Assembly (NCBI RefSeq): GCF_023278045.1
Contig: NZ_CP056783.1
Span: 1,831,501-1,895,500 of the forward strand
DNA length: 64,000 nucleotides
Direction of reading: 5' to 3'
Source of the DNA: Flavobacterium sp. K5-23
Lineage (GTDB): Bacteria; Bacteroidota; Bacteroidia; Flavobacteriales; Flavobacteriaceae
Shown here: positions 1-64,000 of the stretch, piece by piece
Layout: every line of letters starts with the position of its first letter
Numbering within the stretch: the first letter of the stretch is position 1
Notes under the pieces: model-generated
Database searches by the model: none
What the model was told of the DNA's origin: nothing
The model's input: only the letters and a program-made list of their open reading frames with translations
Translations under genes and position numbers: made by a program

Positions 1-1
1 T

Positions 2-1105
2 TCCTTAGATGGGTTTCGCTGGGATTATCATACTTATTTTGATACACCTAATCTTGATAAAATAGCTAATGAAGGGGTAAAAGCAAAATCAATGAAGCCT
101 TCTTATCCTACCAAAACTTTTCCAAACCATTATAGTATTGTAACGGGTTTGTATCCAGATAACAATGGAATTGTAAATAATAGTTTTTATGATCCAAAAC
201 TTAAAATGTCTTTTTCGCTATCCAGTATTGCTAAAACAGATGCTCGATTTTATGGTGGAAATCCCATTTGGAATGTAGCGGAACAGCAGGGAATTAAAAC
301 GGCTTCGTTTTATTGGCCAGGTTCTGATATTGGAGACAGAAGTCCAAGTATATTTAAAACCTATGATGCTTCGGTACCCTATGCAACTAGAATAGAGACT
401 GTAATTGATTGGCTTAAATTACCTGAAAAAGAACGCCCACATTTAATCACACTTTATTTTGATGAACCGGATTATACAGGACATACTTTTGGCCCTTTGT
501 CTAAAGAAAATAAAATTACAGTGCATAAAATGGATTCTATTATAGGCAGTTTGTCTATGAAATTAGAGGAATTATCCATTGGGAAACAAATCAATTTGAT
601 AGTGGTGTCTGATCATGGAATGACAGACATTAGTGATAAAAAGAAAGTAGCTGTTTTGAAATATTTAAAACCAAGCTGGCTTGAATATGCTGATGTAATC
701 AATCCTATAATGAGTATTCGTGTTCGGCCAGAAGCACAGGATTCAGTTTTTAAAGCACTTCGTAGAGTGCCTCATATCCGATTCTGGAAAACAGATAATA
801 TTCCTAAAAGACTTCATTATGGGACTAACGATAGAAGTTTAGATTTTGTAATTGAAGCTAAAAAAGGGTACAGTCTAGTTAAAGAATCTAGTCAAAAAGT
901 AAAAGGCGGGACTCACGGATATGATAATAGAGTAAAAGATATGCATGCCATATTTTATGCAAAAGGACCTGATTTTAAAGTGAATAAAAAGGTGAGAACT
1001 TTAAAAAATGTTAGTGTTTATAATTTAATAGCACATATTTTAGGATTGCAAATTGAAACTGTCGACGGTGATTTTAAGGAAGTAAAAAGGATGTTAAAAG
1101 AGTAA
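2..1105 (+). CDS. NPP-type ectonucleotide pyrophosphatase/phosphodiesterase (5' partial)
   Basis: The frame is open from the left edge (reading SLDGFRWDY..TPNLDKIANEG), so the true start lies before the window; the first ATG at 92 is internal. The protein belongs to the alkaline-phosphatase superfamily, nucleotide pyrophosphatase/phosphodiesterase branch. Visible family marks are the nucleophile region PTKTFPNHYS (Thr nucleophile expected), the two-metal motifs FDEPDYTGH and VSDHGM, and the C-terminal GTHGYDN. Such enzymes hydrolyse phosphodiester or pyrophosphate bonds of nucleotides or lipids, usually in the periplasm or outside the cell; the substrate cannot be read from sequence. No signal peptide is visible because the N-terminus is missing. 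Confidence 0.9.
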   Translation, partial: SLDGFRWDYHTYFDTPNLDKIANEGVKAKSMKPSYPTKTFPNHYSIVTGLYPDNNGIVNNSFYDPKLKMSFSLSSIAKTDARFYGGNPIWNVAEQQGIKTASFYWPGSDIGDRSPSIFKTYDASVPYATRIETVIDWLKLPEKERPHLITLYFDEPDYTGHTFGPLSKENKITVHKMDSIIGSLSMKLEELSIGKQINLIVVSDHGMTDISDKKKVAVLKYLKPSWLEYADVINPIMSIRVRPEAQDSVFKALRRVPHIRFWKTDNIPKRLHYGTNDRSLDFVIEAKKGYSLVKESSQKVKGGTHGYDNRVKDMHAIFYAKGPDFKVNKKVRTLKNVSVYNLIAHILGLQIETVDGDFKEVKRMLKE

Positions 1106-1150
1106 CTGTTTTATTCGTTTATTTTTATTCGAAATAAAAAAAGGAAAGGT

Positions 1151-1158
1151 TAAATTTG
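1151..1158 (+). promoter_or_regulatory. candidate -7 box for the rluE-like gene
   Basis: TAAATTTG matches the Bacteroidota -7 consensus TAnnTTTG and lies 24 bases before the ATG at 1183. The -33 TTTG box is not clear. Confidence 0.4.
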
Positions 1159-1182
1159 CATTTCATTTAGTCAAAAGTTTTT

Positions 1183-1767
1183 ATGTCCCACCACCATTAT
1201 ATTCTCCATAAACCCTACGGCTTTTTAAGTCAGTTTATTTATGAGTTGAAACGAAAAAAGAAACTTTTGGGCGAGTTATATGATTTCCCACAAGGAACGA
1301 TGGCTATAGGTCGTCTGGATGAAGACTCTGAAGGGTTATTGTTATTGACGACTGACGGAAAGATGAGTGAAATTATTCGTTCTAAAAAAGTGGATAAAGA
1401 ATATTATGTTCAGGTTGATGGGGTAATTACTCAGGAAGCAATTGACATAATGAAAGAGGGAGTGGAAATAGGTTTTAATGGCACTAAATACATCACAAAA
1501 CGCTGCAATGCTGCTTTGATCCATGAAGAACCCAACTTTGGACTTAGAGGAAAAAAAATACGTGATGAACGTCATGGTCCCACTTCTTGGGCATCAATAA
1601 CGGTCAATGAGGGGAAATTTCGCCAAGTGCGTAAAATGACTGCGGCCGTTGGCTTTCCTACCTTGCGATTGGTTCGTGTTCGAATAGGGAATGTGCATCT
1701 TGATGGTTTACTGTCAGGAGAAGTGTTGGAAGTTGAAAATTTCGAAGTGGAGATTCCTAAATCTTAA
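1183..1767 (+). CDS. rluE: 23S rRNA pseudouridine synthase, RluE/RsuA family
   Basis: At 194 aa it matches the compact RluE class, which lacks an S4 domain. The catalytic loop GRLDEDSEGLLLLT (around residues 47-60) carries the conserved Asp that attacks the target uridine, and the C-terminal FRQVRKMTAAVGFPTLRLVR block is typical of RsuA/RluB/E/F enzymes. It should isomerise a uridine in 23S rRNA (U2457 in E. coli for RluE). The ATG at 1183 follows a good promoter box and gives the family N-terminus (YILHKPYGFLSQF). trmL follows 21 bases downstream, so the two RNA-modification genes probably share a transcript. Confidence 0.9.
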   Translation: MSHHHYILHKPYGFLSQFIYELKRKKKLLGELYDFPQGTMAIGRLDEDSEGLLLLTTDGKMSEIIRSKKVDKEYYVQVDGVITQEAIDIMKEGVEIGFNGTKYITKRCNAALIHEEPNFGLRGKKIRDERHGPTSWASITVNEGKFRQVRKMTAAVGFPTLRLVRVRIGNVHLDGLLSGEVLEVENFEVEIPKS

Positions 1768-1788
1768 TTCCTAAATCATAAATTAAAT

Positions 1789-2241
1789 ATGTTAAACATA
1801 GTTTTAGTAGAGCCAGAAATACCAAATAACACCGGAAATATAGGCCGTTTGTGTGTGGGTACTGAAAGTAAATTGCACTTAATTCACCCTTTTGGGTTTG
1901 TAATCAATGATTCAAACTTGAAACGTTCTGGACTGGATTATTGGGTGCATCTTGATGTAACTGAGTATCAAAATGTAGCGGAATGGACTGCTCAAATTCC
2001 TGATAAATCAAGAGTGTTCCTAATGAGTTCTCACGCAACGAAATCCTATTTGGAAATTGATTTTCAAGATGGAGACTGGTTGGTTTTTGGTAAAGAAAGC
2101 AAGGGGTTGAGTGAAGAAGTTTTGGCACAATTCGACAATCATTTAAAAATCCCAATGTCTAATTTGATTCGGAGTTTTAATATCGCTAATTCCGTAGCTT
2201 TTGTAATTGGAGAAGCCAAAAGGCAAATTGCATTAAAATAA
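1789..2241 (+). CDS. trmL: tRNA (cytidine/uridine-34 2'-O)-methyltransferase TrmL
   Basis: A 150-aa SPOUT methyltransferase of the minimal TrmL (YibK) type. It starts with the family motif IVLVEPEIPNNTGNIGR (substrate and AdoMet knot region) and ends with the knot motif IPMSNLIRSFNIANSVAFV. TrmL methylates the wobble ribose of tRNA-Leu isoacceptors. Length and start agree with the family, and it follows the pseudouridine synthase closely on the same strand. Confidence 0.95.
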   Translation: MLNIVLVEPEIPNNTGNIGRLCVGTESKLHLIHPFGFVINDSNLKRSGLDYWVHLDVTEYQNVAEWTAQIPDKSRVFLMSSHATKSYLEIDFQDGDWLVFGKESKGLSEEVLAQFDNHLKIPMSNLIRSFNIANSVAFVIGEAKRQIALK

Positions 2242-2293
2242 TAACCTGTAATTTAGAATTGTAAAAGATTCCTGATGTTCAATTGGAATTTTA

Positions 2294-2301
2294 TATATTT
2301 G
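2294..2301 (+). promoter_or_regulatory. candidate -7 box for the methyltransferase gene
   Basis: TATATTTG fits TAnnTTTG, 55 bases ahead of the ATG at 2356. No convincing -33 box was found at the usual 19-21 base spacing. Confidence 0.4.
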
Positions 2302-2355
2302 AGTATCGTGTTAGTGAATAAAGCGAAATGCGACTCATTTTAAAATTCCCTTTTT

Positions 2356-3963
2356 ATGATTGATAAAGCTTTTCTACGCAGTACTATTTTCAGGCATTTG
2401 GATGGTTTGGTAACTGCACCCGTGGGCTATGCCTTGCATAAAAAAGGAGTTCTGGCTTTTATATTGGATAAAAAAGAGGTTTCACTTACGGAACTTACTA
2501 CTCATTTTAAAGCAAATGAAGGCTATCTCAATGTGGCTTTACGCGTTTTGTGTTCGCAGGGTTTTCTGAATTACCAAATCAATAATGAGACTGAGGAATT
2601 TAAATTTGGCTTGACCTCAAAAAGCGAAATTGCCTTTTCACTGTTTCATCTGTATGAAGATGTAGTGGAGTTACTGGAATTTTCGATGCAATTTCATCCT
2701 CGATTATTCGAAGATGCTCCTTTTGAAAAATTGAGTTTCATTTTCGAAAAATATAAAAACAATTACGGTATTGTATTCTCAGAGGATTCTTTGATCAATG
2801 AAATACAACATCAGATTTTAAAACATATTGAAGGTTCTTTAGTTGGGCCTACGCTGGTACGTCTTGGTATGAGCGGTATGTTTCATAAGTACTTTATGGA
2901 AATTTCCTTTCGTCCGGAGGAATTCCATAAGTCGCCTGACAGCTTCAAAAAAATTCTCGATTTTCTGGTTCACCTGAATTGGTTCACTGAAAAAAAAGGA
3001 AATTATCAATTCACTGAAACCGGTTTGTTTTTTGCCAAAAGAGCTTCTGCTTATGGTGTAACCGTATCCTATTTACCCACTTTTAGTAAAATGGACGAAT
3101 TGCTATTTGGCAATCCCAATGTGTTAAGAAGTGTTGGGGAAGGGGAAGACGAAGTTCATGTAGACAGAGAAATGAATGTGTGGGGAAGTGGCGGTGCACA
3201 CGATACTTATTTTAAAGTAGTCGATGAAATCATTATTAAATTGTTCAATTTACCAATAGAAGAACAGCCCAAAGGGATTTTAGATATGGGATGTGGTAAC
3301 GGCGCTTTCTTGCAGCATATTTTTGATGTCATAGACCGCCAAACGTTAAGGGGAAAAATGCTCGATGATTATCCGTTATTTCTTGTGGGTGCCGATTATA
3401 ACCAGGCTGCTTTGAAAGTAACACGAGCCAACTTGATAAAAGCCGATATTTGGGCCAAAGTAATCTGGGGTGATATTGGTCGTCCAGACTTGTTATCGGA
3501 TGACTTAAAGGAAAATTATAATATTGATTTAAAGGAACTACTGAATGTAAGAACGTTTCTGGATCACAACCGAATTTGGGAAGAACCAAAAAACAGTACT
3601 AAAGATAGAATTAGTCAATCAACAGGAGCTTTTGCACACAGAGGCAAGCGAATAAGTAATAATCTGGTTGAAGATAACTTGCTAGAGCATTTCAATAAAT
3701 GGTCACCTTATGTAAGTAAATTTGGTTTACTGATGATAGAATTGCATACGGTACCTCCAGCTTTAACAGCAGCCAATTTGGGGAAAACTGCCGCAACGGC
3801 TTATGATGCGACTCATGGATTTTCGGATCAATATATTGTGGAAATTGAGGTGATGCATAAAATTGCAGGGGAGGCAGGCTTGTTTTCAGACGCCACTATT
3901 TTTAGAAAATTCCCCGATTCAGATATTGCGACGGTGAGTATTAACTTGTTGAAAGGGATTTGA
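2356..3963 (+). CDS. Class I SAM-dependent methyltransferase, large two-domain type
   Basis: At 535 aa this is far longer than ordinary class I methyltransferases. Residues ~1-90 look like a winged-helix, dimerisation-type region (LDGLVTAPVGYALHKKGVL, then EVSLTELTTHF..EGYLNVALRVLCSQGFL), as in O-methyltransferases. A second similar helical segment runs to ~290. The AdoMet-binding glycine motif ILDMGCGNGAF is near residue 308, followed by an acidic motif (LVGADYN). The architecture recalls the AprA-related polyketide methyltransferases (inference from general resemblance only). The substrate is unknown. It is a single gene with its own promoter, and the IS element sits just downstream. Confidence 0.7.
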   Translation: MIDKAFLRSTIFRHLDGLVTAPVGYALHKKGVLAFILDKKEVSLTELTTHFKANEGYLNVALRVLCSQGFLNYQINNETEEFKFGLTSKSEIAFSLFHLYEDVVELLEFSMQFHPRLFEDAPFEKLSFIFEKYKNNYGIVFSEDSLINEIQHQILKHIEGSLVGPTLVRLGMSGMFHKYFMEISFRPEEFHKSPDSFKKILDFLVHLNWFTEKKGNYQFTETGLFFAKRASAYGVTVSYLPTFSKMDELLFGNPNVLRSVGEGEDEVHVDREMNVWGSGGAHDTYFKVVDEIIIKLFNLPIEEQPKGILDMGCGNGAFLQHIFDVIDRQTLRGKMLDDYPLFLVGADYNQAALKVTRANLIKADIWAKVIWGDIGRPDLLSDDLKENYNIDLKELLNVRTFLDHNRIWEEPKNSTKDRISQSTGAFAHRGKRISNNLVEDNLLEHFNKWSPYVSKFGLLMIELHTVPPALTAANLGKTAATAYDATHGFSDQYIVEIEVMHKIAGEAGLFSDATIFRKFPDSDIATVSINLLKGI

Positions 3964-4035
3964 GGAGTGATCAGTAATCAGTGTTCAGAAGGCAGTATTC
4001 AGTAATCAGAATGCAGTGTTCAGTATTCAGTCAAA
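3964..4035. repeat. degenerate CAGTnTTCAGT repeat tract, interrupted by the IS
   Basis: Several imperfect units built on CAGT(A/G)(T/A)TCAGT run between the methyltransferase stop codon and the IS left end. The motif resumes after the right end (AGTGTTCAG near 5351), so the element landed inside this low-complexity tract. Confidence 0.7.
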
Positions 4036-4076
4036 TGTACTTCCCTGATATAGGTTGACCACAAAAGTCAAGTTAT

Positions 4077-4472
4077 ATGAATGCAAATTTAAAAGAAATC
4101 AGGAAACTCCGGGTTTATTCGGAAGAGTTTAAAAAAGAAATCGTAAGTTTTTACGAAATCGGGAAGTATAGTGTTCTGCAATTAGAACGACTTTACGGAG
4201 TAAATAACGTTACAATCTACAATTGGATTTATAAATTTTCTACTTTTAATGAAAAAGGAATTAGAGTTGTAGAAATGAAAGATAGTAACATTGATAAGCT
4301 AAAACAGTTAGAACTCAAGATAAAAGAACTTGAGCAAGCGGTTGGTCAGAAGCAAATAAAAATTGATTATCTCGAAAAGATGATTGATATAGCTAAAGAT
4401 GAATTTAATATCGACATAAAAAAAAACTCCAACACCCCACAATCAGCTGGTTCGTTGAGAACCAGAAAGTAA
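4077..4472 (+). CDS. IS3-family transposase OrfA (HTH, leucine-zipper protein)
   Basis: 131 aa. Residues ~15-50 form a helix-turn-helix (EEFKKEIVSFYEIGKYSV..ERLYGVNNVTIYNWIYKF), followed by a heptad-type coiled coil (IDKLKQLELKIKELEQAV). This is the DNA-binding half of an IS3 transposase. An A9 run at 4418-4426 inside the gene contains AAAAAAC in slippery phase (4421-4427); a -1 slip there joins the frame that encodes OrfB, and that frame is open from the slip site through to the OrfB catalytic core. Confidence 0.88.
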   Translation: MNANLKEIRKLRVYSEEFKKEIVSFYEIGKYSVLQLERLYGVNNVTIYNWIYKFSTFNEKGIRVVEMKDSNIDKLKQLELKIKELEQAVGQKQIKIDYLEKMIDIAKDEFNIDIKKNSNTPQSAGSLRTRK

Positions 4473-5335
4473 TAAGTTTTTCTTTAAATCAGCTTTACGA
4501 AACACTTGAAATAAGCAAGCAAGCAGTTAATCAGTATTCAAAAAGACAGATTGCTTTTGAAAGAAAGATAGAATGTCTGATTTTAGAAGCAGAGGAACTA
4601 AGGAAAGAACACCCTGGTTGTGGGGTTGAGAAAATGTATTATGCTTTGCGTCCTAATTTCATAGGAAGAGATAGATTTATCGATACGTTTATGGATTTAG
4701 GGTTCAGGATAAAAAGGCATAAAAATTACAGGAGAACAACGTTTTCTGTGAAAGTTTATTTTCCAAATCTAATAAAGTCAATGTCTGTTTATGCTCCGTC
4801 GACGATATGGCAATCAGATATAACTTATATTTATGTTGGAGAAAGATTTTATTATGCAGTGTTTATAATAGATGTTTATACAAAGAAAATCGTTGGACAT
4901 CAACTATCTAATCATATGAGAGCTACTGCTAATTTAAGCGCAATGCAAATGGCATTAGAAAACAATCAAGCTCCAATGATACACCACTCTGATAGAGGTA
5001 GTCAGTATATTTACAATGAATATATAGCTCTTCTCAAAGGGAGTGGATGCGAAATCAGCATGGCATTGTCAGGACAAGACAATGCTTATGCAGAAAGGAT
5101 TAACAGAACAATAAAAGAAGAGTATATAGACCACTGGAAACCTAAAACATTTGAACAATTAAAAAAGGATGTAGATAGAGCAGTTGAACATTATAATAAT
5201 AAGAGACCTCATAACAACATAGGGAAATTAAGCCCTGTTGATTTTGAAAATAATTGGTTCAATAATCCTCTTTTTTCTAAGCCTATTATTACTATTTTTG
5301 ACAATGAGAAATTAATAGAAATCGGTCAACTTTAA
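4418..5335 (+). CDS. IS3-family transposase OrfB (DDE integrase domain), read by -1 frameshift
   Basis: The frame is open from the A9 slippery run, so the functional product is probably the OrfAB fusion; the first ATG in this frame is at 4634, inside the HTH_21-like segment (HPGCGVEKMYYALRP). The rve/DDE core shows WQSDITYI (first Asp), HHSDRGSQY (second Asp) and NAYAERINRTIKEEYI (Glu), followed by the C-terminal YNNKRPHNNIGKLSP. It cuts and joins the element's ends. All three catalytic residues are present. Confidence 0.9.
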   Translation, partial: KKKLQHPTISWFVENQKVISFSLNQLYETLEISKQAVNQYSKRQIAFERKIECLILEAEELRKEHPGCGVEKMYYALRPNFIGRDRFIDTFMDLGFRIKRHKNYRRTTFSVKVYFPNLIKSMSVYAPSTIWQSDITYIYVGERFYYAVFIIDVYTKKIVGHQLSNHMRATANLSAMQMALENNQAPMIHHSDRGSQYIYNEYIALLKGSGCEISMALSGQDNAYAERINRTIKEEYIDHWKPKTFEQLKKDVDRAVEHYNNKRPHNNIGKLSPVDFENNWFNNPLFSKPIITIFDNEKLIEIGQL

Positions 5336-5378
5336 TTAGGGACGTGCAAAAGTGTTCAGTTTTTGATCTTCCGTCTTC

Positions 5379-6158
5379 CTAACAAATAACAAACTTCCCT
5401 TTTTCGGAGTCGAATGTGATATGTTCGTCTTTGAAAATAGTATTGAAGCTCCCTTTTGAAATCAAATTACAAGGTTCGTCTTGGATGACAGTTTCTGGTG
5501 TCATAAGGATCATATCATCACTCAGTTGAATCGCCATATCAATATCGTGCGTCGAAAATAAAATACATTTATTAGTTTCCTTTGTCAATTTTTTCAACAA
5601 TTTGAACAGCGCTACTTTGTGCAATAAATCCAAGTGAGTTGTTGGTTCATCAAGAATAATAAGCGGTGTGTCTTGTGCCAATGCGCGAGCCACTAATACT
5701 TTTTGTAATTGTCCATCACTGATTTCGTAATGTTTTTTAGATGCCAGATGACTGATTTGGGTGAGTTCAAGCGCTTCATTGATTTTGGCTGAATCGACAT
5801 CGGATAATGTTCCAATCCAATTAGTATAAGGTTGACGTCCCAAAGCCACCAATTCAAAAACGGTCAGATTACTTGGCGGTAGTTTTTCGGTCAAAACAAT
5901 ACTTAGGTTTTGGGCCAGTTCCAAGGATTCGTAATCAGTAACTTTTTTATCATTTAAATAGACAGCACCTTCCAGCGGTTTTTGAATTCCGGTAATCGTT
6001 CGCAATAAAGTCGATTTCCCTATTCCGTTAGCGCCTATTAATGCTATTAGTTTCCCTTCTTGTAAATTCAGGTTGAGGTTTTTTGCAATAGTGTTAACTG
6101 CGCTTTTGGTTTTGTAACCAATGCTTAGATTTGATGTTGTCAGGATGTTTTTTTTCAT
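5379..6158 (-). CDS. btuD: ABC transporter ATPase, cobalamin (BtuD-like) uptake
   Basis: A 259-aa FecE/BtuD-type ATPase. Walker A is GANGIGKST, Walker B LIILDEPTTHLD, and the H-loop FSTHD. The signature motif is ISDGQ in place of the usual LSGGQ. It powers import by the adjacent permease (btuC, 143 bp upstream on the same strand). Siderophore and B12 ATPases cannot be told apart by the protein alone; the B12 assignment rests on the neighbouring btuF/btuC and the divergent cob genes. The IS3 element sits 30 bases beyond its 3' end. Confidence 0.82.
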   Translation of the reverse strand: MKKNILTTSNLSIGYKTKSAVNTIAKNLNLNLQEGKLIALIGANGIGKSTLLRTITGIQKPLEGAVYLNDKKVTDYESLELAQNLSIVLTEKLPPSNLTVFELVALGRQPYTNWIGTLSDVDSAKINEALELTQISHLASKKHYEISDGQLQKVLVARALAQDTPLIILDEPTTHLDLLHKVALFKLLKKLTKETNKCILFSTHDIDMAIQLSDDMILMTPETVIQDEPCNLISKGSFNTIFKDEHITFDSEKGKFVIC

Positions 6159-6301
6159 CTATTTAAGATTTTGGTTTTTAACCACATTGCGTTTTTAATA
6201 AAACCATTAAGGAATTAAGGTTAATTAAGAGTTTTATTATTAGCTAAATTTTCTAAATATCTTAATGGTTTAAAAAATAAAAGACCAATTTTTTTGTGCC
6301 A

Positions 6302-7333
6302 TTATCCCATCATTTTTCGTTTTCGAACCAATAACCAAATAACAATTGGTGCACCTAGCAACGAAGTTATTGCATTTATGGGTAAAGTAATATCAAAACC
6401 TGGCATTTGCGAAACAACATCACATACAAGCATAATTCCCGCACCCAATAAAAGCGTACTCCAATATAAAACCGAATGATTACTAGTTTGAAATATAAGT
6501 TTGGCAATATGCGGAACGGCCAAGCCTATAAAAGCAATTGGGCCTGCGTATGCCGTAATACTTCCCGCCAAAATACTAGTGGCAATAATTATGATAAGTC
6601 GTGTTTTTTTGAAATTAAGTCCCAAGCTTCTAGCGTAATTTTCTCCAAGAAGTAATGCGTTTAAAGGTTTAATGCTAAACAGACTTAAAAGCAATCCTAT
6701 AAAAACGCAAATGGTTAAAATTAAAATTGAGCTCCAAGGTAGATTTCCTAAGGTTCCCATAGACCAAAATGTGAATTTTTGCAATTGTTCGGCCGTACTG
6801 AAATAAGTCAATGTTCCTACGATTGCACTGGTAAAACTACCAAACATCAGTCCTACAATTAAAATTGCCATAGTATCTCGCAAACGATGGGAAACTAGTA
6901 ATACGGCTAGTAAAACAATCGAACTTCCCATAGTTGAGGCAAGAACGATTCCGTAAGAGGATAATAAAATGCTGCTTATAAACGCAGGCATAAACGCAGC
7001 TCCTAAAATCACGAAAGCAACACCTAGACTTGCTCCTGAACTTAGTCCTAATACATAAGGTCCCGCAAGCGGATTCCTAAATAACGTTTGCATCAACAAG
7101 CCACTAATAGAAAGCCCCATTCCAACTAAAACTGCTGTAATGGCTTTGGGTAAGCGGTAATTGATGATGATGTATTCCCAAGTGGATTTACTCGCTTGTC
7201 CGCCAGTTAAGCTGTTGTAAACTTCCTTGAAAGGGATGGTTATCGAGCCAAAACTGATGTTTATAAAAAACAAAACGATAAGCCCTAAACCAAGTAAGGA
7301 AAATAAAAGAATATTACGTTTTTGATTATTCAA
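6302..7333 (-). CDS. btuC: ABC transporter permease, FecCD/BtuC family
   Basis: 343 aa with about ten hydrophobic segments. Family landmarks are RLPKAITAVLVGMGLSISGLLMQTLFRNPLAGPYVLGLSSGAS near the N-terminus, and GPIAFIGLAVPHIAKL with the coupling region toward the C-terminus. It forms the inner-membrane channel, probably as a dimer, for cobalamin imported with the BtuD-like ATPase and the lipoprotein encoded upstream. The gene order F-C-D on the minus strand suggests one operon transcribed away from the cob genes. Confidence 0.87.
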   Translation of the reverse strand: MNNQKRNILLFSLLGLGLIVLFFINISFGSITIPFKEVYNSLTGGQASKSTWEYIIINYRLPKAITAVLVGMGLSISGLLMQTLFRNPLAGPYVLGLSSGASLGVAFVILGAAFMPAFISSILLSSYGIVLASTMGSSIVLLAVLLVSHRLRDTMAILIVGLMFGSFTSAIVGTLTYFSTAEQLQKFTFWSMGTLGNLPWSSILILTICVFIGLLLSLFSIKPLNALLLGENYARSLGLNFKKTRLIIIIATSILAGSITAYAGPIAFIGLAVPHIAKLIFQTSNHSVLYWSTLLLGAGIMLVCDVVSQMPGFDITLPINAITSLLGAPIVIWLLVRKRKMMG

Positions 7334-7417
7334 TTAGTGTTTTTTATTTATTTGTTTGTATTTCGTTTCGTAATAATTTATCAGTTTTTAAAAACGAATT
7401 GAAGCTCATCTTTGTCT

Positions 7418-7436
7418 CCCTCTCCTTTGGAGAGGG
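7418..7436. repeat. palindromic CCCTCTCC-TTT-GGAGAGGG element
   Basis: A perfect 8-bp stem with a 3-base loop between btuF and btuC, GC-rich compared with its surroundings and followed by GTTGGGGAGAGG. It lacks a T-run on either strand, so it is more likely a dispersed intergenic palindrome, or an mRNA-stabilising stem within the operon, than a terminator. Confidence 0.6.
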
Positions 7437-7449
7437 TTGGGGAGAGGAT

Positions 7450-8592
7450 TTAGTTCAGTTTTTGAGCAAAGGTAAAAGTATAATTTGGAAGTAATTCAGG
7501 GTGGAAGATTTTGATGTAATCTTTTAATACTAAATCCGGTCGGCTGGGAGCTGATTCATAATATATGGTTCCGCCAGTTGCTCCTATTTTGCCTTCAAAA
7601 GTATACACTTGTTTGGTTTTGAAAGCATCAAATTGACTGTAATGCGGATTGATGTTTTCTAATTCAGCTACCGTTTTATAGGGACCTGTAGCAATCCAAT
7701 AATTGGCGGTTTTCGCTTTTTCCAATACTTTTTCGAATGATAATCCAATACTGCCTGTTCCTTCCGTATCCGACCAAAGGTAATTGACTTTGGAGTCTTT
7801 TAAAAATTGTGCGACCCAACTGTTAGCTTTAGCAACATACCATTGGTCTTGGTACATCGATCCGTATAACACGGTTGCTGTTGGCTTTTTGGTGGAAACC
7901 AATTCCAAAGCTTCTTTATAGTTTTTAATAATGTCGTCAAATTGAGCTTTTGCTTCTTTTTCTTTTCCAAAAAGAGCTCCGTAAAGTTTTATCCATTCTG
8001 CTTTTCCAAGGGGTGATTGCTCCATCCAATCGGCTTGAATCAATACCTTTAAACCACTTTTTTCAAGATTATCAATCATTGGATTGTTATTGTCAATTCC
8101 AAAAGTCACTATAAGGTCAGGAGCCATATCAATCAATTGCTCCATGTTTAATTTTTCGTTTTGCCCCACATTTTTAACCGAACCGTTGTCAATTAGTTTT
8201 CTGGTTTTTTCGGAAGAAATGTAATCTGTATGTGGAAACCCAACTAATCGGTTTTCAGCTCCCAGCATTTCTAAATAAGGGATAATAGTGGTTGAGGTTA
8301 CGACTATTGACTGTAAAGGAACTTGAATAGAAGTATATTTTTGTAAGCTATCAGGAACCACACTGTTTTTCTCTTTTAAGATATAAGTAAAGTCTTTATC
8401 AGCATTAGGCCAAGGGGTAATTACTTTCACAATAGAATAGCCTTCGAATTTGTATATGGCAAGACTGCTTGCGTATTCTATTTCGTTTTTTGTGTTTGAA
8501 ATTGATTTGTTTTCTGATTTTTCGGTCTTTTTACAACCAATGAAAGTTGCAAGAACAAGGAGTAAAAGAATTTTGTAGGATGAAAGTCTCAT
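7450..8592 (-). CDS. btuF: periplasmic cobalamin-binding lipoprotein (BtuF-like)
   Basis: 380 aa. A lipoprotein signal ends in FIGC with Cys20 as the acylated residue. The rest is a type III (helical backbone) metal/corrinoid-binding protein: VVTSTTIIPYLEMLGAENRLVGFPHTDYI forms the start of lobe 1, PDLIVTFG the ligand-loop region, and the C-terminal lobe ends near DYIKIFHPELLP. It should deliver corrinoid from the TonB receptor to BtuCD. It is the first gene of the minus-strand operon and is divergent from the cob genes. An iron-siderophore ligand cannot be excluded from the protein alone. Confidence 0.82.
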   Translation of the reverse strand: MRLSSYKILLLLVLATFIGCKKTEKSENKSISNTKNEIEYASSLAIYKFEGYSIVKVITPWPNADKDFTYILKEKNSVVPDSLQKYTSIQVPLQSIVVTSTTIIPYLEMLGAENRLVGFPHTDYISSEKTRKLIDNGSVKNVGQNEKLNMEQLIDMAPDLIVTFGIDNNNPMIDNLEKSGLKVLIQADWMEQSPLGKAEWIKLYGALFGKEKEAKAQFDDIIKNYKEALELVSTKKPTATVLYGSMYQDQWYVAKANSWVAQFLKDSKVNYLWSDTEGTGSIGLSFEKVLEKAKTANYWIATGPYKTVAELENINPHYSQFDAFKTKQVYTFEGKIGATGGTIYYESAPSRPDLVLKDYIKIFHPELLPNYTFTFAQKLN

Positions 8593-8613
8593 GATACTAT
8601 TTTGTGATTAAGG

Positions 8614-8621
8614 CAAAGGTA
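8614..8621 (-). promoter_or_regulatory. candidate -7 box for btuF-C-D
   Basis: The minus strand reads TACCTTTG, matching TAnnTTTG, 22 bases upstream of the btuF start. The whole divergent gap is 96 bases and contains no B12 box, so this operon seems not to have its own cobalamin riboswitch. Confidence 0.4.
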
Positions 8622-8688
8622 AAAGAAATTCCAAAAAATCTTGTTTATTTTTTAACCTAAAAAAATCAACAAATACTATCTTTACAAC

Positions 8689-9057
8689 ATGAATGGTATT
8701 AAAGAGAAACAGTGTTCAAGTTGTGGAACCGACTTTGGTTGTGGCGACACAGCTGAAGGAAGTAAATGTTGGTGTAATGATTTTCCGCCGTTATTTGTTC
8801 CCACGACAGCAATTGATTGTCTTTGTCCTGCTTGTTTTAAAAATTCCTGCTCTGAAAAAATTGAGGAATATGTAAGTACTTTAACTCCAGAAACCGCTGT
8901 TCATAATAAAGCGGCATTATTGCCAAAATCTACTCATTTAATCGAAGGAATTGATTACTATTTAGAGAATGGTAATTATGTTTTTAAAGCATTTTTTCAT
9001 TTGAAAAGAGGGAGTTGTTGTGGCAACGGTTGTAGACATTGTCCTTATGATTTTTAA
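8689..9057 (+). CDS. cysteine-rich CWC / DUF5522-type protein
   Basis: A 122-aa soluble protein with 14 cysteines in two clusters: an N-terminal Cys-rich CWC module (CSSCGTDFGCG..SKCWCNDFPP, then CLCPACFKN) and a C-terminal module (FHLKRGSCCGNGCRHCPYDF) of the DUF5522 type. The spacing suggests zinc or Fe-S binding; the function is unknown. It is common next to B12 genes in flavobacteria (family knowledge, not tested here). A TATCTTTA box at 8677-8684 leaves only four bases before the ATG, hinting at a very short leader. Confidence 0.8.
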   Translation: MNGIKEKQCSSCGTDFGCGDTAEGSKCWCNDFPPLFVPTTAIDCLCPACFKNSCSEKIEEYVSTLTPETAVHNKAALLPKSTHLIEGIDYYLENGNYVFKAFFHLKRGSCCGNGCRHCPYDF

Positions 9058-9137
9058 ACTGTAAAAGCAGAAATTAAGACCTGATTACATTGTTTAAAAT
9101 CTATTTAATAATTATCAATTTATAACTTATAATTGTA

Positions 9138-9647
9138 ATGATATATTTAATTACAGGCGGAGAACGCTCTGGAAAAAGTAGTTATGCTGAAAATTTAGCA
9201 AAAGAATTATCGGCTAAACCCATATATGTTGCAACAGCAAGAAAATGGGACGATGATTTTCAAAAAAGAATCGATCGGCATCAAAATGACCGTGACGGAC
9301 GCTGGATAAACATCGAAAAAGAAAAGCACTTGAGCGAAATTGATTTCTCCGGAAATGTTGCTATTGTGGATTGTGTTACGCTTTGGTTGACTAATTTTTT
9401 TGTTGACACAAAAAATGATGTAGCCTTGTGTCTGGAAAAAGCTAAAGCGGAGTTTGACAAAATTGCGAGCCAGGAAAATGCAACTATTATTATTGTTACC
9501 AATGAAATAGGAATGGGAGTTCATGCACAAACACACATTGGACGAAAATTCACCGAATTACAAGGTTGGATGAACCAATATATAGCAAAAAGAGCAGAGA
9601 AAGTGGTATTAATGGTTTCAGGGATTCCTGTAACAATAAAAGGATAA
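9138..9647 (+). CDS. cobU: adenosylcobinamide kinase / guanylyltransferase
   Basis: At 169 aa it matches the CobU/CobP family. P-loop GGERSGKS (residues 7-14); His48 in RIDRHQNDR is the expected guanylylation site; VTNEIGMGV is the conserved middle motif. It phosphorylates adenosylcobinamide and then transfers GMP to give AdoCbi-GDP, the substrate of CobS in the same operon. The next gene starts 2 bases after the stop codon, so the two are co-transcribed and probably translationally coupled. Confidence 0.95.
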   Translation: MIYLITGGERSGKSSYAENLAKELSAKPIYVATARKWDDDFQKRIDRHQNDRDGRWINIEKEKHLSEIDFSGNVAIVDCVTLWLTNFFVDTKNDVALCLEKAKAEFDKIASQENATIIIVTNEIGMGVHAQTHIGRKFTELQGWMNQYIAKRAEKVVLMVSGIPVTIKG

Positions 9648-9649
9648 CA

Positions 9650-10300
9650 ATGAATTTTTTAACATCTTGGAGCGGAGGGAAAGACAGTTGCTATGCCATG
9701 ATGCAGGCAATTGATCAAGGTTTGGTTCCCAAAGTACTTCTGAATATGATGAACGAAAACGGAAAAATATCCCGTTCTCATGGATTGCCTTTGTCGATTT
9801 TGAATCAACAAGCTCAAAAAATGCAATTGCCATTGGAAGGTGTTCCCGCAACTTGGGGCGATTATGAAGAAAAGTTTATCAGTACTTTAAAAATCCTTAA
9901 GGCAAAATATAATTTGGATGCCGCTTTTTTTGGGGATATCGATTTGCAAGCCCACAAGGATTGGGAAGACAAGGTGTGTGAAGCGGCTTCTCTAAAAGCA
10001 ATTTTGCCTTTGTGGCAGCAAGACCGAATCACATTGGTAAACGAAATGATTGAAAATGGTATCGAAACCATGATTGTTTCTTGTAATACAATGATGGGCG
10101 AAAGCTATTTGGGGAAGCTACTAACAAAGGACTTGGTAGTGGAACTAATAGAAAAAGGAATTGATCCTTGTGGGGAGAACGGAGAGTTTCATACCTTGGT
10201 TTTAAATTGCCCCCTTTTTTCAGAAAGGATTAGCCTTCCGGAGTTTTCTATTAAAACCTATAACGACTACTGTTTTATTGTTTGGGAAGATTTTGTTTAG
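9650..10300 (+). CDS. DUF71/COG2102 ATP-pyrophosphatase family protein (B12-salvage subgroup)
   Basis: 216 aa from the ATG at 9650, two bases after cobU; the longer in-frame start at 9566 would lie inside cobU and is not used. N-terminal PP-loop SWSGGKDSCYAM, mid motif EGVPATWGDYEEKF, and the diphthamide-ligase-like block LDAAFFGDIDLQAHKDWEDKVC. Family members act as diphthine-ammonia ligases in archaea and eukaryotes. Bacteria lack diphthamide, and a comparative-genomic study of DUF71 (de Crecy-Lagard and co-workers) predicted a B12-salvage role for one bacterial subgroup. Its position between cobU and bluB-cobT fits that prediction; the chemical step is unproven. Confidence 0.8.
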   Translation: MNFLTSWSGGKDSCYAMMQAIDQGLVPKVLLNMMNENGKISRSHGLPLSILNQQAQKMQLPLEGVPATWGDYEEKFISTLKILKAKYNLDAAFFGDIDLQAHKDWEDKVCEAASLKAILPLWQQDRITLVNEMIENGIETMIVSCNTMMGESYLGKLLTKDLVVELIEKGIDPCGENGEFHTLVLNCPLFSERISLPEFSIKTYNDYCFIVWEDFV

Positions 10301-10332
10301 AAATTGAATCAATAAACCAGTGTAAAAAAACG

Positions 10333-12018
10333 ATGATGACCTATTTAGATGAAATATTAAAATCCCGTCGCGACACTCGCCATTTTACTAATGATGAAGT
10401 TCCTGATGCCGTTATCCAAAAAGCGCTTCAGGCAGGACATTGGGCACCTTCTGTTGGTTTGACTGATGCAACTAAATATTATCTGATTAAGTCGGACGAA
10501 ATTAAGAAAGCGGTTAAGAAATTGTTTTTGGATTATGATACTAAAGCTGCAAATCTAACAGATAACGAGCAACAAAAAGCGGATTATAAAGCTCTAAAGT
10601 TGGAAGCTATTGAAGAAGCCCCACTTGGGCTTGTGATTTGTTATGATCGTTCGGTTTTGAATAATTTTACTATTGGGACTGTTGGGAGTACTGAAGCTAT
10701 CAAATATAGTTCTGTTTGTTCGGCTCAAAATATATGGTTGTCATTGACAGAGCAGGGGTATTCCATGGGATGGATTTCTATTTTAAATTATTATCAGTTC
10801 AAACAGTTATTAGGATTACCGGAACATATAGAGCCGCTGGGGTACTTTTGCGTAGGCAAACCCGCAACGGATTATGATAACCAACCGATGTTGCAACAAT
10901 TGAATTGGAAACAAAAATCAGAAGTGCCTTTTGTGAAAGAGATTTTAGTCTCAGTCCCAGAGTCATTGCGTGGGGTTGCGAGGGACGAAGCAAAGCAATC
11001 TCATCCAGAATCTACATCAATCAAGGATGCATTGCAACATAAAATTGACAGCAAAACCAAGCCTACAGGCTCATTAGGGGTTCTTGAAAAATTAGCACAA
11101 CAAATTGGCGAAGTGTTTCAAACCCTGGAGCCAAAAATAATCCAGCCCAATATTGTTGTTTTTGCCGCTGATCACGGAATCGCAGCACACGGTGTGAGCG
11201 CGTATCCACAGGATGTAACGAGACAAATGGTGACGAATTTTCTGGAAGGAGGAGCGGCAATAAATGTTTTTTGCAAACAAAATAATATTAAGTTGTCGAT
11301 TGTGGATGCAGGAGTGAATTATGATTTTTCGCCCAATGCCAATCTGATTTCAGCTAAAATTGCCAAAGGAACCCAATCGTTTTTACACGGGCCCGCTATG
11401 AGTGCGTCCGAATTGAGTTTGTGTTTTTCTAAAGGGGCAGCAATCGTGGATGCTATTGCTAAAACAGGCAGTAATTGTATTGGTTTTGGAGAAATGGGTA
11501 TCGGGAATACTTCGACAGCTTCGGTTTTGATGAGTATAATTACAAAAATGCCTCTTGAAGATTGTGTGGGATTAGGAACGGGAGTAAGTGATGAAAAATT
11601 AATTCAGAAACAAAAAATACTGAAAGCCGCGGTTGATAATTATTCAGGATCCCAAGAATTAGAGGATAAGCTAGCTTATTTTGGTGGATTTGAAATTATG
11701 CAAATGGCTGCCGGAATGCAAGCTGCTTATGAAAATAATATGCTGATTCTTGTTGATGGATTTATTTGCAGTGTGGCATTTTTAATTGCGCATAAAAAAA
11801 ATCCTGTGATCATCAAAAACGCTATTTTTTGTCATTGTTCGGCTGAACAAGCACATTTGAAATTGTTAGATTATCTGGAAGTGAAACCTGTTTTGCAATT
11901 GGGATTGCGCTTAGGCGAAGGGACAGCTTGTGCTATCGCATTTCCTATTATCCAATCAGCTGTGGCTTTTTTAAACGAAATGGCCAGTTTTGAAAGTGCT
12001 GGGATTAGTGGTTCATAA
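10333..12018 (+). CDS. bluB-cobT: BluB-CobT fusion: DMB synthase + nicotinate-nucleotide:DMB phosphoribosyltransferase
   Basis: 561 aa from the first of two tandem ATGs (10333 or 10336). Residues ~1-205 are BluB, a flavin-destructase of the nitroreductase fold (SRRDTRHFTNDEVP, GHWAPSVGLTDATKYYLI, LGYFCVGKPA), which makes 5,6-dimethylbenzimidazole from FMNH2 and O2. Residues ~227-561 are CobT (KTKPTGSLGVLE, FAADHGIAAHGVSAYP, GFGEMGIGNTSTAS, LRLGEGTACAIAFP with the catalytic Glu), which activates DMB to alpha-ribazole phosphate. The fusion channels DMB directly into nucleotide-loop assembly. The linker (residues ~210-226, RGVARDEAKQSHPEST) is encoded by a copy of a dispersed genomic repeat; see findings. 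Confidence 0.93.
   Translation: MMTYLDEILKSRRDTRHFTNDEVPDAVIQKALQAGHWAPSVGLTDATKYYLIKSDEIKKAVKKLFLDYDTKAANLTDNEQQKADYKALKLEAIEEAPLGLVICYDRSVLNNFTIGTVGSTEAIKYSSVCSAQNIWLSLTEQGYSMGWISILNYYQFKQLLGLPEHIEPLGYFCVGKPATDYDNQPMLQQLNWKQKSEVPFVKEILVSVPESLRGVARDEAKQSHPESTSIKDALQHKIDSKTKPTGSLGVLEKLAQQIGEVFQTLEPKIIQPNIVVFAADHGIAAHGVSAYPQDVTRQMVTNFLEGGAAINVFCKQNNIKLSIVDAGVNYDFSPNANLISAKIAKGTQSFLHGPAMSASELSLCFSKGAAIVDAIAKTGSNCIGFGEMGIGNTSTASVLMSIITKMPLEDCVGLGTGVSDEKLIQKQKILKAAVDNYSGSQELEDKLAYFGGFEIMQMAAGMQAAYENNMLILVDGFICSVAFLIAHKKNPVIIKNAIFCHCSAEQAHLKLLDYLEVKPVLQLGLRLGEGTACAIAFPIIQSAVAFLNEMASFESAGISGS
10961..11008 (+). repeat. dispersed GCGAGGAACGAAGCAATC-type repeat inside the bluB-cobT reading frame
   Basis: AGTCATTGCG + 10-base insertion + AGGGACGAAGCAA + 5-base insertion + TCTCATCCAG. 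Apart from the two insertions, 32 of 33 bases match the intergenic copy at 48291-48323. The insertions are local duplications (TTGCG and AGCAA) totalling 15 bases, which keeps the frame. Confidence 0.85.
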
Positions 12019-12074
12019 ATTCTTAGTAGAGATGTATTGCAATGCATTTTTGGCTAAAAAAAAACAATAAAAAA

Positions 12075-12872
12075 ATGAAAAAAGAATTGCATATATTTTT
12101 TACAGCATTGATGTTCTATACCCGAATTCCTTGTCCTAAAAATATAGACCATAATCCTGATTATTTAAACAAAGCTTCTAGATATTTTCCTGTTATTGGT
12201 TGGGTAGTGGGTTCTGTGGCATTTGGTGTTTTTAGTTTGTTTAATTATTTAATGACTCCAGAAATAGCTGTGATTTTTTCTATGATTGCATCTGTTTTAG
12301 TTACTGGTGCTTTTCACGAAGACGGGTTTGCTGATGTTTGTGATGGTTTTGGAGGAGGATGGACCAAAGAGAAGATACTTTTGATAATGAAAGACAGTGC
12401 GATTGGTGCTTATGGAGCGATTGGTGTAGTATTATTGTTTTTACTCAAGTTTCAAACTTTGTCTTATATAGTTTCTCATTCAGAAATTCTAAATCTACAA
12501 TCTCAAATCCTAATTTTTTTGTTGTTTGTTTCCGCACATTCTCTGAGCCGATTGGCGGCTATTTCTATTGTTTTTACCCAAGAATATTCTAGAGACGATG
12601 CCACAAGTAAAAGCAAGCCTATTGCGCAAAATTATACTTGGCGAGAAGTCGTAGGTGCATTCTTTTTTGGGTTAGTTCCAATTGTTGTTTTGGCATATTT
12701 TCAGTGGCAAATGGTATTGGTTTTAGTTCCCCTTTTCTTGACTCGATTTTTTTTGGCTCGGTATTTTCAAAAATGGATTGATGGGTATACAGGGGATTGT
12801 CTTGGGGCAACTCAACAAGTTTGTGAAGTAGTGTTTTACGTTTCAATTATTGCCTTATGGAAGTTTATTTAG
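12075..12872 (+). CDS. cobS: adenosylcobinamide-GDP ribazoletransferase (cobalamin synthase)
   Basis: 265 aa from ATG 12075 (MKKELHIFF); an upstream in-frame ATG at 12042 adds an unlikely MHFWLKKNNKK extension. An integral membrane protein with several hydrophobic helices and the CobS signature GAFHEDGFADVCDGFGGGW (acidic residues for Mg and AdoCbi-GDP), plus KDSAIGAYGAIG and GYTGDCLGATQQ near the C-terminus. It joins AdoCbi-GDP (from CobU) with alpha-ribazole phosphate (from CobT) to make adenosylcobalamin phosphate. The 3' end overlaps cobC by 16 bases. Confidence 0.95.
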   Translation: MKKELHIFFTALMFYTRIPCPKNIDHNPDYLNKASRYFPVIGWVVGSVAFGVFSLFNYLMTPEIAVIFSMIASVLVTGAFHEDGFADVCDGFGGGWTKEKILLIMKDSAIGAYGAIGVVLLFLLKFQTLSYIVSHSEILNLQSQILIFLLFVSAHSLSRLAAISIVFTQEYSRDDATSKSKPIAQNYTWREVVGAFFFGLVPIVVLAYFQWQMVLVLVPLFLTRFFLARYFQKWIDGYTGDCLGATQQVCEVVFYVSIIALWKFI

Positions 12873-13378
12873 TACGCCACACCGAAACGGTTTGTGAAAA
12901 AGGGATTTGTTATGGACAATCCGATGTTCGAATTTTAGAACCGTATTTAGAAATATTCGAGTCTATTAAAAACCAAATTCCTGATGATGTAACCGTGTAT
13001 TCGAGTCCATTAATTCGATGTACAGAATTGGCTAATTATCTTTCGAATAAAATAATTACTGACAATAGGTTATTAGAAATGAATTTTGGGGATTGGGAAA
13101 TGAAAAATTGGGATGCCATTCCACCGGATGATTTTACTCCCTGGATGAATGATTTTGTCAATGTAACCGTTCCTAACGGAGAATCATTTGTTGAATTATA
13201 CAATAGGGTAAATGATTTTATAGAAAATGAACTTCATAATAATACTTCAAAACCAGTTGTAATTGTTGCTCACGCAGGTGTAATTAGAAGCATATTGTGC
13301 AAAATGTCAAATCTACCACTTAAAGACGCCTTTAATAATAAAGTAGACTTTGGGTCGGTCATCAAAGTAAATTTGTAA
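12857..13378 (+). CDS. cobC: alpha-ribazole phosphatase, histidine phosphatase family
   Basis: 173 aa. N-terminal RHTET motif with the phospho-acceptor His, YGQSDVRI, second Arg in YSSPLIRC, and C-terminal VIVAHAGVIRSIL with the second catalytic His. It removes the 5'-phosphate from alpha-ribazole phosphate or adenosylcobalamin phosphate, the last step of nucleotide-loop assembly. The start overlaps the end of cobS, implying translational coupling. A generic phosphoglycerate-mutase-like phosphatase would look the same; the operon decides the call. Confidence 0.9.
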   Translation: MEVYLVRHTETVCEKGICYGQSDVRILEPYLEIFESIKNQIPDDVTVYSSPLIRCTELANYLSNKIITDNRLLEMNFGDWEMKNWDAIPPDDFTPWMNDFVNVTVPNGESFVELYNRVNDFIENELHNNTSKPVVIVAHAGVIRSILCKMSNLPLKDAFNNKVDFGSVIKVNL

Positions 13379-13450
13379 GTATTTGTTAATGAGTGCTTAA
13401 TAGTTAGTTATTGGATTTTGTTTAAAAAAACATTCAATAGTTTCTACAAA

Positions 13451-13483
13451 TTTGTTTTAAAGCTGAATTAAGTTTTATCTTTG
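13451..13483 (+). promoter_or_regulatory. Bacteroidota-type promoter of the btuB riboswitch transcript
   Basis: TTTG (13451-13454), 21 bases, then TATCTTTG (13476-13483): a close fit to the TTTG-N19-21-TAnnTTTG consensus. Transcription would begin near 13490, just before the riboswitch. Confidence 0.65.
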
Positions 13484-13490
13484 CCGCCGT

Positions 13491-13740
13491 ATTGAGGTTG
13501 TGCTTTTGCTCCTGAAGTTTCGGGATGTAAAACACATTAAAAGGGAATCAAGTAAAAATTTGGGAATTAGAATCCTAAATTATTAATCTTGGGCTGTACC
13601 CGCAACTGTAAGCTATTAAGCTTGTTGTTATCTACAAACCACTGCCACGACTTTCGTGGTGGGAAGGTAAACAACAAGACGCAAGCCAGGAGACCTGCCT
13701 ACTACATCGAGTATCAAACTTTCGGGAAAAAAGGTTTGGG
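13491..13740 (+). promoter_or_regulatory. cobalamin riboswitch upstream of the btuB-like receptor gene
   Basis: The conserved B12-element blocks occur in order: AAAGGGAATCAAGT (13540-13553), GCTGTACCCGCAACTGTAA (13593-13611), CCACTGCC..GTGGTGGGAAGG (about 13640-13666), and the B12 box AAGCCAGGAGACCTGCC (13683-13699). Behind it a hairpin CAAACTT..AAGGTTTG (about 13715-13738) and a pyrimidine stretch could be the expression platform. Adenosyl- or other cobalamin binding should repress the downstream receptor. The small ORF that crosses this element is not coding. Confidence 0.95.
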
Positions 13741-13794
13741 TATGGGTTATTCTATGCTTTTCTCCCCAATTTATTAAATTTTTACATTTTTAAA

Positions 13795-15708
13795 ATGAAC
13801 AAAAAAATCGTTCGCATTAGTGCGATTGCATTGTTTTTTGCAATGAACTGTTTTGCACAAGAACAAAAGTCAAATCAATTAGATGAAGTAGTAATTTCTG
13901 ATTCAAAATTTGCTTTGTCAAAAGAAAAATCCGGTAAAGTAATTGTTAAAATTACGGCAGAGGATTTAAAGAAAAAACAGGGGCAATCTTTAGCTGCTGT
14001 TTTAAGTACCGTAGCTGGAGTAGAAATTAACGGAAACCAAAGCCGTAACGGTAAGGATCTAGGACTTTACATTCGTGGAGGAAGAGGACATCAAGTGTTA
14101 ATCTTGATTGACGGAGTGCCAGTTTCGGATGCTTCAGGGATTAATTTATCGTATGACTTGCGTTTGCTTCCTGTTGATCAAGTGGAAAGTATTGAAATTA
14201 TGAAAGGGGCTTCGAGTACATTATACGGTTCAGGAGCAGCTACCGGAGTAATCAATATTACATTGAAAAAAGCGGTTAATAAAGGAGTTGCTGGAAATGT
14301 GTATATGAATATGGGTACACAAACCGTTGCTAATAAAACAAATTATAAGCCTCAGGAGTTTAATCAAGGTTTTTCTTTGAATGGACGTGCAGATAAAGTT
14401 AATTATTTTGCTTCCTTGAATAGTACAGAATCTACAGGAATATCGGAAGCTAAACCATTGAATAGTGCAGTTGAATTTGAAAATGATAAATTTTCTAGAG
14501 TGAATTCAGTAGTTAAATTAGGGTTTACACCAACGAAAAAGTTGAGCTTAGATTTTTTTGCTAATTATGACAAAATGAAAAATGATTTTGATTCAGGTTC
14601 ATTTGCTGATAATAAAATGAATTTCTCAACTTCTGAGCAGTATAGAGTTGGGTTTTCCCCAAAGTACAAATATGAAAAAGGAGAATTTGTGATCAACTCA
14701 AGTGCAAACTTGATTGACAGATCAATTTTTAATTTTGGAAGTTTTTCTTACTACAGATCAAGAAGTGTAAACGCGGACGCATTTAATAAATATAAAATCG
14801 CCTCTCAATTGTTTATAGTTACTGGTGCTCAATTTCAATTCCACGAAATGTCAAATAAAAGTGCTTATGGTGCAATTGAAAACGAATTGGCAAAATTCAA
14901 TATGATTGATCCTTATGTAACGGCGGTTTATAATTCTGATTTTGGATTTAATTTAAATACAGGAGCACGTTTTAATATGCATAGTAAATATGGTAATAAT
15001 TTGGTTTTTAATGTGAATCCATCTTATACATTGCCAAATTTACCTTTGAAGGTTTTAGCTTCTTATAGCACTGCATTTGTTGCTCCGAGTTTATACCAAT
15101 TGTATTCCCCTTATGGAGATTTGAATTTATCACCTCAGAAAGATGCGACTGTCGAGCTAGGTTTTGAAGCAAGTTTGCTAGGAAAAAAAGTAACTTTAAC
15201 TTCAGTCGCTTTTTTAAGAGAGGAAACGGATGCTATTGGGTTTGATTTAACAACCTACAAATATTTTAATGTAAATGGTCTTAATAAGGCAAAAGGGATA
15301 GAAACAATGGTTGCGTATGCTATGAATGATAAAGTAAGTTTCAATGCAAACTATACTTTTACGGAATTAGAAAGGCAATCGCGTGTTTTAAACCCTAAGC
15401 ATAAAGTAAATGCTGGGGTTGATGTTCAGGCTACGCCACGTTTAGCATTTAGCGCTGCTTATCAATTCGTTTCTGATCGTTATACAGAATACACAACGTA
15501 TCCTGCGCCATCATATAGTCCGGTGTTAAATTCGGAAATTTTGAAAGACTATCAATTAGTTAATGCAAATGTTCGCTACGAACTTATTAAAAATAGAATG
15601 AATGTTTTTGCAGCTGTAGATAATATTCTTGATAAAGATTTTGTTGAATCAAGAGGTTTTAGCACTAGAGGTAGAAATTTTAAGGCAGGTTTAAATATTT
15701 TGTTTTAA
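13795..15708 (+). CDS. btuB: TonB-dependent outer-membrane cobalamin receptor (BtuB-like)
   Basis: 637 aa with a signal peptide ending NCFA|QEQ. The plug domain (residues ~30-160) shows LAAVLSTVAGVEINGNQSRNG, LYIRGGRGHQVLILIDGVPV and the MKGASSTLYGSGAATGVINI segment; the rest is a 22-strand-type beta barrel ending NFKAGLNILF with terminal Phe. The riboswitch directly upstream makes cobalamin/corrinoid the likely cargo. It is followed by a strong hairpin terminator. Confidence 0.92.
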   Translation: MNKKIVRISAIALFFAMNCFAQEQKSNQLDEVVISDSKFALSKEKSGKVIVKITAEDLKKKQGQSLAAVLSTVAGVEINGNQSRNGKDLGLYIRGGRGHQVLILIDGVPVSDASGINLSYDLRLLPVDQVESIEIMKGASSTLYGSGAATGVINITLKKAVNKGVAGNVYMNMGTQTVANKTNYKPQEFNQGFSLNGRADKVNYFASLNSTESTGISEAKPLNSAVEFENDKFSRVNSVVKLGFTPTKKLSLDFFANYDKMKNDFDSGSFADNKMNFSTSEQYRVGFSPKYKYEKGEFVINSSANLIDRSIFNFGSFSYYRSRSVNADAFNKYKIASQLFIVTGAQFQFHEMSNKSAYGAIENELAKFNMIDPYVTAVYNSDFGFNLNTGARFNMHSKYGNNLVFNVNPSYTLPNLPLKVLASYSTAFVAPSLYQLYSPYGDLNLSPQKDATVELGFEASLLGKKVTLTSVAFLREETDAIGFDLTTYKYFNVNGLNKAKGIETMVAYAMNDKVSFNANYTFTELERQSRVLNPKHKVNAGVDVQATPRLAFSAAYQFVSDRYTEYTTYPAPSYSPVLNSEILKDYQLVNANVRYELIKNRMNVFAAVDNILDKDFVESRGFSTRGRNFKAGLNILF

Positions 15709-15730
15709 CATCATTTTTAAATTTTTATAA

Positions 15731-15766
15731 AAAATCCCGCTTCAAATATTTGGAGCGGGATTTTTG
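15731..15766 (+). terminator. Rho-independent terminator after btuB
   Basis: Stem AAATCCCGCTTC / GGAGCGGGATTT (one G-T pair) with loop AAATATTT and a following T-run. It is near-symmetric, so it may also serve the convergent amidase gene. Confidence 0.85.
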
Positions 15767-15781
15767 TTTAAACACTATTTA

Positions 15782-16399
15782 TTACTTCAATTCAGAAAGG
15801 CATTCTATGATTTTTTTTGCAATTTGAATTTGCGTGTTATTATTGGCAAGATTTTTTTTGTCACTTTCATTCGTTAAATATCCAAGCTCCATTATAACGG
15901 CTGGTGCTTCTGAGTTTTTCAAAATAAAAAAATTTGCATTCTTTATTTCGGAGACTTTATAATTTGATTGTAAAAACTTAGTCTGGAAATTTTCAGCTAT
16001 TACATTTGACTTTTCATAAGAGTTAGATTCTTTAGAAACATATAATTCCATACCAGAAGCATTACTGTTTTTACTTGTATTTACATGTAAAGACAAAACT
16101 AAATCGGGTTTGATTCGATTAATGATTGTTGTCCTATCACTCAATGCTATAAATTCATCTGAGTTTCTTGTGAGGTGAATGATCGTATTTTCATTTGAAT
16201 TTAAAGTGTTTATCTTGTTAGCGATTTGCTGAACAATCTCTTTTTCCATAATACTGTTTGAAGTAGCTCCAAAATCATTACCGCCATGACCTGCATCAAT
16301 AACTACATTGATCTGTCTTGGTACTGATTTTTCAGGTTTTATAAATGCAAATGATACAATGGCCGAAAGAACTATTAAGAATTTGGTTGTGATTTTCAT
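15782..16399 (-). CDS. N-acetylmuramoyl-L-alanine amidase (Amidase_3)
   Basis: 205 aa with an N-terminal signal segment (FLIVLSAIVSFAFI). Amidase_3 zinc-site landmarks: VVIDAGHGGNDFGA (first His), MEKEI (Glu), LVLSLHVNTSKN (second His) and the catalytic Glu in AVIMELGYLTNESD. It cleaves the amide between MurNAc and the stem peptide in the periplasm, for cell separation or wall recycling. It is convergent with btuB and lacks LysM or SPOR domains. Confidence 0.92.
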   Translation of the reverse strand: MKITTKFLIVLSAIVSFAFIKPEKSVPRQINVVIDAGHGGNDFGATSNSIMEKEIVQQIANKINTLNSNENTIIHLTRNSDEFIALSDRTTIINRIKPDLVLSLHVNTSKNSNASGMELYVSKESNSYEKSNVIAENFQTKFLQSNYKVSEIKNANFFILKNSEAPAVIMELGYLTNESDKKNLANNNTQIQIAKKIIECLSELK

Positions 16400-18741
<2,342 letters not shown>

Positions 18742-18835
18742 ACTTGTTAATTAGACGGTTTCTCTATGAAATTTGATAATAACAATTAATTATATAAAAA
18801 TAAAAACAACCAAATAACCGTATAAACTTTAAATT

Positions 18836-19771
18836 ATGAAAGTTACTATAGTAGGAGCAGGAAATGTAGGAGCAACTTGTGCAGATGTAATTTCTTATAG
18901 AGGAATTGCAAGCGAAGTAGTATTGTTGGATATTAAAGAAGGTTTTGCCGAAGGTAAAGCGTTGGATATTATGCAATGTGCTACGAATACCGGTTTTAAT
19001 ACAAAAGTGTCTGGTGTTACCAATGATTATTCTAAAACAGCAGGAAGTAAAGTTGTAGTGATTACTTCGGGAATTCCAAGAAAACCAGGAATGACTCGTG
19101 AGGAATTAATAGGTATCAATGCAGGAATTGTAAAAACTGTAGTTGAAAATGTATTGGTTCATTCACCTGAAGCAATAATTGTTGTAGTTTCAAACCCTAT
19201 GGATACAATGACTTATTTAGCATTGAAATCTACAGGTTTGCCAAAAAACAGAATAATAGGAATGGGTGGAGCATTAGATAGTTCCCGTTTTAGAACTTAT
19301 CTTTCATTAGCTTTAGATAAACCAGCAAATGATATTTCTGCAATGGTAATTGGTGGTCATGGTGATACTACTATGATTCCTTTAACTAGATTAGCATCTT
19401 ATAATGGTATTCCAGTATCTCAATTTTTATCAGAAGAGGCTTTGCAAAAAGTTGCAGCTGATACTATGGTAGGTGGTGCTACTCTTACAGGTCTTTTAGG
19501 AACATCAGCTTGGTACGCTCCAGGAGCTTCTGTAGCTTTTTTAGTTGATAGTATTTTAAACGATCAAAAGAAAATGATAGCTTGTTCAGTTTTTGTTGAA
19601 GGAGAATATGGTCAAAACGATATCTGTATCGGGGTACCTTGTATTATTGGTAAAAATGGAGTTGAAGAAATCCTTGATATCAAATTGAATGATAATGAAA
19701 AAGCTTTATTTGCTAAAAGTGCTGATGCAGTTAGACAGATGAATGACGCTTTAAAATCAATTTTAGTATAA
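18836..19771 (+). CDS. mdh: malate dehydrogenase (LDH-like type)
   Basis: 311 aa. N-terminal Rossmann motif VGAGNVGATCAD, SGIPRKPGMTREELI (mobile loop with substrate-binding Arg), VSNPMDTMTY, and the catalytic His in VIGGHGDTTMIPL. It oxidises malate to oxaloacetate with NAD in the TCA cycle. It follows gyrB by 94 bases with no obvious terminator between. Confidence 0.96.
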   Translation: MKVTIVGAGNVGATCADVISYRGIASEVVLLDIKEGFAEGKALDIMQCATNTGFNTKVSGVTNDYSKTAGSKVVVITSGIPRKPGMTREELIGINAGIVKTVVENVLVHSPEAIIVVVSNPMDTMTYLALKSTGLPKNRIIGMGGALDSSRFRTYLSLALDKPANDISAMVIGGHGDTTMIPLTRLASYNGIPVSQFLSEEALQKVAADTMVGGATLTGLLGTSAWYAPGASVAFLVDSILNDQKKMIACSVFVEGEYGQNDICIGVPCIIGKNGVEEILDIKLNDNEKALFAKSADAVRQMNDALKSILV

Positions 19772-19828
19772 TAATTTAATTATTTAATAAAGAAGACGGC
19801 AATTTTGCAGTCTTTTTTATTAAATAAA

Positions 19829-19859
19829 TTGGTTAATCTTAACCATAATTATATATTTG
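19829..19859 (+). promoter_or_regulatory. candidate promoter of secDF
   Basis: TTG (19829-19831), 20 bases, then TATATTTG (19852-19859): the -33/-7 layout of Bacteroidota, giving a leader of about 115 bases before secDF. Confidence 0.5.
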
Positions 19860-19981
19860 CTCGGGTTAAAAAAAAATGAGATAATTCGTGGCTTTCTGTT
19901 TTTATATTTAAAACGAAGCTGAGTGTTATTTCTAGGAGTAAAAACAGAATAATGAACTTAAATAATTAATTTTTAGTAATA

Positions 19982-22951
19982 ATGCAGAATAAAGGACTTA
20001 TTAAATTTTTTGCAATTCTATTTGCATTGGTGAGTATTTACCAACTTTCTTTCACTTTCGTTTCGAGTAAGATTAAAAATGACGCTAAATCTTTTGCGGG
20101 AGGAAATCCTGATAAAGAGGCGAAATATTTAGACTCTATTAGTAAACAAACAGTATTTAACTTAGGGTTTACCAGCTTTACTTTTGATGAAGTAAAAGAC
20201 AAACAGATCAATAAAGGTCTAGATTTAGAGGGTGGTATCAATGTTACATTGCAAATATCAGTTAAAGATATTTTAAAAGGATTATCGAATAATTCTAAAA
20301 ATCCAATCTTTAATAAGTCATTAGCAGATGCTACGGCTAATCTAAAAGGAAATCAAAATTACACTGACGCTTTTTTTGAAGCTTTTGCTGCAAATTCAAA
20401 AGGAACTGTAAAATTGGCTTCTCCTGATATTTTTGCAAACAGAAGTTTGCAAGGTGAAGGTGGTATTGATTTTCAAATGACAGACGCAGAAGTACAAAAG
20501 GTTATCAAAAGAAAAATTGATGAATCTGTAGAAAGTGCTTTTGGAGTATTGAGAGAAAGAATCGACAAATTTGGAGTTACACAACCAAATATTCAAAAAC
20601 TAGGAGAGTCTGGTAGAATTTTAGTTGAGCTTCCTGGAGCAAAAGATGTAGATAGAATTAAAAGACTATTACAAGGAAAAGCTGAATTACAATTTTGGGA
20701 AACTTACAAAATTGAAGAGATTGGTAATTTCTTAATGGCTGCAAATGAGTCATTGAAAAAAACTGAAGTTAATAAAGTTGAAACTAAAGCGGTTGTTAAA
20801 GATTCTTTAAGTGCTTTATTGACTGATGAAAAAGCTCCTGATGCTGCTAAAAAAGGAAACAATCCTTTATTAGACAAAATGATTGGACAAGGTGGTGGTC
20901 CTGTTCTTGGTTTGTTTTCACCAAAGGATACTGCAGTAATTAACGGATACTTGAAAAGAGCTGATATTAAAATATTGTTAGCTGCTGATCAACGTTATGC
21001 TAAGTTTGTTTGGGGTAAACCAGCAACTTTCAAAGACGAAAAAGGAAAAGATGTTGAATCTGTTGAGTTATACGCTTTAAGAGGTAATAGAGACAATATC
21101 CCTGCTATGGCTGGAGGAGTTGTTACTGATGCAAGTGATACTTTTGACCAACTAGGGAAGCCTGCCGTTTCTATGCAAATGAATGGGCAAGGTGCTAAAG
21201 CTTGGGAAGAATTAACAGGTAGAGCTTATACTCAAAAAACTAATATTGCTATTGTTCTTGATGATGTTGTGTATTCGGCTCCAGGAGTATCTAGTGGTCC
21301 AATATCAGGAGGAAGATCTGAAATTTCAGGGGCTTTTGATGTTACGGAAACTAAAGATTTAGCGAATGTATTAAGAGCGGGTAAATTACCAGCTGCTGCT
21401 GAGATAGTTCAGTCAGAAGTGGTAGGACCATCCTTAGGTCAAGAAGCAATTGATAACGGAACAACTTCTGCTATCGTTGGATTATTATTAGTATCGCTTT
21501 GGATGATGGTTTATTACGGTAAATCAGGATGGTATTCGAATATTGCTTTGGCAGTAAACTTACTTTTCCTTTTCGGAATACTTGCAAGTTTAGGAGCTGT
21601 ACTTACTTTACCTGGTATTGCCGGTATCGTATTAACTATGGGTACTGCGGTGGATGCGAATATCATTATCTATGAAAGAGCAAAAGAAGAACTTCGAGCT
21701 GGAAAATCACTTGAAGAGGCAATTAAAACGTCTTATAGCTGGACTGGAGCGATGTCATCTATTACGGATGCTAACGTAACACATATCTTAACTGGTGCTG
21801 TATTATTCATTTTTGGTTCAGGACCAATTAAAGGATTTGCAACTACTTTATTAATTGGTATTGTAACTTCATTATTTACTTCTATTTTCATTGCTAGAAT
21901 TTTCTTAGATAGAAACTTAAGAGGAAAGAATGATTTAACTTTTGTTACTAATTTCTCTAAGAACATGTTTACTAATTTCAAATTTGATTTCTTAGGAATT
22001 AAAAAATGGACTTATATGTTCTCTGCAGTTGTTGTTATAGCAAGTGTTGTTTCAATCTCAACAAATGGTTTTGATCAAGGTGTAGATTTTGTTGGAGGTA
22101 GAACTTTCCAAGTTCGTTTTGAGAAACCTATTGAGGCTGAATTAGTAAAAGAAGAACTTGCAAAAGTTTTTGGAAGTGCTGAAGCTAAAATATTCGGTGA
22201 GGATAATCAGTTGAAAATCACTACAAAATACAAAGTACAGGAAAACGGAAGTCAAGTTGACGAGGAAGTTAATAAGATGTTATATGACAACTTAAAACAA
22301 CATTTCTCTGCTGATATTACTTACGATAAATTTGTAAATGCATATGATGGTAAAAAAGTAGGGGTTTTACAAGCTTCTAAAGTTGGACCTACTGTTGCTG
22401 AGGATATTAAAACTAATGCTTACTGGGCTGTATTAGGAGCTATGTTGTTAGTGTTTTTATACTTAATGATTAGTTTTAGAAAATGGCAGTATAGTTTAGG
22501 TGCGATTGCAGCTGTTGCGCATGATGTAATATTTGTATTGGGAATCTATTCTTTCTGTTATAAATTTATGCCTTTCGGAATGGAAATTGACCAACACTTT
22601 ATTGCAGCTATTTTAACTGTTATTGGTTATTCTATGAATGATACAGTAATTGTATTTGATAGAGTTCGTGAGTTCTTGGCTGGAAAATCTAAAGGGACAT
22701 TCTCTGAAATTGTAAATAACTCTATTAATACTACTATGTCTAGAACAATCAATACATCTTTAACGATGATTGTAGTATTATTAATTATGTTCATATTTGG
22801 TGGTGAATCTATTAGAGGATTTATCTTCGCTATGTTAGTAGGTATAGTTGTTGGAACTTATTCTTCATTATTTATTGCAACTCCGGTATTAGTAGATACT
22901 ATATCAAGAGAGGATAAAAAGAAAGTTGAAAAAGAACATCAAGAAAATTAA
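19982..22951 (+). CDS. secDF: protein translocase SecDF (fused SecD and SecF)
   Basis: 989 aa. SecD half: TM1 at residues ~8-25, LDLEGGINVTLQI (the D1 motif), a large periplasmic P1 region, then the membrane block GTAVDANIIIYERAKEELRAGKS. SecF half from ~residue 660: GVDFVGGRTFQVRF, and IGYSMNDTVIVFDRVREFLAGKSKGTF with the TM-embedded NDTVIVFDR motif. It uses the proton or sodium gradient to pull exported proteins through SecYEG. Single-chain SecDF is normal in this phylum. A strong terminator follows. Confidence 0.97.
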   Translation: MQNKGLIKFFAILFALVSIYQLSFTFVSSKIKNDAKSFAGGNPDKEAKYLDSISKQTVFNLGFTSFTFDEVKDKQINKGLDLEGGINVTLQISVKDILKGLSNNSKNPIFNKSLADATANLKGNQNYTDAFFEAFAANSKGTVKLASPDIFANRSLQGEGGIDFQMTDAEVQKVIKRKIDESVESAFGVLRERIDKFGVTQPNIQKLGESGRILVELPGAKDVDRIKRLLQGKAELQFWETYKIEEIGNFLMAANESLKKTEVNKVETKAVVKDSLSALLTDEKAPDAAKKGNNPLLDKMIGQGGGPVLGLFSPKDTAVINGYLKRADIKILLAADQRYAKFVWGKPATFKDEKGKDVESVELYALRGNRDNIPAMAGGVVTDASDTFDQLGKPAVSMQMNGQGAKAWEELTGRAYTQKTNIAIVLDDVVYSAPGVSSGPISGGRSEISGAFDVTETKDLANVLRAGKLPAAAEIVQSEVVGPSLGQEAIDNGTTSAIVGLLLVSLWMMVYYGKSGWYSNIALAVNLLFLFGILASLGAVLTLPGIAGIVLTMGTAVDANIIIYERAKEELRAGKSLEEAIKTSYSWTGAMSSITDANVTHILTGAVLFIFGSGPIKGFATTLLIGIVTSLFTSIFIARIFLDRNLRGKNDLTFVTNFSKNMFTNFKFDFLGIKKWTYMFSAVVVIASVVSISTNGFDQGVDFVGGRTFQVRFEKPIEAELVKEELAKVFGSAEAKIFGEDNQLKITTKYKVQENGSQVDEEVNKMLYDNLKQHFSADITYDKFVNAYDGKKVGVLQASKVGPTVAEDIKTNAYWAVLGAMLLVFLYLMISFRKWQYSLGAIAAVAHDVIFVLGIYSFCYKFMPFGMEIDQHFIAAILTVIGYSMNDTVIVFDRVREFLAGKSKGTFSEIVNNSINTTMSRTINTSLTMIVVLLIMFIFGGESIRGFIFAMLVGIVVGTYSSLFIATPVLVDTISREDKKKVEKEHQEN

Positions 22952-22971
22952 TTCTAAATCTAGAATTATTA

Positions 22972-23003
22972 AAAGACCCAACGTAAGTTGGGTCTTTTTT
23001 TTT
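22972..23003 (+). terminator. Rho-independent terminator after secDF
   Basis: Stem AAAGACCCAAC / GTTGGGTCTTT with a GTAA tetraloop, followed by a long T-run. Confidence 0.92.
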
Positions 23004-23083
23004 TATTAAACCGAATTCTTTCAAGCAAAATAGATTAATTTAGTAAAGGAATTTAGGAATTGTGTCATTCTTTAAATTTGGTT

Positions 23084-23653
23084 ATGTTTCTAAATCTATT
23101 TTTCACTTCAATTCTTTTTTTGTTTTTTAGTGTATTGTACCCTCAGGATGTATTTCAAAGAGTAACATTCGGTTTTTAATATGGTCTTGGAAAAGATATA
23201 TCTAAAAAGGATTTTAGTTATAATAGCCATTATTATAAGCTACAGATAAATTATGCTATAAAAGAATCAAAAAGATATAGATACGATTTATCAATACAAC
23301 CAGAAATTAATTTTGCTAAATACCAATCTGATAATGTTGTTTCATCTAATCTGATTATGATAAGGGAATATATTCTGAATCTAGGTTTTAAAATGAGTAA
23401 ACCAATTACAGATAAATGTAATGTTTATTTACAAGGAAGTATTGGACCTATGATTAGTGATAAAGTTACTTATAGACTATCTAAAGGGTTTTCGTTTTCC
23501 GATGTGTTGGCTATAGGTATCACTTTTAAAGCTAACAAAGTGTCTTTCGATTTAAAGCCTAGTTTTCGCCATACTTCTAATGCAAGTATTCAAAAAATCA
23601 ACTTCGGGTATAATATAATAAATGTAGAGTTTGGAGTTTATTTTCCTTTATAA
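23084..23653 (+). pseudogene. PagL-like lipid A deacylase (acyloxyacyl hydrolase) with an in-frame stop
   Basis: An ATG at 23084 opens a frame with a signal-peptide-like start (MFLNLFFTSILFLFFSVLYP) that meets TAA at 23177-23179. The same frame then continues without a break to 23653 (YGLGKDISKKDFSYNSHYYKLQINYAI..). The C-terminal part has the PagL-type active-site neighbourhood FRHTSNASI and ends in a barrel strand (VEFGVYFPL). The total of 189 codons fits a small outer-membrane deacylase. The stop removes the export signal from the barrel, so the gene is probably non-functional unless the TAA is a sequencing error. Confidence 0.72.
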
Positions 23654-23835
23654 ACGGTATTTTATTCACTCATCTCTCGTTTGGGTTTAAATGTTAGTAA
23701 TTGGCTGTTAATTGGTTAGTTGTTATTTTTTTTGGATAAATTGAAAAATGCCGTCCACGAATTTCTTATATTTACGTAATATTACTTTTATTGTATTGTC
23801 CCTTGTTTTTTTGTGGAATTTTTAAAACTTCGAAC

Positions 23836-25431
23836 ATGGAAAAATTTACTAAGTCATTTGTCTTTATTTTTTTGATTATAATTTTATCTGATTTAAGTAT
23901 TTATGCTAAAAACGGTAGGTGTAGCTATGCAATTGAAAGTCTTGCCACCGCACCACCAACAGTTTATTCACCAGTTAGATATTGGCAAAATTGTTCAAAA
24001 CCATTAACGGCAATTCCTTCAGGAGGAGGAACCTTGAATTGGTATCTTACAAATTTGCTGGCAGAAATCCCAATGGCTATAGCTCCAACACCTATTACGA
24101 CTTCAGTTGGTTCGACAACAACTTATTATGTTAGTCAAACTATTGCGAGTATTGAAAGTATTCGTGTTCCAATTGTTGTTATAGTAGAAGCTGATAGTGG
24201 TGCTACTATTTTAAATTTTAAGTGTGATCCTTCTCAAATTCCAAGGTATTCTCTAAATTATACTCCTCCGGCTACAATTAATAATTCAGTTTTATTTGAT
24301 TGGTCAAACAACAATGCATTTATTTCGCAGACGTATGTTTGTACTTATTCTATTCAAGGAGGTGCTTCAGTTACTGAATTTAATCCAAATAACGAATCAC
24401 ATTTTATAGTTACGAATTTGTTGCCTGGACAATCTGTGGAATTAACATTGACTTCCGCTTCGCATCCTTGTGTACCTTCAAAAAAAATGAAATGTATTGT
24501 GCCTTGTGGTGATTCAACTGTAACTCCAACATTTTCGCCAATTCCCACAACTTATTGTTTAAATGAAGCCCCGCTAGCTTTACCCAATTCTACCAATTCA
24601 CCCCAAATTACCGGAACATGGAATCCTTTAACAATAGATACTTCGACATTAGGTACAACCGAATATATTTTTACACCAGATCCCATTTTATTTCCTTGTG
24701 CAACGACAAATAAAATGAGTGTTATTGTAGAACTCATTGAACCTAGTTTTACTGATTTAGTTGTTTGCTCTGGTGGAGTAGTACCAGATTTAAGTACTAA
24801 TACTACTTCTCCAAACGGAATTACCGGATCTTGGCTACCTTCTGTTATAGATAATACAATAAATAGAAACTATGTGTTTACCACAGATCCAAATCAATGT
24901 GCTACGGCCTCTAAAACTATTAATGTTACAGTAAATCCTTCTAATACACTTGTAAATGTCGCTTGGACAGTAACAGATGCCTTCGTTGATAATCATCAAA
25001 TATCAGTATCTGCAACTTTAGCGGGTAATTATCAATATCAATTAGATTTTGGAGTTTTTCAATCAAGCCCTATATTTAATAATGTATCTTCTGGTTTACA
25101 TTCAATAACTGTAATAGATATAAATGGCTGTAGTAGTCCTATAACTATCAACAATGTTTTAGTGATAGATTACCCCAGGTTTTTTACTCCAAACGGTGAT
25201 AGTTATAACGACACTTGGAATATTGATGGATTAAAAGATCAAACTGCTTCAGTAATTAGAATATTTGATCGATATGGTAAATTTTTAAAAGAAATTTATC
25301 CAGCTGGTAAAGGTTGGGATGGGATATATAACGGTCAACCAATGCCTGGTACGGATTATTGGTTTGTTGTCGATTATGCAGATCAAAATGGTATAAAGAT
25401 ATTCAAATCCCATTTTAGCTTAAAACGATAA
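23836..25431 (+). CDS. gliding-motility/T9SS type B C-terminal domain surface protein
   Basis: 531 aa from ATG 23836 (MEKFTKSFVFIFLIII, a signal peptide); the in-frame ATG at 23791 would add 15 unlikely residues before it. The middle contains Ig-like, Pro/Thr-rich repeats with paired Cys (TGTWNPLTIDTSTLGTTEY-type units). The C-terminal ~90 residues are the CHU_C/type B sorting domain: YPRFFTPNGDSYNDTWNI, IRIFDRYGKFLKEI, GWDGIYNGQPMPGTDYWFVV. This domain directs secretion and surface attachment by the type IX system, with PorP/SprF-type partners elsewhere. The ligand is unknown. Confidence 0.9.
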   Translation: MEKFTKSFVFIFLIIILSDLSIYAKNGRCSYAIESLATAPPTVYSPVRYWQNCSKPLTAIPSGGGTLNWYLTNLLAEIPMAIAPTPITTSVGSTTTYYVSQTIASIESIRVPIVVIVEADSGATILNFKCDPSQIPRYSLNYTPPATINNSVLFDWSNNNAFISQTYVCTYSIQGGASVTEFNPNNESHFIVTNLLPGQSVELTLTSASHPCVPSKKMKCIVPCGDSTVTPTFSPIPTTYCLNEAPLALPNSTNSPQITGTWNPLTIDTSTLGTTEYIFTPDPILFPCATTNKMSVIVELIEPSFTDLVVCSGGVVPDLSTNTTSPNGITGSWLPSVIDNTINRNYVFTTDPNQCATASKTINVTVNPSNTLVNVAWTVTDAFVDNHQISVSATLAGNYQYQLDFGVFQSSPIFNNVSSGLHSITVIDINGCSSPITINNVLVIDYPRFFTPNGDSYNDTWNIDGLKDQTASVIRIFDRYGKFLKEIYPAGKGWDGIYNGQPMPGTDYWFVVDYADQNGIKIFKSHFSLKR

Positions 25432-25436
25432 AAAAT

Positions 25437-25470
25437 AAAAGCTTCCTTTTTAAGGAAGCTTTTATTTTTT
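25437..25470 (+). terminator. bidirectional terminator between the T9SS protein gene and lgt
   Basis: Stem AAAAGCTTCCTT / AAGGAAGCTTTT with a T-run after it and an A-run before it, so it can act on both convergent genes. Confidence 0.88.
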
Positions 25471-25487
25471 ATGATATATAATGTGGA

Positions 25488-26414
25488 TTATATTTTAACA
25501 GGCTTTTCTGCTGTAAAAATAAAATAGGCTCCTATTAATATAAAAGGAATACTTAGCCATTGGCCTGTAGATAGTAAACCTAAGGCGCTTTCAAAACCAC
25601 CTTGACTTTCTTTAACTGATTCTACAACCATTCGAACCGAAAATAATAAAACTAGAAAAAGTCCAAATAGGAAACCTGATTTTTCTCTAGCTTCTGTCTT
25701 CCAATACAACAAAAATAATATAGCAAATACGAATACGTAGCAAAAAGCTTCATATAATTGAGCTGGGTGTTTTGCAGGAACTTGTTGCAGTAAGTTTGCA
25801 AAATCAGGATTTGTTGCTATGGCGTTATAAGCGTCATTTGGGTTTTGAATTTGAGTTGCGTTTACAGCATCTCTTGGTGAAAATTGGTCACGGATAAAAC
25901 GTATTCCAAAAGCGGAAGTCGTTTTTTCCCCAATTATTTCAGAATTGAAAAAATTACCCAATCGAACAAAAATGGCACCACATGCTACAGGAATTACCAC
26001 CCTGTCCAAGATCCATAAAAGCGGTTTTTTTAGAATTGTTTTACTGTAGTAATACATTGCAATGATAATCGATATGGCAGCACCATGACTCGCTAATCCT
26101 TGAAATCCGGTGAATTCAAATTGTGGGCTAAAACGGAAAGGTAAAAATATCTCCAATAAATTATTGCGATAATATTCCCAATCATAAAACAAAACATGTC
26201 CTAAACGGGCTCCAATTAATGTTGCTAGAACGGTCCAAATGAATAGTGAATCTAAATTTTCTAAAGATTCGTTTTCACGATCATAGATGTTTTTCATGAT
26301 GTACCATCCTAATCCAAATGCGATTACAAACATAAGACTGTAGAATCGGATAATGAAAAAACCAAGATCAATACCTTCTGATGGATTCCAAACAATATTT
26401 AAAGCGTGTGTCAT
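25488..26414 (-). CDS. lgt: prolipoprotein diacylglyceryl transferase
   Basis: 308 aa with seven or so membrane helices. The Lgt signature appears as GLASHGAAISIIIAMYYYSK (phosphatidylglycerol-binding His) and VARGAIFVRLGNFFNSEIIG-type sequence (CGAIFVRLGNFFNSEIIG), plus HPAQLYEA near the C-terminus. It transfers diacylglycerol to the lipobox Cys of prelipoproteins, several of which are encoded in this window. An insertion between FGIRFIRDQ and HPAQLYE (~40 residues) is typical of flavobacterial Lgt. Confidence 0.96.
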   Translation of the reverse strand: MTHALNIVWNPSEGIDLGFFIIRFYSLMFVIAFGLGWYIMKNIYDRENESLENLDSLFIWTVLATLIGARLGHVLFYDWEYYRNNLLEIFLPFRFSPQFEFTGFQGLASHGAAISIIIAMYYYSKTILKKPLLWILDRVVIPVACGAIFVRLGNFFNSEIIGEKTTSAFGIRFIRDQFSPRDAVNATQIQNPNDAYNAIATNPDFANLLQQVPAKHPAQLYEAFCYVFVFAILFLLYWKTEAREKSGFLFGLFLVLLFSVRMVVESVKESQGGFESALGLLSTGQWLSIPFILIGAYFIFTAEKPVKI

Positions 26415-26521
26415 TTATTTTTTATTTATGTAAAAATACATTATTGATTTGAGTTTGAATAGGTATTAAGAGATTAAACTTACATTAATTTTCAGCGGTT
26501 GAATTTATAAATTTAAAAATT

Positions 26522-26755
26522 TTAATGCTTGCATTTCTTTTTTGGGACTGGATCATAACCTGTTTTTCCCCAAGGGTTACAGCTTACTATCCTTTTTAAT
26601 CCTAAATAACCACCATGAAACAAACCATGTTCTTTTAAAGCTTCAATCATATACGAAGAACAACTAGGTTCAAACCGACAGGCTGCTGGTGTAAACGGGG
26701 AAATGGCTGTCTGGTAAAACCGAACCATTAAAATAAATGGAGTTGTTATCTTCAT
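26522..26755 (-). CDS. yidD: membrane protein insertion efficiency factor YidD
   Basis: 77 aa. The YidD family pattern [27 protein letters not shown], then [24 protein letters not shown], is complete, with three conserved Cys. It assists YidC-dependent insertion at the inner membrane. It lies between cysS and lgt on the same strand. Confidence 0.95.
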
Positions 26756-26828
26756 GATTATTTAGAAATTAATTACAATCAGCTAGAAAAAAGTTTTTGA
26801 CTAATTTTCTAATTGACTGAATCTCTTA

Positions 26829-28307
26829 TTAAATAGAAAAAGTAGTTCCTTCTTTCCCGTCTTTCAATTGAATACCAAGTGTTATCAATTGGTCTCTAAT
26901 CTGGTCAGATAAAGCGAAATTTTTATCTGCTCTAGCTTGATTTCTCATGGCAATAAGCATATTCACTGTTCCTTCTAATTTATCATTACCGGTGTCAGCA
27001 GCTTTTTTATCTTCAAGTCCTAAAACATCAAAAACAAATGCATTCATGGCAACTAAAAACAGTTCTAAATCAGAAACCGTTAGCGATTCTTTTCCGTCAT
27101 TTACAAGATTGATATATCGAACTCCCTCAAATAATTGTGCGATCATTATAGGAGAGTTGAAATCATCATTCATGGCATCATAGCAAGATTGTTTCCAGCC
27201 TGAAATGTCTAAAGTACTATTAGAACTTGCTGAAAGTTGCTTGATAGTATCCATGGCTTCCATCAATCTTTTGTATCCTTTTTCGGCAGCAACAATGGCA
27301 TCGTCAGAAAAATCAAGGATACTTCTGTAATGCGCTTGTAGCATAAAGAAACGGGCTACTGATGCTGTGAAAGCTTTACTTAAAATGGTATTGTTACCCG
27401 TTAAAATTTCTCTTGGCAAAATATTGTTACCGGTAGATTTCGCCATCTTTTTACCGTTTAGGGTAAGCATATTGGCGTGCAACCAGTAATTGACAGGAGT
27501 TTGGCCTGTACAAGCTTCATTTTGCGCAATTTCACATTCATGATGTGGGAACTTTAAATCCATTCCTCCACCGTGAATGTCAAAATGATTACCAAGATAT
27601 TTGGTACTCATTGCAGTACATTCCAAGTGCCATCCTGGAAATCCATCGCTCCAAGGAGAAGGCCAACGCATAATATGTTGCGGCTCGGCTTTTTTCCAAA
27701 GGGCAAAATCTTGCGGATTTCTTTTGTCAGATTGTCCGTCAAGATCACGGGTATTGGCAAGCATATCCTCAATATTTCTGCCGCTTAGTTTACCGTAATG
27801 ATTTGTTTCGTTGAATTTAACAACATCAAAATAGACGGAGCCATTAGCTTCATAACCTATTCCAGTGTCAATGATTTTTTTTATGATTTCAATTTGCTCA
27901 ATAATGTGACCCGTGGCAGTAGGTTCAATACTGGGGGGTAAAAAGTTAAAAGCCTTCAGGATTTCATGGAAATCAACGGTATAACGCTGAACCACTTCCA
28001 TAGGCTCCAGTTGTTCTAAACGTGCTTTTTTAGCAATTTTATCCTCACCTTCATCAACATCATCCACAATATGCCCCACGTCAGTAATATTACGAACGTA
28101 ACGCACCTTATAATCTAAATGCAAAAAATACCTAAATATAACATCAAAAGACATAAAAGTTCTCACATTTCCCAGATGGACATTGCTGTAAACTGTAGGT
28201 CCACAAACATACATCCCCACATTTCCTTCGTGTATAGGTACGAAAGTTTCTTTTTCTCCTGAAAGAGAGTTGTATATCCTTAGAGTTTGATTCTTGTATA
28301 ACGGCAT
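26829..28307 (-). CDS. cysS: cysteinyl-tRNA synthetase
   Basis: 492 aa class I synthetase. Zinc-ligand motif [20 protein letters not shown] contains the HIGH-like [14 protein letters not shown] and [20 protein letters not shown] carry further zinc and cysteine ligands; KMAKSTGN is the KMSKS loop. It charges tRNA-Cys. It heads a minus-strand run with yidD and lgt. Confidence 0.97.
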
Positions 28308-28451
28308 TTTATTTATTTTTTTTAGGAGCTAATTACTTCGTCTGTTCGCTTCGCTCGGGTCCTGCTTTTTGTTGCAATCTTTTTATTTAAAAAAAAATAA
28401 AAAGGATTTTTACTACAATCAGAGCTAGGGGATTATTTTTAAGTAATCCGT

Positions 28452-29123
28452 TTAGAATTTTGTTTCTAGTTTAATGTAATCCAAGAATTCTCTTCTTGCG
28501 CGATCTTCTTTAAACTTTCCACCAAATTCTGAGGTTACTGTACTGCTTTCGATATCGCTGATTCCTCTTGAATTCACGCAAAGATGTTTCGCATCAATTA
28601 CACAAGCAACATCTAACGTACCTAATGCATTTTGTAATTCCTGAACTATCTGCATCGTCAGACGCTCTTGCACCTGAGGTCTTTTTGCAAAATATTCTAC
28701 AATTCGATTCATTTTAGAAAGACCTATTACGGTACCGTTTGAGATATAAGCAACATGTGCTCTACCTATAATTGGTAATAAATGGTGTTCGCATGTGGAA
28801 TAGACGGTTATGTTTTTTTCAACTAACATTTCGCCGTATTTGTAGTTATTGTCAAAAGTGGATGCCTTTGGTTTTTTTGCAGGATTTAAACCAGCAAAAA
28901 TTTCTTTAACAAACATTTTAGCTACACGATTAGGTGTGCCTTTCATGCTGTCATCTGTCAAGTCCATCCCAAGAGTTAATAGAATACTTTCAACATCTTT
29001 TTTTATTTTTTCAATTTTTTCATCATCAGAAATATCGAATGCGTCGTCTCTAACTGGGTTTTTTGCACATGAACCAATATGATCATCTCCTATTTCGTCA
29101 TGAAATTCTTCATTGTTTATCAT
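28452..29123 (-). CDS. folE: GTP cyclohydrolase I
   Basis: 223 aa. Catalytic and zinc motifs: STCEHHLLPIIGRAHVAYIS (Cys and His zinc ligands), GLSKMNRIVEYFAKRPQVQERLT, and AKHLCVNSRGI (third ligand Cys). It converts GTP to dihydroneopterin triphosphate for tetrahydrofolate. The N-terminal ~45 residues are acidic and variable, as usual. Confidence 0.97.
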   Translation of the reverse strand: MINNEEFHDEIGDDHIGSCAKNPVRDDAFDISDDEKIEKIKKDVESILLTLGMDLTDDSMKGTPNRVAKMFVKEIFAGLNPAKKPKASTFDNNYKYGEMLVEKNITVYSTCEHHLLPIIGRAHVAYISNGTVIGLSKMNRIVEYFAKRPQVQERLTMQIVQELQNALGTLDVACVIDAKHLCVNSRGISDIESSTVTSEFGGKFKEDRARREFLDYIKLETKF

Positions 29124-29267
29124 TAAAAGCTACTATTATAGTGGGTATTTATTTTTAAGCTGTAAAGATAAATAATTAAAACTAAAGAATTTCTAAAGGC
29201 TTTAATAATTAATCATTGCTTTTTGTGGGTATTCTTCTATTCGAATTATTCAATATGCTATTAAAAA

Positions 29268-29305
29268 GCAAAGGCAATAACTTTAAAAATGTTATTGCCT
29301 TTGTT
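29268..29305 (-). terminator. terminator of the aminotransferase gene (minus strand)
   Basis: Near-perfect stem CAAAGGCAATAAC / GTTATTGCCTTTG; on the minus strand it is followed by CTTTTTA. It lies about 90 bases beyond the aminotransferase stop codon. Confidence 0.75.
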
Positions 29306-29393
29306 AATATGACTTAGAGTCAGTTATTTAAATTTTAAAATCAAATTTTCCGCAAATTAATCTGTGGGTTTTTTTCATTTTTGAAAAGTTGTA

Positions 29394-30587
29394 TTATAAT
29401 GCGTTGTAAGCTGTTATTGCTTCTTTTAGAATGCGTACAGCTATTATTAAATCTTCTTTTTTAAGCACGTATGCAATTCGAACTTGGTTTAAACCTACGC
29501 CAGGAGTTGAATAGAAACCTGCAGCAGGTGCTACCATAACTGTTTCTCCTTTATAGTCATAACTTTCTAATAGCCATTGAGCGAAATCATCAGCGTTTTT
29601 AATAGGAAGTTCTGCAATGCAATAAAAGGCACCTTTTGGTGTAGCCACTTTTACCCCTTCAATCTTTTTTAACTCTTCAATAAGTGTGTCTCTACGTTCT
29701 CTGTATTCAGATATTACTTCATCAAAATAACTTTGAGGAGTATCAAGAGCCGCTTCACTGGCAATTTGAGCAAATGTAGGAGGGCTTAAACGTGCTTGAG
29801 CAAATTTCATTGCTGCAGTCATAAGCGCTTTGTTTTTAGAAACAATACATCCTATTCTTGCACCACACATACTATATCTCTTTGAAACCGAATCAATCAT
29901 GATCGCGTTTTCTTCTAATCCAGGAATGTTCATTACTGAATAATGAATGTCTCCGTCATAAGTGAATTCTCTGTATACTTCATCAGCAATCAAGAATAAA
30001 TCATGTTTTTTAACTATTTCAGCTAATTGCATCATCTCTTCTTTTGAATACAAATACCCTGTTGGGTTACCTGGATTACATATTAGAATCGCTTTTGTTT
30101 TAGGTGTAATTAATTTTTCGAAATCTGCAATTGCTGGAAGTGCAAAACCAGTATCAATACTTGAGATAACAGGTACTACTGTAACTCCAGATGCAGTTGA
30201 GAATCCGTTGTAATTAGCATAGAATGGCTCAGGAATTATGATTTCATCTCCTTGATCCATTGTACTTCCCATAGCAAACATTAATGCTTCAGATCCTCCA
30301 GTGGTAATAATTATATCGGCAACATCAATAGGTAAACCTTGAGATTTGTAAAATTGGGACAACTTAGTTCTATAGCTTTCAAAACCAGCAGAATGGCTGT
30401 ATTCTAATACTTTAATGTCAATGTTCTTAATGGCTTCCATTGCCACTTCAGGAGTTTTGATATCAGGCTGACCAATGTTCAAGTGATAAACTTTGTGACC
30501 TTTTTTCTTAGCAATTTCAGAATATGGAACCAATTTACGTATTGGAGATTCAGGCATTTGTAAGCCTTTGTTTGATATTTTTGGCAT
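29394..30587 (-). CDS. PLP-dependent aminotransferase, class I (AspC-like)
   Basis: 397 aa from ATG 30587 (MPKISNKGLQMPESPIRKL); a start 10 codons earlier is in frame but less typical. PLP-binding Lys lies in MIDSVSKRYSMCGARIG, the cofactor Asn/Asp in CNPGNPTGYL and IADEVYREF, and the substrate Arg in QVRIAYVLKKEDL. It probably transfers amino groups between aspartate, aromatic or similar amino acids and 2-oxoglutarate; the exact substrate is not determinable. Single gene. Confidence 0.9.
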   Translation of the reverse strand: MPKISNKGLQMPESPIRKLVPYSEIAKKKGHKVYHLNIGQPDIKTPEVAMEAIKNIDIKVLEYSHSAGFESYRTKLSQFYKSQGLPIDVADIIITTGGSEALMFAMGSTMDQGDEIIIPEPFYANYNGFSTASGVTVVPVISSIDTGFALPAIADFEKLITPKTKAILICNPGNPTGYLYSKEEMMQLAEIVKKHDLFLIADEVYREFTYDGDIHYSVMNIPGLEENAIMIDSVSKRYSMCGARIGCIVSKNKALMTAAMKFAQARLSPPTFAQIASEAALDTPQSYFDEVISEYRERRDTLIEELKKIEGVKVATPKGAFYCIAELPIKNADDFAQWLLESYDYKGETVMVAPAAGFYSTPGVGLNQVRIAYVLKKEDLIIAVRILKEAITAYNAL

Positions 30588-30791
30588 GATAGTTTTTATT
30601 GATATGCAAATTTGCAATTTTTTTTTTGGATTTCACATCCTGCTTTTCCTATTTATTGTTAAATATTTAATTTTTCGCTATGTTTTTTGTATTTTTATGG
30701 AAAGCTTTTCTTATTAAATGAATATGACTACGCTGTATGTATTTTTTGATAATATGCACATTTCTTTATAATGAAAGTAAACTCTTCAAGT

Positions 30792-32120
30792 ATGAAAAAA
30801 ACAGGTCTAATAATATTTCTTTTTATACATAGTATTTTTGTTTCAGCACAGAATGATTTTGTATTTGAAAAGAAAATAAATAAAGTCAGTATTCCTTTTA
30901 AAATGATAAATAATTTAATTTTTATTCCAATCGTTGTAAATGGAGTAGAATTGACATTTTTATTAGATTCAGGTGTTGAGGAGACTGTATTATTTAGTTT
31001 AGAAGATGAAAAAGAAATTAGTTTTAAAAATACAGAAAAAGTAATACTTAGAGGTTTAGGAAGTGATGAACCAATTCAAGGTCTGAAGTCTGGTAATAAT
31101 GTTCTTGAAGTAAGGGGTTTAGTGTCTAAAAACCATTTGGTTTATATTATTCTAGATCAAGATTATAACATTTCATCACATATAGGGATTCCTGTAAACG
31201 GGATTATCGGTTATACTTTTTTTAAAAGTAATCTTATTGAAATCAATTATAATAAAAAGAAGATTTATGTTTATGAAGATAATAGTCGAAACAGAAAAAA
31301 AATAGAAAGGAAATTTGATAAAGTGGCTATTAGTATTGAAAAAGCTAAACCATATGTAAATGGTTCGGTAGTTCTGGATGAAAAAATAATCCCGGTTAAA
31401 TTATTAGTGGATGTTGGGAACAGTGATGCTATTTGGCTTTTTGAACAAAAGTCTAATTCTATTATAATTCCTAAAAAAAATTTCGAAGATTATTTAGGGA
31501 AAGGATTCAGTGGTGATGTGATAGGAAAGAGGGCTCGAGTTTCAAAATTTCAAATTTCAAATTTCAATTTTATTAATCCAATAGCAGCATTTCCCGACTC
31601 TAGTTCTATTAAACACGTGAAAATGGTTTCAAGTCGTGCGGGTTCGATAGGTGGTGAAATTTTAAAACGGTTTTCGTTGGTTTTTGACTATAAAAATGAA
31701 AGTATGTTTTTAAGGAAAAACAAACTGTATAATAATCCTTTCTTGTATAATAAAAGTGGGGTTGAAATAGGGCACGCAGGTATGCAATGGGTTCAGGAGA
31801 CTGTGAAATTAGAAACATTTAAAGTATATACAGACGGTACTGACCCAATGAAAAACAAAAACACTTCTGGATTTAAATATAAATTTGAGTTAAAACCAGT
31901 TTATGAAATTGTGTCTGTTCGAAATGATTCACCTGCTTCAAAAGCCGGCTTAAAAAAAGGGGATATAATAAAATCAATTAATAAGAATCCTGCATATAAA
32001 TACACTTTACAAAATATTATATCTCTATTAAGATCTGAAGAGGAGAACTGGATAACATTCGAAGTAGAAAGAAGAAATCAGTCTTTAATCTTTAAATTTC
32101 AACTGCAAAATGTTTTATAA
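30792..32120 (+). CDS. aspartyl-protease-like protein with C-terminal PDZ domain
   Basis: About 442 aa from ATG 30792 (MKKTGLIIFLFIHSIFVSAQ, a signal peptide); an ATG at 30771 is also in frame. Two retropepsin-like lobes: FIPIVVNGVELTFLLDSGVEETVLF carries a DSG, where a catalytic protease has DTG or DSG; the second lobe has IPVKLLVDVGNSDAIWLF, where the DxG motif is altered to DVGNSD. A PDZ domain (NDSPASKAGLKKGDIIKSIN) ends the protein. A periplasmic aspartyl-protease fold, with activity uncertain because of the second lobe. Confidence 0.85.
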   Translation: MKKTGLIIFLFIHSIFVSAQNDFVFEKKINKVSIPFKMINNLIFIPIVVNGVELTFLLDSGVEETVLFSLEDEKEISFKNTEKVILRGLGSDEPIQGLKSGNNVLEVRGLVSKNHLVYIILDQDYNISSHIGIPVNGIIGYTFFKSNLIEINYNKKKIYVYEDNSRNRKKIERKFDKVAISIEKAKPYVNGSVVLDEKIIPVKLLVDVGNSDAIWLFEQKSNSIIIPKKNFEDYLGKGFSGDVIGKRARVSKFQISNFNFINPIAAFPDSSSIKHVKMVSSRAGSIGGEILKRFSLVFDYKNESMFLRKNKLYNNPFLYNKSGVEIGHAGMQWVQETVKLETFKVYTDGTDPMKNKNTSGFKYKFELKPVYEIVSVRNDSPASKAGLKKGDIIKSINKNPAYKYTLQNIISLLRSEEENWITFEVERRNQSLIFKFQLQNVL

Positions 32121-32122
32121 AA

Positions 32123-32160
32123 AAAGCGCTTCCTGATATTTATTCAGGAAGCGCTTGTGC
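32123..32160 (+). terminator. terminator between the PDZ protein gene and the DUF1573 gene
   Basis: 13-bp stem AAGCGCTTCCTGA / TCAGGAAGCGCTT; there are A-runs upstream but few Ts downstream, so it is stronger for the minus-strand gene. Confidence 0.75.
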
Positions 32161-32177
32161 TATATAATTATCAGTAA

Positions 32178-32567
32178 TTAATTTTCGGTTACTTCACCTT
32201 TTATTTTTAATGGAATCCTTCCATTATCATAGTTAGTTGCATTAGATTCTACGGTAATAGTTTTTCTAATAGGACCAGTAGTCATATTGTATTTCACTTC
32301 AATCTTAGCTGATTTTCCAGGTAAAATAGTATCATTTTGTTTTGATAATATGGTGAAACCAGAAGTAGATTGTATAGAAGTAATTATTAAAGGAGCATCA
32401 CCAGTATTTTTAAACTCAAAAGCTCTAATACCATTATCATTTCCTTTAGTGATAGTTCCGTAATCTATTGTGTTATTGCTGGCTTTAAATTCAATTTTAG
32501 CTCCGCTTTGTGCAAATCCAATACTGCTAAATAGTATAGCCGCTATTAATGTTGCTATTTTTTTCAT
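32178..32567 (-). CDS. DUF1573 domain protein, exported
   Basis: 129 aa with a signal peptide (TLIAAILFSSIGFAQ). An Ig/ASPM-SPD-2-like beta sandwich: IDYGTITKGNDNGIRAFEFKNTGDAPLIITSIQSTSGFT, PGKSAKIEVKYN. DUF1573 proteins are abundant in flavobacteria, with no assigned function. Confidence 0.88.
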   Translation of the reverse strand: MKKIATLIAAILFSSIGFAQSGAKIEFKASNNTIDYGTITKGNDNGIRAFEFKNTGDAPLIITSIQSTSGFTILSKQNDTILPGKSAKIEVKYNMTTGPIRKTITVESNATNYDNGRIPLKIKGEVTEN

Positions 32568-32794
32568 TTGAAATTATTTTGTTAAAGTAAATGTACTTTG
32601 TTTTAATTAGGACACAAATTTTTATTTCTCTTTTTATAGTGTACTTAATTATTTACTTTTGTTCCCTAATAAGATTGCAATAATTAGACCAAAGTAAATC
32701 TTGGTGAATAGTGTTGAAGATACAATTTACGACTATTCTACTAATTATATATTAATCTATTATTAAATTTTTGATTAAACTTATCCAATATACA

Positions 32795-35428
32795 ATGACA
32801 ATTCCTGCACAATTTGACGCTAAAACTATTGAAAACAAATGGTACGACTACTGGATGGAAAACAATTATTTTCATTCTGAGCCAGATCATAGAACTCCCT
32901 ATACTATTGTAATTCCTCCGCCAAATGTAACGGGAGTCTTGCATATGGGGCACATGTTGAACAATACGATTCAGGATGTTTTAATACGTAGAGCGCGTCT
33001 TAAAGGTTTCAATGCTTGCTGGGTTCCTGGAACTGATCATGCTTCGATTGCAACGGAAGCCAAAGTTGTGGCAAAGTTAAAAGCAGAAGGAATAAATAAA
33101 AATGATTTAACACGTGAGGAGTTTTTAAAACACGCTTGGGATTGGACTGACAAATATGGTGGCGTAATTTTGGAGCAGTTAAAAAAACTGGGTGCTTCTT
33201 GCGACTGGGAACGAACAAAGTTTACAATGGATCCTGATATGTCAGCTTCAGTAATTAAATCTTTTGTTGATTTATACAATAAAGGTTTGATTTATCGCGG
33301 ATATAGAATGGTAAACTGGGATCCGGAAGCCAAAACCACTTTATCTGATGAAGAAGTAATATTCGAAGAACAACAAGGGAAATTATATTTCTTAAAATAT
33401 AAAATTGAAGGAAGTGAAGACTTCTTGACAATTGCAACGACACGTCCAGAAACTATTTTTGGAGACAGTGCGATTTGTATCAATCCAAATGACGAACGTT
33501 TTGCTCACTTAAAAGGGAAAAAAGCGATTGTACCTATATGTGGTAGAGTGATTCCAATTATCGAAGATGAGTATGTTGATATCGAATTCGGAACTGGATG
33601 CCTAAAAGTCACCCCTGCTCACGATATGAATGACAAAACTCTTGGAGAGAAACACAATTTGGAAATTATTGATATCTTCAATGAGGATGCAACAATGAAT
33701 AGTTTTGGTATGCATTACCAAGGGAAAGACCGTTTTGTAGTTCGTGAAGAAATTGCCAAAGAATTGGAAACAATTGGTGCTTTAGCTAAAACAGAAATTC
33801 ACATGAATAAAGTGGGTACTTCTGAAAGAACAAAAGCCGTTATCGAACCAAGATTATCTGATCAATGGTTCTTGAAAATGGAAGATTTAGTAAAACCAGC
33901 AATCCAATCTGTATTAGTTGATGGAGATATTAAATTACATCCTAAACGTTTTGAAAATACCTACGCACACTGGTTGAATAATATTCGCGATTGGAATATC
34001 TCCCGTCAATTGTGGTGGGGACAACAAATTCCTGCTTATTTCTACGGAGATGGAAAAGAAGATTTTGTAGTAGCTGAATCAATCGAAGAAGCATTAGTTT
34101 TAGCTAAAGTAAGAACTAATAACCAAAACCTAACAACCCAAAACCTAACTCAAGATGTAGATGCATTAGACACTTGGTTTTCTTCTTGGCTGTGGCCAAT
34201 GTCGGTTTTTGGTGGAATAATGGATCCAGAAAGTGAAGATTTTAAATACTATTACCCAACAAATGATTTAGTAACGGGTCCAGATATTTTGTTTTTCTGG
34301 GTAGCGAGAATGATTATTGCAGGATATGAATACACTGATAAAAAACCATTTACAAATGTATATTTGACTGGTTTAGTTCGTGACAAACAAAGACGTAAAA
34401 TGTCTAAATCATTAGGGAATTCTCCTGATCCTTTGGATTTAATCGAAAAATTTGGTGCCGATGGTGTTCGTGTAGGATTGCTTTTAAGCGCATCTGCAGG
34501 AAATGACATTATGTTTGACGAAGAATTATGCAACCAAGGAAAAGGGTTTACCAATAAAATATGGAATGCCTTCAAATTAATCAAAGGTTGGGAAGTTTCG
34601 GATGCGATTCCGCAACCTGAATCTTCTAAAGTGGCAATTGAATGGTATGAAGCTAAGTTGCAACAAACACTTTTAGAAATTGAAGATAATTTTGAGAAAT
34701 ACAGAATTTCAGAAGCTTTAATGGGAACCTACAAATTAGTTTGGGATGATTTCTGTTCTTGGTTTCTTGAAATGATAAAACCTTCGTACCAACAACCAAT
34801 TGACAGCGTAACTTTTGCGAAAGCGATAGAAATGTTAGAAAACAACTTGAGATTATTGCATCCATTTATGCCGTTCTTGACAGAAGAGATTTGGCAAATA
34901 TTAGCTCCAAGAACAAAAGAAGAAGCATTGATTGTTTCTACTTGGCCAGAATTGAAACCGTTTAATGCGAGTTTAATTACTGATTTCGAAAATACGATTG
35001 AGGTAATTTCTGGAGTGAGAACAATCCGTAAGGATAAAAATATTCCTTTTAAAGATACTATCGAATTAAAAGTGATCAATAACGATAAGGTTTCAACTTA
35101 TTTTGATTCGGTTATCACTAAATTAGGGAACATCACTTCATTAGAATATGTAGCTGAAAAAGTAGATGGTGCCTTATCTTACCGCGTTAATTCTAATGAA
35201 TATTTTATTCCTATCACGGGAAGTATTAATGTGGAAGAAGAAATTGCAAAACTGACAACGGAATTGAATTATACTAAAGGTTTCTTGAAATCAGTAGAAT
35301 CAAAACTGGCAAATGAGAAATTTGTTGCTGGTGCGCCTGAGAAAGTTTTGGCAAACGAAAAACAAAAACAAGCTGATGCCTTGGCAAAAATTGAAACTAT
35401 CGAAAACAGTCTTGCTGGATTGAAATAA
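32795..35428 (+). CDS. valS: valyl-tRNA synthetase
   Basis: 877 aa from ATG 32795 (MTIPAQFDAKTIENKWYDYW); an in-frame TTG at 32771 is not needed. PPPNVTGVLHMGHML is the HIGH motif, RRKMSKSLGNSPDPL the KMSKS loop, and TTRPETIFGDSAICINPND marks the CP1 editing domain; GADGVRVGLLLSASAGNDIMF follows. The C-terminal coiled coil (EEEIAKLTTELNYTKGFLKS..) is typical. Its last ~95 bases are duplicated at 36.3 kb. Confidence 0.97.
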   Translation: MTIPAQFDAKTIENKWYDYWMENNYFHSEPDHRTPYTIVIPPPNVTGVLHMGHMLNNTIQDVLIRRARLKGFNACWVPGTDHASIATEAKVVAKLKAEGINKNDLTREEFLKHAWDWTDKYGGVILEQLKKLGASCDWERTKFTMDPDMSASVIKSFVDLYNKGLIYRGYRMVNWDPEAKTTLSDEEVIFEEQQGKLYFLKYKIEGSEDFLTIATTRPETIFGDSAICINPNDERFAHLKGKKAIVPICGRVIPIIEDEYVDIEFGTGCLKVTPAHDMNDKTLGEKHNLEIIDIFNEDATMNSFGMHYQGKDRFVVREEIAKELETIGALAKTEIHMNKVGTSERTKAVIEPRLSDQWFLKMEDLVKPAIQSVLVDGDIKLHPKRFENTYAHWLNNIRDWNISRQLWWGQQIPAYFYGDGKEDFVVAESIEEALVLAKVRTNNQNLTTQNLTQDVDALDTWFSSWLWPMSVFGGIMDPESEDFKYYYPTNDLVTGPDILFFWVARMIIAGYEYTDKKPFTNVYLTGLVRDKQRRKMSKSLGNSPDPLDLIEKFGADGVRVGLLLSASAGNDIMFDEELCNQGKGFTNKIWNAFKLIKGWEVSDAIPQPESSKVAIEWYEAKLQQTLLEIEDNFEKYRISEALMGTYKLVWDDFCSWFLEMIKPSYQQPIDSVTFAKAIEMLENNLRLLHPFMPFLTEEIWQILAPRTKEEALIVSTWPELKPFNASLITDFENTIEVISGVRTIRKDKNIPFKDTIELKVINNDKVSTYFDSVITKLGNITSLEYVAEKVDGALSYRVNSNEYFIPITGSINVEEEIAKLTTELNYTKGFLKSVESKLANEKFVAGAPEKVLANEKQKQADALAKIETIENSLAGLK

Positions 35429-35452
35429 GATTTCTAATTTTAATAAAAAAGC

Positions 35453-35485
35453 AAACCCGACTTATATTATAGGTCGGGTTTGTTG
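35453..35485 (+). terminator. terminator after valS
   Basis: Stem AAACCCGAC / GTCGGGTTT with a TTATATTATAG-type loop, then TGTTGTTTTT. Confidence 0.88.
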
Positions 35486-35578
35486 TTTTTAGTAGACATG
35501 GAATGCAAATCTGTAATAGGGTTAAGGAAATCTAAAATAGATTTGTTTTGTTAAAATGATTTTAAAAATTATCAGGTC

Positions 35579-36127
35579 TTATAAAAAGAAGTAGCCAATA
35601 GAAACTTGTGCTACACCATTTTTATTATTAAAATTAGTTGTTTTACTAATATCAGATAATCCAACATTATATCGAATACCAAAATTAAGTCCATTGTCTA
35701 GTTTGTAACCTAGTCCTGCATTAATACCATAATCTAATGAACGGAATGAGTCCTTTACATTGACACTTTCTTGTTTAGCAGAAAGCAAGAACCCAATTTG
35801 TGGTCCTGCTTCTAAACTAAGTCCTTTTGTTACATAATATTTACCCATTAATGGAATGTTTAAATAATTTAATGCTACCACATCTTTGTTTATAGCAAAT
35901 CCTTGACCCGAAAATAGTGCTTCAGGTTGAAACGAAAATTTTTCAGTTATAGGTATTTCTGCCAAAACTCCAAAATTAAAAGCCGTTACGGTTTCGGGCT
36001 TTGCGGTGTAATTTCCGCTAACTGAGGCAAAGTTTAGGCCCCCTTTAATCCCAAGTTTAATTTCTTGAGACTGAGCATTTAGTAATCCAAAAACTGTTAC
36101 TACTGCTGTAAATAAAATTTTTTTCAT
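35579..36127 (-). CDS. outer-membrane beta-barrel protein (porin family)
   Basis: 182 aa with a signal peptide (ILFTAVVTVFGLLNAQSQ). Eight-strand barrel pattern typical of Bacteroidota PorT/OMP_b-brl_2 proteins: EIKLGIKGGLNFASVSG, FGVLAEIPITEKFSFQPEALFSGQGF, NIPLMGKYYVTKGLSLEAGPQIGFLLSAK, ending VAQVSIGYFFL. No enzymatic motif. It lies between the two copies of the valS 3' end. Confidence 0.88.
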   Translation of the reverse strand: MKKILFTAVVTVFGLLNAQSQEIKLGIKGGLNFASVSGNYTAKPETVTAFNFGVLAEIPITEKFSFQPEALFSGQGFAINKDVVALNYLNIPLMGKYYVTKGLSLEAGPQIGFLLSAKQESVNVKDSFRSLDYGINAGLGYKLDNGLNFGIRYNVGLSDISKTTNFNNKNGVAQVSIGYFFL

Positions 36128-36278
36128 AATTTAAAATATAAGATTTATATGTCAAATAACAGATTTTTATTTGGATGCTAAATCTGTTTTAAAACAGTTT
36201 TAACATTGATTTAGTTACATTTAACAAAAGGTTATATTTATTCTCCCATTTTCTTAAAATTAAATTAATAAAAGTTTT

Positions 36279-36373
36279 CAAATGAGAAAGTTTTGGCAAA
36301 CGAAAAACAAAAACAAGCTGATGCTTTAGTAAAAATTACTACAATAGAGCAAAGTTTGGCTGGATTAAAATAA
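36279..36373 (+). pseudogene. duplicated 3'-end fragment of valS
   Basis: The reading NEKVLANEKQKQADALVKI continues to TTIEQSLAGLK and stop, matching the last ~30 codons of valS. The first ~42 bases after GAGAAAG are identical to valS; the remainder has about 15 mostly silent differences, as between orthologues rather than copying errors. A 24-base stretch of valS between two GAGAAA motifs is missing. There is no start codon or upstream coding sequence. Confidence 0.88.
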
Positions 36374-36397
36374 GGTTTTAGTCTATTTATAAAATTA

Positions 36398-36436
36398 AAA
36401 ATCCCATCTCGATGTAAAATAGAGACAGGATTTTTC
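36398..36436 (-). terminator. imperfect terminator hairpin after the S9 peptidase gene
   Basis: AAATCC..TCTC / GAGA..GGATTT with two central mismatches and A/T-runs on both sides. It lies 14 bases beyond the S9 peptidase stop codon (minus strand) and 25 bases after the valS fragment. Confidence 0.55.
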
Positions 36437-36449
36437 TTTCAGGAAACAA

Positions 36450-38357
36450 TTACTTTTTAGGCGTTTTTAAATATTTTTCTAAAAAAGCTAAAGTTGTTTT
36501 TGTTGTAGTAATTTGATTTTCCTTTTTTTGAAAACCGTGCCCTTCGTCTGGATATACAATGTATTCAACAGGAACCCCGTTTTTCTTAACACCAGCTACA
36601 ATCTCATTGCTTTCAATAGGAAGTACTCGAACATCATTTGAGCCTTGAAAAACCAGTAGAGGTTTGTTTATTTTGTCATAATTATAAAGGGGTGAAATCT
36701 TTTTTAGTCTAATACTATCTGAAGTATAAGGATCTCCCATTTCATCATACAAGGCTTTTCGGAAAGATTCCCAAAAAGGAGGGATGCTTTTTAGTGTTCG
36801 TGGCCAATTGGCAACACCAAATAAATCGACACCTACTTTAAATTCTTCTGGATGAAATGCTAATGCGCCAAGAACCATACATCCTCCATAACTTCCTCCA
36901 TATATACCAATGGCATTTGGATCAATATAATCTTGTTCTGCAAGCCATTTTTTGCCCCAGATACAGTCTTTTAAATCTCCATTGCTATGGTCTTTGTTGT
37001 CCATTTTGTAAAAAGTTCTTCCATAACCGCTGCTTCCACGATTATTTACGGCTAGAACGGCGTAGCCGCGATTTACTAAATATTGAATACTGTTTGAATA
37101 CCCAATGCGACTTTGCCCTCCAGGACCACCGTGTACCCAAATTAATGCAGGTACTTTATTGTCTTTGGATGCTTGAATTGGTTTGTAATAAATAGCAGGA
37201 ATTTCTTTCCCATCAAATGATTTAAAACGAACTACTTCCGCAGTTACCAAATCGTTTTGATTTATTTTTTTGTTTAAAACGGAGGTGAGTTGTTTCAGTT
37301 TTTTAGTAGGAATGTCATAAAGAAAAAGGTTTGCTGGACTCGTACTGCTTCCCACGGTGAGCAGGAGTTTGTTTTCGCTATTGGATATAATTATATTAGT
37401 AACATCCCCATCATTAAATGCAGGGAGATCAATTTGTTTTCCGGTAGCATGGTCAAAAAGAAGCACTTTGTTTTTTCCGTCATTGTTAATGAATATCGCA
37501 TGGTATTTTTCATTTTCACTTAAATACATATAATTAATATCCCATTTGTCCTCGAATATTTTTTCTGATTTTCCAGTATTGATATTGTATTTAACCAGAT
37601 AACTGAATTCTGTATCTTCATTACTTGAATAATACATAATACTGTCATTTTTCTCAAACGCCATTGGGTTCCAGTTTGCTTCTTTGTCAGTACTGAGCCT
37701 TTTGGTCGTTTTTGTTTTTCGATCGTACAAATACATTTCGTTTTTATCAGTCGTAATGGATTTGTTTAACGCGATGTATCGTTCGGATTTGCTTATCAAG
37801 GAAGGCGATAAGTCAGAATCGGTTTGGTATAAAACGGTTGGTTTCCAAGAAATAGTGTCTAGTTTTAATAAATCAAAATATTTTACATCTCTATTGTTAC
37901 TATTGATGTACATATTTTTTTTGTCTTGGCTCCAGCCAAAAAAACTATTGGCACTATTTTTCCAGGGAGTAATATCTTTTGGAGAAGTGCCTTTGCGATC
38001 CATTACATACAAGTGCGAATTCTCATTTCCACCTTCATCAGCAGAATAAATAAATTTAGAACTTCCGGGTAAATAATCTGTTGTAAAAATGCTCTCATTT
38101 GTAGATTTCGTCAACGCTATTGCAGTAGTATCTGAAATGTTTAACTCATAGGCGTTGTAGATTCCCGTTGCGTTATTCGTTATCAGTATTTTTGTCTCAT
38201 CAGCATTAAATCCTGATGCGCTAATGGATTTTGTATTGTATAAATCTTCTAAAGCATATTGTTCCGGCATACGTGCTTCTTGAGCTTTTTTACCCTCTTT
38301 ACAAGAAGTAATAATCAGTAATAAAAATGTCCCAAATAAAATCAGTGTTTTTTTCAT
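36450..38357 (-). CDS. S9 family prolyl oligopeptidase-like serine peptidase, lipoprotein
   Basis: 635 aa. Lipoprotein signal with Cys19 (IITSC). Residues ~40-370 form a WD40-like/DPP beta-propeller (repeated YSSNEDTEF, YSADEGGNENSHLYVM blocks). The C-terminal alpha/beta-hydrolase shows HGGPGGQSR (oxyanion region), nucleophile IYGGSYGGCMVLGAL, Asp in FQGSNDVRVLP and His in PDEGHGF. It should cleave short peptides at the cell surface or periplasm. Confidence 0.92.
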   Translation of the reverse strand: MKKTLILFGTFLLLIITSCKEGKKAQEARMPEQYALEDLYNTKSISASGFNADETKILITNNATGIYNAYELNISDTTAIALTKSTNESIFTTDYLPGSSKFIYSADEGGNENSHLYVMDRKGTSPKDITPWKNSANSFFGWSQDKKNMYINSNNRDVKYFDLLKLDTISWKPTVLYQTDSDLSPSLISKSERYIALNKSITTDKNEMYLYDRKTKTTKRLSTDKEANWNPMAFEKNDSIMYYSSNEDTEFSYLVKYNINTGKSEKIFEDKWDINYMYLSENEKYHAIFINNDGKNKVLLFDHATGKQIDLPAFNDGDVTNIIISNSENKLLLTVGSSTSPANLFLYDIPTKKLKQLTSVLNKKINQNDLVTAEVVRFKSFDGKEIPAIYYKPIQASKDNKVPALIWVHGGPGGQSRIGYSNSIQYLVNRGYAVLAVNNRGSSGYGRTFYKMDNKDHSNGDLKDCIWGKKWLAEQDYIDPNAIGIYGGSYGGCMVLGALAFHPEEFKVGVDLFGVANWPRTLKSIPPFWESFRKALYDEMGDPYTSDSIRLKKISPLYNYDKINKPLLVFQGSNDVRVLPIESNEIVAGVKKNGVPVEYIVYPDEGHGFQKKENQITTTKTTLAFLEKYLKTPKK

Positions 38358-38437
38358 AATTAAAAAATTTAGTAAGTATTTAGAAATCAGATGTTATACT
38401 ATCAAATATATGTAAAAAACGTGATTTTTGTAAAAAA

Positions 38438-38468
38438 AAACCTCGTTTATTGCTAAACGAGGTTTGTT
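38438..38468 (-). terminator. hairpin downstream of the PepSY gene remnant
   Basis: Stem AAACCTCGTTTA / TAAACGAGGTTT with a TTGC loop. On the minus strand a long T-run follows, so it terminates the receptor-PepSY transcript. Confidence 0.85.
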
Positions 38469-38629
38469 GATTTCTTTAAATTTGTATTAACCTAGTAAAA
38501 ACAAGAATAATAAAGGGAAAATTAATCCTGCTAATGCCAGTTTCCAACCTCTATTTTTCCAACTAAATTTACCTCCTTTAACCATTATTGTTCCAGTTAA
38601 TGCAATTGTTATTATACCAAACACATGTA

Positions 38630-39166
38630 TTATATGGCCCAAATTTTATCTAAAAATACATAGCTATATCCACAGATACTCATTACCTCTTTTTTGCTTG
38701 TAGCTTTTACGACATTAGTAATGAAATCTTCTACATCTTCCAATGAATTATAAAATTTATTAGAAAATTCTCGTTTGTATTTTGCCCACATTTTTTCAGC
38801 GGGATTAAGTTCTGGACTATATGGTGGTAGAAAAACCAAAACAATATTTTCAGGAATGATTAATTTTTTTGCCTTATGAAACCTTCCATTATCCAGCACC
38901 ATTATTTTGAGTTCTTTCGGATTTTCCTTTGAGAAATTATCTAAAAAAACTTGAAAATTATCAGCGTTGCAATGTGGGAGTATTAATTGAAAATGGTCTC
39001 CAGTTATGGGCGAAAAAGCTCCAGAAAGCCAAGTTGATTTAAAAACTTGTTGGAAAGCACAAATCGGCTTAACACTAATAGCAGTAACTGATTTTCCGTT
39101 TCGAGTGAACAAACCAAAACGCGATTCATCTTGAAAATACAAGTTTACAGAGTCAAAATCACCCAC
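38630..39166 (-). CDS. IS630-family transposase, DDE endonuclease half
   Basis: 178 aa from a GTG in the track of the frame, but the frame is open 45 bases further upstream to AAAAG near 39205. Catalytic pattern: YFQDESRFGLFTRNG (first Asp-Glu), VLDNGRFHKAK (second Asp) and LPPYSPELNPAEKMWAKYKRE (third acidic residue, DDE type). It probably forms one protein with the HTH half through a -1 slip at TTTTAAAAAG (39204-39213 on the complementary strand). Confidence 0.88.
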   Translation of the reverse strand: MGDFDSVNLYFQDESRFGLFTRNGKSVTAISVKPICAFQQVFKSTWLSGAFSPITGDHFQLILPHCNADNFQVFLDNFSKENPKELKIMVLDNGRFHKAKKLIIPENIVLVFLPPYSPELNPAEKMWAKYKREFSNKFYNSLEDVEDFITNVVKATSKKEVMSICGYSYVFLDKIWAI

Positions 39167-39177
39167 CGTATTTAGTG

Positions 39178-39693
39178 CTATTTCTTGACAGATTCGTCCG
39201 AAGTCTTTTTAAAAGAGATTCCCTGATCTTCGTCTTTTTTGACATGACTTTTGCGGGCTACTTTTACACTTGATTTAAAATTCCTGATGCAATAATAAAG
39301 CAACGTATTGTAATTGAAAGTCTTCCCTGATTCTTTTTCAATCCAATCTTTAAGCTCAACATAGCCTTGAAGTCCATTTTGAGGGTCGTTGAGTTTTGTT
39401 TCCAACATATTGTGTTCAATAGCATTAAAAGCCGACGGCTTAAAACCTGTTTTTTGATGCTTCATCAAACCCTCAATTCCAGAATTAAGGTATAATGTCC
39501 TCCAATTCTGAACGCTATTAGGGTCAACCACAGCTAATTTAGCAACCTCACGTTTAGAAATCCCTACTTTTTCGTTTTGCTTCAAAATCAGCAGAACTCT
39601 CAAACGTTGACCAATAAACGGAATAGATTGTTTGAGCAGATTTTTTATTTCTTTTTCGGTTTCCTTAATTACCAAAATTTTTGCATGCGCCAT
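39178..39693 (-). CDS. IS630-family transposase, helix-turn-helix half
   Basis: 171 aa from ATG 39693 (MAHAKILVIKETEKEIKNLL); upstream in-frame ATGs reach the IS end. HTH region KREVAKLAVVDPNSVQNWRTLYLNSGIEGLM, then YVELKDWIEKESGKTFNYNTLLYYCIR. It is the DNA-binding part of an IS630 transposase, ending one short gap before the DDE half in the -1 frame. Confidence 0.85.
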   Translation of the reverse strand: MAHAKILVIKETEKEIKNLLKQSIPFIGQRLRVLLILKQNEKVGISKREVAKLAVVDPNSVQNWRTLYLNSGIEGLMKHQKTGFKPSAFNAIEHNMLETKLNDPQNGLQGYVELKDWIEKESGKTFNYNTLLYYCIRNFKSSVKVARKSHVKKDEDQGISFKKTSDESVKK

Positions 39694-40200
39694 GATTACT
39701 TTTATAATATAGTCCAAATATAACATAAAAAAACCAATTATCAAAATTGGTATATATTATATTTTCGTTTGGTATTAAACTCAAGGCAAAAATATCCGAA
39801 TAATAAATCCAAAAATCCGAGGTGCTTTTATGTATTTTCATCACTTGACTGATGACAGGAGTTTTTATAAAAGAGACGATTTCCCCTTTTTCCGTTTTCA
39901 TATCGATTTCCACATCATTTTTTTCGAATGAAATTTTAAATTTACCTTCTTTAACATTATGACGTCTGAACTTATCGTCGATACCTAATTCTTTTCCTAA
40001 ATTTTCAGCAAATTCTTCGGTGATATCACTTTCTATGGGTAAAATTACTTCGATTGCTTTGGTTTCAGTAGTGTATTTATCGGGATGCCAATAATCTCTG
40101 TGGTTCATCATTAGTCCAGAAAATGCAAATGATATAATTAATCCAATATAGAAATACCCTAAGTCACGATGAAGGTTGCGGAGTTTGTTTTTTTTCATTT

Positions 40201-42594
40201 TTAAAATTTATATTTGATTGATGTCGTTAGTTGTCTTGGTGCGATTGGGTTTACACTGTAATTTTCGTGAACGGTATAATTCAAAACATTGGCAATATTA
40301 GACAATTTACATAAGATAGAAAATTGTTTCCAGTTATATCCCGCAGAAAAATCTATTGTTGTATATCCATCTATTGGTATTTCCCTGTCTCTGATTGATA
40401 CAGCGCCCGTAGTGGAGTTGATTACCAGTTGATTATTCCATCCTCCAACTCTGTTTCCAATGTAATTTGCAGCTGAACCTATGGAAAATCCTTTTAAAAG
40501 ACCAACAGGCATAGTGTAGAAAAAACTAAGATTTGCAGTGTTTGCTGGGGTTCTTGCTAAACGATCTCCTTCGATAAAACTACCATTACTCCCTGTGGTT
40601 TTTGTATAACGCATATCGTTGTAGCTATATCCTGCGAGGATACAAAGTCCTTCAATTGGTTTTGCATTAATGTCTATTTCTATTCCTTTGCTTGTAGTTT
40701 CGCCGCTTAATGTTTTTATATTGGAATTCGTATTTATTGTTCCATCCAGATTGAATTCAGCGGTTTGGGATAAATTGCTGTTCACGATTTGGTATAACGT
40801 AATATTGGTACTTAGTTTTCCTTTTAAGAAATCATTTTTTACTCCTACTTCATACTGATCGATTATGGACGCTTCTATCGGGGTATTGTATATAGTTAGG
40901 CCTGAGTTTGGTGTAAATGAGTTTGCATAACTGGCAAACAATGAACTATTTTTTGTTGGTTGATATACGACACCTATTTTAGGTGTAAAAGCCACATCAA
41001 GTAATTTAGGCCCTTCAGTAGTTTTAATGGTAAGCAAGTCGTTTGTTATTGCTTGTGCTTCTTGCCAAGACCAACGCAATCCTGCCAGTATTTTTATTTT
41101 TTCAGTAACTGATATTAAATCCTGAGCATATACACCAAAACGATTCGTTGTAGTACTTACAATTTTTGTGTTTTTAACCAATGGAATATCTGTTCTTGGA
41201 ATGTATTTGTCTAAATCAAAAATGTTTATTTGGTCGTAAGTTATAGGATTAAAAGTAAAGGTATAATTTTTTGAAAAAATGTTTTCGGCATCAATTCCAG
41301 AGAATAATTGGTGTTTTACTTTTCCGGTAAGAAATGTTCCTTGTATATTTATTTGCTCACTACCTCTTTGTTCAAGTGTTTTGTTTTTTCCAAGAGGACG
41401 ATTCCAATCTCCGTTTAACAAAGGTTGTATGCGTTCCGTTCCTTCATTAGTTCGGTCATAGTTTTGGAAAGAAGTGTTGAAATTCAGTTTCCAATTGTTA
41501 TTAATAGAATATTTCACAATACCGGAAACGGTAGCTTGGCTTGTTTTTCCGTTAGACCAGCTGGCTCCTAAATACGTATTTCGGGGAACAGCTGCAATTT
41601 CTTTTCCGATGGAACCAGTTCCAAAATCCGGTGTCCAATCATCGTGTAAATAATCCCCTTGCAATACAATTTCGGTTTTGTCGCTTACTTTAAATAGCAC
41701 GGATGGATTGATGTAATAACGTTCTTTTTTTACAACATCCCTAAAGCTCTCCGAGTTTTCATAAGAACCTATAAAGCGGTAGGCAATGACGTCATTTAAT
41801 GGCCCGTAAAAATCTATTGATGGTTTGTAAAAAGAGTAACTTCCCATTTGCATAGCTACTTCTCCACCTTTGTTGAATGAAGGCTTCTTTGTAACCATAT
41901 TTAAAATTCCTCCTGGGGTTACATTTCCAAATAAAAGTGCGGCGCTTCCTTTTAGTACTTCCACTTTTTCTAAAGAGGCGACTTCTGGCATTGCTCCATT
42001 ATTTATACGGAAACCATTTTTGAACATATTATTTGCCGACATATCGTATCCTCTGGACCAAAAAGTTTCTTGAGCACCACCACGAGCCGATCCTACATAA
42101 ACACCATTCACATTTTTTACAACATCGCTTAATCGGATGCTTTGTTGTTGTTCAATAGTGGCGCTTCCTATAATTTGAATGCTTTGTGGGATATCCATTG
42201 GTTTTAAGTTAATCCCGGATAATACGCTTTCTCTTTTCTTATTTGGAGTGCCTTTAATCACAATCACAATTTCGTTTAGTGCCAGTATTTCTTCCTCAAG
42301 TTTAAATTCAACCTTGGTAGTTTGTGAGGGAGATACTTTTACTTCTTTAGTTTGTTTTTTCATACCATTGCCTTCTATAACAATGACGTGATTCCCGGTT
42401 GGGAAATTAGGGAAGCGAAATTCCCCATTTTGATTTGTTTTATTCGAATAGGATGCTTTTGCCTGTCTAATGGATATTCCTTTAATGGGAACTCCGTCAG
42501 AAGACAAGATTCTACCTTCAATATTTCCTGTTTCTTGGGCATTAGCAAATAAGGAGATGAATAATAAGACTATGATTTTAAATGATTCTTTCAT
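40201..42594 (-). CDS. TonB-dependent siderophore receptor
   Basis: 797 aa from ATG 42594 (MKESFKIIVLLFISLFANAQ signal peptide). Residues ~22-100 form a carboxypeptidase-regulatory-like domain (GNIEGRILSSDGVPIKGISIRQ). The plug follows (GINLKPMDIPQSIQIIGSATI, VKNVNGVYVG, EVLKGSAALLFGNVTPGGILNMVTKKP), then the barrel, ending APRQLTTSIKYKF. The VTPGG(I/V)xNMVTK motif and PQSIQVI are those of ferrichrome/hydroxamate-type siderophore receptors. It is followed directly by the interrupted PepSY gene. Confidence 0.92.
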   Translation of the reverse strand: MKESFKIIVLLFISLFANAQETGNIEGRILSSDGVPIKGISIRQAKASYSNKTNQNGEFRFPNFPTGNHVIVIEGNGMKKQTKEVKVSPSQTTKVEFKLEEEILALNEIVIVIKGTPNKKRESVLSGINLKPMDIPQSIQIIGSATIEQQQSIRLSDVVKNVNGVYVGSARGGAQETFWSRGYDMSANNMFKNGFRINNGAMPEVASLEKVEVLKGSAALLFGNVTPGGILNMVTKKPSFNKGGEVAMQMGSYSFYKPSIDFYGPLNDVIAYRFIGSYENSESFRDVVKKERYYINPSVLFKVSDKTEIVLQGDYLHDDWTPDFGTGSIGKEIAAVPRNTYLGASWSNGKTSQATVSGIVKYSINNNWKLNFNTSFQNYDRTNEGTERIQPLLNGDWNRPLGKNKTLEQRGSEQINIQGTFLTGKVKHQLFSGIDAENIFSKNYTFTFNPITYDQINIFDLDKYIPRTDIPLVKNTKIVSTTTNRFGVYAQDLISVTEKIKILAGLRWSWQEAQAITNDLLTIKTTEGPKLLDVAFTPKIGVVYQPTKNSSLFASYANSFTPNSGLTIYNTPIEASIIDQYEVGVKNDFLKGKLSTNITLYQIVNSNLSQTAEFNLDGTINTNSNIKTLSGETTSKGIEIDINAKPIEGLCILAGYSYNDMRYTKTTGSNGSFIEGDRLARTPANTANLSFFYTMPVGLLKGFSIGSAANYIGNRVGGWNNQLVINSTTGAVSIRDREIPIDGYTTIDFSAGYNWKQFSILCKLSNIANVLNYTVHENYSVNPIAPRQLTTSIKYKF

Positions 42595-42730
42595 TTTATT
42601 TAGATTGATTAAAAATAACAATGCAAATATAGAATGTAAAATCTGATAAATAAAGACTTATTTAGACTTAATAAAAATAATATTTATTAAAATAGGTAGT
42701 TTATTGACAATCAATAGTTTTGTAAAATAA

Positions 42731-42757
42731 AAAACCTCACCAAATAAAGGCAAGGTT
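42731..42757 (-). terminator. weak hairpin between the DUF6265 gene and the siderophore receptor gene
   Basis: AACCTTGCC / GGTGAGGTT with two mismatches, followed on the minus strand by TTTTTTATTTT; it lies just after the DUF6265 stop codon. Confidence 0.5.
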
Positions 42758-42785
42758 GTATGTAGAAGATAGAAAACACTGTTTT

Positions 42786-43265
42786 TTACTGTTTTTTCTT
42801 CATCGGGTATTTTTCTGAAGTTGGTTTTCCTTGTTGGATTCCAGAAATTTCTGCCACAAGACTGTCTTTATTTATTTTTGTGTACGTTATTTTTTGTGGG
42901 TAATCGTGTTTTGGGTTTTCAAATACGAGTTGGTTTTCAGTTGAAGCTGTCAGTGCGAAACGTACTGATTTATCATTGTTTTGACCTTTTACCTGTGCAT
43001 TATATTCTAATCCCTCATCAACTTGATTTAGGTTGATAGTTTCAAAATGCAAGGTGTCTTTCCCTTTAATAAAAAAGCTTTGCGCTTGAAAAGTGCTGTC
43101 GGTTGTTTTTTTCCAAGTTTCAGAAAGATTTCCCTCGGCTGAGTTATTCTCCCAAGTTCCTATTAACCAATTTGCAATTTTAATTTTTTCGTATTCTTTA
43201 GATGCCGATTTTTTACAAGAAACAATCGCTAACAAAAGCAGTATAAGTGTCGTTTTTTGAAACAT
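42786..43265 (-). CDS. DUF6265-like lipoprotein
   Basis: 159 aa. Lipoprotein signal with Cys17 (LLAIVSC). The domain starts IANWLIGTWENNSAEGNLSETW and contains FENPKHDYPQKITY, a lipocalin-like beta-barrel pattern seen in DUF6265 proteins. No function is known. Single gene. Confidence 0.78.
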   Translation of the reverse strand: MFQKTTLILLLLAIVSCKKSASKEYEKIKIANWLIGTWENNSAEGNLSETWKKTTDSTFQAQSFFIKGKDTLHFETINLNQVDEGLEYNAQVKGQNNDKSVRFALTASTENQLVFENPKHDYPQKITYTKINKDSLVAEISGIQQGKPTSEKYPMKKKQ

Positions 43266-43800
43266 TAGATAGAATATTTTGATATTGTTTTGAACGGCTA
43301 AATTAGGAAAAAATTGAATAGTGTCCCTTTTTTAGTTTTGGAATGTCCAAAAGGAATAAACTCCTGGCTGAATTAAAAATTATTCTGTATGGATTTTTTG
43401 TTTCACGTCACTTTTAGGCATAATTTTTTCACGAAAAAAGCAATATAATATGACGCTTGAGGATTTAAGTTGAATTCAATTACAAACTAAAATTGCTATT
43501 ATTTACTAGGTTCAATTGTCCTTAGCTTCCGCAGTCGAGCGTCAAATGTTTGAAGAATACGTAAAAAGAAAAGCTGTTTGAGCGCAGCGAGTTCTTTTCT
43601 TTTAGTATTTGAGAACTAATTTGACCGACGAGGGAGTGTAGACTTGATTTTTTTGTTTCTTTTTTGATCAAGCAAAAAAGAAAATTAGTAAAACATAATT
43701 TTTTACTTTCAACAAAACGTCATTGGTAGTATTTCAAAATGTATCTTGAACGTACGCATAAAAAAAGCTGTCATTAAGTTTTTAGACTCAAAGGGATGTT
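43266..43800. repeat. non-coding gap with hairpin-forming repeats
   Basis: No gene seen. Contains GACGCTTGA near 43453 and its near inverse GAGCGTCAA near 43538; a long stem AAAAGAAAAGC / GTTCTTTTCTTTT around GAGCGCAGCGA (43564-43604); and TTCTTTTTTG-ATCAAG-CAAAAAAGAA (43659-43684). It looks like a mosaic of dispersed intergenic elements. Confidence 0.55.
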
Positions 43801-46122
43801 CTAATTTTCTAAAACACTCTCTTTCAGTATAGTATGCACCAATTCTTTCGTTGGTTTTTGATTTTTTAGTTTTTCACGAACCACATCAAAAGTCACTTTG
43901 AAATCACAACCCAGTTTGTAGTTGCTGCAACCATAAGCGGTATTTCCTTTTAGAACTGTTCCTTTATGGCATTTCGGACAAGCTAATGCATCCGATGTTG
44001 TTTTGTTTTCAGTGGGTGGAGTAGGAGCGACTGTCTTTTTAGGTTCTAATATTAACTTGAAATTTTCATCAAAGCGAAGTAATCCTTCCACGGTTCCGGC
44101 TTCGGTTTTAAAGTCTTTTAAATTTACCGTTGAGCCTTTTTGAAGTAATCTCAAGTATTGATTCTCGGATATTTTTTTCTCGGCAAAAGTAAAGGGTAAT
44201 AGAAAGTCACAACCGGCTTTATATCCAGTACAGCCATAAGCCGACTTTCCCGTTATAAGTGTTCCTTTTTTGCATTTCGGACAGGTTTCCGCCATTATTC
44301 CTGCCGCTTTCTTTTTTTCCACTTTGGCTTCTTCCTTTTGAACACTTCCCGCATGCGAAATATTAGCGCGTTTGGTTTCACTTCGTACTTCATACACTAA
44401 AGCTTCGACCATTCGTTTCATATTATTGATAAACGCACCAGCTGTAAAAGTTCCTTTTTCAATGTCTTTCAACTGCTTTTCCCAAGAACCTGTTAGCTCA
44501 GCTGACTTCACTAATTCATTTTGAATCGTGTCAATCAATTGAATCCCTGTTGGTGTTGGCAATACCTGTTTTTTGTTTCGAATAATGTACTGACGTTTAA
44601 AAAGCGTCTCGATAATATTAGCTCGCGTTGATGGACGGCCTATTCCGTTTTCTTTCATCAACTCGCGTAAATCTTCATCGTCTACCTGTTTTCCAGCGGT
44701 TTCCATAGCACGCAGTAAAGTCGCTTCCGTAAACTGATTGGGTGGCTTGGTTTCTTTTTCTAAAAACGAAGGCTGGTGTGGTCCTTTTTCGCCTTTTACA
44801 AAACTCGGTAATATATCGGCTTCTTTTTCTTTAGCATTTGGATTTTCAAAAACAACGCGCCATCCTTTTTTCAGGATTTCTTTCCCAGTGGTTTTAAAAG
44901 CGACATCGGCTGCTTTCCCGATTACGGTAGTATTGGCTACCAAACAATCGTCATAAAACACCGCAATAAACCGCTTTGTAATGATATCATATACTTGCTG
45001 CTGATTGTGCTGCAAATTAGATTGTATTCCCGTTGGGATAATGGCGTGGTGATCCGTTACTTTTTTATCATTGAAAACTTTGGTCGATTTTTTTATCTTT
45101 TTTTCTAATACCGGTTGTGTTAACGCAGCATAATTAGTCAGGTTTTGTAAAATCCCTTGAACTTTTGGATAAATATCGTTCGGTAAAAAGGTGGTGTCGA
45201 CTCTGGGGTAGGTGACTACTTTTTGTTCGTACAAAGTTTGCACAATTTTAAGTGTTTCATCTGCCGAAAACCCAAACTTGGTATTGCAATACACCTGTAA
45301 TCCTGTTAAATCAAACAGTTTAGGTGCAAACTCATTACCATTCTTTCTTTCAATAGAAACAATTTCGAAATCACTTTCTTGTACTTTATTGGCCAAAAGT
45401 TCTCCGTCTTCTTTATTCGAAAAACGACCTTCCTCATAACTGAAAAGCGTTTCTCTATATAAGGTTTGCAATTCCCAATACGGTTGCGGCACGAAATTTT
45501 CAATTTCTTTCCATCTGTCAACAACCATTGCCAGCGTAGGAGTTTGAACCCTACCAATTGACAATACTTGTTTATACCCGCCGTGTTTTACGGTGTACAA
45601 ACGGGTGGCATTCATACCGAGCAACCAGTCGCCAATGGCTCTGGAAAAACCGGCATAGTATAAATTATCGTAGTTGGCGGATGGTTTTAAGTTCTCAAAA
45701 CCCTCTTTAATGGCTTCAGTGGTTAGGGATGAAATCCATAAACGTTGTACCTCGCCTTTATAATTGGCTTCGTTCATTACCCACCGCTGAATGAGTTCTC
45801 CTTCTTGTCCCGCATCCCCACAATTGATTACCAATGTGGCTTTGTCGAATAAACTTTTTATGATTTTGAATTGCTTTTGGATGCCCGAATTCTGAACCAC
45901 TTTAGTTTCAAATTTTTCGGGAAGCATAGGCAGGTTATTCAAATCCCAACTTTTCCAATACGATTTGTAATCGTTAGGTTCTTTCAAGGTACATAAATGC
46001 CCAAAGGTGTAGGTTACAGCATAGCCATTGCCTTCATAATAGCCATCATGTTTGGTATTGGCCCCTAAAACGGATGCGATTTCGCGTGCTACACTTGGTT
46101 TCTCTGCAATACAGACCTTCAT
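43801..46122 (-). CDS. topB: DNA topoisomerase III (type IA)
   Basis: 773 aa. TOPRIM N-terminus with AEKPSVAREIASVLG and NCGDAGQEGELIQRW; here the usual DxD (DADREGE) reads DAGQEGE, as in many Bacteroidota TopB proteins. The active-site Tyr lies in KVVTYPRVDTTFLP, with SIGRVQTPTLAMV and ENGIGRPSTRANII in the cleavage domain. The C-terminus has two zinc-ribbon modules (CPKCKKGTLITGKSAYGC..GCDF and CPKCHKGTVLKGNTAYGC..GCDF). It relaxes or decatenates DNA by single-strand passage. Confidence 0.95.
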   Translation of the reverse strand: MKVCIAEKPSVAREIASVLGANTKHDGYYEGNGYAVTYTFGHLCTLKEPNDYKSYWKSWDLNNLPMLPEKFETKVVQNSGIQKQFKIIKSLFDKATLVINCGDAGQEGELIQRWVMNEANYKGEVQRLWISSLTTEAIKEGFENLKPSANYDNLYYAGFSRAIGDWLLGMNATRLYTVKHGGYKQVLSIGRVQTPTLAMVVDRWKEIENFVPQPYWELQTLYRETLFSYEEGRFSNKEDGELLANKVQESDFEIVSIERKNGNEFAPKLFDLTGLQVYCNTKFGFSADETLKIVQTLYEQKVVTYPRVDTTFLPNDIYPKVQGILQNLTNYAALTQPVLEKKIKKSTKVFNDKKVTDHHAIIPTGIQSNLQHNQQQVYDIITKRFIAVFYDDCLVANTTVIGKAADVAFKTTGKEILKKGWRVVFENPNAKEKEADILPSFVKGEKGPHQPSFLEKETKPPNQFTEATLLRAMETAGKQVDDEDLRELMKENGIGRPSTRANIIETLFKRQYIIRNKKQVLPTPTGIQLIDTIQNELVKSAELTGSWEKQLKDIEKGTFTAGAFINNMKRMVEALVYEVRSETKRANISHAGSVQKEEAKVEKKKAAGIMAETCPKCKKGTLITGKSAYGCTGYKAGCDFLLPFTFAEKKISENQYLRLLQKGSTVNLKDFKTEAGTVEGLLRFDENFKLILEPKKTVAPTPPTENKTTSDALACPKCHKGTVLKGNTAYGCSNYKLGCDFKVTFDVVREKLKNQKPTKELVHTILKESVLEN

Positions 46123-46210
46123 TTTCTCCTACTGATTTGAAGCCGCAAATTAAGGATTTTGAAATTGGTATTTAATAGAAATCTTCAGTAGTTATGAACG
46201 ACAATCAGAG

Positions 46211-46237
46211 AGTCATTGCGAGGAACGAAGCAATCAC
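46211..46237 (+). repeat. GTCATTGCGAGGAACGAAGC dispersed repeat copy
   Basis: A single forward copy of the family found again at 10.96, 47.36, 48.29 and 48.47 kb, between topB and the YdeI-like gene. Confidence 0.75.
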
Positions 46238-46279
46238 ACAGTAATTAGAAAATTCAAAAAGAAATTTCCATCCACATTA

Positions 46280-46930
46280 TCAACTTTTTTCTACTCGAAT
46301 GTATTTGTGTGAACCGTCGCAGCTGGGCATTTTTTTAGAAAATCCACAAGTGCAATCGTTGATTCCTTTACCGTCAAGAATTCGCGGAATGTGTTTTTCA
46401 ATTCTGTTCTCCCGTGTTTTGGATTGTTTCGAACCCGAAAAATAAAGATTATAACCTCGCTGCCGTCCCGTTGTTAAGGCTTCAAAAGCAGTTTTTAAAC
46501 TTGGATATTTAGCCAAAGCATTTTGCAGTTCCTCGACCAATTCAAGTTCCGTATTGCTTTTAAATTGTACTTTTAAACCCGCTTTTTCTATTTCAATGGC
46601 TTCATAAACATAGTTTTTTATGATGGTTTGCATTTCCTGAATCTCGAGTAGATTGGTAAACTTAAAGAAACGTACTGCCTGACTGTTTTCTCCGGGTTTA
46701 CTCAGTATGCCATTTGTGTCTTGTAATAAAGTCCCTTTGAAAAAACTAAGCGCACAAAAGGTTTTAAAACTCCCTATAAGAACAACGTTATTTCCTTGAA
46801 AGCTGTAGCAAGGCGTCTTCCATTTGAATTCTTCAGTAAGTCCACAATCAAGTAGCCATTGTCGTAATTGTTTCATTTCTGGCTGCCATTTTTTGGCATT
46901 ACTGATAAAGTCATCAACTTTAAGATTCAT
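46280..46930 (-). CDS. YdeI/DUF1801-like protein with a C-terminal CDGSH iron-sulfur motif
   Basis: 216 aa from ATG 46930 (MNLKVDDFISNAKKWQPEM); a longer frame reaches 47041, but those residues are not family-like. Residues ~10-110 are DUF1801-type (FKWKTPCYSFQGNNVVLIGSF, ALSFFKGTLLQD), residues ~120-185 the YdeI helical part (TGRQRGYNLYFSGSKQSKTRENRIEK). The tail is CTCGFSKKMPSCDGSH, an exact fit to the C-x-C-x2-S/T-x3-P-x-C-D-G-S/T-H pattern that holds a 2Fe-2S cluster in mitoNEET-type proteins. The role is unknown. Confidence 0.82.
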   Translation of the reverse strand: MNLKVDDFISNAKKWQPEMKQLRQWLLDCGLTEEFKWKTPCYSFQGNNVVLIGSFKTFCALSFFKGTLLQDTNGILSKPGENSQAVRFFKFTNLLEIQEMQTIIKNYVYEAIEIEKAGLKVQFKSNTELELVEELQNALAKYPSLKTAFEALTTGRQRGYNLYFSGSKQSKTRENRIEKHIPRILDGKGINDCTCGFSKKMPSCDGSHKYIRVEKS

Positions 46931-47560
46931 TTTATTGGTTTTAAATAAAGTGAGTTTTTTTGGTTTTATAAAAGTATTAAAAAATGTTTTGTAAATTCTG
47001 TGATTTTGCTGTAAATTAGAAACAGCAGTTATTGCTAACAAGTGCTTAATTTCATTAAGTTAAGATGATTCACACGTCACTTCGAGTAATTTTAAATATT
47101 AAAGCGACAGCTTTAAATGTTTAAAATTGTATCGAGAAGCTTATGAAATATAAATGTTTTCGATACTTCGTTATAATTTTCTATCGCAAATTATTGCTCA
47201 ACTCGAACTGATGTTCCCTAAGCTTTATGACATTGTATGATTGTCAGTGGGCGATTGTGTTTTTTGTTCAATCCATTTCCACAATATTGTCATCCCGAAG
47301 AATGAGGGATTACATCCAGTATATCCGCTTGAATGATTAATTGTATTTGCTTTGGATAGTGAGATTGCTTCGTTCCTCGCAACGACTTTAAATGTAGAAC
47401 TGTATTGCTTACTCAATTAGTTTTACGAGTTCTGAAGACCTCGTAAAGCTGGCTCTTGTGGATTACCATTATATAAAGTAATAAACAGATGTTAATTCAC
47501 GTAAATTATTCGTAAATTAGTAGAATCTAATCCCAAATTATTAACTAAAAGTTTACTATT
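46931..47560. repeat. repeat-rich gap
   Basis: No gene supported. Holds a TCACTTCGAG..ATCGAGAAGC..TCGAACTGATG element (about 47075-47213) with internal inverse pieces, a CATCCCGAAGAATGAGGGAT..CATCCAGTATATCCGCTT block (about 47290-47330), and a reverse copy of the GCGAGGAACGAAGC repeat at 47361-47386. The small minus-strand ORF across this block is a repeat translation. Confidence 0.65.
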
Positions 47561-48037
47561 ATGAGAAAACTAAGTCTATTTTGTTTGTTAATGTCTTGCA
47601 TAGGACTGCAGAGCTGTAAAAATTTTGAAAGTAATACAGACAAAGTCATAGAAGCGGATGGTGCAAAGGTCGTTAGTGTGCAATGCTATAAAGCGTTGTA
47701 TGAAAGTGATACTATTGATTTGAAAATAAATACCTTGAAGAACAATAAGATATCCGGAAATATGATTATGAAAATTGAAAATATGCCTATAAAAACTGGA
47801 GAAATTGAAGGTGAATTCCATGGAGATACTCTTTTTGTTGACTATTCTTTTATTCAAGGAACGAATGAAAAAAAAACAAGGAAAAATCCAATGGCATTAC
47901 TAAAAAAGGGAGAGGAACTCATTATGGGTAATGGGAAAATGGAAACCACTTTAGGACAGACTTATTTTATTAAAAACAGTCCAATAGATTTCGATCGTGT
48001 GAAATATAAATTTACTAGTGTGGATTGCGTCGATTAA
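47561..48037 (+). CDS. hypothetical lipoprotein
   Basis: 158 aa. Lipoprotein signal with Cys19 (CIGLQSC). The mature part is beta-rich (VSVQCYKALYESDTIDLKINTLKNNKISGNM, GEIEGEFHGDTLFVDYSF) and resembles small flavobacterial periplasmic lipoproteins. I do not recognise a named family. It sits alone between two repeat blocks. Confidence 0.72.
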   Translation: MRKLSLFCLLMSCIGLQSCKNFESNTDKVIEADGAKVVSVQCYKALYESDTIDLKINTLKNNKISGNMIMKIENMPIKTGEIEGEFHGDTLFVDYSFIQGTNEKKTRKNPMALLKKGEELIMGNGKMETTLGQTYFIKNSPIDFDRVKYKFTSVDCVD

Positions 48038-48571
48038 TGATACACTAATAAAAATAAATATTTTGCTTTTGCGATCTTAGACGATAAGCTTAAACCATCG
48101 ATTATAGAATCCTAAATAGGTATTTCTTGAATCGGTGGTTTTGTTTTTTAAAGTGAGATTGCTTTCTTATGGGAGAACAAGTTCAACACAAAGACTTTGA
48201 TTGTGGAATTGTATAGTTTACTCAATTTGTGTTATGAAGCTGTGGGTCTTGTTGTAGCTGGAAATGCACAAAATAAATATAGGTTTAGCAAGTCATTGCG
48301 AGGAACGAAGCAATCTCATCCAGTATATCCGCTTAGATGATTTGTTGATTATTGTGTTTTTTGTTCAATCCATTTCCTCAATCCATTTCCATAATATTGT
48401 CATCCCGAAGAATGAGGGATCACATCCAGTATATCCGCTTAGATAATTTATTTGATTTGCTTTTGATAATTAGATTGCTTCGTTCCTCGCAAAGACTTTG
48501 ATTGTGGAATTGTATTGCTGAGCACGGAAAACATTTCCGCGCTATTGGGTTACGGTTTTGTAAAGTTTGTA
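48038..48571. repeat. repeat-rich gap with an inverted pair of GCGAGGAACGAAGC elements
   Basis: Forward copy at 48291-48336 (extends into TCTCATCCAGTATATCCGCTT) and reverse copy at 48472-48496 enclose a CATCCCGAAGAATGAGGGAT..CATCCAGTATATCCGCTT block (about 48400-48441) like the one at 47.29 kb. No gene supported; the small ORF over it is a repeat translation. Confidence 0.75.
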
Positions 48572-49201
48572 TTATTCAATTAAATACTCATCAAATATTT
48601 CACATAACCTTTCCTGCCAACAAAATCCGGTTGAAGATATATTCATTACAAACCATCCTAGTCCGACTGATAAATAAAGATGTCTTCGAATGTCGTAAAC
48701 ACTATTTAATTCAATATTCTTCCAGTTTTTAAGCGCAATAATATCAGACATTGGAAGTCTTTCAATAATAAATGATACTCTCCAAAATTCATCTTTTGAT
48801 ATAATTTTATTACCAAAAAGAGTTAATGTCTTTCCAAGAAGTTTAGCTTTTGAACCCGTTTCTAATTTATCAATAATAGCAATTAATTTTTCACCTACTT
48901 CTGATTGATATTTACTGTCTTCTAAATCTTCAATTATTTTTTTTCGGTTGGTTTCTGATAAAGATGATGATTCTTTAAGAAAAAGAATCATTTTATTAAG
49001 AAACCTAAAATCATTTACCGCTACTCCAGTTTTCCAAATTCCAATTAAAGACCCTACAATTGGTAAATCTTTAAGTACACCATTTTCTAATATTGAATCA
49101 ATTGATATTTCTGCGATGTCAATTCCAATTTTGGTTAAATCAGATTCAGTAATAGTTTGAATAAGTGATTTAGAAAGTTCTTTATCGTTATTATCTGTCA
49201 T
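48572..49201 (-). CDS. uncharacterised protein with a central hydrophobic segment
   Basis: 209 aa. I do not recognise a family. The N-terminal ~40 residues are acidic and helical (MTDNNDKELSKSLIQTITESD), followed by an amphipathic/hydrophobic stretch LKDLPIVGSLIGIWKTGVAV, then helical charged sequence (ETNRKKIIEDLEDS) and a C-terminal part with FWRVSFIIERLPMSDI and YLSVGLGWFVMN. No signal peptide. Its position, between repeat clusters beside housekeeping genes, suggests an accessory gene. Confidence 0.65.
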   Translation of the reverse strand: MTDNNDKELSKSLIQTITESDLTKIGIDIAEISIDSILENGVLKDLPIVGSLIGIWKTGVAVNDFRFLNKMILFLKESSSLSETNRKKIIEDLEDSKYQSEVGEKLIAIIDKLETGSKAKLLGKTLTLFGNKIISKDEFWRVSFIIERLPMSDIIALKNWKNIELNSVYDIRRHLYLSVGLGWFVMNISSTGFCWQERLCEIFDEYLIE

Positions 49202-49442
49202 TCGTTCAATTTCTATTGGTAGATTATAGCTTGTTTAGATGTCTTCGCTTATTATAGCGACTATTTATCCAAATAGATTGGATTTGCTTCTGTTCGTTTC
49301 CTATTATTCATTTTTTCAAATATATAACTTTCCACCGAAAATGCTTACTAAAATATTCGACTTTATAAATTCTCTCAAATCTACCTCCTTTCCAATCAAG
49401 AACTTTACAGAAAACCTCAAAACAAACTTCTTAACACAAATG
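49202..49442. other. first half of the 49.2-49.6 kb gap
   Basis: AT-rich sequence with no gene I can support; a 69-codon ORF here has no recognisable character. Confidence 0.4.
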
Positions 49443-49528
49443 CCCTAGCCCTGATAGAAGCGGCATCCTTTTTCTTGCTCCTTTAGCAAGAAAAAGATAA
49501 AGCGGATAGCAGGAATAGCTCCTAAAAA
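49443..49528 (+). ncRNA. structured flavobacterial intergenic element (possible Flavo-1-like RNA)
   Basis: TAGCCCTGATAGAAGCGGCA at 49446 onward, then a hairpin CTTTTTCTTGC / GCAAGAAAAAG, then AAGCGGATAGCAGG and AGCTCC. A second copy, in the opposite direction, lies at 56168-56240 with the same outer blocks but a different central stem. The pattern of conserved arms around a variable stem indicates a folded RNA or a mobile palindrome; a match to Rfam Flavo-1 is my suspicion, not a result. Confidence 0.55.
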
Positions 49529-49614
49529 ACAGAATAATTCTATTGAAATAGCAGCTGAAATGAGGGTTGAAAAACTTGGGACTTTAAACTTTAAACTTTA
49601 AACAAAAATTTCGT

Positions 49615-49622
49615 ATTTTTGC
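49615..49622 (+). promoter_or_regulatory. candidate -7 box of prfA
   Basis: TATTTTTG fits TAnnTTTG, 23 bases before the prfA ATG; preceded by a run of ACTTTAA repeats. Confidence 0.45.
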
Positions 49623-49645
49623 ACTCCAAATAAAGGACTAAGATT

Positions 49646-50722
49646 ATGTTAGATAGACTTCAAATAGTAAAACAACGTTTCGATGAGATATCGGATTTGA
49701 TTATCCAGCCGGATGTTATTTCTGATCAGAAGCGTTATGTGCAATTGAATCAAGAGTATAAAAGCTTAAAAGCATTGGCTGAAAAAAGAGATGAATACGT
49801 TCTTTTGATGGCTAATATTGAAGAAGCAAACGAAATAATAGCCGATAACAGTGATGCAGATATGACCGAAATGGCCAAGATGCAACTGGATGAAGCAAAA
49901 GGAAGATTGCCGGAACTGGAAGATGAAATCAAATTTATGTTGATTCCTAAGGATCCTGAAGACGCCAAGAATGTTATGGTGGAAATTCGTGCCGGAACCG
50001 GTGGGGATGAAGCGAGTATTTTTGCAGGGGATTTATTCCGTATGTACACAAAATATTGTGAAAACCGCGGATGGAGAACATCAGTAGTGGATATGAATGA
50101 AGGAACTTCAGGTGGTTTTAAAGAGGTGATTTTTGAAGTAACTGGAGAAGATGTTTACGGTACATTGAAATTTGAAGCAGGTGTTCACCGTGTGCAACGT
50201 GTTCCTCAAACGGAAACGCAAGGACGTGTGCATACATCAGCAGCGACTGTTATGGTATTGCCGGAAGCAGAGGAATTTGATGTTCAAATTGATATGAATG
50301 ATGTACGTGTGGATTTCTTTTGTTCGTCAGGACCTGGTGGACAATCGGTAAACACAACTAAATCAGCTGTACGTTTGACGCACATTCCTACGGGATTAGT
50401 GGCGCAATGTCAGGATCAAAAATCACAACACAAGAATAAGGATAAAGCTTTTATTGTATTGCGTTCTCGTTTATACGAACAAGAATTAGCCAAAAAACAA
50501 GCTGAGGATGCTACTACACGTACTTCTCAGGTAAGTTCAGGTGACCGTTCGGCTAAGATTCGTACGTACAATTATGCGCAAGGTCGTGTTACTGATCACA
50601 GAGTTGGTTTGACGCTTTATGACCTAGGGAACATTATGAATGGTGACATTCAGAAAATTGTTGACGAGCTTGCCTTAGTGAACAATATGGAAAAATTGAA
50701 AGAAGCTAGCGAAGTTTTTTAA
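49646..50722 (+). CDS. prfA: peptide chain release factor 1
   Basis: 358 aa. Domain with [45 protein letters not shown], and the catalytic loop [19 protein letters not shown] with GGQ. C-terminal [21 protein letters not shown]. It releases the nascent chain at UAA/UAG. Confidence 0.97.
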
Positions 50723-50878
50723 GAAAATAGAGCAAAGAAAATAGAATAAAGAGAATAGAAAAAAGATGCCATACTGAATTTTAGTTTTGGCATTTTTTTT
50801 AATTTTAAATTAACTAAAGAGTATAATTAAGTTTAAGCGGGGCAACCTGAAACTTTAAACTTTAAACTTTTCATTCGA

Positions 50879-51706
50879 ATGACTACACAACAACTAATCA
50901 ATCAAATCAAAGATAAAAAATCGTTTCTATGCGTAGGTTTAGATGTCGATTTAAATAAGATTCCGAAACATCTTTTAGATTTGGAAGATCCTATTTTTGA
51001 ATTCAATAAAGCGATAATTGATGCGACTCACGATTTGGCCGTTTCTTATAAACCCAATACCGCTTTTTATGAAGCGTACGGAATAAAAGGATGGATGTCA
51101 TTGCAAAAAACCATCAATTACATCAACGAGAACTATCCAGATATTTTCACCATTGCCGATGCAAAACGTGGGGATATTGGGAATACTTCTTCGATGTATG
51201 CCAAAGCTTTTTTTGAAGATTTGAAATTTGATTCAGTTACTGTTGCTCCATATATGGGGAAAGATTCGGTTGAGCCTTTCTTGGCATTTGAAAATAAACA
51301 CACTATAATGTTAGCGCTGACATCAAACGAAGGTGCTTTTGATTTCCAAACGTTAAACGTGAACGGAAAAGAATTGTACAAACAAGTTCTGGAAACGTCT
51401 AAATCTTGGAAAAACAGTGAAAACCTGATGTATGTAGTAGGCGCAACCAAAGCGGAATATTTCACGGAAATTCGTAAGATTGTCCCTGACAGTTTTTTAC
51501 TGGTTCCAGGAGTGGGAGCACAAGGAGGAAGCCTTTCTGAAGTTTGTAAATACGGTATGAATGCTAACGTAGGATTGCTTATCAATTCATCAAGAGGAAT
51601 TATCTATGCATCAAATGGAACTGACTTTGCTGATAAAGCAAGGGAAGAAGCGTTGAAAATGCAACAGGAAATGGAAACGATTATTAGTTTAAAGTTTCAA
51701 GTTTAA
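50879..51706 (+). CDS. pyrF: orotidine 5'-phosphate decarboxylase
   Basis: 275 aa, the longer (type 2) OMP decarboxylase class. [47 protein letters not shown] (catalytic Lys-Asp), [11 protein letters not shown] near the C-terminus. It makes UMP from OMP in pyrimidine synthesis. It is preceded by a CTTTAAACTTTAAAC-type repeat like the one ahead of prfA. Confidence 0.96.
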
Positions 51707-51759
51707 AAAAAGTTTCAAGTTTCTTGGATTGTCCATAAAATATTGTGAACACGATAAAT

Positions 51760-51960
51760 CTTAACTTTTCTTAATTTCTTAATGGTTTAAGTTTTTAAAC
51801 ATTAAGAAATTAAGTTTCATTAAGCTTGTGTATAGCTTTTAAACTTAAAACAAGAAAACTTTGTGACCTTTGCGTAAAACTTCGCGACCTTTGTGGTAAA
51901 ACAATAAAACTTAACTTTTCTTAATCTCTTAATGGTAAGAAAAAAAATAGTGGTTAAACT
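51760..51960. repeat. imperfect repeats of AACTTTTCTTAAT(T/C)TCTTAATGG
   Basis: Two copies (about 51764-51787 and 51909-51932) with an inverse-like ACATTAAGAAATTAAG between. They form AT-rich hairpins in the pyrF/btuF2 gap. Confidence 0.55.
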
Positions 51961-51984
51961 TTTAAACTTGAAACCTTTTCAAAC

Positions 51985-52785
51985 TTGAAACAAAATATTT
52001 TTATAGATCAACTCGGAACTCAACACACATTTGAAACTTCGCCTAAGCGTATAATTTCACTTGTTCCTTCCCAAACGGAATTACTGTTTGACTTAGGTCA
52101 GGAAGCTAAAATCGTTGGGATAACAAAATTCTGTGTGCATCCTTATCATTTAAAGTCAACCAAGAAGATTGTAGGGGGAACCAAGAAAGTGCATTATGAG
52201 AAAATCCGTTTGTTACAACCGGATATTATCATTTGCAATAAAGAAGAAAACACCCTGGAGATCGTTGAAGAATTGCGAAAGATATGCGCAGTTTGGGTAA
52301 CTAATATCATCACTATTGAAGATAATTTTCAGATGATTACTGATTTTGGTCAGCTATTTAATTGCAGAACCGAGGCCAAAAAGTGGAACGATAAATTGGC
52401 TTTTGCCTTGAGCGATTTCAAGAACTTCATTAAAGACAAAGCGATAAAGAAAGTGGCCTATTTCATTTGGAAAAAGCCTTATATGGTTGCGGGTTCAGAT
52501 AATTTCATCAATGAGTTGCTGAAGCTGAATCACTTTGAAAATTGCTATGGCAATTCAGGGCGCTATCCAGAAATAGAAATTGAGAAAATACAGGAAGAAG
52601 GAAATCCTGAAATAATTCTGCTTTCCTCAGAGCCTTTTCCTTTTAAAAAGGAAGATGGGTATGAAATAGCTGAATTTGTTCCTGACGCCCACATTATTAT
52701 CGTTGATGGCGAAATGTTTTCTTGGTACGGAAGCCGACTCCTAAAAGCCTTCGATTATTTTAAAAAACTACATAACACTTTATAA
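51985..52785 (+). CDS. helical-backbone metal/corrinoid-binding protein without a signal peptide
   Basis: 266 aa starting at TTG 51985; no ATG is suitably placed. BtuF-like fold: TSPKRIISLVPSQTELLFDLGQEAKIVGITKFCVHP, LLQPDIIICNKEENT, IWKKPYMVAGSDNFINELL, EIILLSSEPFPF. Unlike the lipoprotein at 7450, no export signal precedes the first lobe. Family members bind B12 or ferric chelates in the periplasm; a cytosolic version would be a corrinoid-binding or salvage factor. The alpha/beta hydrolase begins 12 bases later. Confidence 0.8.
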   Translation: MKQNIFIDQLGTQHTFETSPKRIISLVPSQTELLFDLGQEAKIVGITKFCVHPYHLKSTKKIVGGTKKVHYEKIRLLQPDIIICNKEENTLEIVEELRKICAVWVTNIITIEDNFQMITDFGQLFNCRTEAKKWNDKLAFALSDFKNFIKDKAIKKVAYFIWKKPYMVAGSDNFINELLKLNHFENCYGNSGRYPEIEIEKIQEEGNPEIILLSSEPFPFKKEDGYEIAEFVPDAHIIIVDGEMFSWYGSRLLKAFDYFKKLHNTL

Positions 52786-52797
52786 TATTAAATCACT

Positions 52798-53583
52798 GTG
52801 ATTAATTACACCATTTATAAGAACGAAAATAGCACGCAGTGGGTAACTTTTGTCCACGGAGCAGGTGGTAGCTCGTCTATATGGTTCAAACAAATCAGGG
52901 ATTTTAAAAAAGAATATAATGTTTTGTTGTTGGACTTGAGAGGTCACGGAGATTCAAAACCTTCGATAAGAACTGCTTTCAAGCAGGAATATACTTTTAA
53001 GGCTATAGCCAATGATATTCTGGAAGTGTTGGATCATTTAAAAATAGATAAATCCCATTTTGTGGGGATATCGCTTGGAACAATATTGATTAGACAATTG
53101 GCTGAAATGTATCCTGAAAGAGTACAAAGTATGATAATGGGAGGCGCAATCCTGAAAATGAACTTCCGTTCCCAAATATTAATGCGACTGGGGAATACGT
53201 TTAAATATGTATTGCCTTATTTAGTATTGTATCGCTTTTTTGCCTTTATGATTATGCCTAAAAAGAATCATAAAAAATCCCGTTTGTTATTTATCAATGA
53301 GGCGAAGAAATTATACCAAAAAGAATTTCTAAAATGGTTTAAGCTTACCGCTGAGATAAACCCAGTCTTGAAATGGTTTCGCCAAATGGAATTAGATATC
53401 CCTACGCTTTATGTTATGGGAGAAGAGGATTATATGTTCTTGCCTTCCGTTAGAAAAGTTGTGGAGGCTCATTATAAATCATCCAGGTTATTTGTCATAG
53501 AAAATTGTGGACATGTAGTGAATGTAGAGCAACCCAATGCTTTCAATACTGCGGTTCTCTCTTTTATGAATACCACTAAATAA
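52798..53583 (+). CDS. alpha/beta hydrolase
   Basis: 261 aa from GTG 52798. Oxyanion motif FVHGAGGSSSIW, LLLDLRGHGDSKP, nucleophile elbow VGISLGTIL, Asp in YVMGEEDYMF, His in ENCGHVVNVEQP. Substrate unknown. It is adjacent to the BtuF-like gene on the same strand, so the two may be co-transcribed. Confidence 0.9.
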   Translation: MINYTIYKNENSTQWVTFVHGAGGSSSIWFKQIRDFKKEYNVLLLDLRGHGDSKPSIRTAFKQEYTFKAIANDILEVLDHLKIDKSHFVGISLGTILIRQLAEMYPERVQSMIMGGAILKMNFRSQILMRLGNTFKYVLPYLVLYRFFAFMIMPKKNHKKSRLLFINEAKKLYQKEFLKWFKLTAEINPVLKWFRQMELDIPTLYVMGEEDYMFLPSVRKVVEAHYKSSRLFVIENCGHVVNVEQPNAFNTAVLSFMNTTK

Positions 53584-53587
53584 AAAA

Positions 53588-53620
53588 TGCCGGCATCTTA
53601 CGAAGCCGGCAATTTTTTTA
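53588..53620 (+). terminator. terminator after the alpha/beta hydrolase gene
   Basis: Stem TGCCGGC / GCCGGCA with a loop of ~10 bases, followed by AATTTTTTT. Confidence 0.88.
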
Positions 53621-53817
53621 CTAACCAAAACCAAAATAATAAATAACCAGTTTATTACTCTACAAAGATCATATATTCATAGACTTAATGCTGTTAAGAT
53701 TTTGTTATTAGTTTGTTGTGTATAAGTTAAGTTTTTTAACTTTATATGGGATTAAACTACTGATTTAGTGTTTTCTATCTTTATTTTTGTTTTAATTTTA
53801 TTCTAAATCATAAATAA

Positions 53818-54468
53818 ATGACAATTTTAAAAATTGAATTGCTAACTAATAATATCAATGCAACTTCTGAGTTTTATCAGGAAGTGCTTGGGTTAAAAAT
53901 GATTGCAATCAATGAAACCAGTGTTTCGTTTCAAGCAGGATCCACTACGTTGAGATTTGTTTTGTCTAAAATTGAAAACCCCATTTATCATTTTGCTTTT
54001 GATATTCCAAATAATCAATTACTAGAAGCATTTGGTGCTATCGAAAAATACACTGAAATACTCGAAGTTATTCCCCCTGATAAAATTGCAGACTTTTATA
54101 ATTGGAATGCAAAGTCGTTTTATTTTTTTGATAATAACGGAAATGTTTTAGAACTCATATGCCGTTATAATTTGGACAACAAATCAGAGGAACCTTTTAG
54201 CGGTTCTTCCATTATTTCGATAAGTGAAATAGGTTTTGTGTCCAAGAATGTTTCGCAGCTTTGTGATGAATTAGTGGCGAAATATGATGTTCCTGTATTT
54301 TCTATGCAGCCTAAACTCGAGAAATTCATCGTTCTAGGAACCGAAATCGGACTTTTTATACTCGCTGCAGAAGGAAAAGATTGGTATCCCACAAATATAA
54401 AAGCAAAATCGTTTTGGTCGAAAGTGACTTTTGAAATAGACAATGTGCTTTCTGTATTTGAAACCTAA
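53818..54468 (+). CDS. VOC (glyoxalase/bleomycin-resistance) family protein
   Basis: 216 aa. Two VOC modules: LKIELLTNNINATSEFYQEVLGLKMIAIN.., YFFDNNGNVLELICRYNL, then a second half starting ISEIGFVSKNVSQLCDELV. Metal-binding residues expected in a glyoxalase (Glu in LELI) are present; the activity is unknown. Convergent with purU. Confidence 0.85.
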   Translation: MTILKIELLTNNINATSEFYQEVLGLKMIAINETSVSFQAGSTTLRFVLSKIENPIYHFAFDIPNNQLLEAFGAIEKYTEILEVIPPDKIADFYNWNAKSFYFFDNNGNVLELICRYNLDNKSEEPFSGSSIISISEIGFVSKNVSQLCDELVAKYDVPVFSMQPKLEKFIVLGTEIGLFILAAEGKDWYPTNIKAKSFWSKVTFEIDNVLSVFET

Positions 54469-54484
54469 AAAAGAACGGCAGTGT

Positions 54485-55339
54485 TTAGTAAAACACAACC
54501 GTTTTATTAGAATATACCATCACTTTTCTTTCTGAATGTAGTTTAATTGCTCTTGCCAATACGGTTCGTTCCAGATCGCGCCCTTTCATGATAAAGTCTT
54601 CCACGGAGTTGATATGGGAAACACGGGTGATGTCTTGTTCGATAATTGGACCTTCATCCAGTTCTTCGGTAACATAGTGACTGGTTGCCCCAATAATTTT
54701 CACCCCTCTTTTAAATGCCGAATGATACGGTTTTGCACCTGGGAAAGCAGGCAAAAAGGAATGGTGAATGTTGATGATTTTATTTTCGTAAAGCGAAATC
54801 AACTTGGGAGTTATAATTTGCATATAGCGCGCCAATACCATAAACGTGATTCCGTATTGTTTTAATAATTCGATTTGTTTTGCTTCTCCTTCAATTTTAT
54901 TGTCTTTAGTAAAAGGAACATGGTAAAACGGAATGTTAAATTGATCAGCAATTGGCTTTAAGTCGGTATGGTTACTTATGATCAATGGAATATCCACATT
55001 CAATTCCCCAGCACTATGGCGTCCAAGAATATCAAACAGGCAGTGATTGTACTTAGATACAAACAAGGCCATTTTTGGTTTCACATCTTTATTGTAAAAC
55101 TCCCATGACATATTGAAATCATTTGCAATTGTTTGTTGGAAATCCTCTTTTATTGCTTGTAAACTTATAGAAGCGTTAGTGAGTTCACTTTCCAGTCTCA
55201 TAAAAAAAACATCTTGTTCTACATCAACGTGTTGGTCGATATAAGTGATGTTTCCTTCTACTTTTAACATAAAATTAGTCACTGCGGCAATAATTCCTTT
55301 TTGGTCTTTACAGTGAATAAGTAGGGTAATCGTTTGCAT
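54485..55339 (-). CDS. purU: formyltetrahydrofolate deformylase
   Basis: 284 aa. N-terminal ACT domain (LLIHCKDQKGIIAAVTNFM). Formyltransferase domain with the triad: NIHHSFLPAFPGAKPYH (Asn-His) and GATSHYVTEELDEGPIIEQD (Asp). It hydrolyses 10-formyl-THF to formate and THF, balancing one-carbon pools. Standard length. Confidence 0.96.
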   Translation of the reverse strand: MQTITLLIHCKDQKGIIAAVTNFMLKVEGNITYIDQHVDVEQDVFFMRLESELTNASISLQAIKEDFQQTIANDFNMSWEFYNKDVKPKMALFVSKYNHCLFDILGRHSAGELNVDIPLIISNHTDLKPIADQFNIPFYHVPFTKDNKIEGEAKQIELLKQYGITFMVLARYMQIITPKLISLYENKIINIHHSFLPAFPGAKPYHSAFKRGVKIIGATSHYVTEELDEGPIIEQDITRVSHINSVEDFIMKGRDLERTVLARAIKLHSERKVMVYSNKTVVFY

Positions 55340-55371
55340 TTTGGTTGGTTGTTTTTTGGTAGTAAATTAAT

Positions 55372-56079
55372 CTATTTGTGATCTTGCATTGCAAAAACTC
55401 TTTGTAATAAAGGCGTTGTTCTAGAGCTCAAATTAGTTCTGATGTTTTTCTCTTCGACAGCAATCATTTTGAAAACGCCTATCAAAGCTTGATTGGTAAC
55501 ATAATCCGTTAGATCTGGATTTACTTTGTTTACAAGGGGAATGCTGTTGTATTTGGTGATAATGTTTGCCCAAACTTTGTCAGCTCCCACTTTTGTAAAC
55601 GAATTTTTAATCACCGGATTAAATTTTCCGTATAAGGCAGTTGAGGTACTGTTATTTAAATACGCAGTTGCTGAACTTTCATTTCCCATCAGGATTCCTC
55701 TGGCATCTGTAAAAGACATATTTTTTACAGCAGAGACAAATATAGGAGTTGCTTCTTTTACTGCATCTTCGGCAGCACGATTCAATACTTTTAAACCTTC
55801 GTCAGCCATGGAACTAAGACCAATTTTTCTCAAACCCGCATCTACTTTTCGCAACTCTTCCGGCAATAGAATTTTTACGGCTTCATTTTTATAAAAACCA
55901 TCGGTAGCAGTTAATTTAGTTACTTGTTTTGAAATCCCGTTATTCAAAGCTTCTTTTAGCCCATTAGAAATATCAAACATTCCTATTCCTTGCGTTTGGG
56001 GCAATTGATTCATTACTTGTTGCATTTCGGCACAGCCAAAAAAAGCAAAGACTACTAATAGTAAGGTAAATTTCTTCAT
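55372..56079 (-). CDS. DUF4197 domain lipoprotein
   Basis: 235 aa. Lipoprotein signal with Cys16 (FAFFGC). The DUF4197 pattern is complete: GLKEALNNGISKQVTKLTATDGFYKNEAVKILLPEELR and FTDARGILMGNESSATAYLNNSTSTALYGKFNPVIKNSFTKV. Function unknown. Confidence 0.92.
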   Translation of the reverse strand: MKKFTLLLVVFAFFGCAEMQQVMNQLPQTQGIGMFDISNGLKEALNNGISKQVTKLTATDGFYKNEAVKILLPEELRKVDAGLRKIGLSSMADEGLKVLNRAAEDAVKEATPIFVSAVKNMSFTDARGILMGNESSATAYLNNSTSTALYGKFNPVIKNSFTKVGADKVWANIITKYNSIPLVNKVNPDLTDYVTNQALIGVFKMIAVEEKNIRTNLSSRTTPLLQRVFAMQDHK

Positions 56080-56167
56080 TGTAAGTTGTTTTAGGTGTTT
56101 TAAAAAAGCTTCTGGTTCAAAAATACTGCCATATTTCTATTTAGTAGCATAAACAATGGGTTTTATT

Positions 56168-56240
56168 TAGGAGCAACAGTCCCGCTGTCCGTTATATCCA
56201 CCCAAAAAAAGGGTGGGATGCCACTTCCATCGGGGCTAAT
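56168..56240 (-). ncRNA. second copy of the 49.44 kb structured element (minus strand)
   Basis: Reverse complement reads TTAGCCCCGATGGAAGTGGC then ATCC, a stem CACCC / GGGTG around a T-run, then GATATAACGGACAGCGGGA and TTGCTCC. Outer blocks match the 49.44 kb copy, and the central stem is different. It lies in the gap between the DUF4197 and icmF genes. Confidence 0.55.
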
Positions 56241-56339
56241 GAGCCAGATTTCTGCTTTTTTATTAACAACTGAGTGTAGGAGCAAACAATCATTAAAAAA
56301 ATTTGTAAATTGCAGCACTAAAATTATCATATTCATAAA

Positions 56340-59300
56340 ATGGATTTACAAACACCATATATTCCCAAAAATAAAGTTAGAATTGTTACTGCAGCCTCAT
56401 TATTTGATGGGCATGATGCAGCAATTAACATAATGAGAAGAATTATTCAATCTACAGGAGTAGAGGTAATTCATCTAGGTCATGATAGAAGTGTCGAAGA
56501 AGTGGTGAATACCGCTATTCAAGAAGATGCTAATGCTATTGCCTTAACTTCATATCAAGGAGGACATAACGAGTATTTCAAATACATGTATGACTTGTTG
56601 AAAGAAAAAGGAACGGGTCATATCAAAATTTTTGGAGGAGGAGGAGGAGTAATTTTGCCTTCTGAAATTGCTGAATTACAGGAATACGGAATTACTCGTA
56701 TTTATGCGCCAGATGATGGTCGTTCAATGGGACTGCAAGGAATGATCAATGATTTAGTTCAACGTTCTGATTTTCCTACTGGAGACAAATTAACGGATGA
56801 GGTTCAACAATTAGAATCTAAAAATCCAACAGCAATTGCCAGAATCATTTCTGCGGCTGAGAATTTTCCTGAAATTGCAAAACCAGCATTGGATGCAATC
56901 CATAAAATAAACGAAAACTGCAAAACACCAGTTCTGGGAATCACCGGAACAGGAGGAGCAGGAAAATCATCATTAGTAGATGAATTAGTTCGTCGTTTCT
57001 TAATTGATTTTCCTGAGAAAACCATTGGTTTGATTTCTGTAGATCCATCTAAACGTAAAACTGGAGGAGCATTACTAGGAGATAGAATCCGTATGAATGC
57101 GATTAATAATCCAAGAGTTTATATGCGTTCATTGGCTACGCGTCAATCGAATCTAGCTTTATCTAAATATGTTGCCGATGCGATTCAAGTAATCAAAGCG
57201 GCTAAATACGATATCATCATTCTTGAAACTTCGGGAATTGGTCAGTCTGACACGGAGATTATGGACCATTCGGATGTTTCCTTATACGTAATGACACCTG
57301 AGTTTGGAGCTGCAACCCAATTGGAAAAAATCGATATGCTTGATTTTGCTGATTTGGTGGCACTTAATAAATTTGACAAACGTGGAGCGCTAGATGCGAT
57401 TCGTGATGTTAAAAAACAATACCAACGCAATCATAATCTTTGGGATGTGAATCCTGATGAGATGCCTGTTTTTGGAACCATTGCTTCTCAGTTTAATGAT
57501 CCTGGAATGAATACGCTTTACAAATCCATAATGGATAAAATTGTAGAGAAAACGGATTCCGACCTAAAATCTACTTTTAAAGTGACTCGTGAGATGAGCG
57601 AGAAGATTTTCGTTATTCCGCCGCATAGAACCCGTTACTTGTCTGAAATTGCAGAAAGCAACAGAAAATATGACGAGACCGCTTTGAGCCAACAAAAAGT
57701 AGCTCAAAAATTATACGGTATTTTCAAAACGATAGAATCAGTTTCTGGAAATGTTCCTGTAATAACTAAAACAGGAATTGATGATACAACAGTTTATCCA
57801 AGTGCCATCAAAGAACACGATGAAAACAATATATTCCTTAACCTTTTACTGAATCAATTCGATAAAGTAAAAATGGATTTGGATGCTTACAATTGGGAAG
57901 TGATTCTTACTTGGGACGAAAAAGTAAACAAATATAAAAACCCAATCTACTCGTTTAAAGTGAGAGATAAGGTTATCGAAATAAAAACACACTCAGAATC
58001 GTTATCACATTCTCAAATACCAAAAATAGCCTTGCCTAAGTATGAAGCTTGGGGAGATATATTACGTTGGTGTTTGCAAGAAAACGTACCGGGAGAATTT
58101 CCTTTTACCTCAGGATTATATCCTTTTAAAAGAGAAGGTGAAGATCCATCACGTATGTTTGCAGGTGAAGGTGGACCGGAAAGAACAAACAAGCGTTTTC
58201 ATTACGTGAGTGCTGGTTTACCGGCTAAGCGTTTGTCGACCGCTTTTGACAGTGTGACTTTATACGGTAATGACCCGCATTTACGTCCTGATATTTATGG
58301 AAAAATTGGTAATGCCGGTGTTTCTATCTGTTGTTTGGATGATGCTAAAAAACTGTATTCTGGTTTCGATTTGGTTCATGCTATGACTTCAGTTAGTATG
58401 ACTATCAATGGGCCAGCACCTATGTTGCTTGGTTTCTTTATGAACGCTGCTATTGATCAACAATGTGAATTGTACATTACGGCAAACGGATTAGAGAAAG
58501 ATGTTGAGGTTAAAATCAACAAAATATACAAAGAAAAAGGAGTGGCTCGCCCCGTTTACAATGGCGATTTACCGGAAGGAAATAATGGATTGGGATTGAT
58601 GCTTTTAGGAGTAACAGGAGATCTTGTTTTGCCTTTGGATGTATATAATGAAATTAAGGTAAGAACGCTTTCACAAGTTCGTGGAACGGTTCAAGCTGAT
58701 ATTTTAAAAGAAGATCAAGCACAAAACACTTGTATTTTCTCTACTGAATTCGCTTTGCGTTTAATGGGAGATGTACAGGAATATTTTATTACAAATAATG
58801 TAAGAAACTTTTATTCGGTTTCTATCTCAGGATACCATATTGCCGAAGCGGGTGCAAACCCAATCACACAATTGGCATTCACGCTTTCAAATGGATTTAC
58901 GTATGTAGAATACTATTTGAGTCGTGGAATGAGTATCAATGATTTCGGACCTAACTTATCATTCTTCTTTTCGAATGGAGTAGATCCAGAATATGCGGTT
59001 ATTGGTCGTGTGGCACGTAAAATTTGGGCGAAAGCCATGAAAAACAAATACGGAGCTAACGAAAGAGCGCAAATGTTGAAATACCATATTCAAACTTCGG
59101 GACGTTCCTTACACGCCCAGGAAATTGATTTCAATGACATTCGTACCACATTACAAGCATTGTACGCTATATATGATAACTGTAACTCATTACATACTAA
59201 TGCATATGATGAGGCGATTACAACACCTACAGAGGAATCTGTGCGTCGTGCGATGGCGATTCAGTTGATTATCAATAAGGAATTAGGTTTAGCCAAAAAC

Positions 59301-59780
59301 GAAAACCCAATTCAAGGTTCGTTCATTATCGAAGAATTAACGGATTTAGTGGAAGCAGCCGTTTTACAGGAATTTGATAGAATCACTGAAAGAGGTGGCG
59401 TTCTTGGTGCTATGGAAACAATGTACCAACGTTCTAAAATTCAAGAAGAAAGTCTGTATTATGAAACTTTGAAACATACAGGTGAATTCCCAATTATTGG
59501 AGTAAATACATTCTTGAGTTCTAAAGGTTCACCAACGGTTATTCCGGCTGAGGTGATTCGTGCAACTGAAGAAGAGAAGCAATTCCAGATTCAAACTTTG
59601 GAAAACTTGCATAAAGCTAATGCAACTCAGGTGCAACAACAATTGGATAGTATTCAGGATGCAGCCATTAAAAACGAGAATTTATTCGACCATTTAATGG
59701 AAGCTACTAAAGTGTGTACATTAGGGCAAATAACCGCTGCTTTATTTGAAGTGGGCGGTCAGTATAGGAGGAATATGTAA
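56340..59780 (+). CDS. icmF: fused isobutyryl-CoA mutase (IcmF), B12-dependent
   Basis: 1146 aa. Order: B12-binding domain (residues ~10-145; [25 protein letters not shown]); MeaB-like G-protein chaperone (~190-420; [16 protein letters not shown]alker [29 protein letters not shown] base-specificity); then the methylmalonyl-CoA-mutase-type barrel ([53 protein letters not shown]). This three-part layout defines IcmF, interconverting isobutyryl- and n-butyryl-CoA. It needs adenosylcobalamin, which the 5-16 kb locus would supply. A related acyl-CoA (e.g. pivalyl) cannot be excluded. Confidence 0.95.
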
Positions 59781-59789
59781 GCAGAGAAC

Positions 59790-60018
59790 CACTTTTTGCG
59801 TAGCAAAAAGTGTGTGAATCGCTTATCCCGCTTTTCAGCGGGATATCAGAGAACTACTCTGGCAAAAAGTGTGTGAATCGCTTATCCCGCTTTTCAGCGG
59901 GATATCAGAGAACTACTCTGGCAAAAAGTGTGTGAATCGCTTATCCCGCTTTTTAGCGGGATCTCGGGCACTGCTCTGGCAAAAAGTGTGTGAATCGCTT
60001 ATCTTTTTAGCGGGATCA
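59790..60018. repeat. 59-bp tandem repeat array, each unit carrying a hairpin
   Basis: Units start at 59804, 59863, 59922 and 59980 (last partial, one 58-bp step). Each reads CAAAAAGTGTGTGAATCGCT, ATCCCGCTTTTCAGCGGGAT, then CAGAGAACTACTCTGG-type sequence, so the ATCCCGC/GCGGGAT stem recurs. The array follows an extra stem CACTTTTTGC-GTA-GCAAAAAGTG (59790-59812) right after the icmF stop codon. Copies 1 and 2 are identical. Confidence 0.92.
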
Positions 60019-60036
60019 ATAATAAATTAAGAATTA

Positions 60037-60068
60037 AGACCTTTCAGCGATGAAAGGTCTTTTTTTGT
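60037..60068 (+). terminator. terminator after icmF and the tandem array
   Basis: Stem AGACCTTTCA / TGAAAGGTCT with loop GCGA, then a T-run. Confidence 0.9.
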
Positions 60069-60362
60069 CATAATAACATAATGTTTGTTTGAATATATAA
60101 ATGTGTATTTCACTTCTAAAATTGGAAAATTTGATTTAAATGTTTAAAAATATAGGAATTAAATTTCTGTTGTTTTGAATGGTTAATCAGTCGTGATTTT
60201 ATTCTTACAATGTGCTGATAATGAGTATTTTAACAAAAATACAACATATCTAAATCCTTATTAATCAAGGGTTTAAGTGATTTTGGGTACGTGCCGTTAT
60301 TTAGCTAGTGTTTTTTAATTGGTTTTATTTTAATTTTGATTAATTATTTAAGACAGACGATT
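60069..60362. other. gap before the type III PKS
   Basis: AT-rich; apart from the terminator I see no feature. Likely promoter region of the downstream gene. Confidence 0.4.
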
Positions 60363-61583
60363 ATGAAAAATATTATACTTTCCAATTTTCATCCCGTTCT
60401 AGTAGGTAAATTATTCGACCAGGAAAAGCTTAATCAATACACTAAGTTTTTATATTATCATTTTCAAAATCTCCCATTATCAGATAGTCCTGCTAGTGAA
60501 ATTGATGGTCAGGAAAAAGTTAGTTTCGAATTTATATCTAATCAGGTAGATAAGTATTCCGTTTCTCCCGAAAGTATTAATTGCAGGCAAAGTATAATTT
60601 TTGAAGAGGTTGAAGAATTCATTGAAAATATAATGAGCATTACTTCTCCTTCAGAATATCATTTTCCTTATGGTTTTGAAGTTAATCCAGAAAATTCTTT
60701 TGGACCTAAAATTGCTGTCCGTATGGAATGGTTTAAAAAGAAAATGGGGTTGGTTTTTGATGAATTTTATTCTAATACACCTTCCAGACCTGAAAACCTT
60801 ATTCACGTCACTTGTTCTGGTTATTCCTCGCCAAGTGTTGCACAAGAAGCTGTAATTGAAAGAAACTGGGATACAGTTCAGGTTACGCATTCGTATCATA
60901 TGGGTTGCTATGGAGCTTTTCCAGCCATTCGTACCGCCAGTAGTCTTATTTGCTCGAGTAAAAATAACGGTAGGGCAGATGTGGTTCATACGGAATTATT
61001 GTCCGCTCACTTAAATTTAACGGAGTTCTCAGCCGCAAATACTATGATTTGTTCTCTTTTTGCGGATGGTTTTATAGGCTATTCTTTATACGAAGAAAGG
61101 GCATTTATGAAGGATGATACCATTAAAGAAAAAAAGGGATTGCGAATTTTGGCTTTTCATGAAGTTATCATTCCGGATTCTTTAGAAGATATGTCTTGGG
61201 ATTTAGGAGAGTATAATTTTTTAATGACGCTGTCTAAACGTGTTCCTGTTTTTATTCGAAAAAATATTAAAGCTTTTTTAACTACACTTTGCGCAAATGC
61301 CGATGTTAATCTTGAAGAGCAGAAATCAAAGATGCATTTTGCCATTCACCCCGGCGGTCCAAAAATTATTGATTATGTAATTGATGCTGTAGGATTGTTA
61401 AAAGAACAAGCTCACTGGTCTTATGAAGTCTTGCGTGGCTATGGGAATATGTCTTCCGCCACAATTCCTCATGTTTTAAATGAAATTATAAATGATCCAA
61501 ACATCAAATCAGGAACTAAAGTTGTTGCTATGGCATTTGGGCCAGGTTTAACTGCAACTGGACTCCTGCTAGAAAAACTGTAA
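60363..61583 (+). CDS. type III polyketide synthase (chalcone/stilbene synthase superfamily)
   Basis: 406 aa from ATG 60363 (MKNIILSNFHPVLVG); an in-frame start at 60336 adds MINYLRQTI. Catalytic triad: Cys182 in YHMGCYGAFPAIRTA, His329 in HPGGPKIID, Asn362 in GYGNMSSAT. LTFGPGLT-type end (AFGPGLTATGLLLEKL). It condenses malonyl-CoA units on a CoA starter, giving pyrones or resorcinols; no tailoring genes lie within ~2 kb on either side. Closed by a strong terminator. Confidence 0.93.
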   Translation: MKNIILSNFHPVLVGKLFDQEKLNQYTKFLYYHFQNLPLSDSPASEIDGQEKVSFEFISNQVDKYSVSPESINCRQSIIFEEVEEFIENIMSITSPSEYHFPYGFEVNPENSFGPKIAVRMEWFKKKMGLVFDEFYSNTPSRPENLIHVTCSGYSSPSVAQEAVIERNWDTVQVTHSYHMGCYGAFPAIRTASSLICSSKNNGRADVVHTELLSAHLNLTEFSAANTMICSLFADGFIGYSLYEERAFMKDDTIKEKKGLRILAFHEVIIPDSLEDMSWDLGEYNFLMTLSKRVPVFIRKNIKAFLTTLCANADVNLEEQKSKMHFAIHPGGPKIIDYVIDAVGLLKEQAHWSYEVLRGYGNMSSATIPHVLNEIINDPNIKSGTKVVAMAFGPGLTATGLLLEKL

Positions 61584-61603
61584 TTTTTTTTATGTGAAAT
61601 ATA

Positions 61604-61650
61604 AAATGTCAATACTGTGTAAAGACCAGTATTGACATTTTTTTTTTTTA
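61604..61650 (+). terminator. terminator after the type III PKS
   Basis: Stem AAATGTCAATACTG / CAGTATTGACATTT with loop TGTAAAGAC, then a T-run. Confidence 0.92.
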
Positions 61651-61739
61651 GCTCCCGACACTTCAGAACCGCAATGCGGAAAACTTTCACCGCAAACTTT
61701 CGCACAAACACTTACCACGTACTTTCACCGCAAACTTGT

Positions 61740-62190
61740 CATTTCGATGCTTCCTTTGTCAGCACAGGCTCCGGAAAAATCTCATTACGGTTATCAACTT
61801 GATGTGATTTCTCCCATTGGTCGAAATGACAAACGGTGTGGAATGATTGTGAGGAGATTCCTCTCCAGACGCTTCGGGATCGGGCACGAGGGCTATGCTC
61901 GAATTGGAGAAGCAATGGCAAACGAGACGATATTCACGCAAACCCTCACCTCAAACTTGTCATTTCGACGAAGGAGAAATCTCATTACTTTTATCAACTT
62001 GATGTGATTTCTCCCGTTGGTCGAAATGACAAACGGTGTGGAATGATTGTGTGGAATTACTGTGTTGAGATTCCTCTCCAGACGCTAGGGGAACGGACAC
62101 GAGGGCTATGCACGAACTGGCGAAGCAATGGCAAACTGTACGGAATGACAAACTGTGTGGAGATTCCTTCTTTCAGCAATGTTGTCTTTT
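61740..62190. repeat. two tandem ~200-bp imperfect direct repeats (flavobacterial intergenic repeat)
   Basis: Block A from ~61786 and block B from ~61981 each read CTCATTAC..TATCAACTTGATGTGATT, CTCCC(A/G)TTGGTCGAAATGAC, AAACGGTGTGGAATGATTGTG, GAGATTCCTCTCCAGACGCT, then (CG)GACACGAGGGCTATGC and GAAGCAATGGCAAAC. Short ORFs in both strands here are translations of the repeat, not genes. Confidence 0.85.
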
Positions 62191-62639
62191 TTTAAATTAT
62201 TTGCAGTTCACTCCAAGTTTTTGTCCTCATTAAAAAAAAAGATGTTAAAATCCAGAATGTTATTTGGGAATTTTAAAAAATGAGAATCAATTTTAAGAAT
62301 TTAGGATAATGAGTTTTTTATCATAATTTTTTATCGAAAAATCAACGCTAAATTAATTAAATGTGAATCTGTTAGATTTATTTTTAGAAGTTTAACACTA
62401 TTTTAGGTTTAACAAAACGTATGTAATACAATACGCAATCAACTCATATTCAATTAGTTAACGAGTACTTCATTGTTAATATATTATTCGTGTAATGCTT
62501 TTCTTAATGAACTGTGCATTTCATCGGAAAAAGTAGAATGTTACCTTATCTCTCTTTGTTTTTATTGCCTTTTTTTAGTTTAACAACTAACTTTGGGTAA
62601 CAGATAAATTCATTTTAGGTTGTTTTATAAAACAGCTTT
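62191..62639. other. first part of the leader region
   Basis: AT-rich sequence with no ORF. It may contain a decayed first unit of the following repeats, but I cannot support one. Confidence 0.35.
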
Positions 62640-63175
62640 TGATATAAAAATAAGGATTTTAGTTTTTATTTCCCCCATAAAAACAGCCTTTGATGATGTG
62701 ATACTTCATAAATTTAATTTTTGAAGATGTTTCGTTCCCTACAAGTTTTCTCCCCAAGTTTGGAAACTTTTGTTTTTAACCTTCTTTATTAATTTCGATG
62801 CTAATTATTTTGTATTAGGGTTTTAAGTTGTTTTAAAAAATGACTTTGTTGGTTAGTAAAAGGCTTTTATTTTATTCCTCCCCATAATAAAAAGACCCTT
62901 TGGATAACAGCACACTTCATAATTTTTTTTGGAAGCTGTCTTGTTTTGTGCAGGTTTTCTCCCCCAAGTTTGAAAACTCCTGTTTTTAACCTATTCGTTT
63001 AATTATAACTTTAAAAGTCGTTTATCATAAATGACTCTCTTATTGCTGAAGGATGCGTCTGGTTTTATTTTCAATTGACTCTCCTTTGGATGATGTGTAC
63101 TTCATAAAAAGGTTTATGAAGATGATTTTTTTATACTTGTTTCCCCAACTCTCTCAATAGCCTGCTTAATATAAC
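62640..63175 (+). repeat. three degenerate ~200-bp leader repeats with a recurring CTTCATAA hairpin
   Basis: Units start near 62669, 62871 and 63064 (steps ~202 and ~193). Shared order: T-rich + CCCCATAA..; CCTTTG(GA)TGATG; (A)CTTCATAA..GAAG hairpin (units 1-3: CTTCA..TGAAG, CTTC..GAAG, CTTCATAAA/TTTATGAAG); TTTTCTCCCCAAGTTTG; GAAAACT; CTGTTTTTAACC in units 1 and 2. Units differ at many bases but keep the stem ends. Directly upstream of the gene at 63200. Confidence 0.6.
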
Positions 63176-63199
63176 TTATGGAATAAAAATACTATTATT

Positions 63200-64000
63200 A
63201 TGAAAAATACTATTTTTTACACGATTAAAAGTGTGCTGAAATATTGGTACACTTTTTCCTGCTATCTCAAAGCAGGTTTTTCGAGCTTTTTTTGGACGAA
63301 TGCGTTCACTAAAAAGCTCGTTTTTTATGGAACGTTGCTGCTTTTAGGGTTAGGTTTTAGTTCCAATTCCTATGGGCAGTTTGTTGGGTCATCTGCTGTC
63401 AAGGCTGGCTTCGGTGTTGATGGCGATGCATATGCAAACCTTGTGCAATTTGGCAATCTGGATCCCCCACCCCCAATTCCTCACCCCCTCACTCCTCTTA
63501 CAGGTACGGATGACTGGTTTAAGATAGTGGTTCCAACTCCTCCGCCAAGCCCATTTAATGGTTCCGGCTTAGGTGTTATTGAGCAAAGCCTTACCGGCGT
63601 GGTTGGTAATCCAACATTTGATATTGTTGCTGCAATTAATGCAAACAGCAATACTTCCTTTGTAAAAAGGCAGTCATTTCCTCCTCTTAGCTTTGTTCCT
63701 GGTCTTGATAAGGATAATAATATAGTTGACTATTTATGGATAGACGCAGTGTATGGCAGGGATGGAAATAGCGCCCAGGGGAATAAGGATTCCAGTATTT
63801 TTACCTCCACGGCAGACAAGAACTCTGACAACCCGAATACTTGGGTTCTTGGATCAGGAAGTGTTCCCCAAAAAGACGACATCATTGATGTGATGGCACA
63901 TTTAAGAGGAGTAGGAGAACCAGATGAAGCCAAAGGCACACCTTTTTCAACACTTTGGGCCTTTGCTGCGGCCACGCTAAGGGAAACTTCTGGTAGCAAA
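63200..64000 (+). CDS. large exported surface protein, N-terminal fragment (runs off the window)
   Basis: Frame open from ATG 63200 to the right edge (267 codons). The first 60 residues form an unusually long leader: a charged, aromatic stretch (KYWYTFSCYL), TNAFTKKLVFYG, then hydrophobic LLLLGLGFSSNSYGQ as the core and likely cleavage. The mature start is Pro-rich (DPPPPIPHP, PTPPPSPF), followed by blocks frequent in huge Bacteroidota surface proteins: FVKRQSFPPLSF, WIDAVYGRDGNSAQG, DSSIFTSTADKNSDNPNTWV, VPQKDDIIDVMAHLRGVG. Probably an adhesin-like T9SS substrate, inferred since the C-terminus is outside. Confidence 0.75.
   Translation, partial: MKNTIFYTIKSVLKYWYTFSCYLKAGFSSFFWTNAFTKKLVFYGTLLLLGLGFSSNSYGQFVGSSAVKAGFGVDGDAYANLVQFGNLDPPPPIPHPLTPLTGTDDWFKIVVPTPPPSPFNGSGLGVIEQSLTGVVGNPTFDIVAAINANSNTSFVKRQSFPPLSFVPGLDKDNNIVDYLWIDAVYGRDGNSAQGNKDSSIFTSTADKNSDNPNTWVLGSGSVPQKDDIIDVMAHLRGVGEPDEAKGTPFSTLWAFAAATLRETSGSK

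What the first reader, a model, noticed from the sequence alone, without database searches (positions are those of the whole stretch)
10333..12018. Dispersed intergenic repeat appears to have become the linker of the BluB-CobT fusion
The DNA at 10961-11008 encodes the linker between BluB and CobT and aligns, 32 of 33 bases, with the intergenic repeat that recurs at 46.2, 47.4, 48.3 and 48.5 kb. Two small internal duplications (10 and 5 bases) keep it divisible by three. The simplest reading is that a repeat between two separate genes, bluB and cobT, was recruited as coding sequence when a stop codon was lost, giving a naturally evolved fusion linker. The repeat-to-linker conversion is seen directly; the order of events is inference.
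Basis: partly seen in the sequence, partly recalled or inferred. Interest (0 to 1): 0.72.

Follow-up and report, generated by a model that had tools for sequence, protein, structure and literature searches.

The report
Dispersed repeat overwrote an enzyme linker
In some Flavobacterium species a short repeat that is scattered between genes also forms part of the bridge joining two vitamin-B12 enzymes; it most likely replaced part of a bridge that already existed and did not create the fusion.

Summary
Observation confirmed: window 10961-11008, in the BluB-CobT linker, matches the dispersed repeat at 32 of 33 bases once 10- and 5-base duplications are set aside. The genome holds 33 other copies at up to 3 mismatches; reversed-pattern control 0. 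The proposed history is not supported. In 199 genomes sampled from the genus, 79 match and 68 have the full-length fusion. In 89 fusions read, the linker region is 40-49 aa (41-44 in 84); 11 carry the repeat, all 41-44 aa. Two adjacent unfused bluB-cobT pairs from other families overlap by 4 and 14 bases. So the repeat overwrote part of an existing linker without lengthening it. On a tree without the linker, bearers lie in two groups that do not form one clade (AU p 7e-4 or less), yet share linker sequence upstream: two gains or one transferred linker remain open. Repeat codons keep synonymous choices more than matched codons (p 0.00055; a cruder comparison is weaker). A second in-frame case is an hsdM gene. 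New variant of repeats read within genes, as in Rickettsia.

The parts
10333..12018 (+). bluB-cobT fusion gene (561 aa): 5,6-dimethylbenzimidazole synthase joined to nicotinate-nucleotide:DMB phosphoribosyltransferase
   Evidence: Pfam and NCBIfam matches; one open frame
10357..10860 (+). BluB (nitroreductase family) domain, residues 9-176
   Evidence: PF00881 1.7e-28
11011..12006 (+). CobT domain, residues 227-558
   Evidence: PF02277 1.7e-117
10945..10958 (+). linker segment upstream of the repeat (TTAGTCTCAGTCCC, peptide LVSVP), more like the linkers of a separate repeat-bearing clade than those of other relatives
   Evidence: window, L144, L002, L061 score 13-21; clade A 8-17; 74 linkers outside both groups at most 9 (three clade A rows, 8-8.5, overlap with these)
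10961..11008 (+). repeat-derived part of the linker, peptide ESLRGVARDEAKQSHP
   Evidence: 32 of 33 bases to 48290-48322 when the two duplications are set aside
10971..10980 (+). 10-base near-duplication inside the repeat, absent from the nearest relatives read
10994..10998 (+). 5-base duplication (AGCAA) inside the repeat, absent from the nearest relatives read
46211..46238 (+). dispersed copy of the repeat
   Evidence: (D20)
47360..47388 (-). dispersed copy of the repeat, reverse orientation
   Evidence: (I4)
48290..48322 (+). dispersed copy of the repeat with the CTCATCCAG ending found in the linker
48469..48498 (-). dispersed copy of the repeat, paired as an inverted repeat with the copy at 48290
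   Evidence: I3: 30-nt arms, 93% complementary, 149 nt apart

Best explanation
The BluB-CobT fusion existed before the repeat entered it. A tolerant linker of nearly fixed length joins the two domains, and its sequence turns over quickly. In two lineages of Flavobacterium part of this linker was overwritten by a copy of the dispersed GTCATTGCGAGGAACGAAGCAATC repeat. It is read in the frame that encodes the hydrophilic peptide ESLRGTKQSH, and the linker did not become longer. In the window's lineage the segment then gained a 10-base and a 5-base duplication that together keep the frame. Shown: the fusion is widespread, linker length does not depend on the repeat, the repeat bearers form two groups on the gene tree, and one species nested among bearers lacks it. 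Inferred: that the linker serves only as a spacer, that the repeat arrived by replacement (recombination or template switching) rather than by insertion plus compensating deletion, and which donor it came from.
For: Fusion in 68 of 79 matching genomes of 199 sampled (my count of its rows); 169 of 398 genomes match in the larger draw, whose rows were cut. Linker region 41-44 aa in 84 of 89 fusions and in all 11 repeat bearers. 11 of 89 score 18 or more against the repeat and the other 78 score 12 or less; shuffled 95th percentiles are 8.6-10.8 in the 35 rows printed. Three more bearers are L144, L153 and L157. Unfused neighbouring pairs overlap. Clade A plus the window group is rejected as one clade, p 7e-4, and the repeat rows plus L006 as one clade, p 3e-12 (groups named after seeing the tree). 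The excess likeness between window-group linkers and clade A linkers is +0.11 to +0.22 in three linker windows of 15 codons and +0.03 in a fourth; flank windows average 0.008, sd 0.03, the largest printed 0.087. F. sp. ZT3R18 (L006), sister to a repeat bearer, has a tandem SVPV linker in its place. The linker is the one long stretch without a majority residue in a 29-sequence alignment.
Against: Replacement versus insertion with compensating deletion cannot be told apart from lengths alone. The borders of the exchanged segment are not sharp: the upstream TTAGTCTCAGTCCC resembles itself in both groups, but TCTCAGTC occurs in none of the 30 own-genome loci read. The structure model gives pLDDT under 50 at 207-227 but is weak in the BluB half too (mean 71.6), so it says little about disorder. 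No unfused ancestor with adjacent genes was found inside the genus, so the fusion event itself was not seen; the two overlapping pairs are from other families.
Confidence: 0.82

Rival explanations
1. One reading: an intergenic repeat between separate bluB and cobT genes became the linker when the bluB stop codon was lost.
For: The repeat is intergenic elsewhere and has no stop codon in this frame.
Against: The fusion occurs across the genus with linkers of like length and no clear repeat in 78 of 89 read. The repeat bearers sit inside the fused genes in two places. The two adjacent unfused pairs found overlap by 4 and 14 bases.
Confidence: 0.03
2. A finer version of the best explanation: one acquisition of a linker unit (LVSVP prefix plus repeat), then passed between lineages by exchange of the linker alone, or inherited from an old ancestor and lost many times.
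For: The prefix is more alike between the two non-sister groups than with other linkers. The likeness is largely confined to the linker. Same strand and same reading frame in both groups. The linkers L002 and L067 resemble the repeat weakly.
Against: An exchange as short as about 25-45 codons would be unusual (my judgement). The endings differ: CTCATCCAG in the window, CACAC in four of 11 clade A bearers and other forms in the rest. A single ancestral gain needs at least six losses on the tree (my count).
Confidence: 0.5
3. A finer version of the best explanation: two independent acquisitions of the repeat at the same place in the linker.
For: The two groups do not form a clade. The endings of the repeat differ. 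A separate in-frame case in hsdM shows that the repeat can enter genes.
Against: The shared upstream prefix is not explained unless it is part of the mobile unit, and none of the 30 own-genome loci read has it.
Confidence: 0.4
4. On top of the above: the linker copy is kept like the dispersed copies by ongoing gene conversion, or by selection on the DNA or RNA sequence.
For: Codon identity given the same amino acid is 0.855 for nine repeat codons in 11 species, against 0.602 (sd 0.074) for matched flank codons, p 0.00055, and 0.667 for other linker columns (769 of 1153). Fewer linker mismatches in genomes with more copies: Spearman -0.55, n 14, one-sided permutation p 0.02. In hsdM the eight repeat codons are identical in DNA between orthologs whose 60 neighbouring codons are 66% identical.
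Against: 48 of 501 nine-codon windows of the same gene reach the repeat's value, and 22 of 675 eight-codon windows of hsdM are also fully identical. The correlation is not corrected for relatedness; Kendall p is 0.07, and within clade A Spearman p is 0.08. F. sp. ZT3R18 has 17-22 copies but no repeat in its linker. At the variable A/T site the linker letter agrees with the commoner letter of the genome's other copies in 5 genomes (G000, G287, G397, G983, G982), disagrees in 4 (G149, G167, G111, G093) and meets a tie in 2 (G156, G984) (my count). RNA folding is unremarkable.
Confidence: 0.3

Closest known systems
Rickettsia palindromic elements (RPE) in protein-coding genes (PMC3767692, passages seen; Ogata 2000 is cited there, not seen)
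   Same: Short dispersed palindromic repeats found in ORFs without breaking the frame, at the same site in orthologs. RPE-4/6/7 are rich in ATGAC, and this repeat begins with its reverse complement GTCAT.
   Different: RPEs are described there as inserted sequences of 100-150 bp, in solvent-exposed regions; here a 33-bp unit stands in place of linker sequence with no net length gain, in Flavobacterium. Common descent with RPEs was not tested.
Enterobacterial repeat units RU-1/2/3 fused to ORFs (Delihas 2007, PMC2759123, passages seen)
   Same: Intergenic mobile repeats read as amino acids when fused in frame to ORFs.
   Different: The passages place those at protein ends and outside conserved domains, some in doubtful loci; this one lies between two catalytic domains of a conserved enzyme.
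BluB/CobT2 fusion of Propionibacterium freudenreichii (Deptula 2015, PMC4657239, passages seen)
   Same: Same two activities in one polypeptide, with a spacer of about 34 aa; [quoted passage not shown] They note a few isolated fusions in Flavobacteria and other classes.
   Different: That spacer is proline-rich. In the repeat-bearing Flavobacterium linkers the present sequence is later rewriting and not a remnant of the fusion.
REP/BIME and MITE repeats (PMC2817692 and PMC10969869, search listings only)
   Same: Dispersed, partly palindromic, mostly intergenic, some copies paired in opposite orientations.
   Different: No associated transposase or parent element was looked for, and target-site duplications were not examined.

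Membership tests
BluB-CobT fusion enzyme | BluB and CobT domains in one open frame | tested here: met
BluB-CobT fusion enzyme | both activities present, with channelling of DMBI | not testable with these tools
   needs an enzyme assay
Flavobacterium dispersed repeat GTCATTGCGAGGAACGAAGCAATC | many near-identical copies on both strands, none in the reversed-pattern control | tested here: met
   33 copies in own genome, control 0; present in 220 of 398 genus genomes
Flavobacterium dispersed repeat GTCATTGCGAGGAACGAAGCAATC | mostly outside genes | tested here: met
   60 loci read, 58 distinct places: two lie well inside an ORF of 100 aa or more, six at the open 5' end of one, the rest in none (shorter ORFs not judged)
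Rickettsia palindromic elements | sequence homology to a described RPE family | not tested
   no RPE sequence was compared; only a five-base motif coincidence noted
Rickettsia palindromic elements | in frame in ORFs and at one site in orthologs | tested here: met
   linker of 14 species; hsdM of 2 genomes
Rickettsia palindromic elements | adds length to the host protein relative to relatives without it (as inserted DNA does) | tested here: not met
   linker region of like length with and without the repeat
MITE | terminal inverted repeats related to a transposase-bearing element, with target-site duplication | not tested
   inverted arms seen at 48290-48498; no parent element searched

The most novel reading that the evidence does not exclude
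In Flavobacterium a dispersed intergenic repeat repeatedly rewrites tolerant coding segments (the BluB-CobT linker; a segment of an HsdM protein) and is then held to the genomic repeat consensus at synonymous sites by continuing exchange with the dispersed copies, so that parts of conserved enzymes evolve in concert with scattered non-coding DNA.
Probability: 0.22. Interest if true: 0.72.

Novelty: new variant of a known kind. Interest (0 to 1): 0.47.

Why it matters
It gives a multi-species example of a dispersed bacterial repeat becoming coding sequence between two catalytic domains without breaking or lengthening the protein. It corrects the tempting story that such a linker is a relic of the fusion. 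Because species with and without the repeat, and with and without other genomic copies, are at hand, one can test whether coding repeat copies evolve with their non-coding relatives. It also offers a natural panel of about 90 linkers for one enzyme pair.

Tried and rejected
Rejected: chance resemblance. Rejected: repeat as the original intergenic spacer. Considered and not supported: an RNA hairpin at the repeat (three stretches, fold z-scores 0.01, -0.80, -0.76); an Rfam family (three matches, all below their gathering scores, in 46000-48700; the linker stretch was not scanned); spread by phage or plasmid (no blastn match of 48285-48500 in either collection). G031 looked like a split bluB/cobT but reads as an internally deleted copy of a fused gene with a non-repeat linker. 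G238 and G354 hold a CobT and a BluB-like protein at distant places. The letter of the variable A/T site in linker versus genomic copies was inconclusive.

Literature: four forms of the repeat sequence were not found in the PMC library; the listings of searches gave precedents and showed me no report of this linker. These searches cover open-licence papers only. Passages were seen of PMC9769881, PMC2759123, PMC4657239, PMC3767692 and PMC10038948; no paper was read whole.

Rows dropped: the rows were cut, so fused genes were tallied only for the 199-genome draw. Of the 89 fusions, the tree left out seven long-branch rows and 41 repeat-free rows, and added L144, L147, L153 and L157; the full 89-row tree is. 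Of the 70 loci, 16 were given, which printed 14 linkers; L153 was read. Species names of G handles were inferred by me from equal contig lengths.

Full report
What is there. The window's gene at 10333-12018 is a BluB-CobT fusion. Between the domains, bases 10961-11008 are a copy of a repeat that recurs at 46.2, 47.4, 48.3 and 48.5 kb. It matches at 32 of 33 bases once a 10-base and a 5-base duplication are set aside. Each duplication alone would shift the frame; together they add 15 bases. The window's genome (3.49 Mb, one contig) holds 33 copies of the 26-base core at up to 3 mismatches, on both strands, with none in the reversed-pattern control. The linker copy is not among the 33 because of its duplications. 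In the genus, 220 of 398 genomes have the 24-base core at up to 1 mismatch.

The fusion is wider than the repeat in it. In a sample of 199 genomes of the genus, 79 match the protein. By my count of the rows, 68 of these carry the full-length fusion, 9 show only a CobT match (51-58% identity), 1 is cut by a contig end (G003) and 1 (G031) is internally damaged. In 299 genomes of the family the only full-length fusions belong to the genus itself (G000, G059). In 295 genomes of the class, full-length fusions appear in six genomes of the genus and in two others, G814 (63%) and G922 (48%).

Linker length does not depend on the repeat. I read 89 full-length fusions. The region corresponding to window residues 197-241 is 40-49 aa in all and 41-44 aa in 84. 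Scored against the repeat, 11 of 89 reach 18 or more and the other 78 reach 12 or less. The highest of the rest are L002 (12.0), L065 (11.8) and L067 (11.3), which exceed their own shuffled 95th percentiles (9.1-9.2) but are not clear copies. All 11 repeat bearers are 41-44 aa long in this region. Three further bearers, F. hiemivividum (L144), F. sp. HJJ (L153) and F. aquicola (L157), were found among the loci that I read. The repeat therefore stands in the place of linker sequence and did not lengthen the protein.

No room for an intergenic repeat. Two genomes of other families (G909, G966) have bluB next to cobT, unfused. The genes overlap by 14 and 4 bases respectively (overlaps read from the printed sequence). 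A fusion in G922 has a linker that resembles the end of such a BluB plus the start of such a CobT; this resemblance is by eye. These outgroups are distant, so they show what unfused neighbours look like and not the actual ancestor.

Two places on the tree. With the linker left out, the repeat bearers fall into clade A (11 bearers plus F. sp. ZT3R18, which lacks it) and the window group (window, F. flabelliforme, F. hiemivividum, with F. muglaense, F. granuli and two others interleaved that lack a clear repeat). Holding all bearers plus ZT3R18 together is rejected (p 3e-12), and so is holding clade A with the window group (p 7e-4); I named these groups after seeing the tree. Yet the linkers of the two groups share a stretch upstream of the repeat, TTAGTCTCAGTCCC. 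Alignment scores are 8-17 in clade A and 13-21 in the window, F. flabelliforme, F. hiemivividum and F. muglaense, against at most 9 in 74 linkers outside both groups; the lowest clade A scores overlap with these. The likeness largely stops at the linker. The endings differ: CTCATCCAG in the window, CACAC in four of the 11 clade A bearers, and other forms in the rest. I cannot decide between two acquisitions, one acquisition with later exchange of the linker alone, and an old state lost many times.

Nucleotide-level keeping. Across 11 clade A species, six of nine repeat codons show a single codon wherever the commonest amino acid is kept. Mean codon identity given the amino acid is 0.855, against 0.602 (sd 0.074) in 20,000 draws of matched flank codons, p 0.00055; other linker columns give 0.667 (769 of 1153). 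Against this, 48 of 501 nine-codon windows of the gene reach the repeat's value in a cruder comparison. Linkers are closer to the consensus in genomes with more copies (Spearman -0.55, n 14, one-sided permutation p 0.02; Kendall p 0.07; clade A alone p 0.08; no correction for relatedness). Three species with repeat-like linkers, G256, G150 and G030, have no copy at up to 1 mismatch, and their linkers are decayed (3, 4 and 6 mismatches in 24). At the variable A/T site the linker agrees with the genome's commoner letter in 5 genomes, disagrees in 4 and meets a tie in 2 (my count). Together this fits exchange with dispersed copies, selection on the sequence, or simple decay after loss of the family; it is suggestive only.

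A second case. I read 60 repeat loci with about 1.5 kb of flank: 30 of the 33 in the window's genome and 30 from a search of 12 genomes, two of which repeat places of the window's genome, so 58 distinct places. Two lie well inside an ORF of 100 aa or more. One is the linker of G111 itself. The other is an HsdM-type methyltransferase gene in F. sp. ZT3R18 (PF02384 7e-84, PF12161 2.6e-16), read in another frame as VIARNEAI. Its 78% ortholog in G088 has the same in-frame repeat with the eight codons identical in DNA, while the 60 neighbouring codons are 66% identical; 22 of 675 eight-codon windows of this pair are also fully identical. Four more distant homologs aligned (38-43% identity) lack it.

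Structure. An AlphaFold2 model gives pLDDT under 50 at residues 207-227, but the BluB half is poorly modelled as well (mean 71.6), so this adds little. In a 29-sequence alignment the linker is the one long stretch without a majority residue. BluB and CobT each have solved relatives (2isj, 1wx1).

Comparison with the known. Rickettsia palindromic elements are the nearest precedent for repeats read in frame in conserved genes (PMC3767692, passages); enterobacterial repeat units fused to ORFs are another (PMC2759123, passages). The BluB/CobT2 fusion of P. freudenreichii has a spacer that its authors thought might be a relic of fusion (PMC4657239, passages). What differs here is that the repeat stands in place of linker sequence at constant length. 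The repeat sequence itself was not found in the papers searched.

Verdict. What remains is a well-supported case of a dispersed repeat overwriting the linker of an already fused enzyme, with an open question about how coding copies stay so like the dispersed ones.

Noticed in passing
L286 (G055:C6, F. sp. ZT3R18) and L307 (G088:C1): The same repeat lies in frame (VIARNEAI) in an hsdM-type methyltransferase gene and its 78% ortholog, with identical DNA over the eight repeat codons.
   Followed up: yes
L336 (G384:C3:361200-381000) and L337 (G129:C1:2483200-2501000): Eight same-strand matches (up to 4 mismatches; mostly GGCACG or GGTACG variants) to the repeat in each of two stretches of 19.8 and 17.8 kb, with mostly short ORFs on either strand between them; some are preceded by CCCTCTTGAGAGGGG or by CCTGCCACGCTACAGCGTGG. 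Looks like a cassette array (integron-like); identity not tested.
   Followed up: partly
L044, L048, L060, L280 (near locus position 1500): Reverse-orientation copies stand three to five codons before the first Met codon of a PadR regulator, a threonine synthase, a weakly methyltransferase-like gene (below the Pfam cut-off) and a nucleotidyl transferase gene.
   Followed up: partly
window 61773-62136: A second repeat, GTCATTTCGACGAAGGAGAAATCTCA, of similar layout to the linker repeat, in direct and inverted copies.
   Followed up: no
window 59794-60003: Tandem copies of a 59-base unit (GCAAAAAGTGTGTGAATCGCTTATC...): three in full, the first 34 bases four times.
   Followed up: no
G000:C1:2627061-2628458: A cluster of 12 copies of the repeat within 1.4 kb in the window's genome.
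   Followed up: no
L006 / L156 (F. sp. ZT3R18): The linker of this clade A species is a tandem SVPV repeat (GTCTCAGTCCCA) in place of the dispersed repeat.
   Followed up: partly
L273 (G031:C388): A fused bluB-cobT gene with an internal deletion that breaks the frame, in a fragmented assembly.
   Followed up: partly
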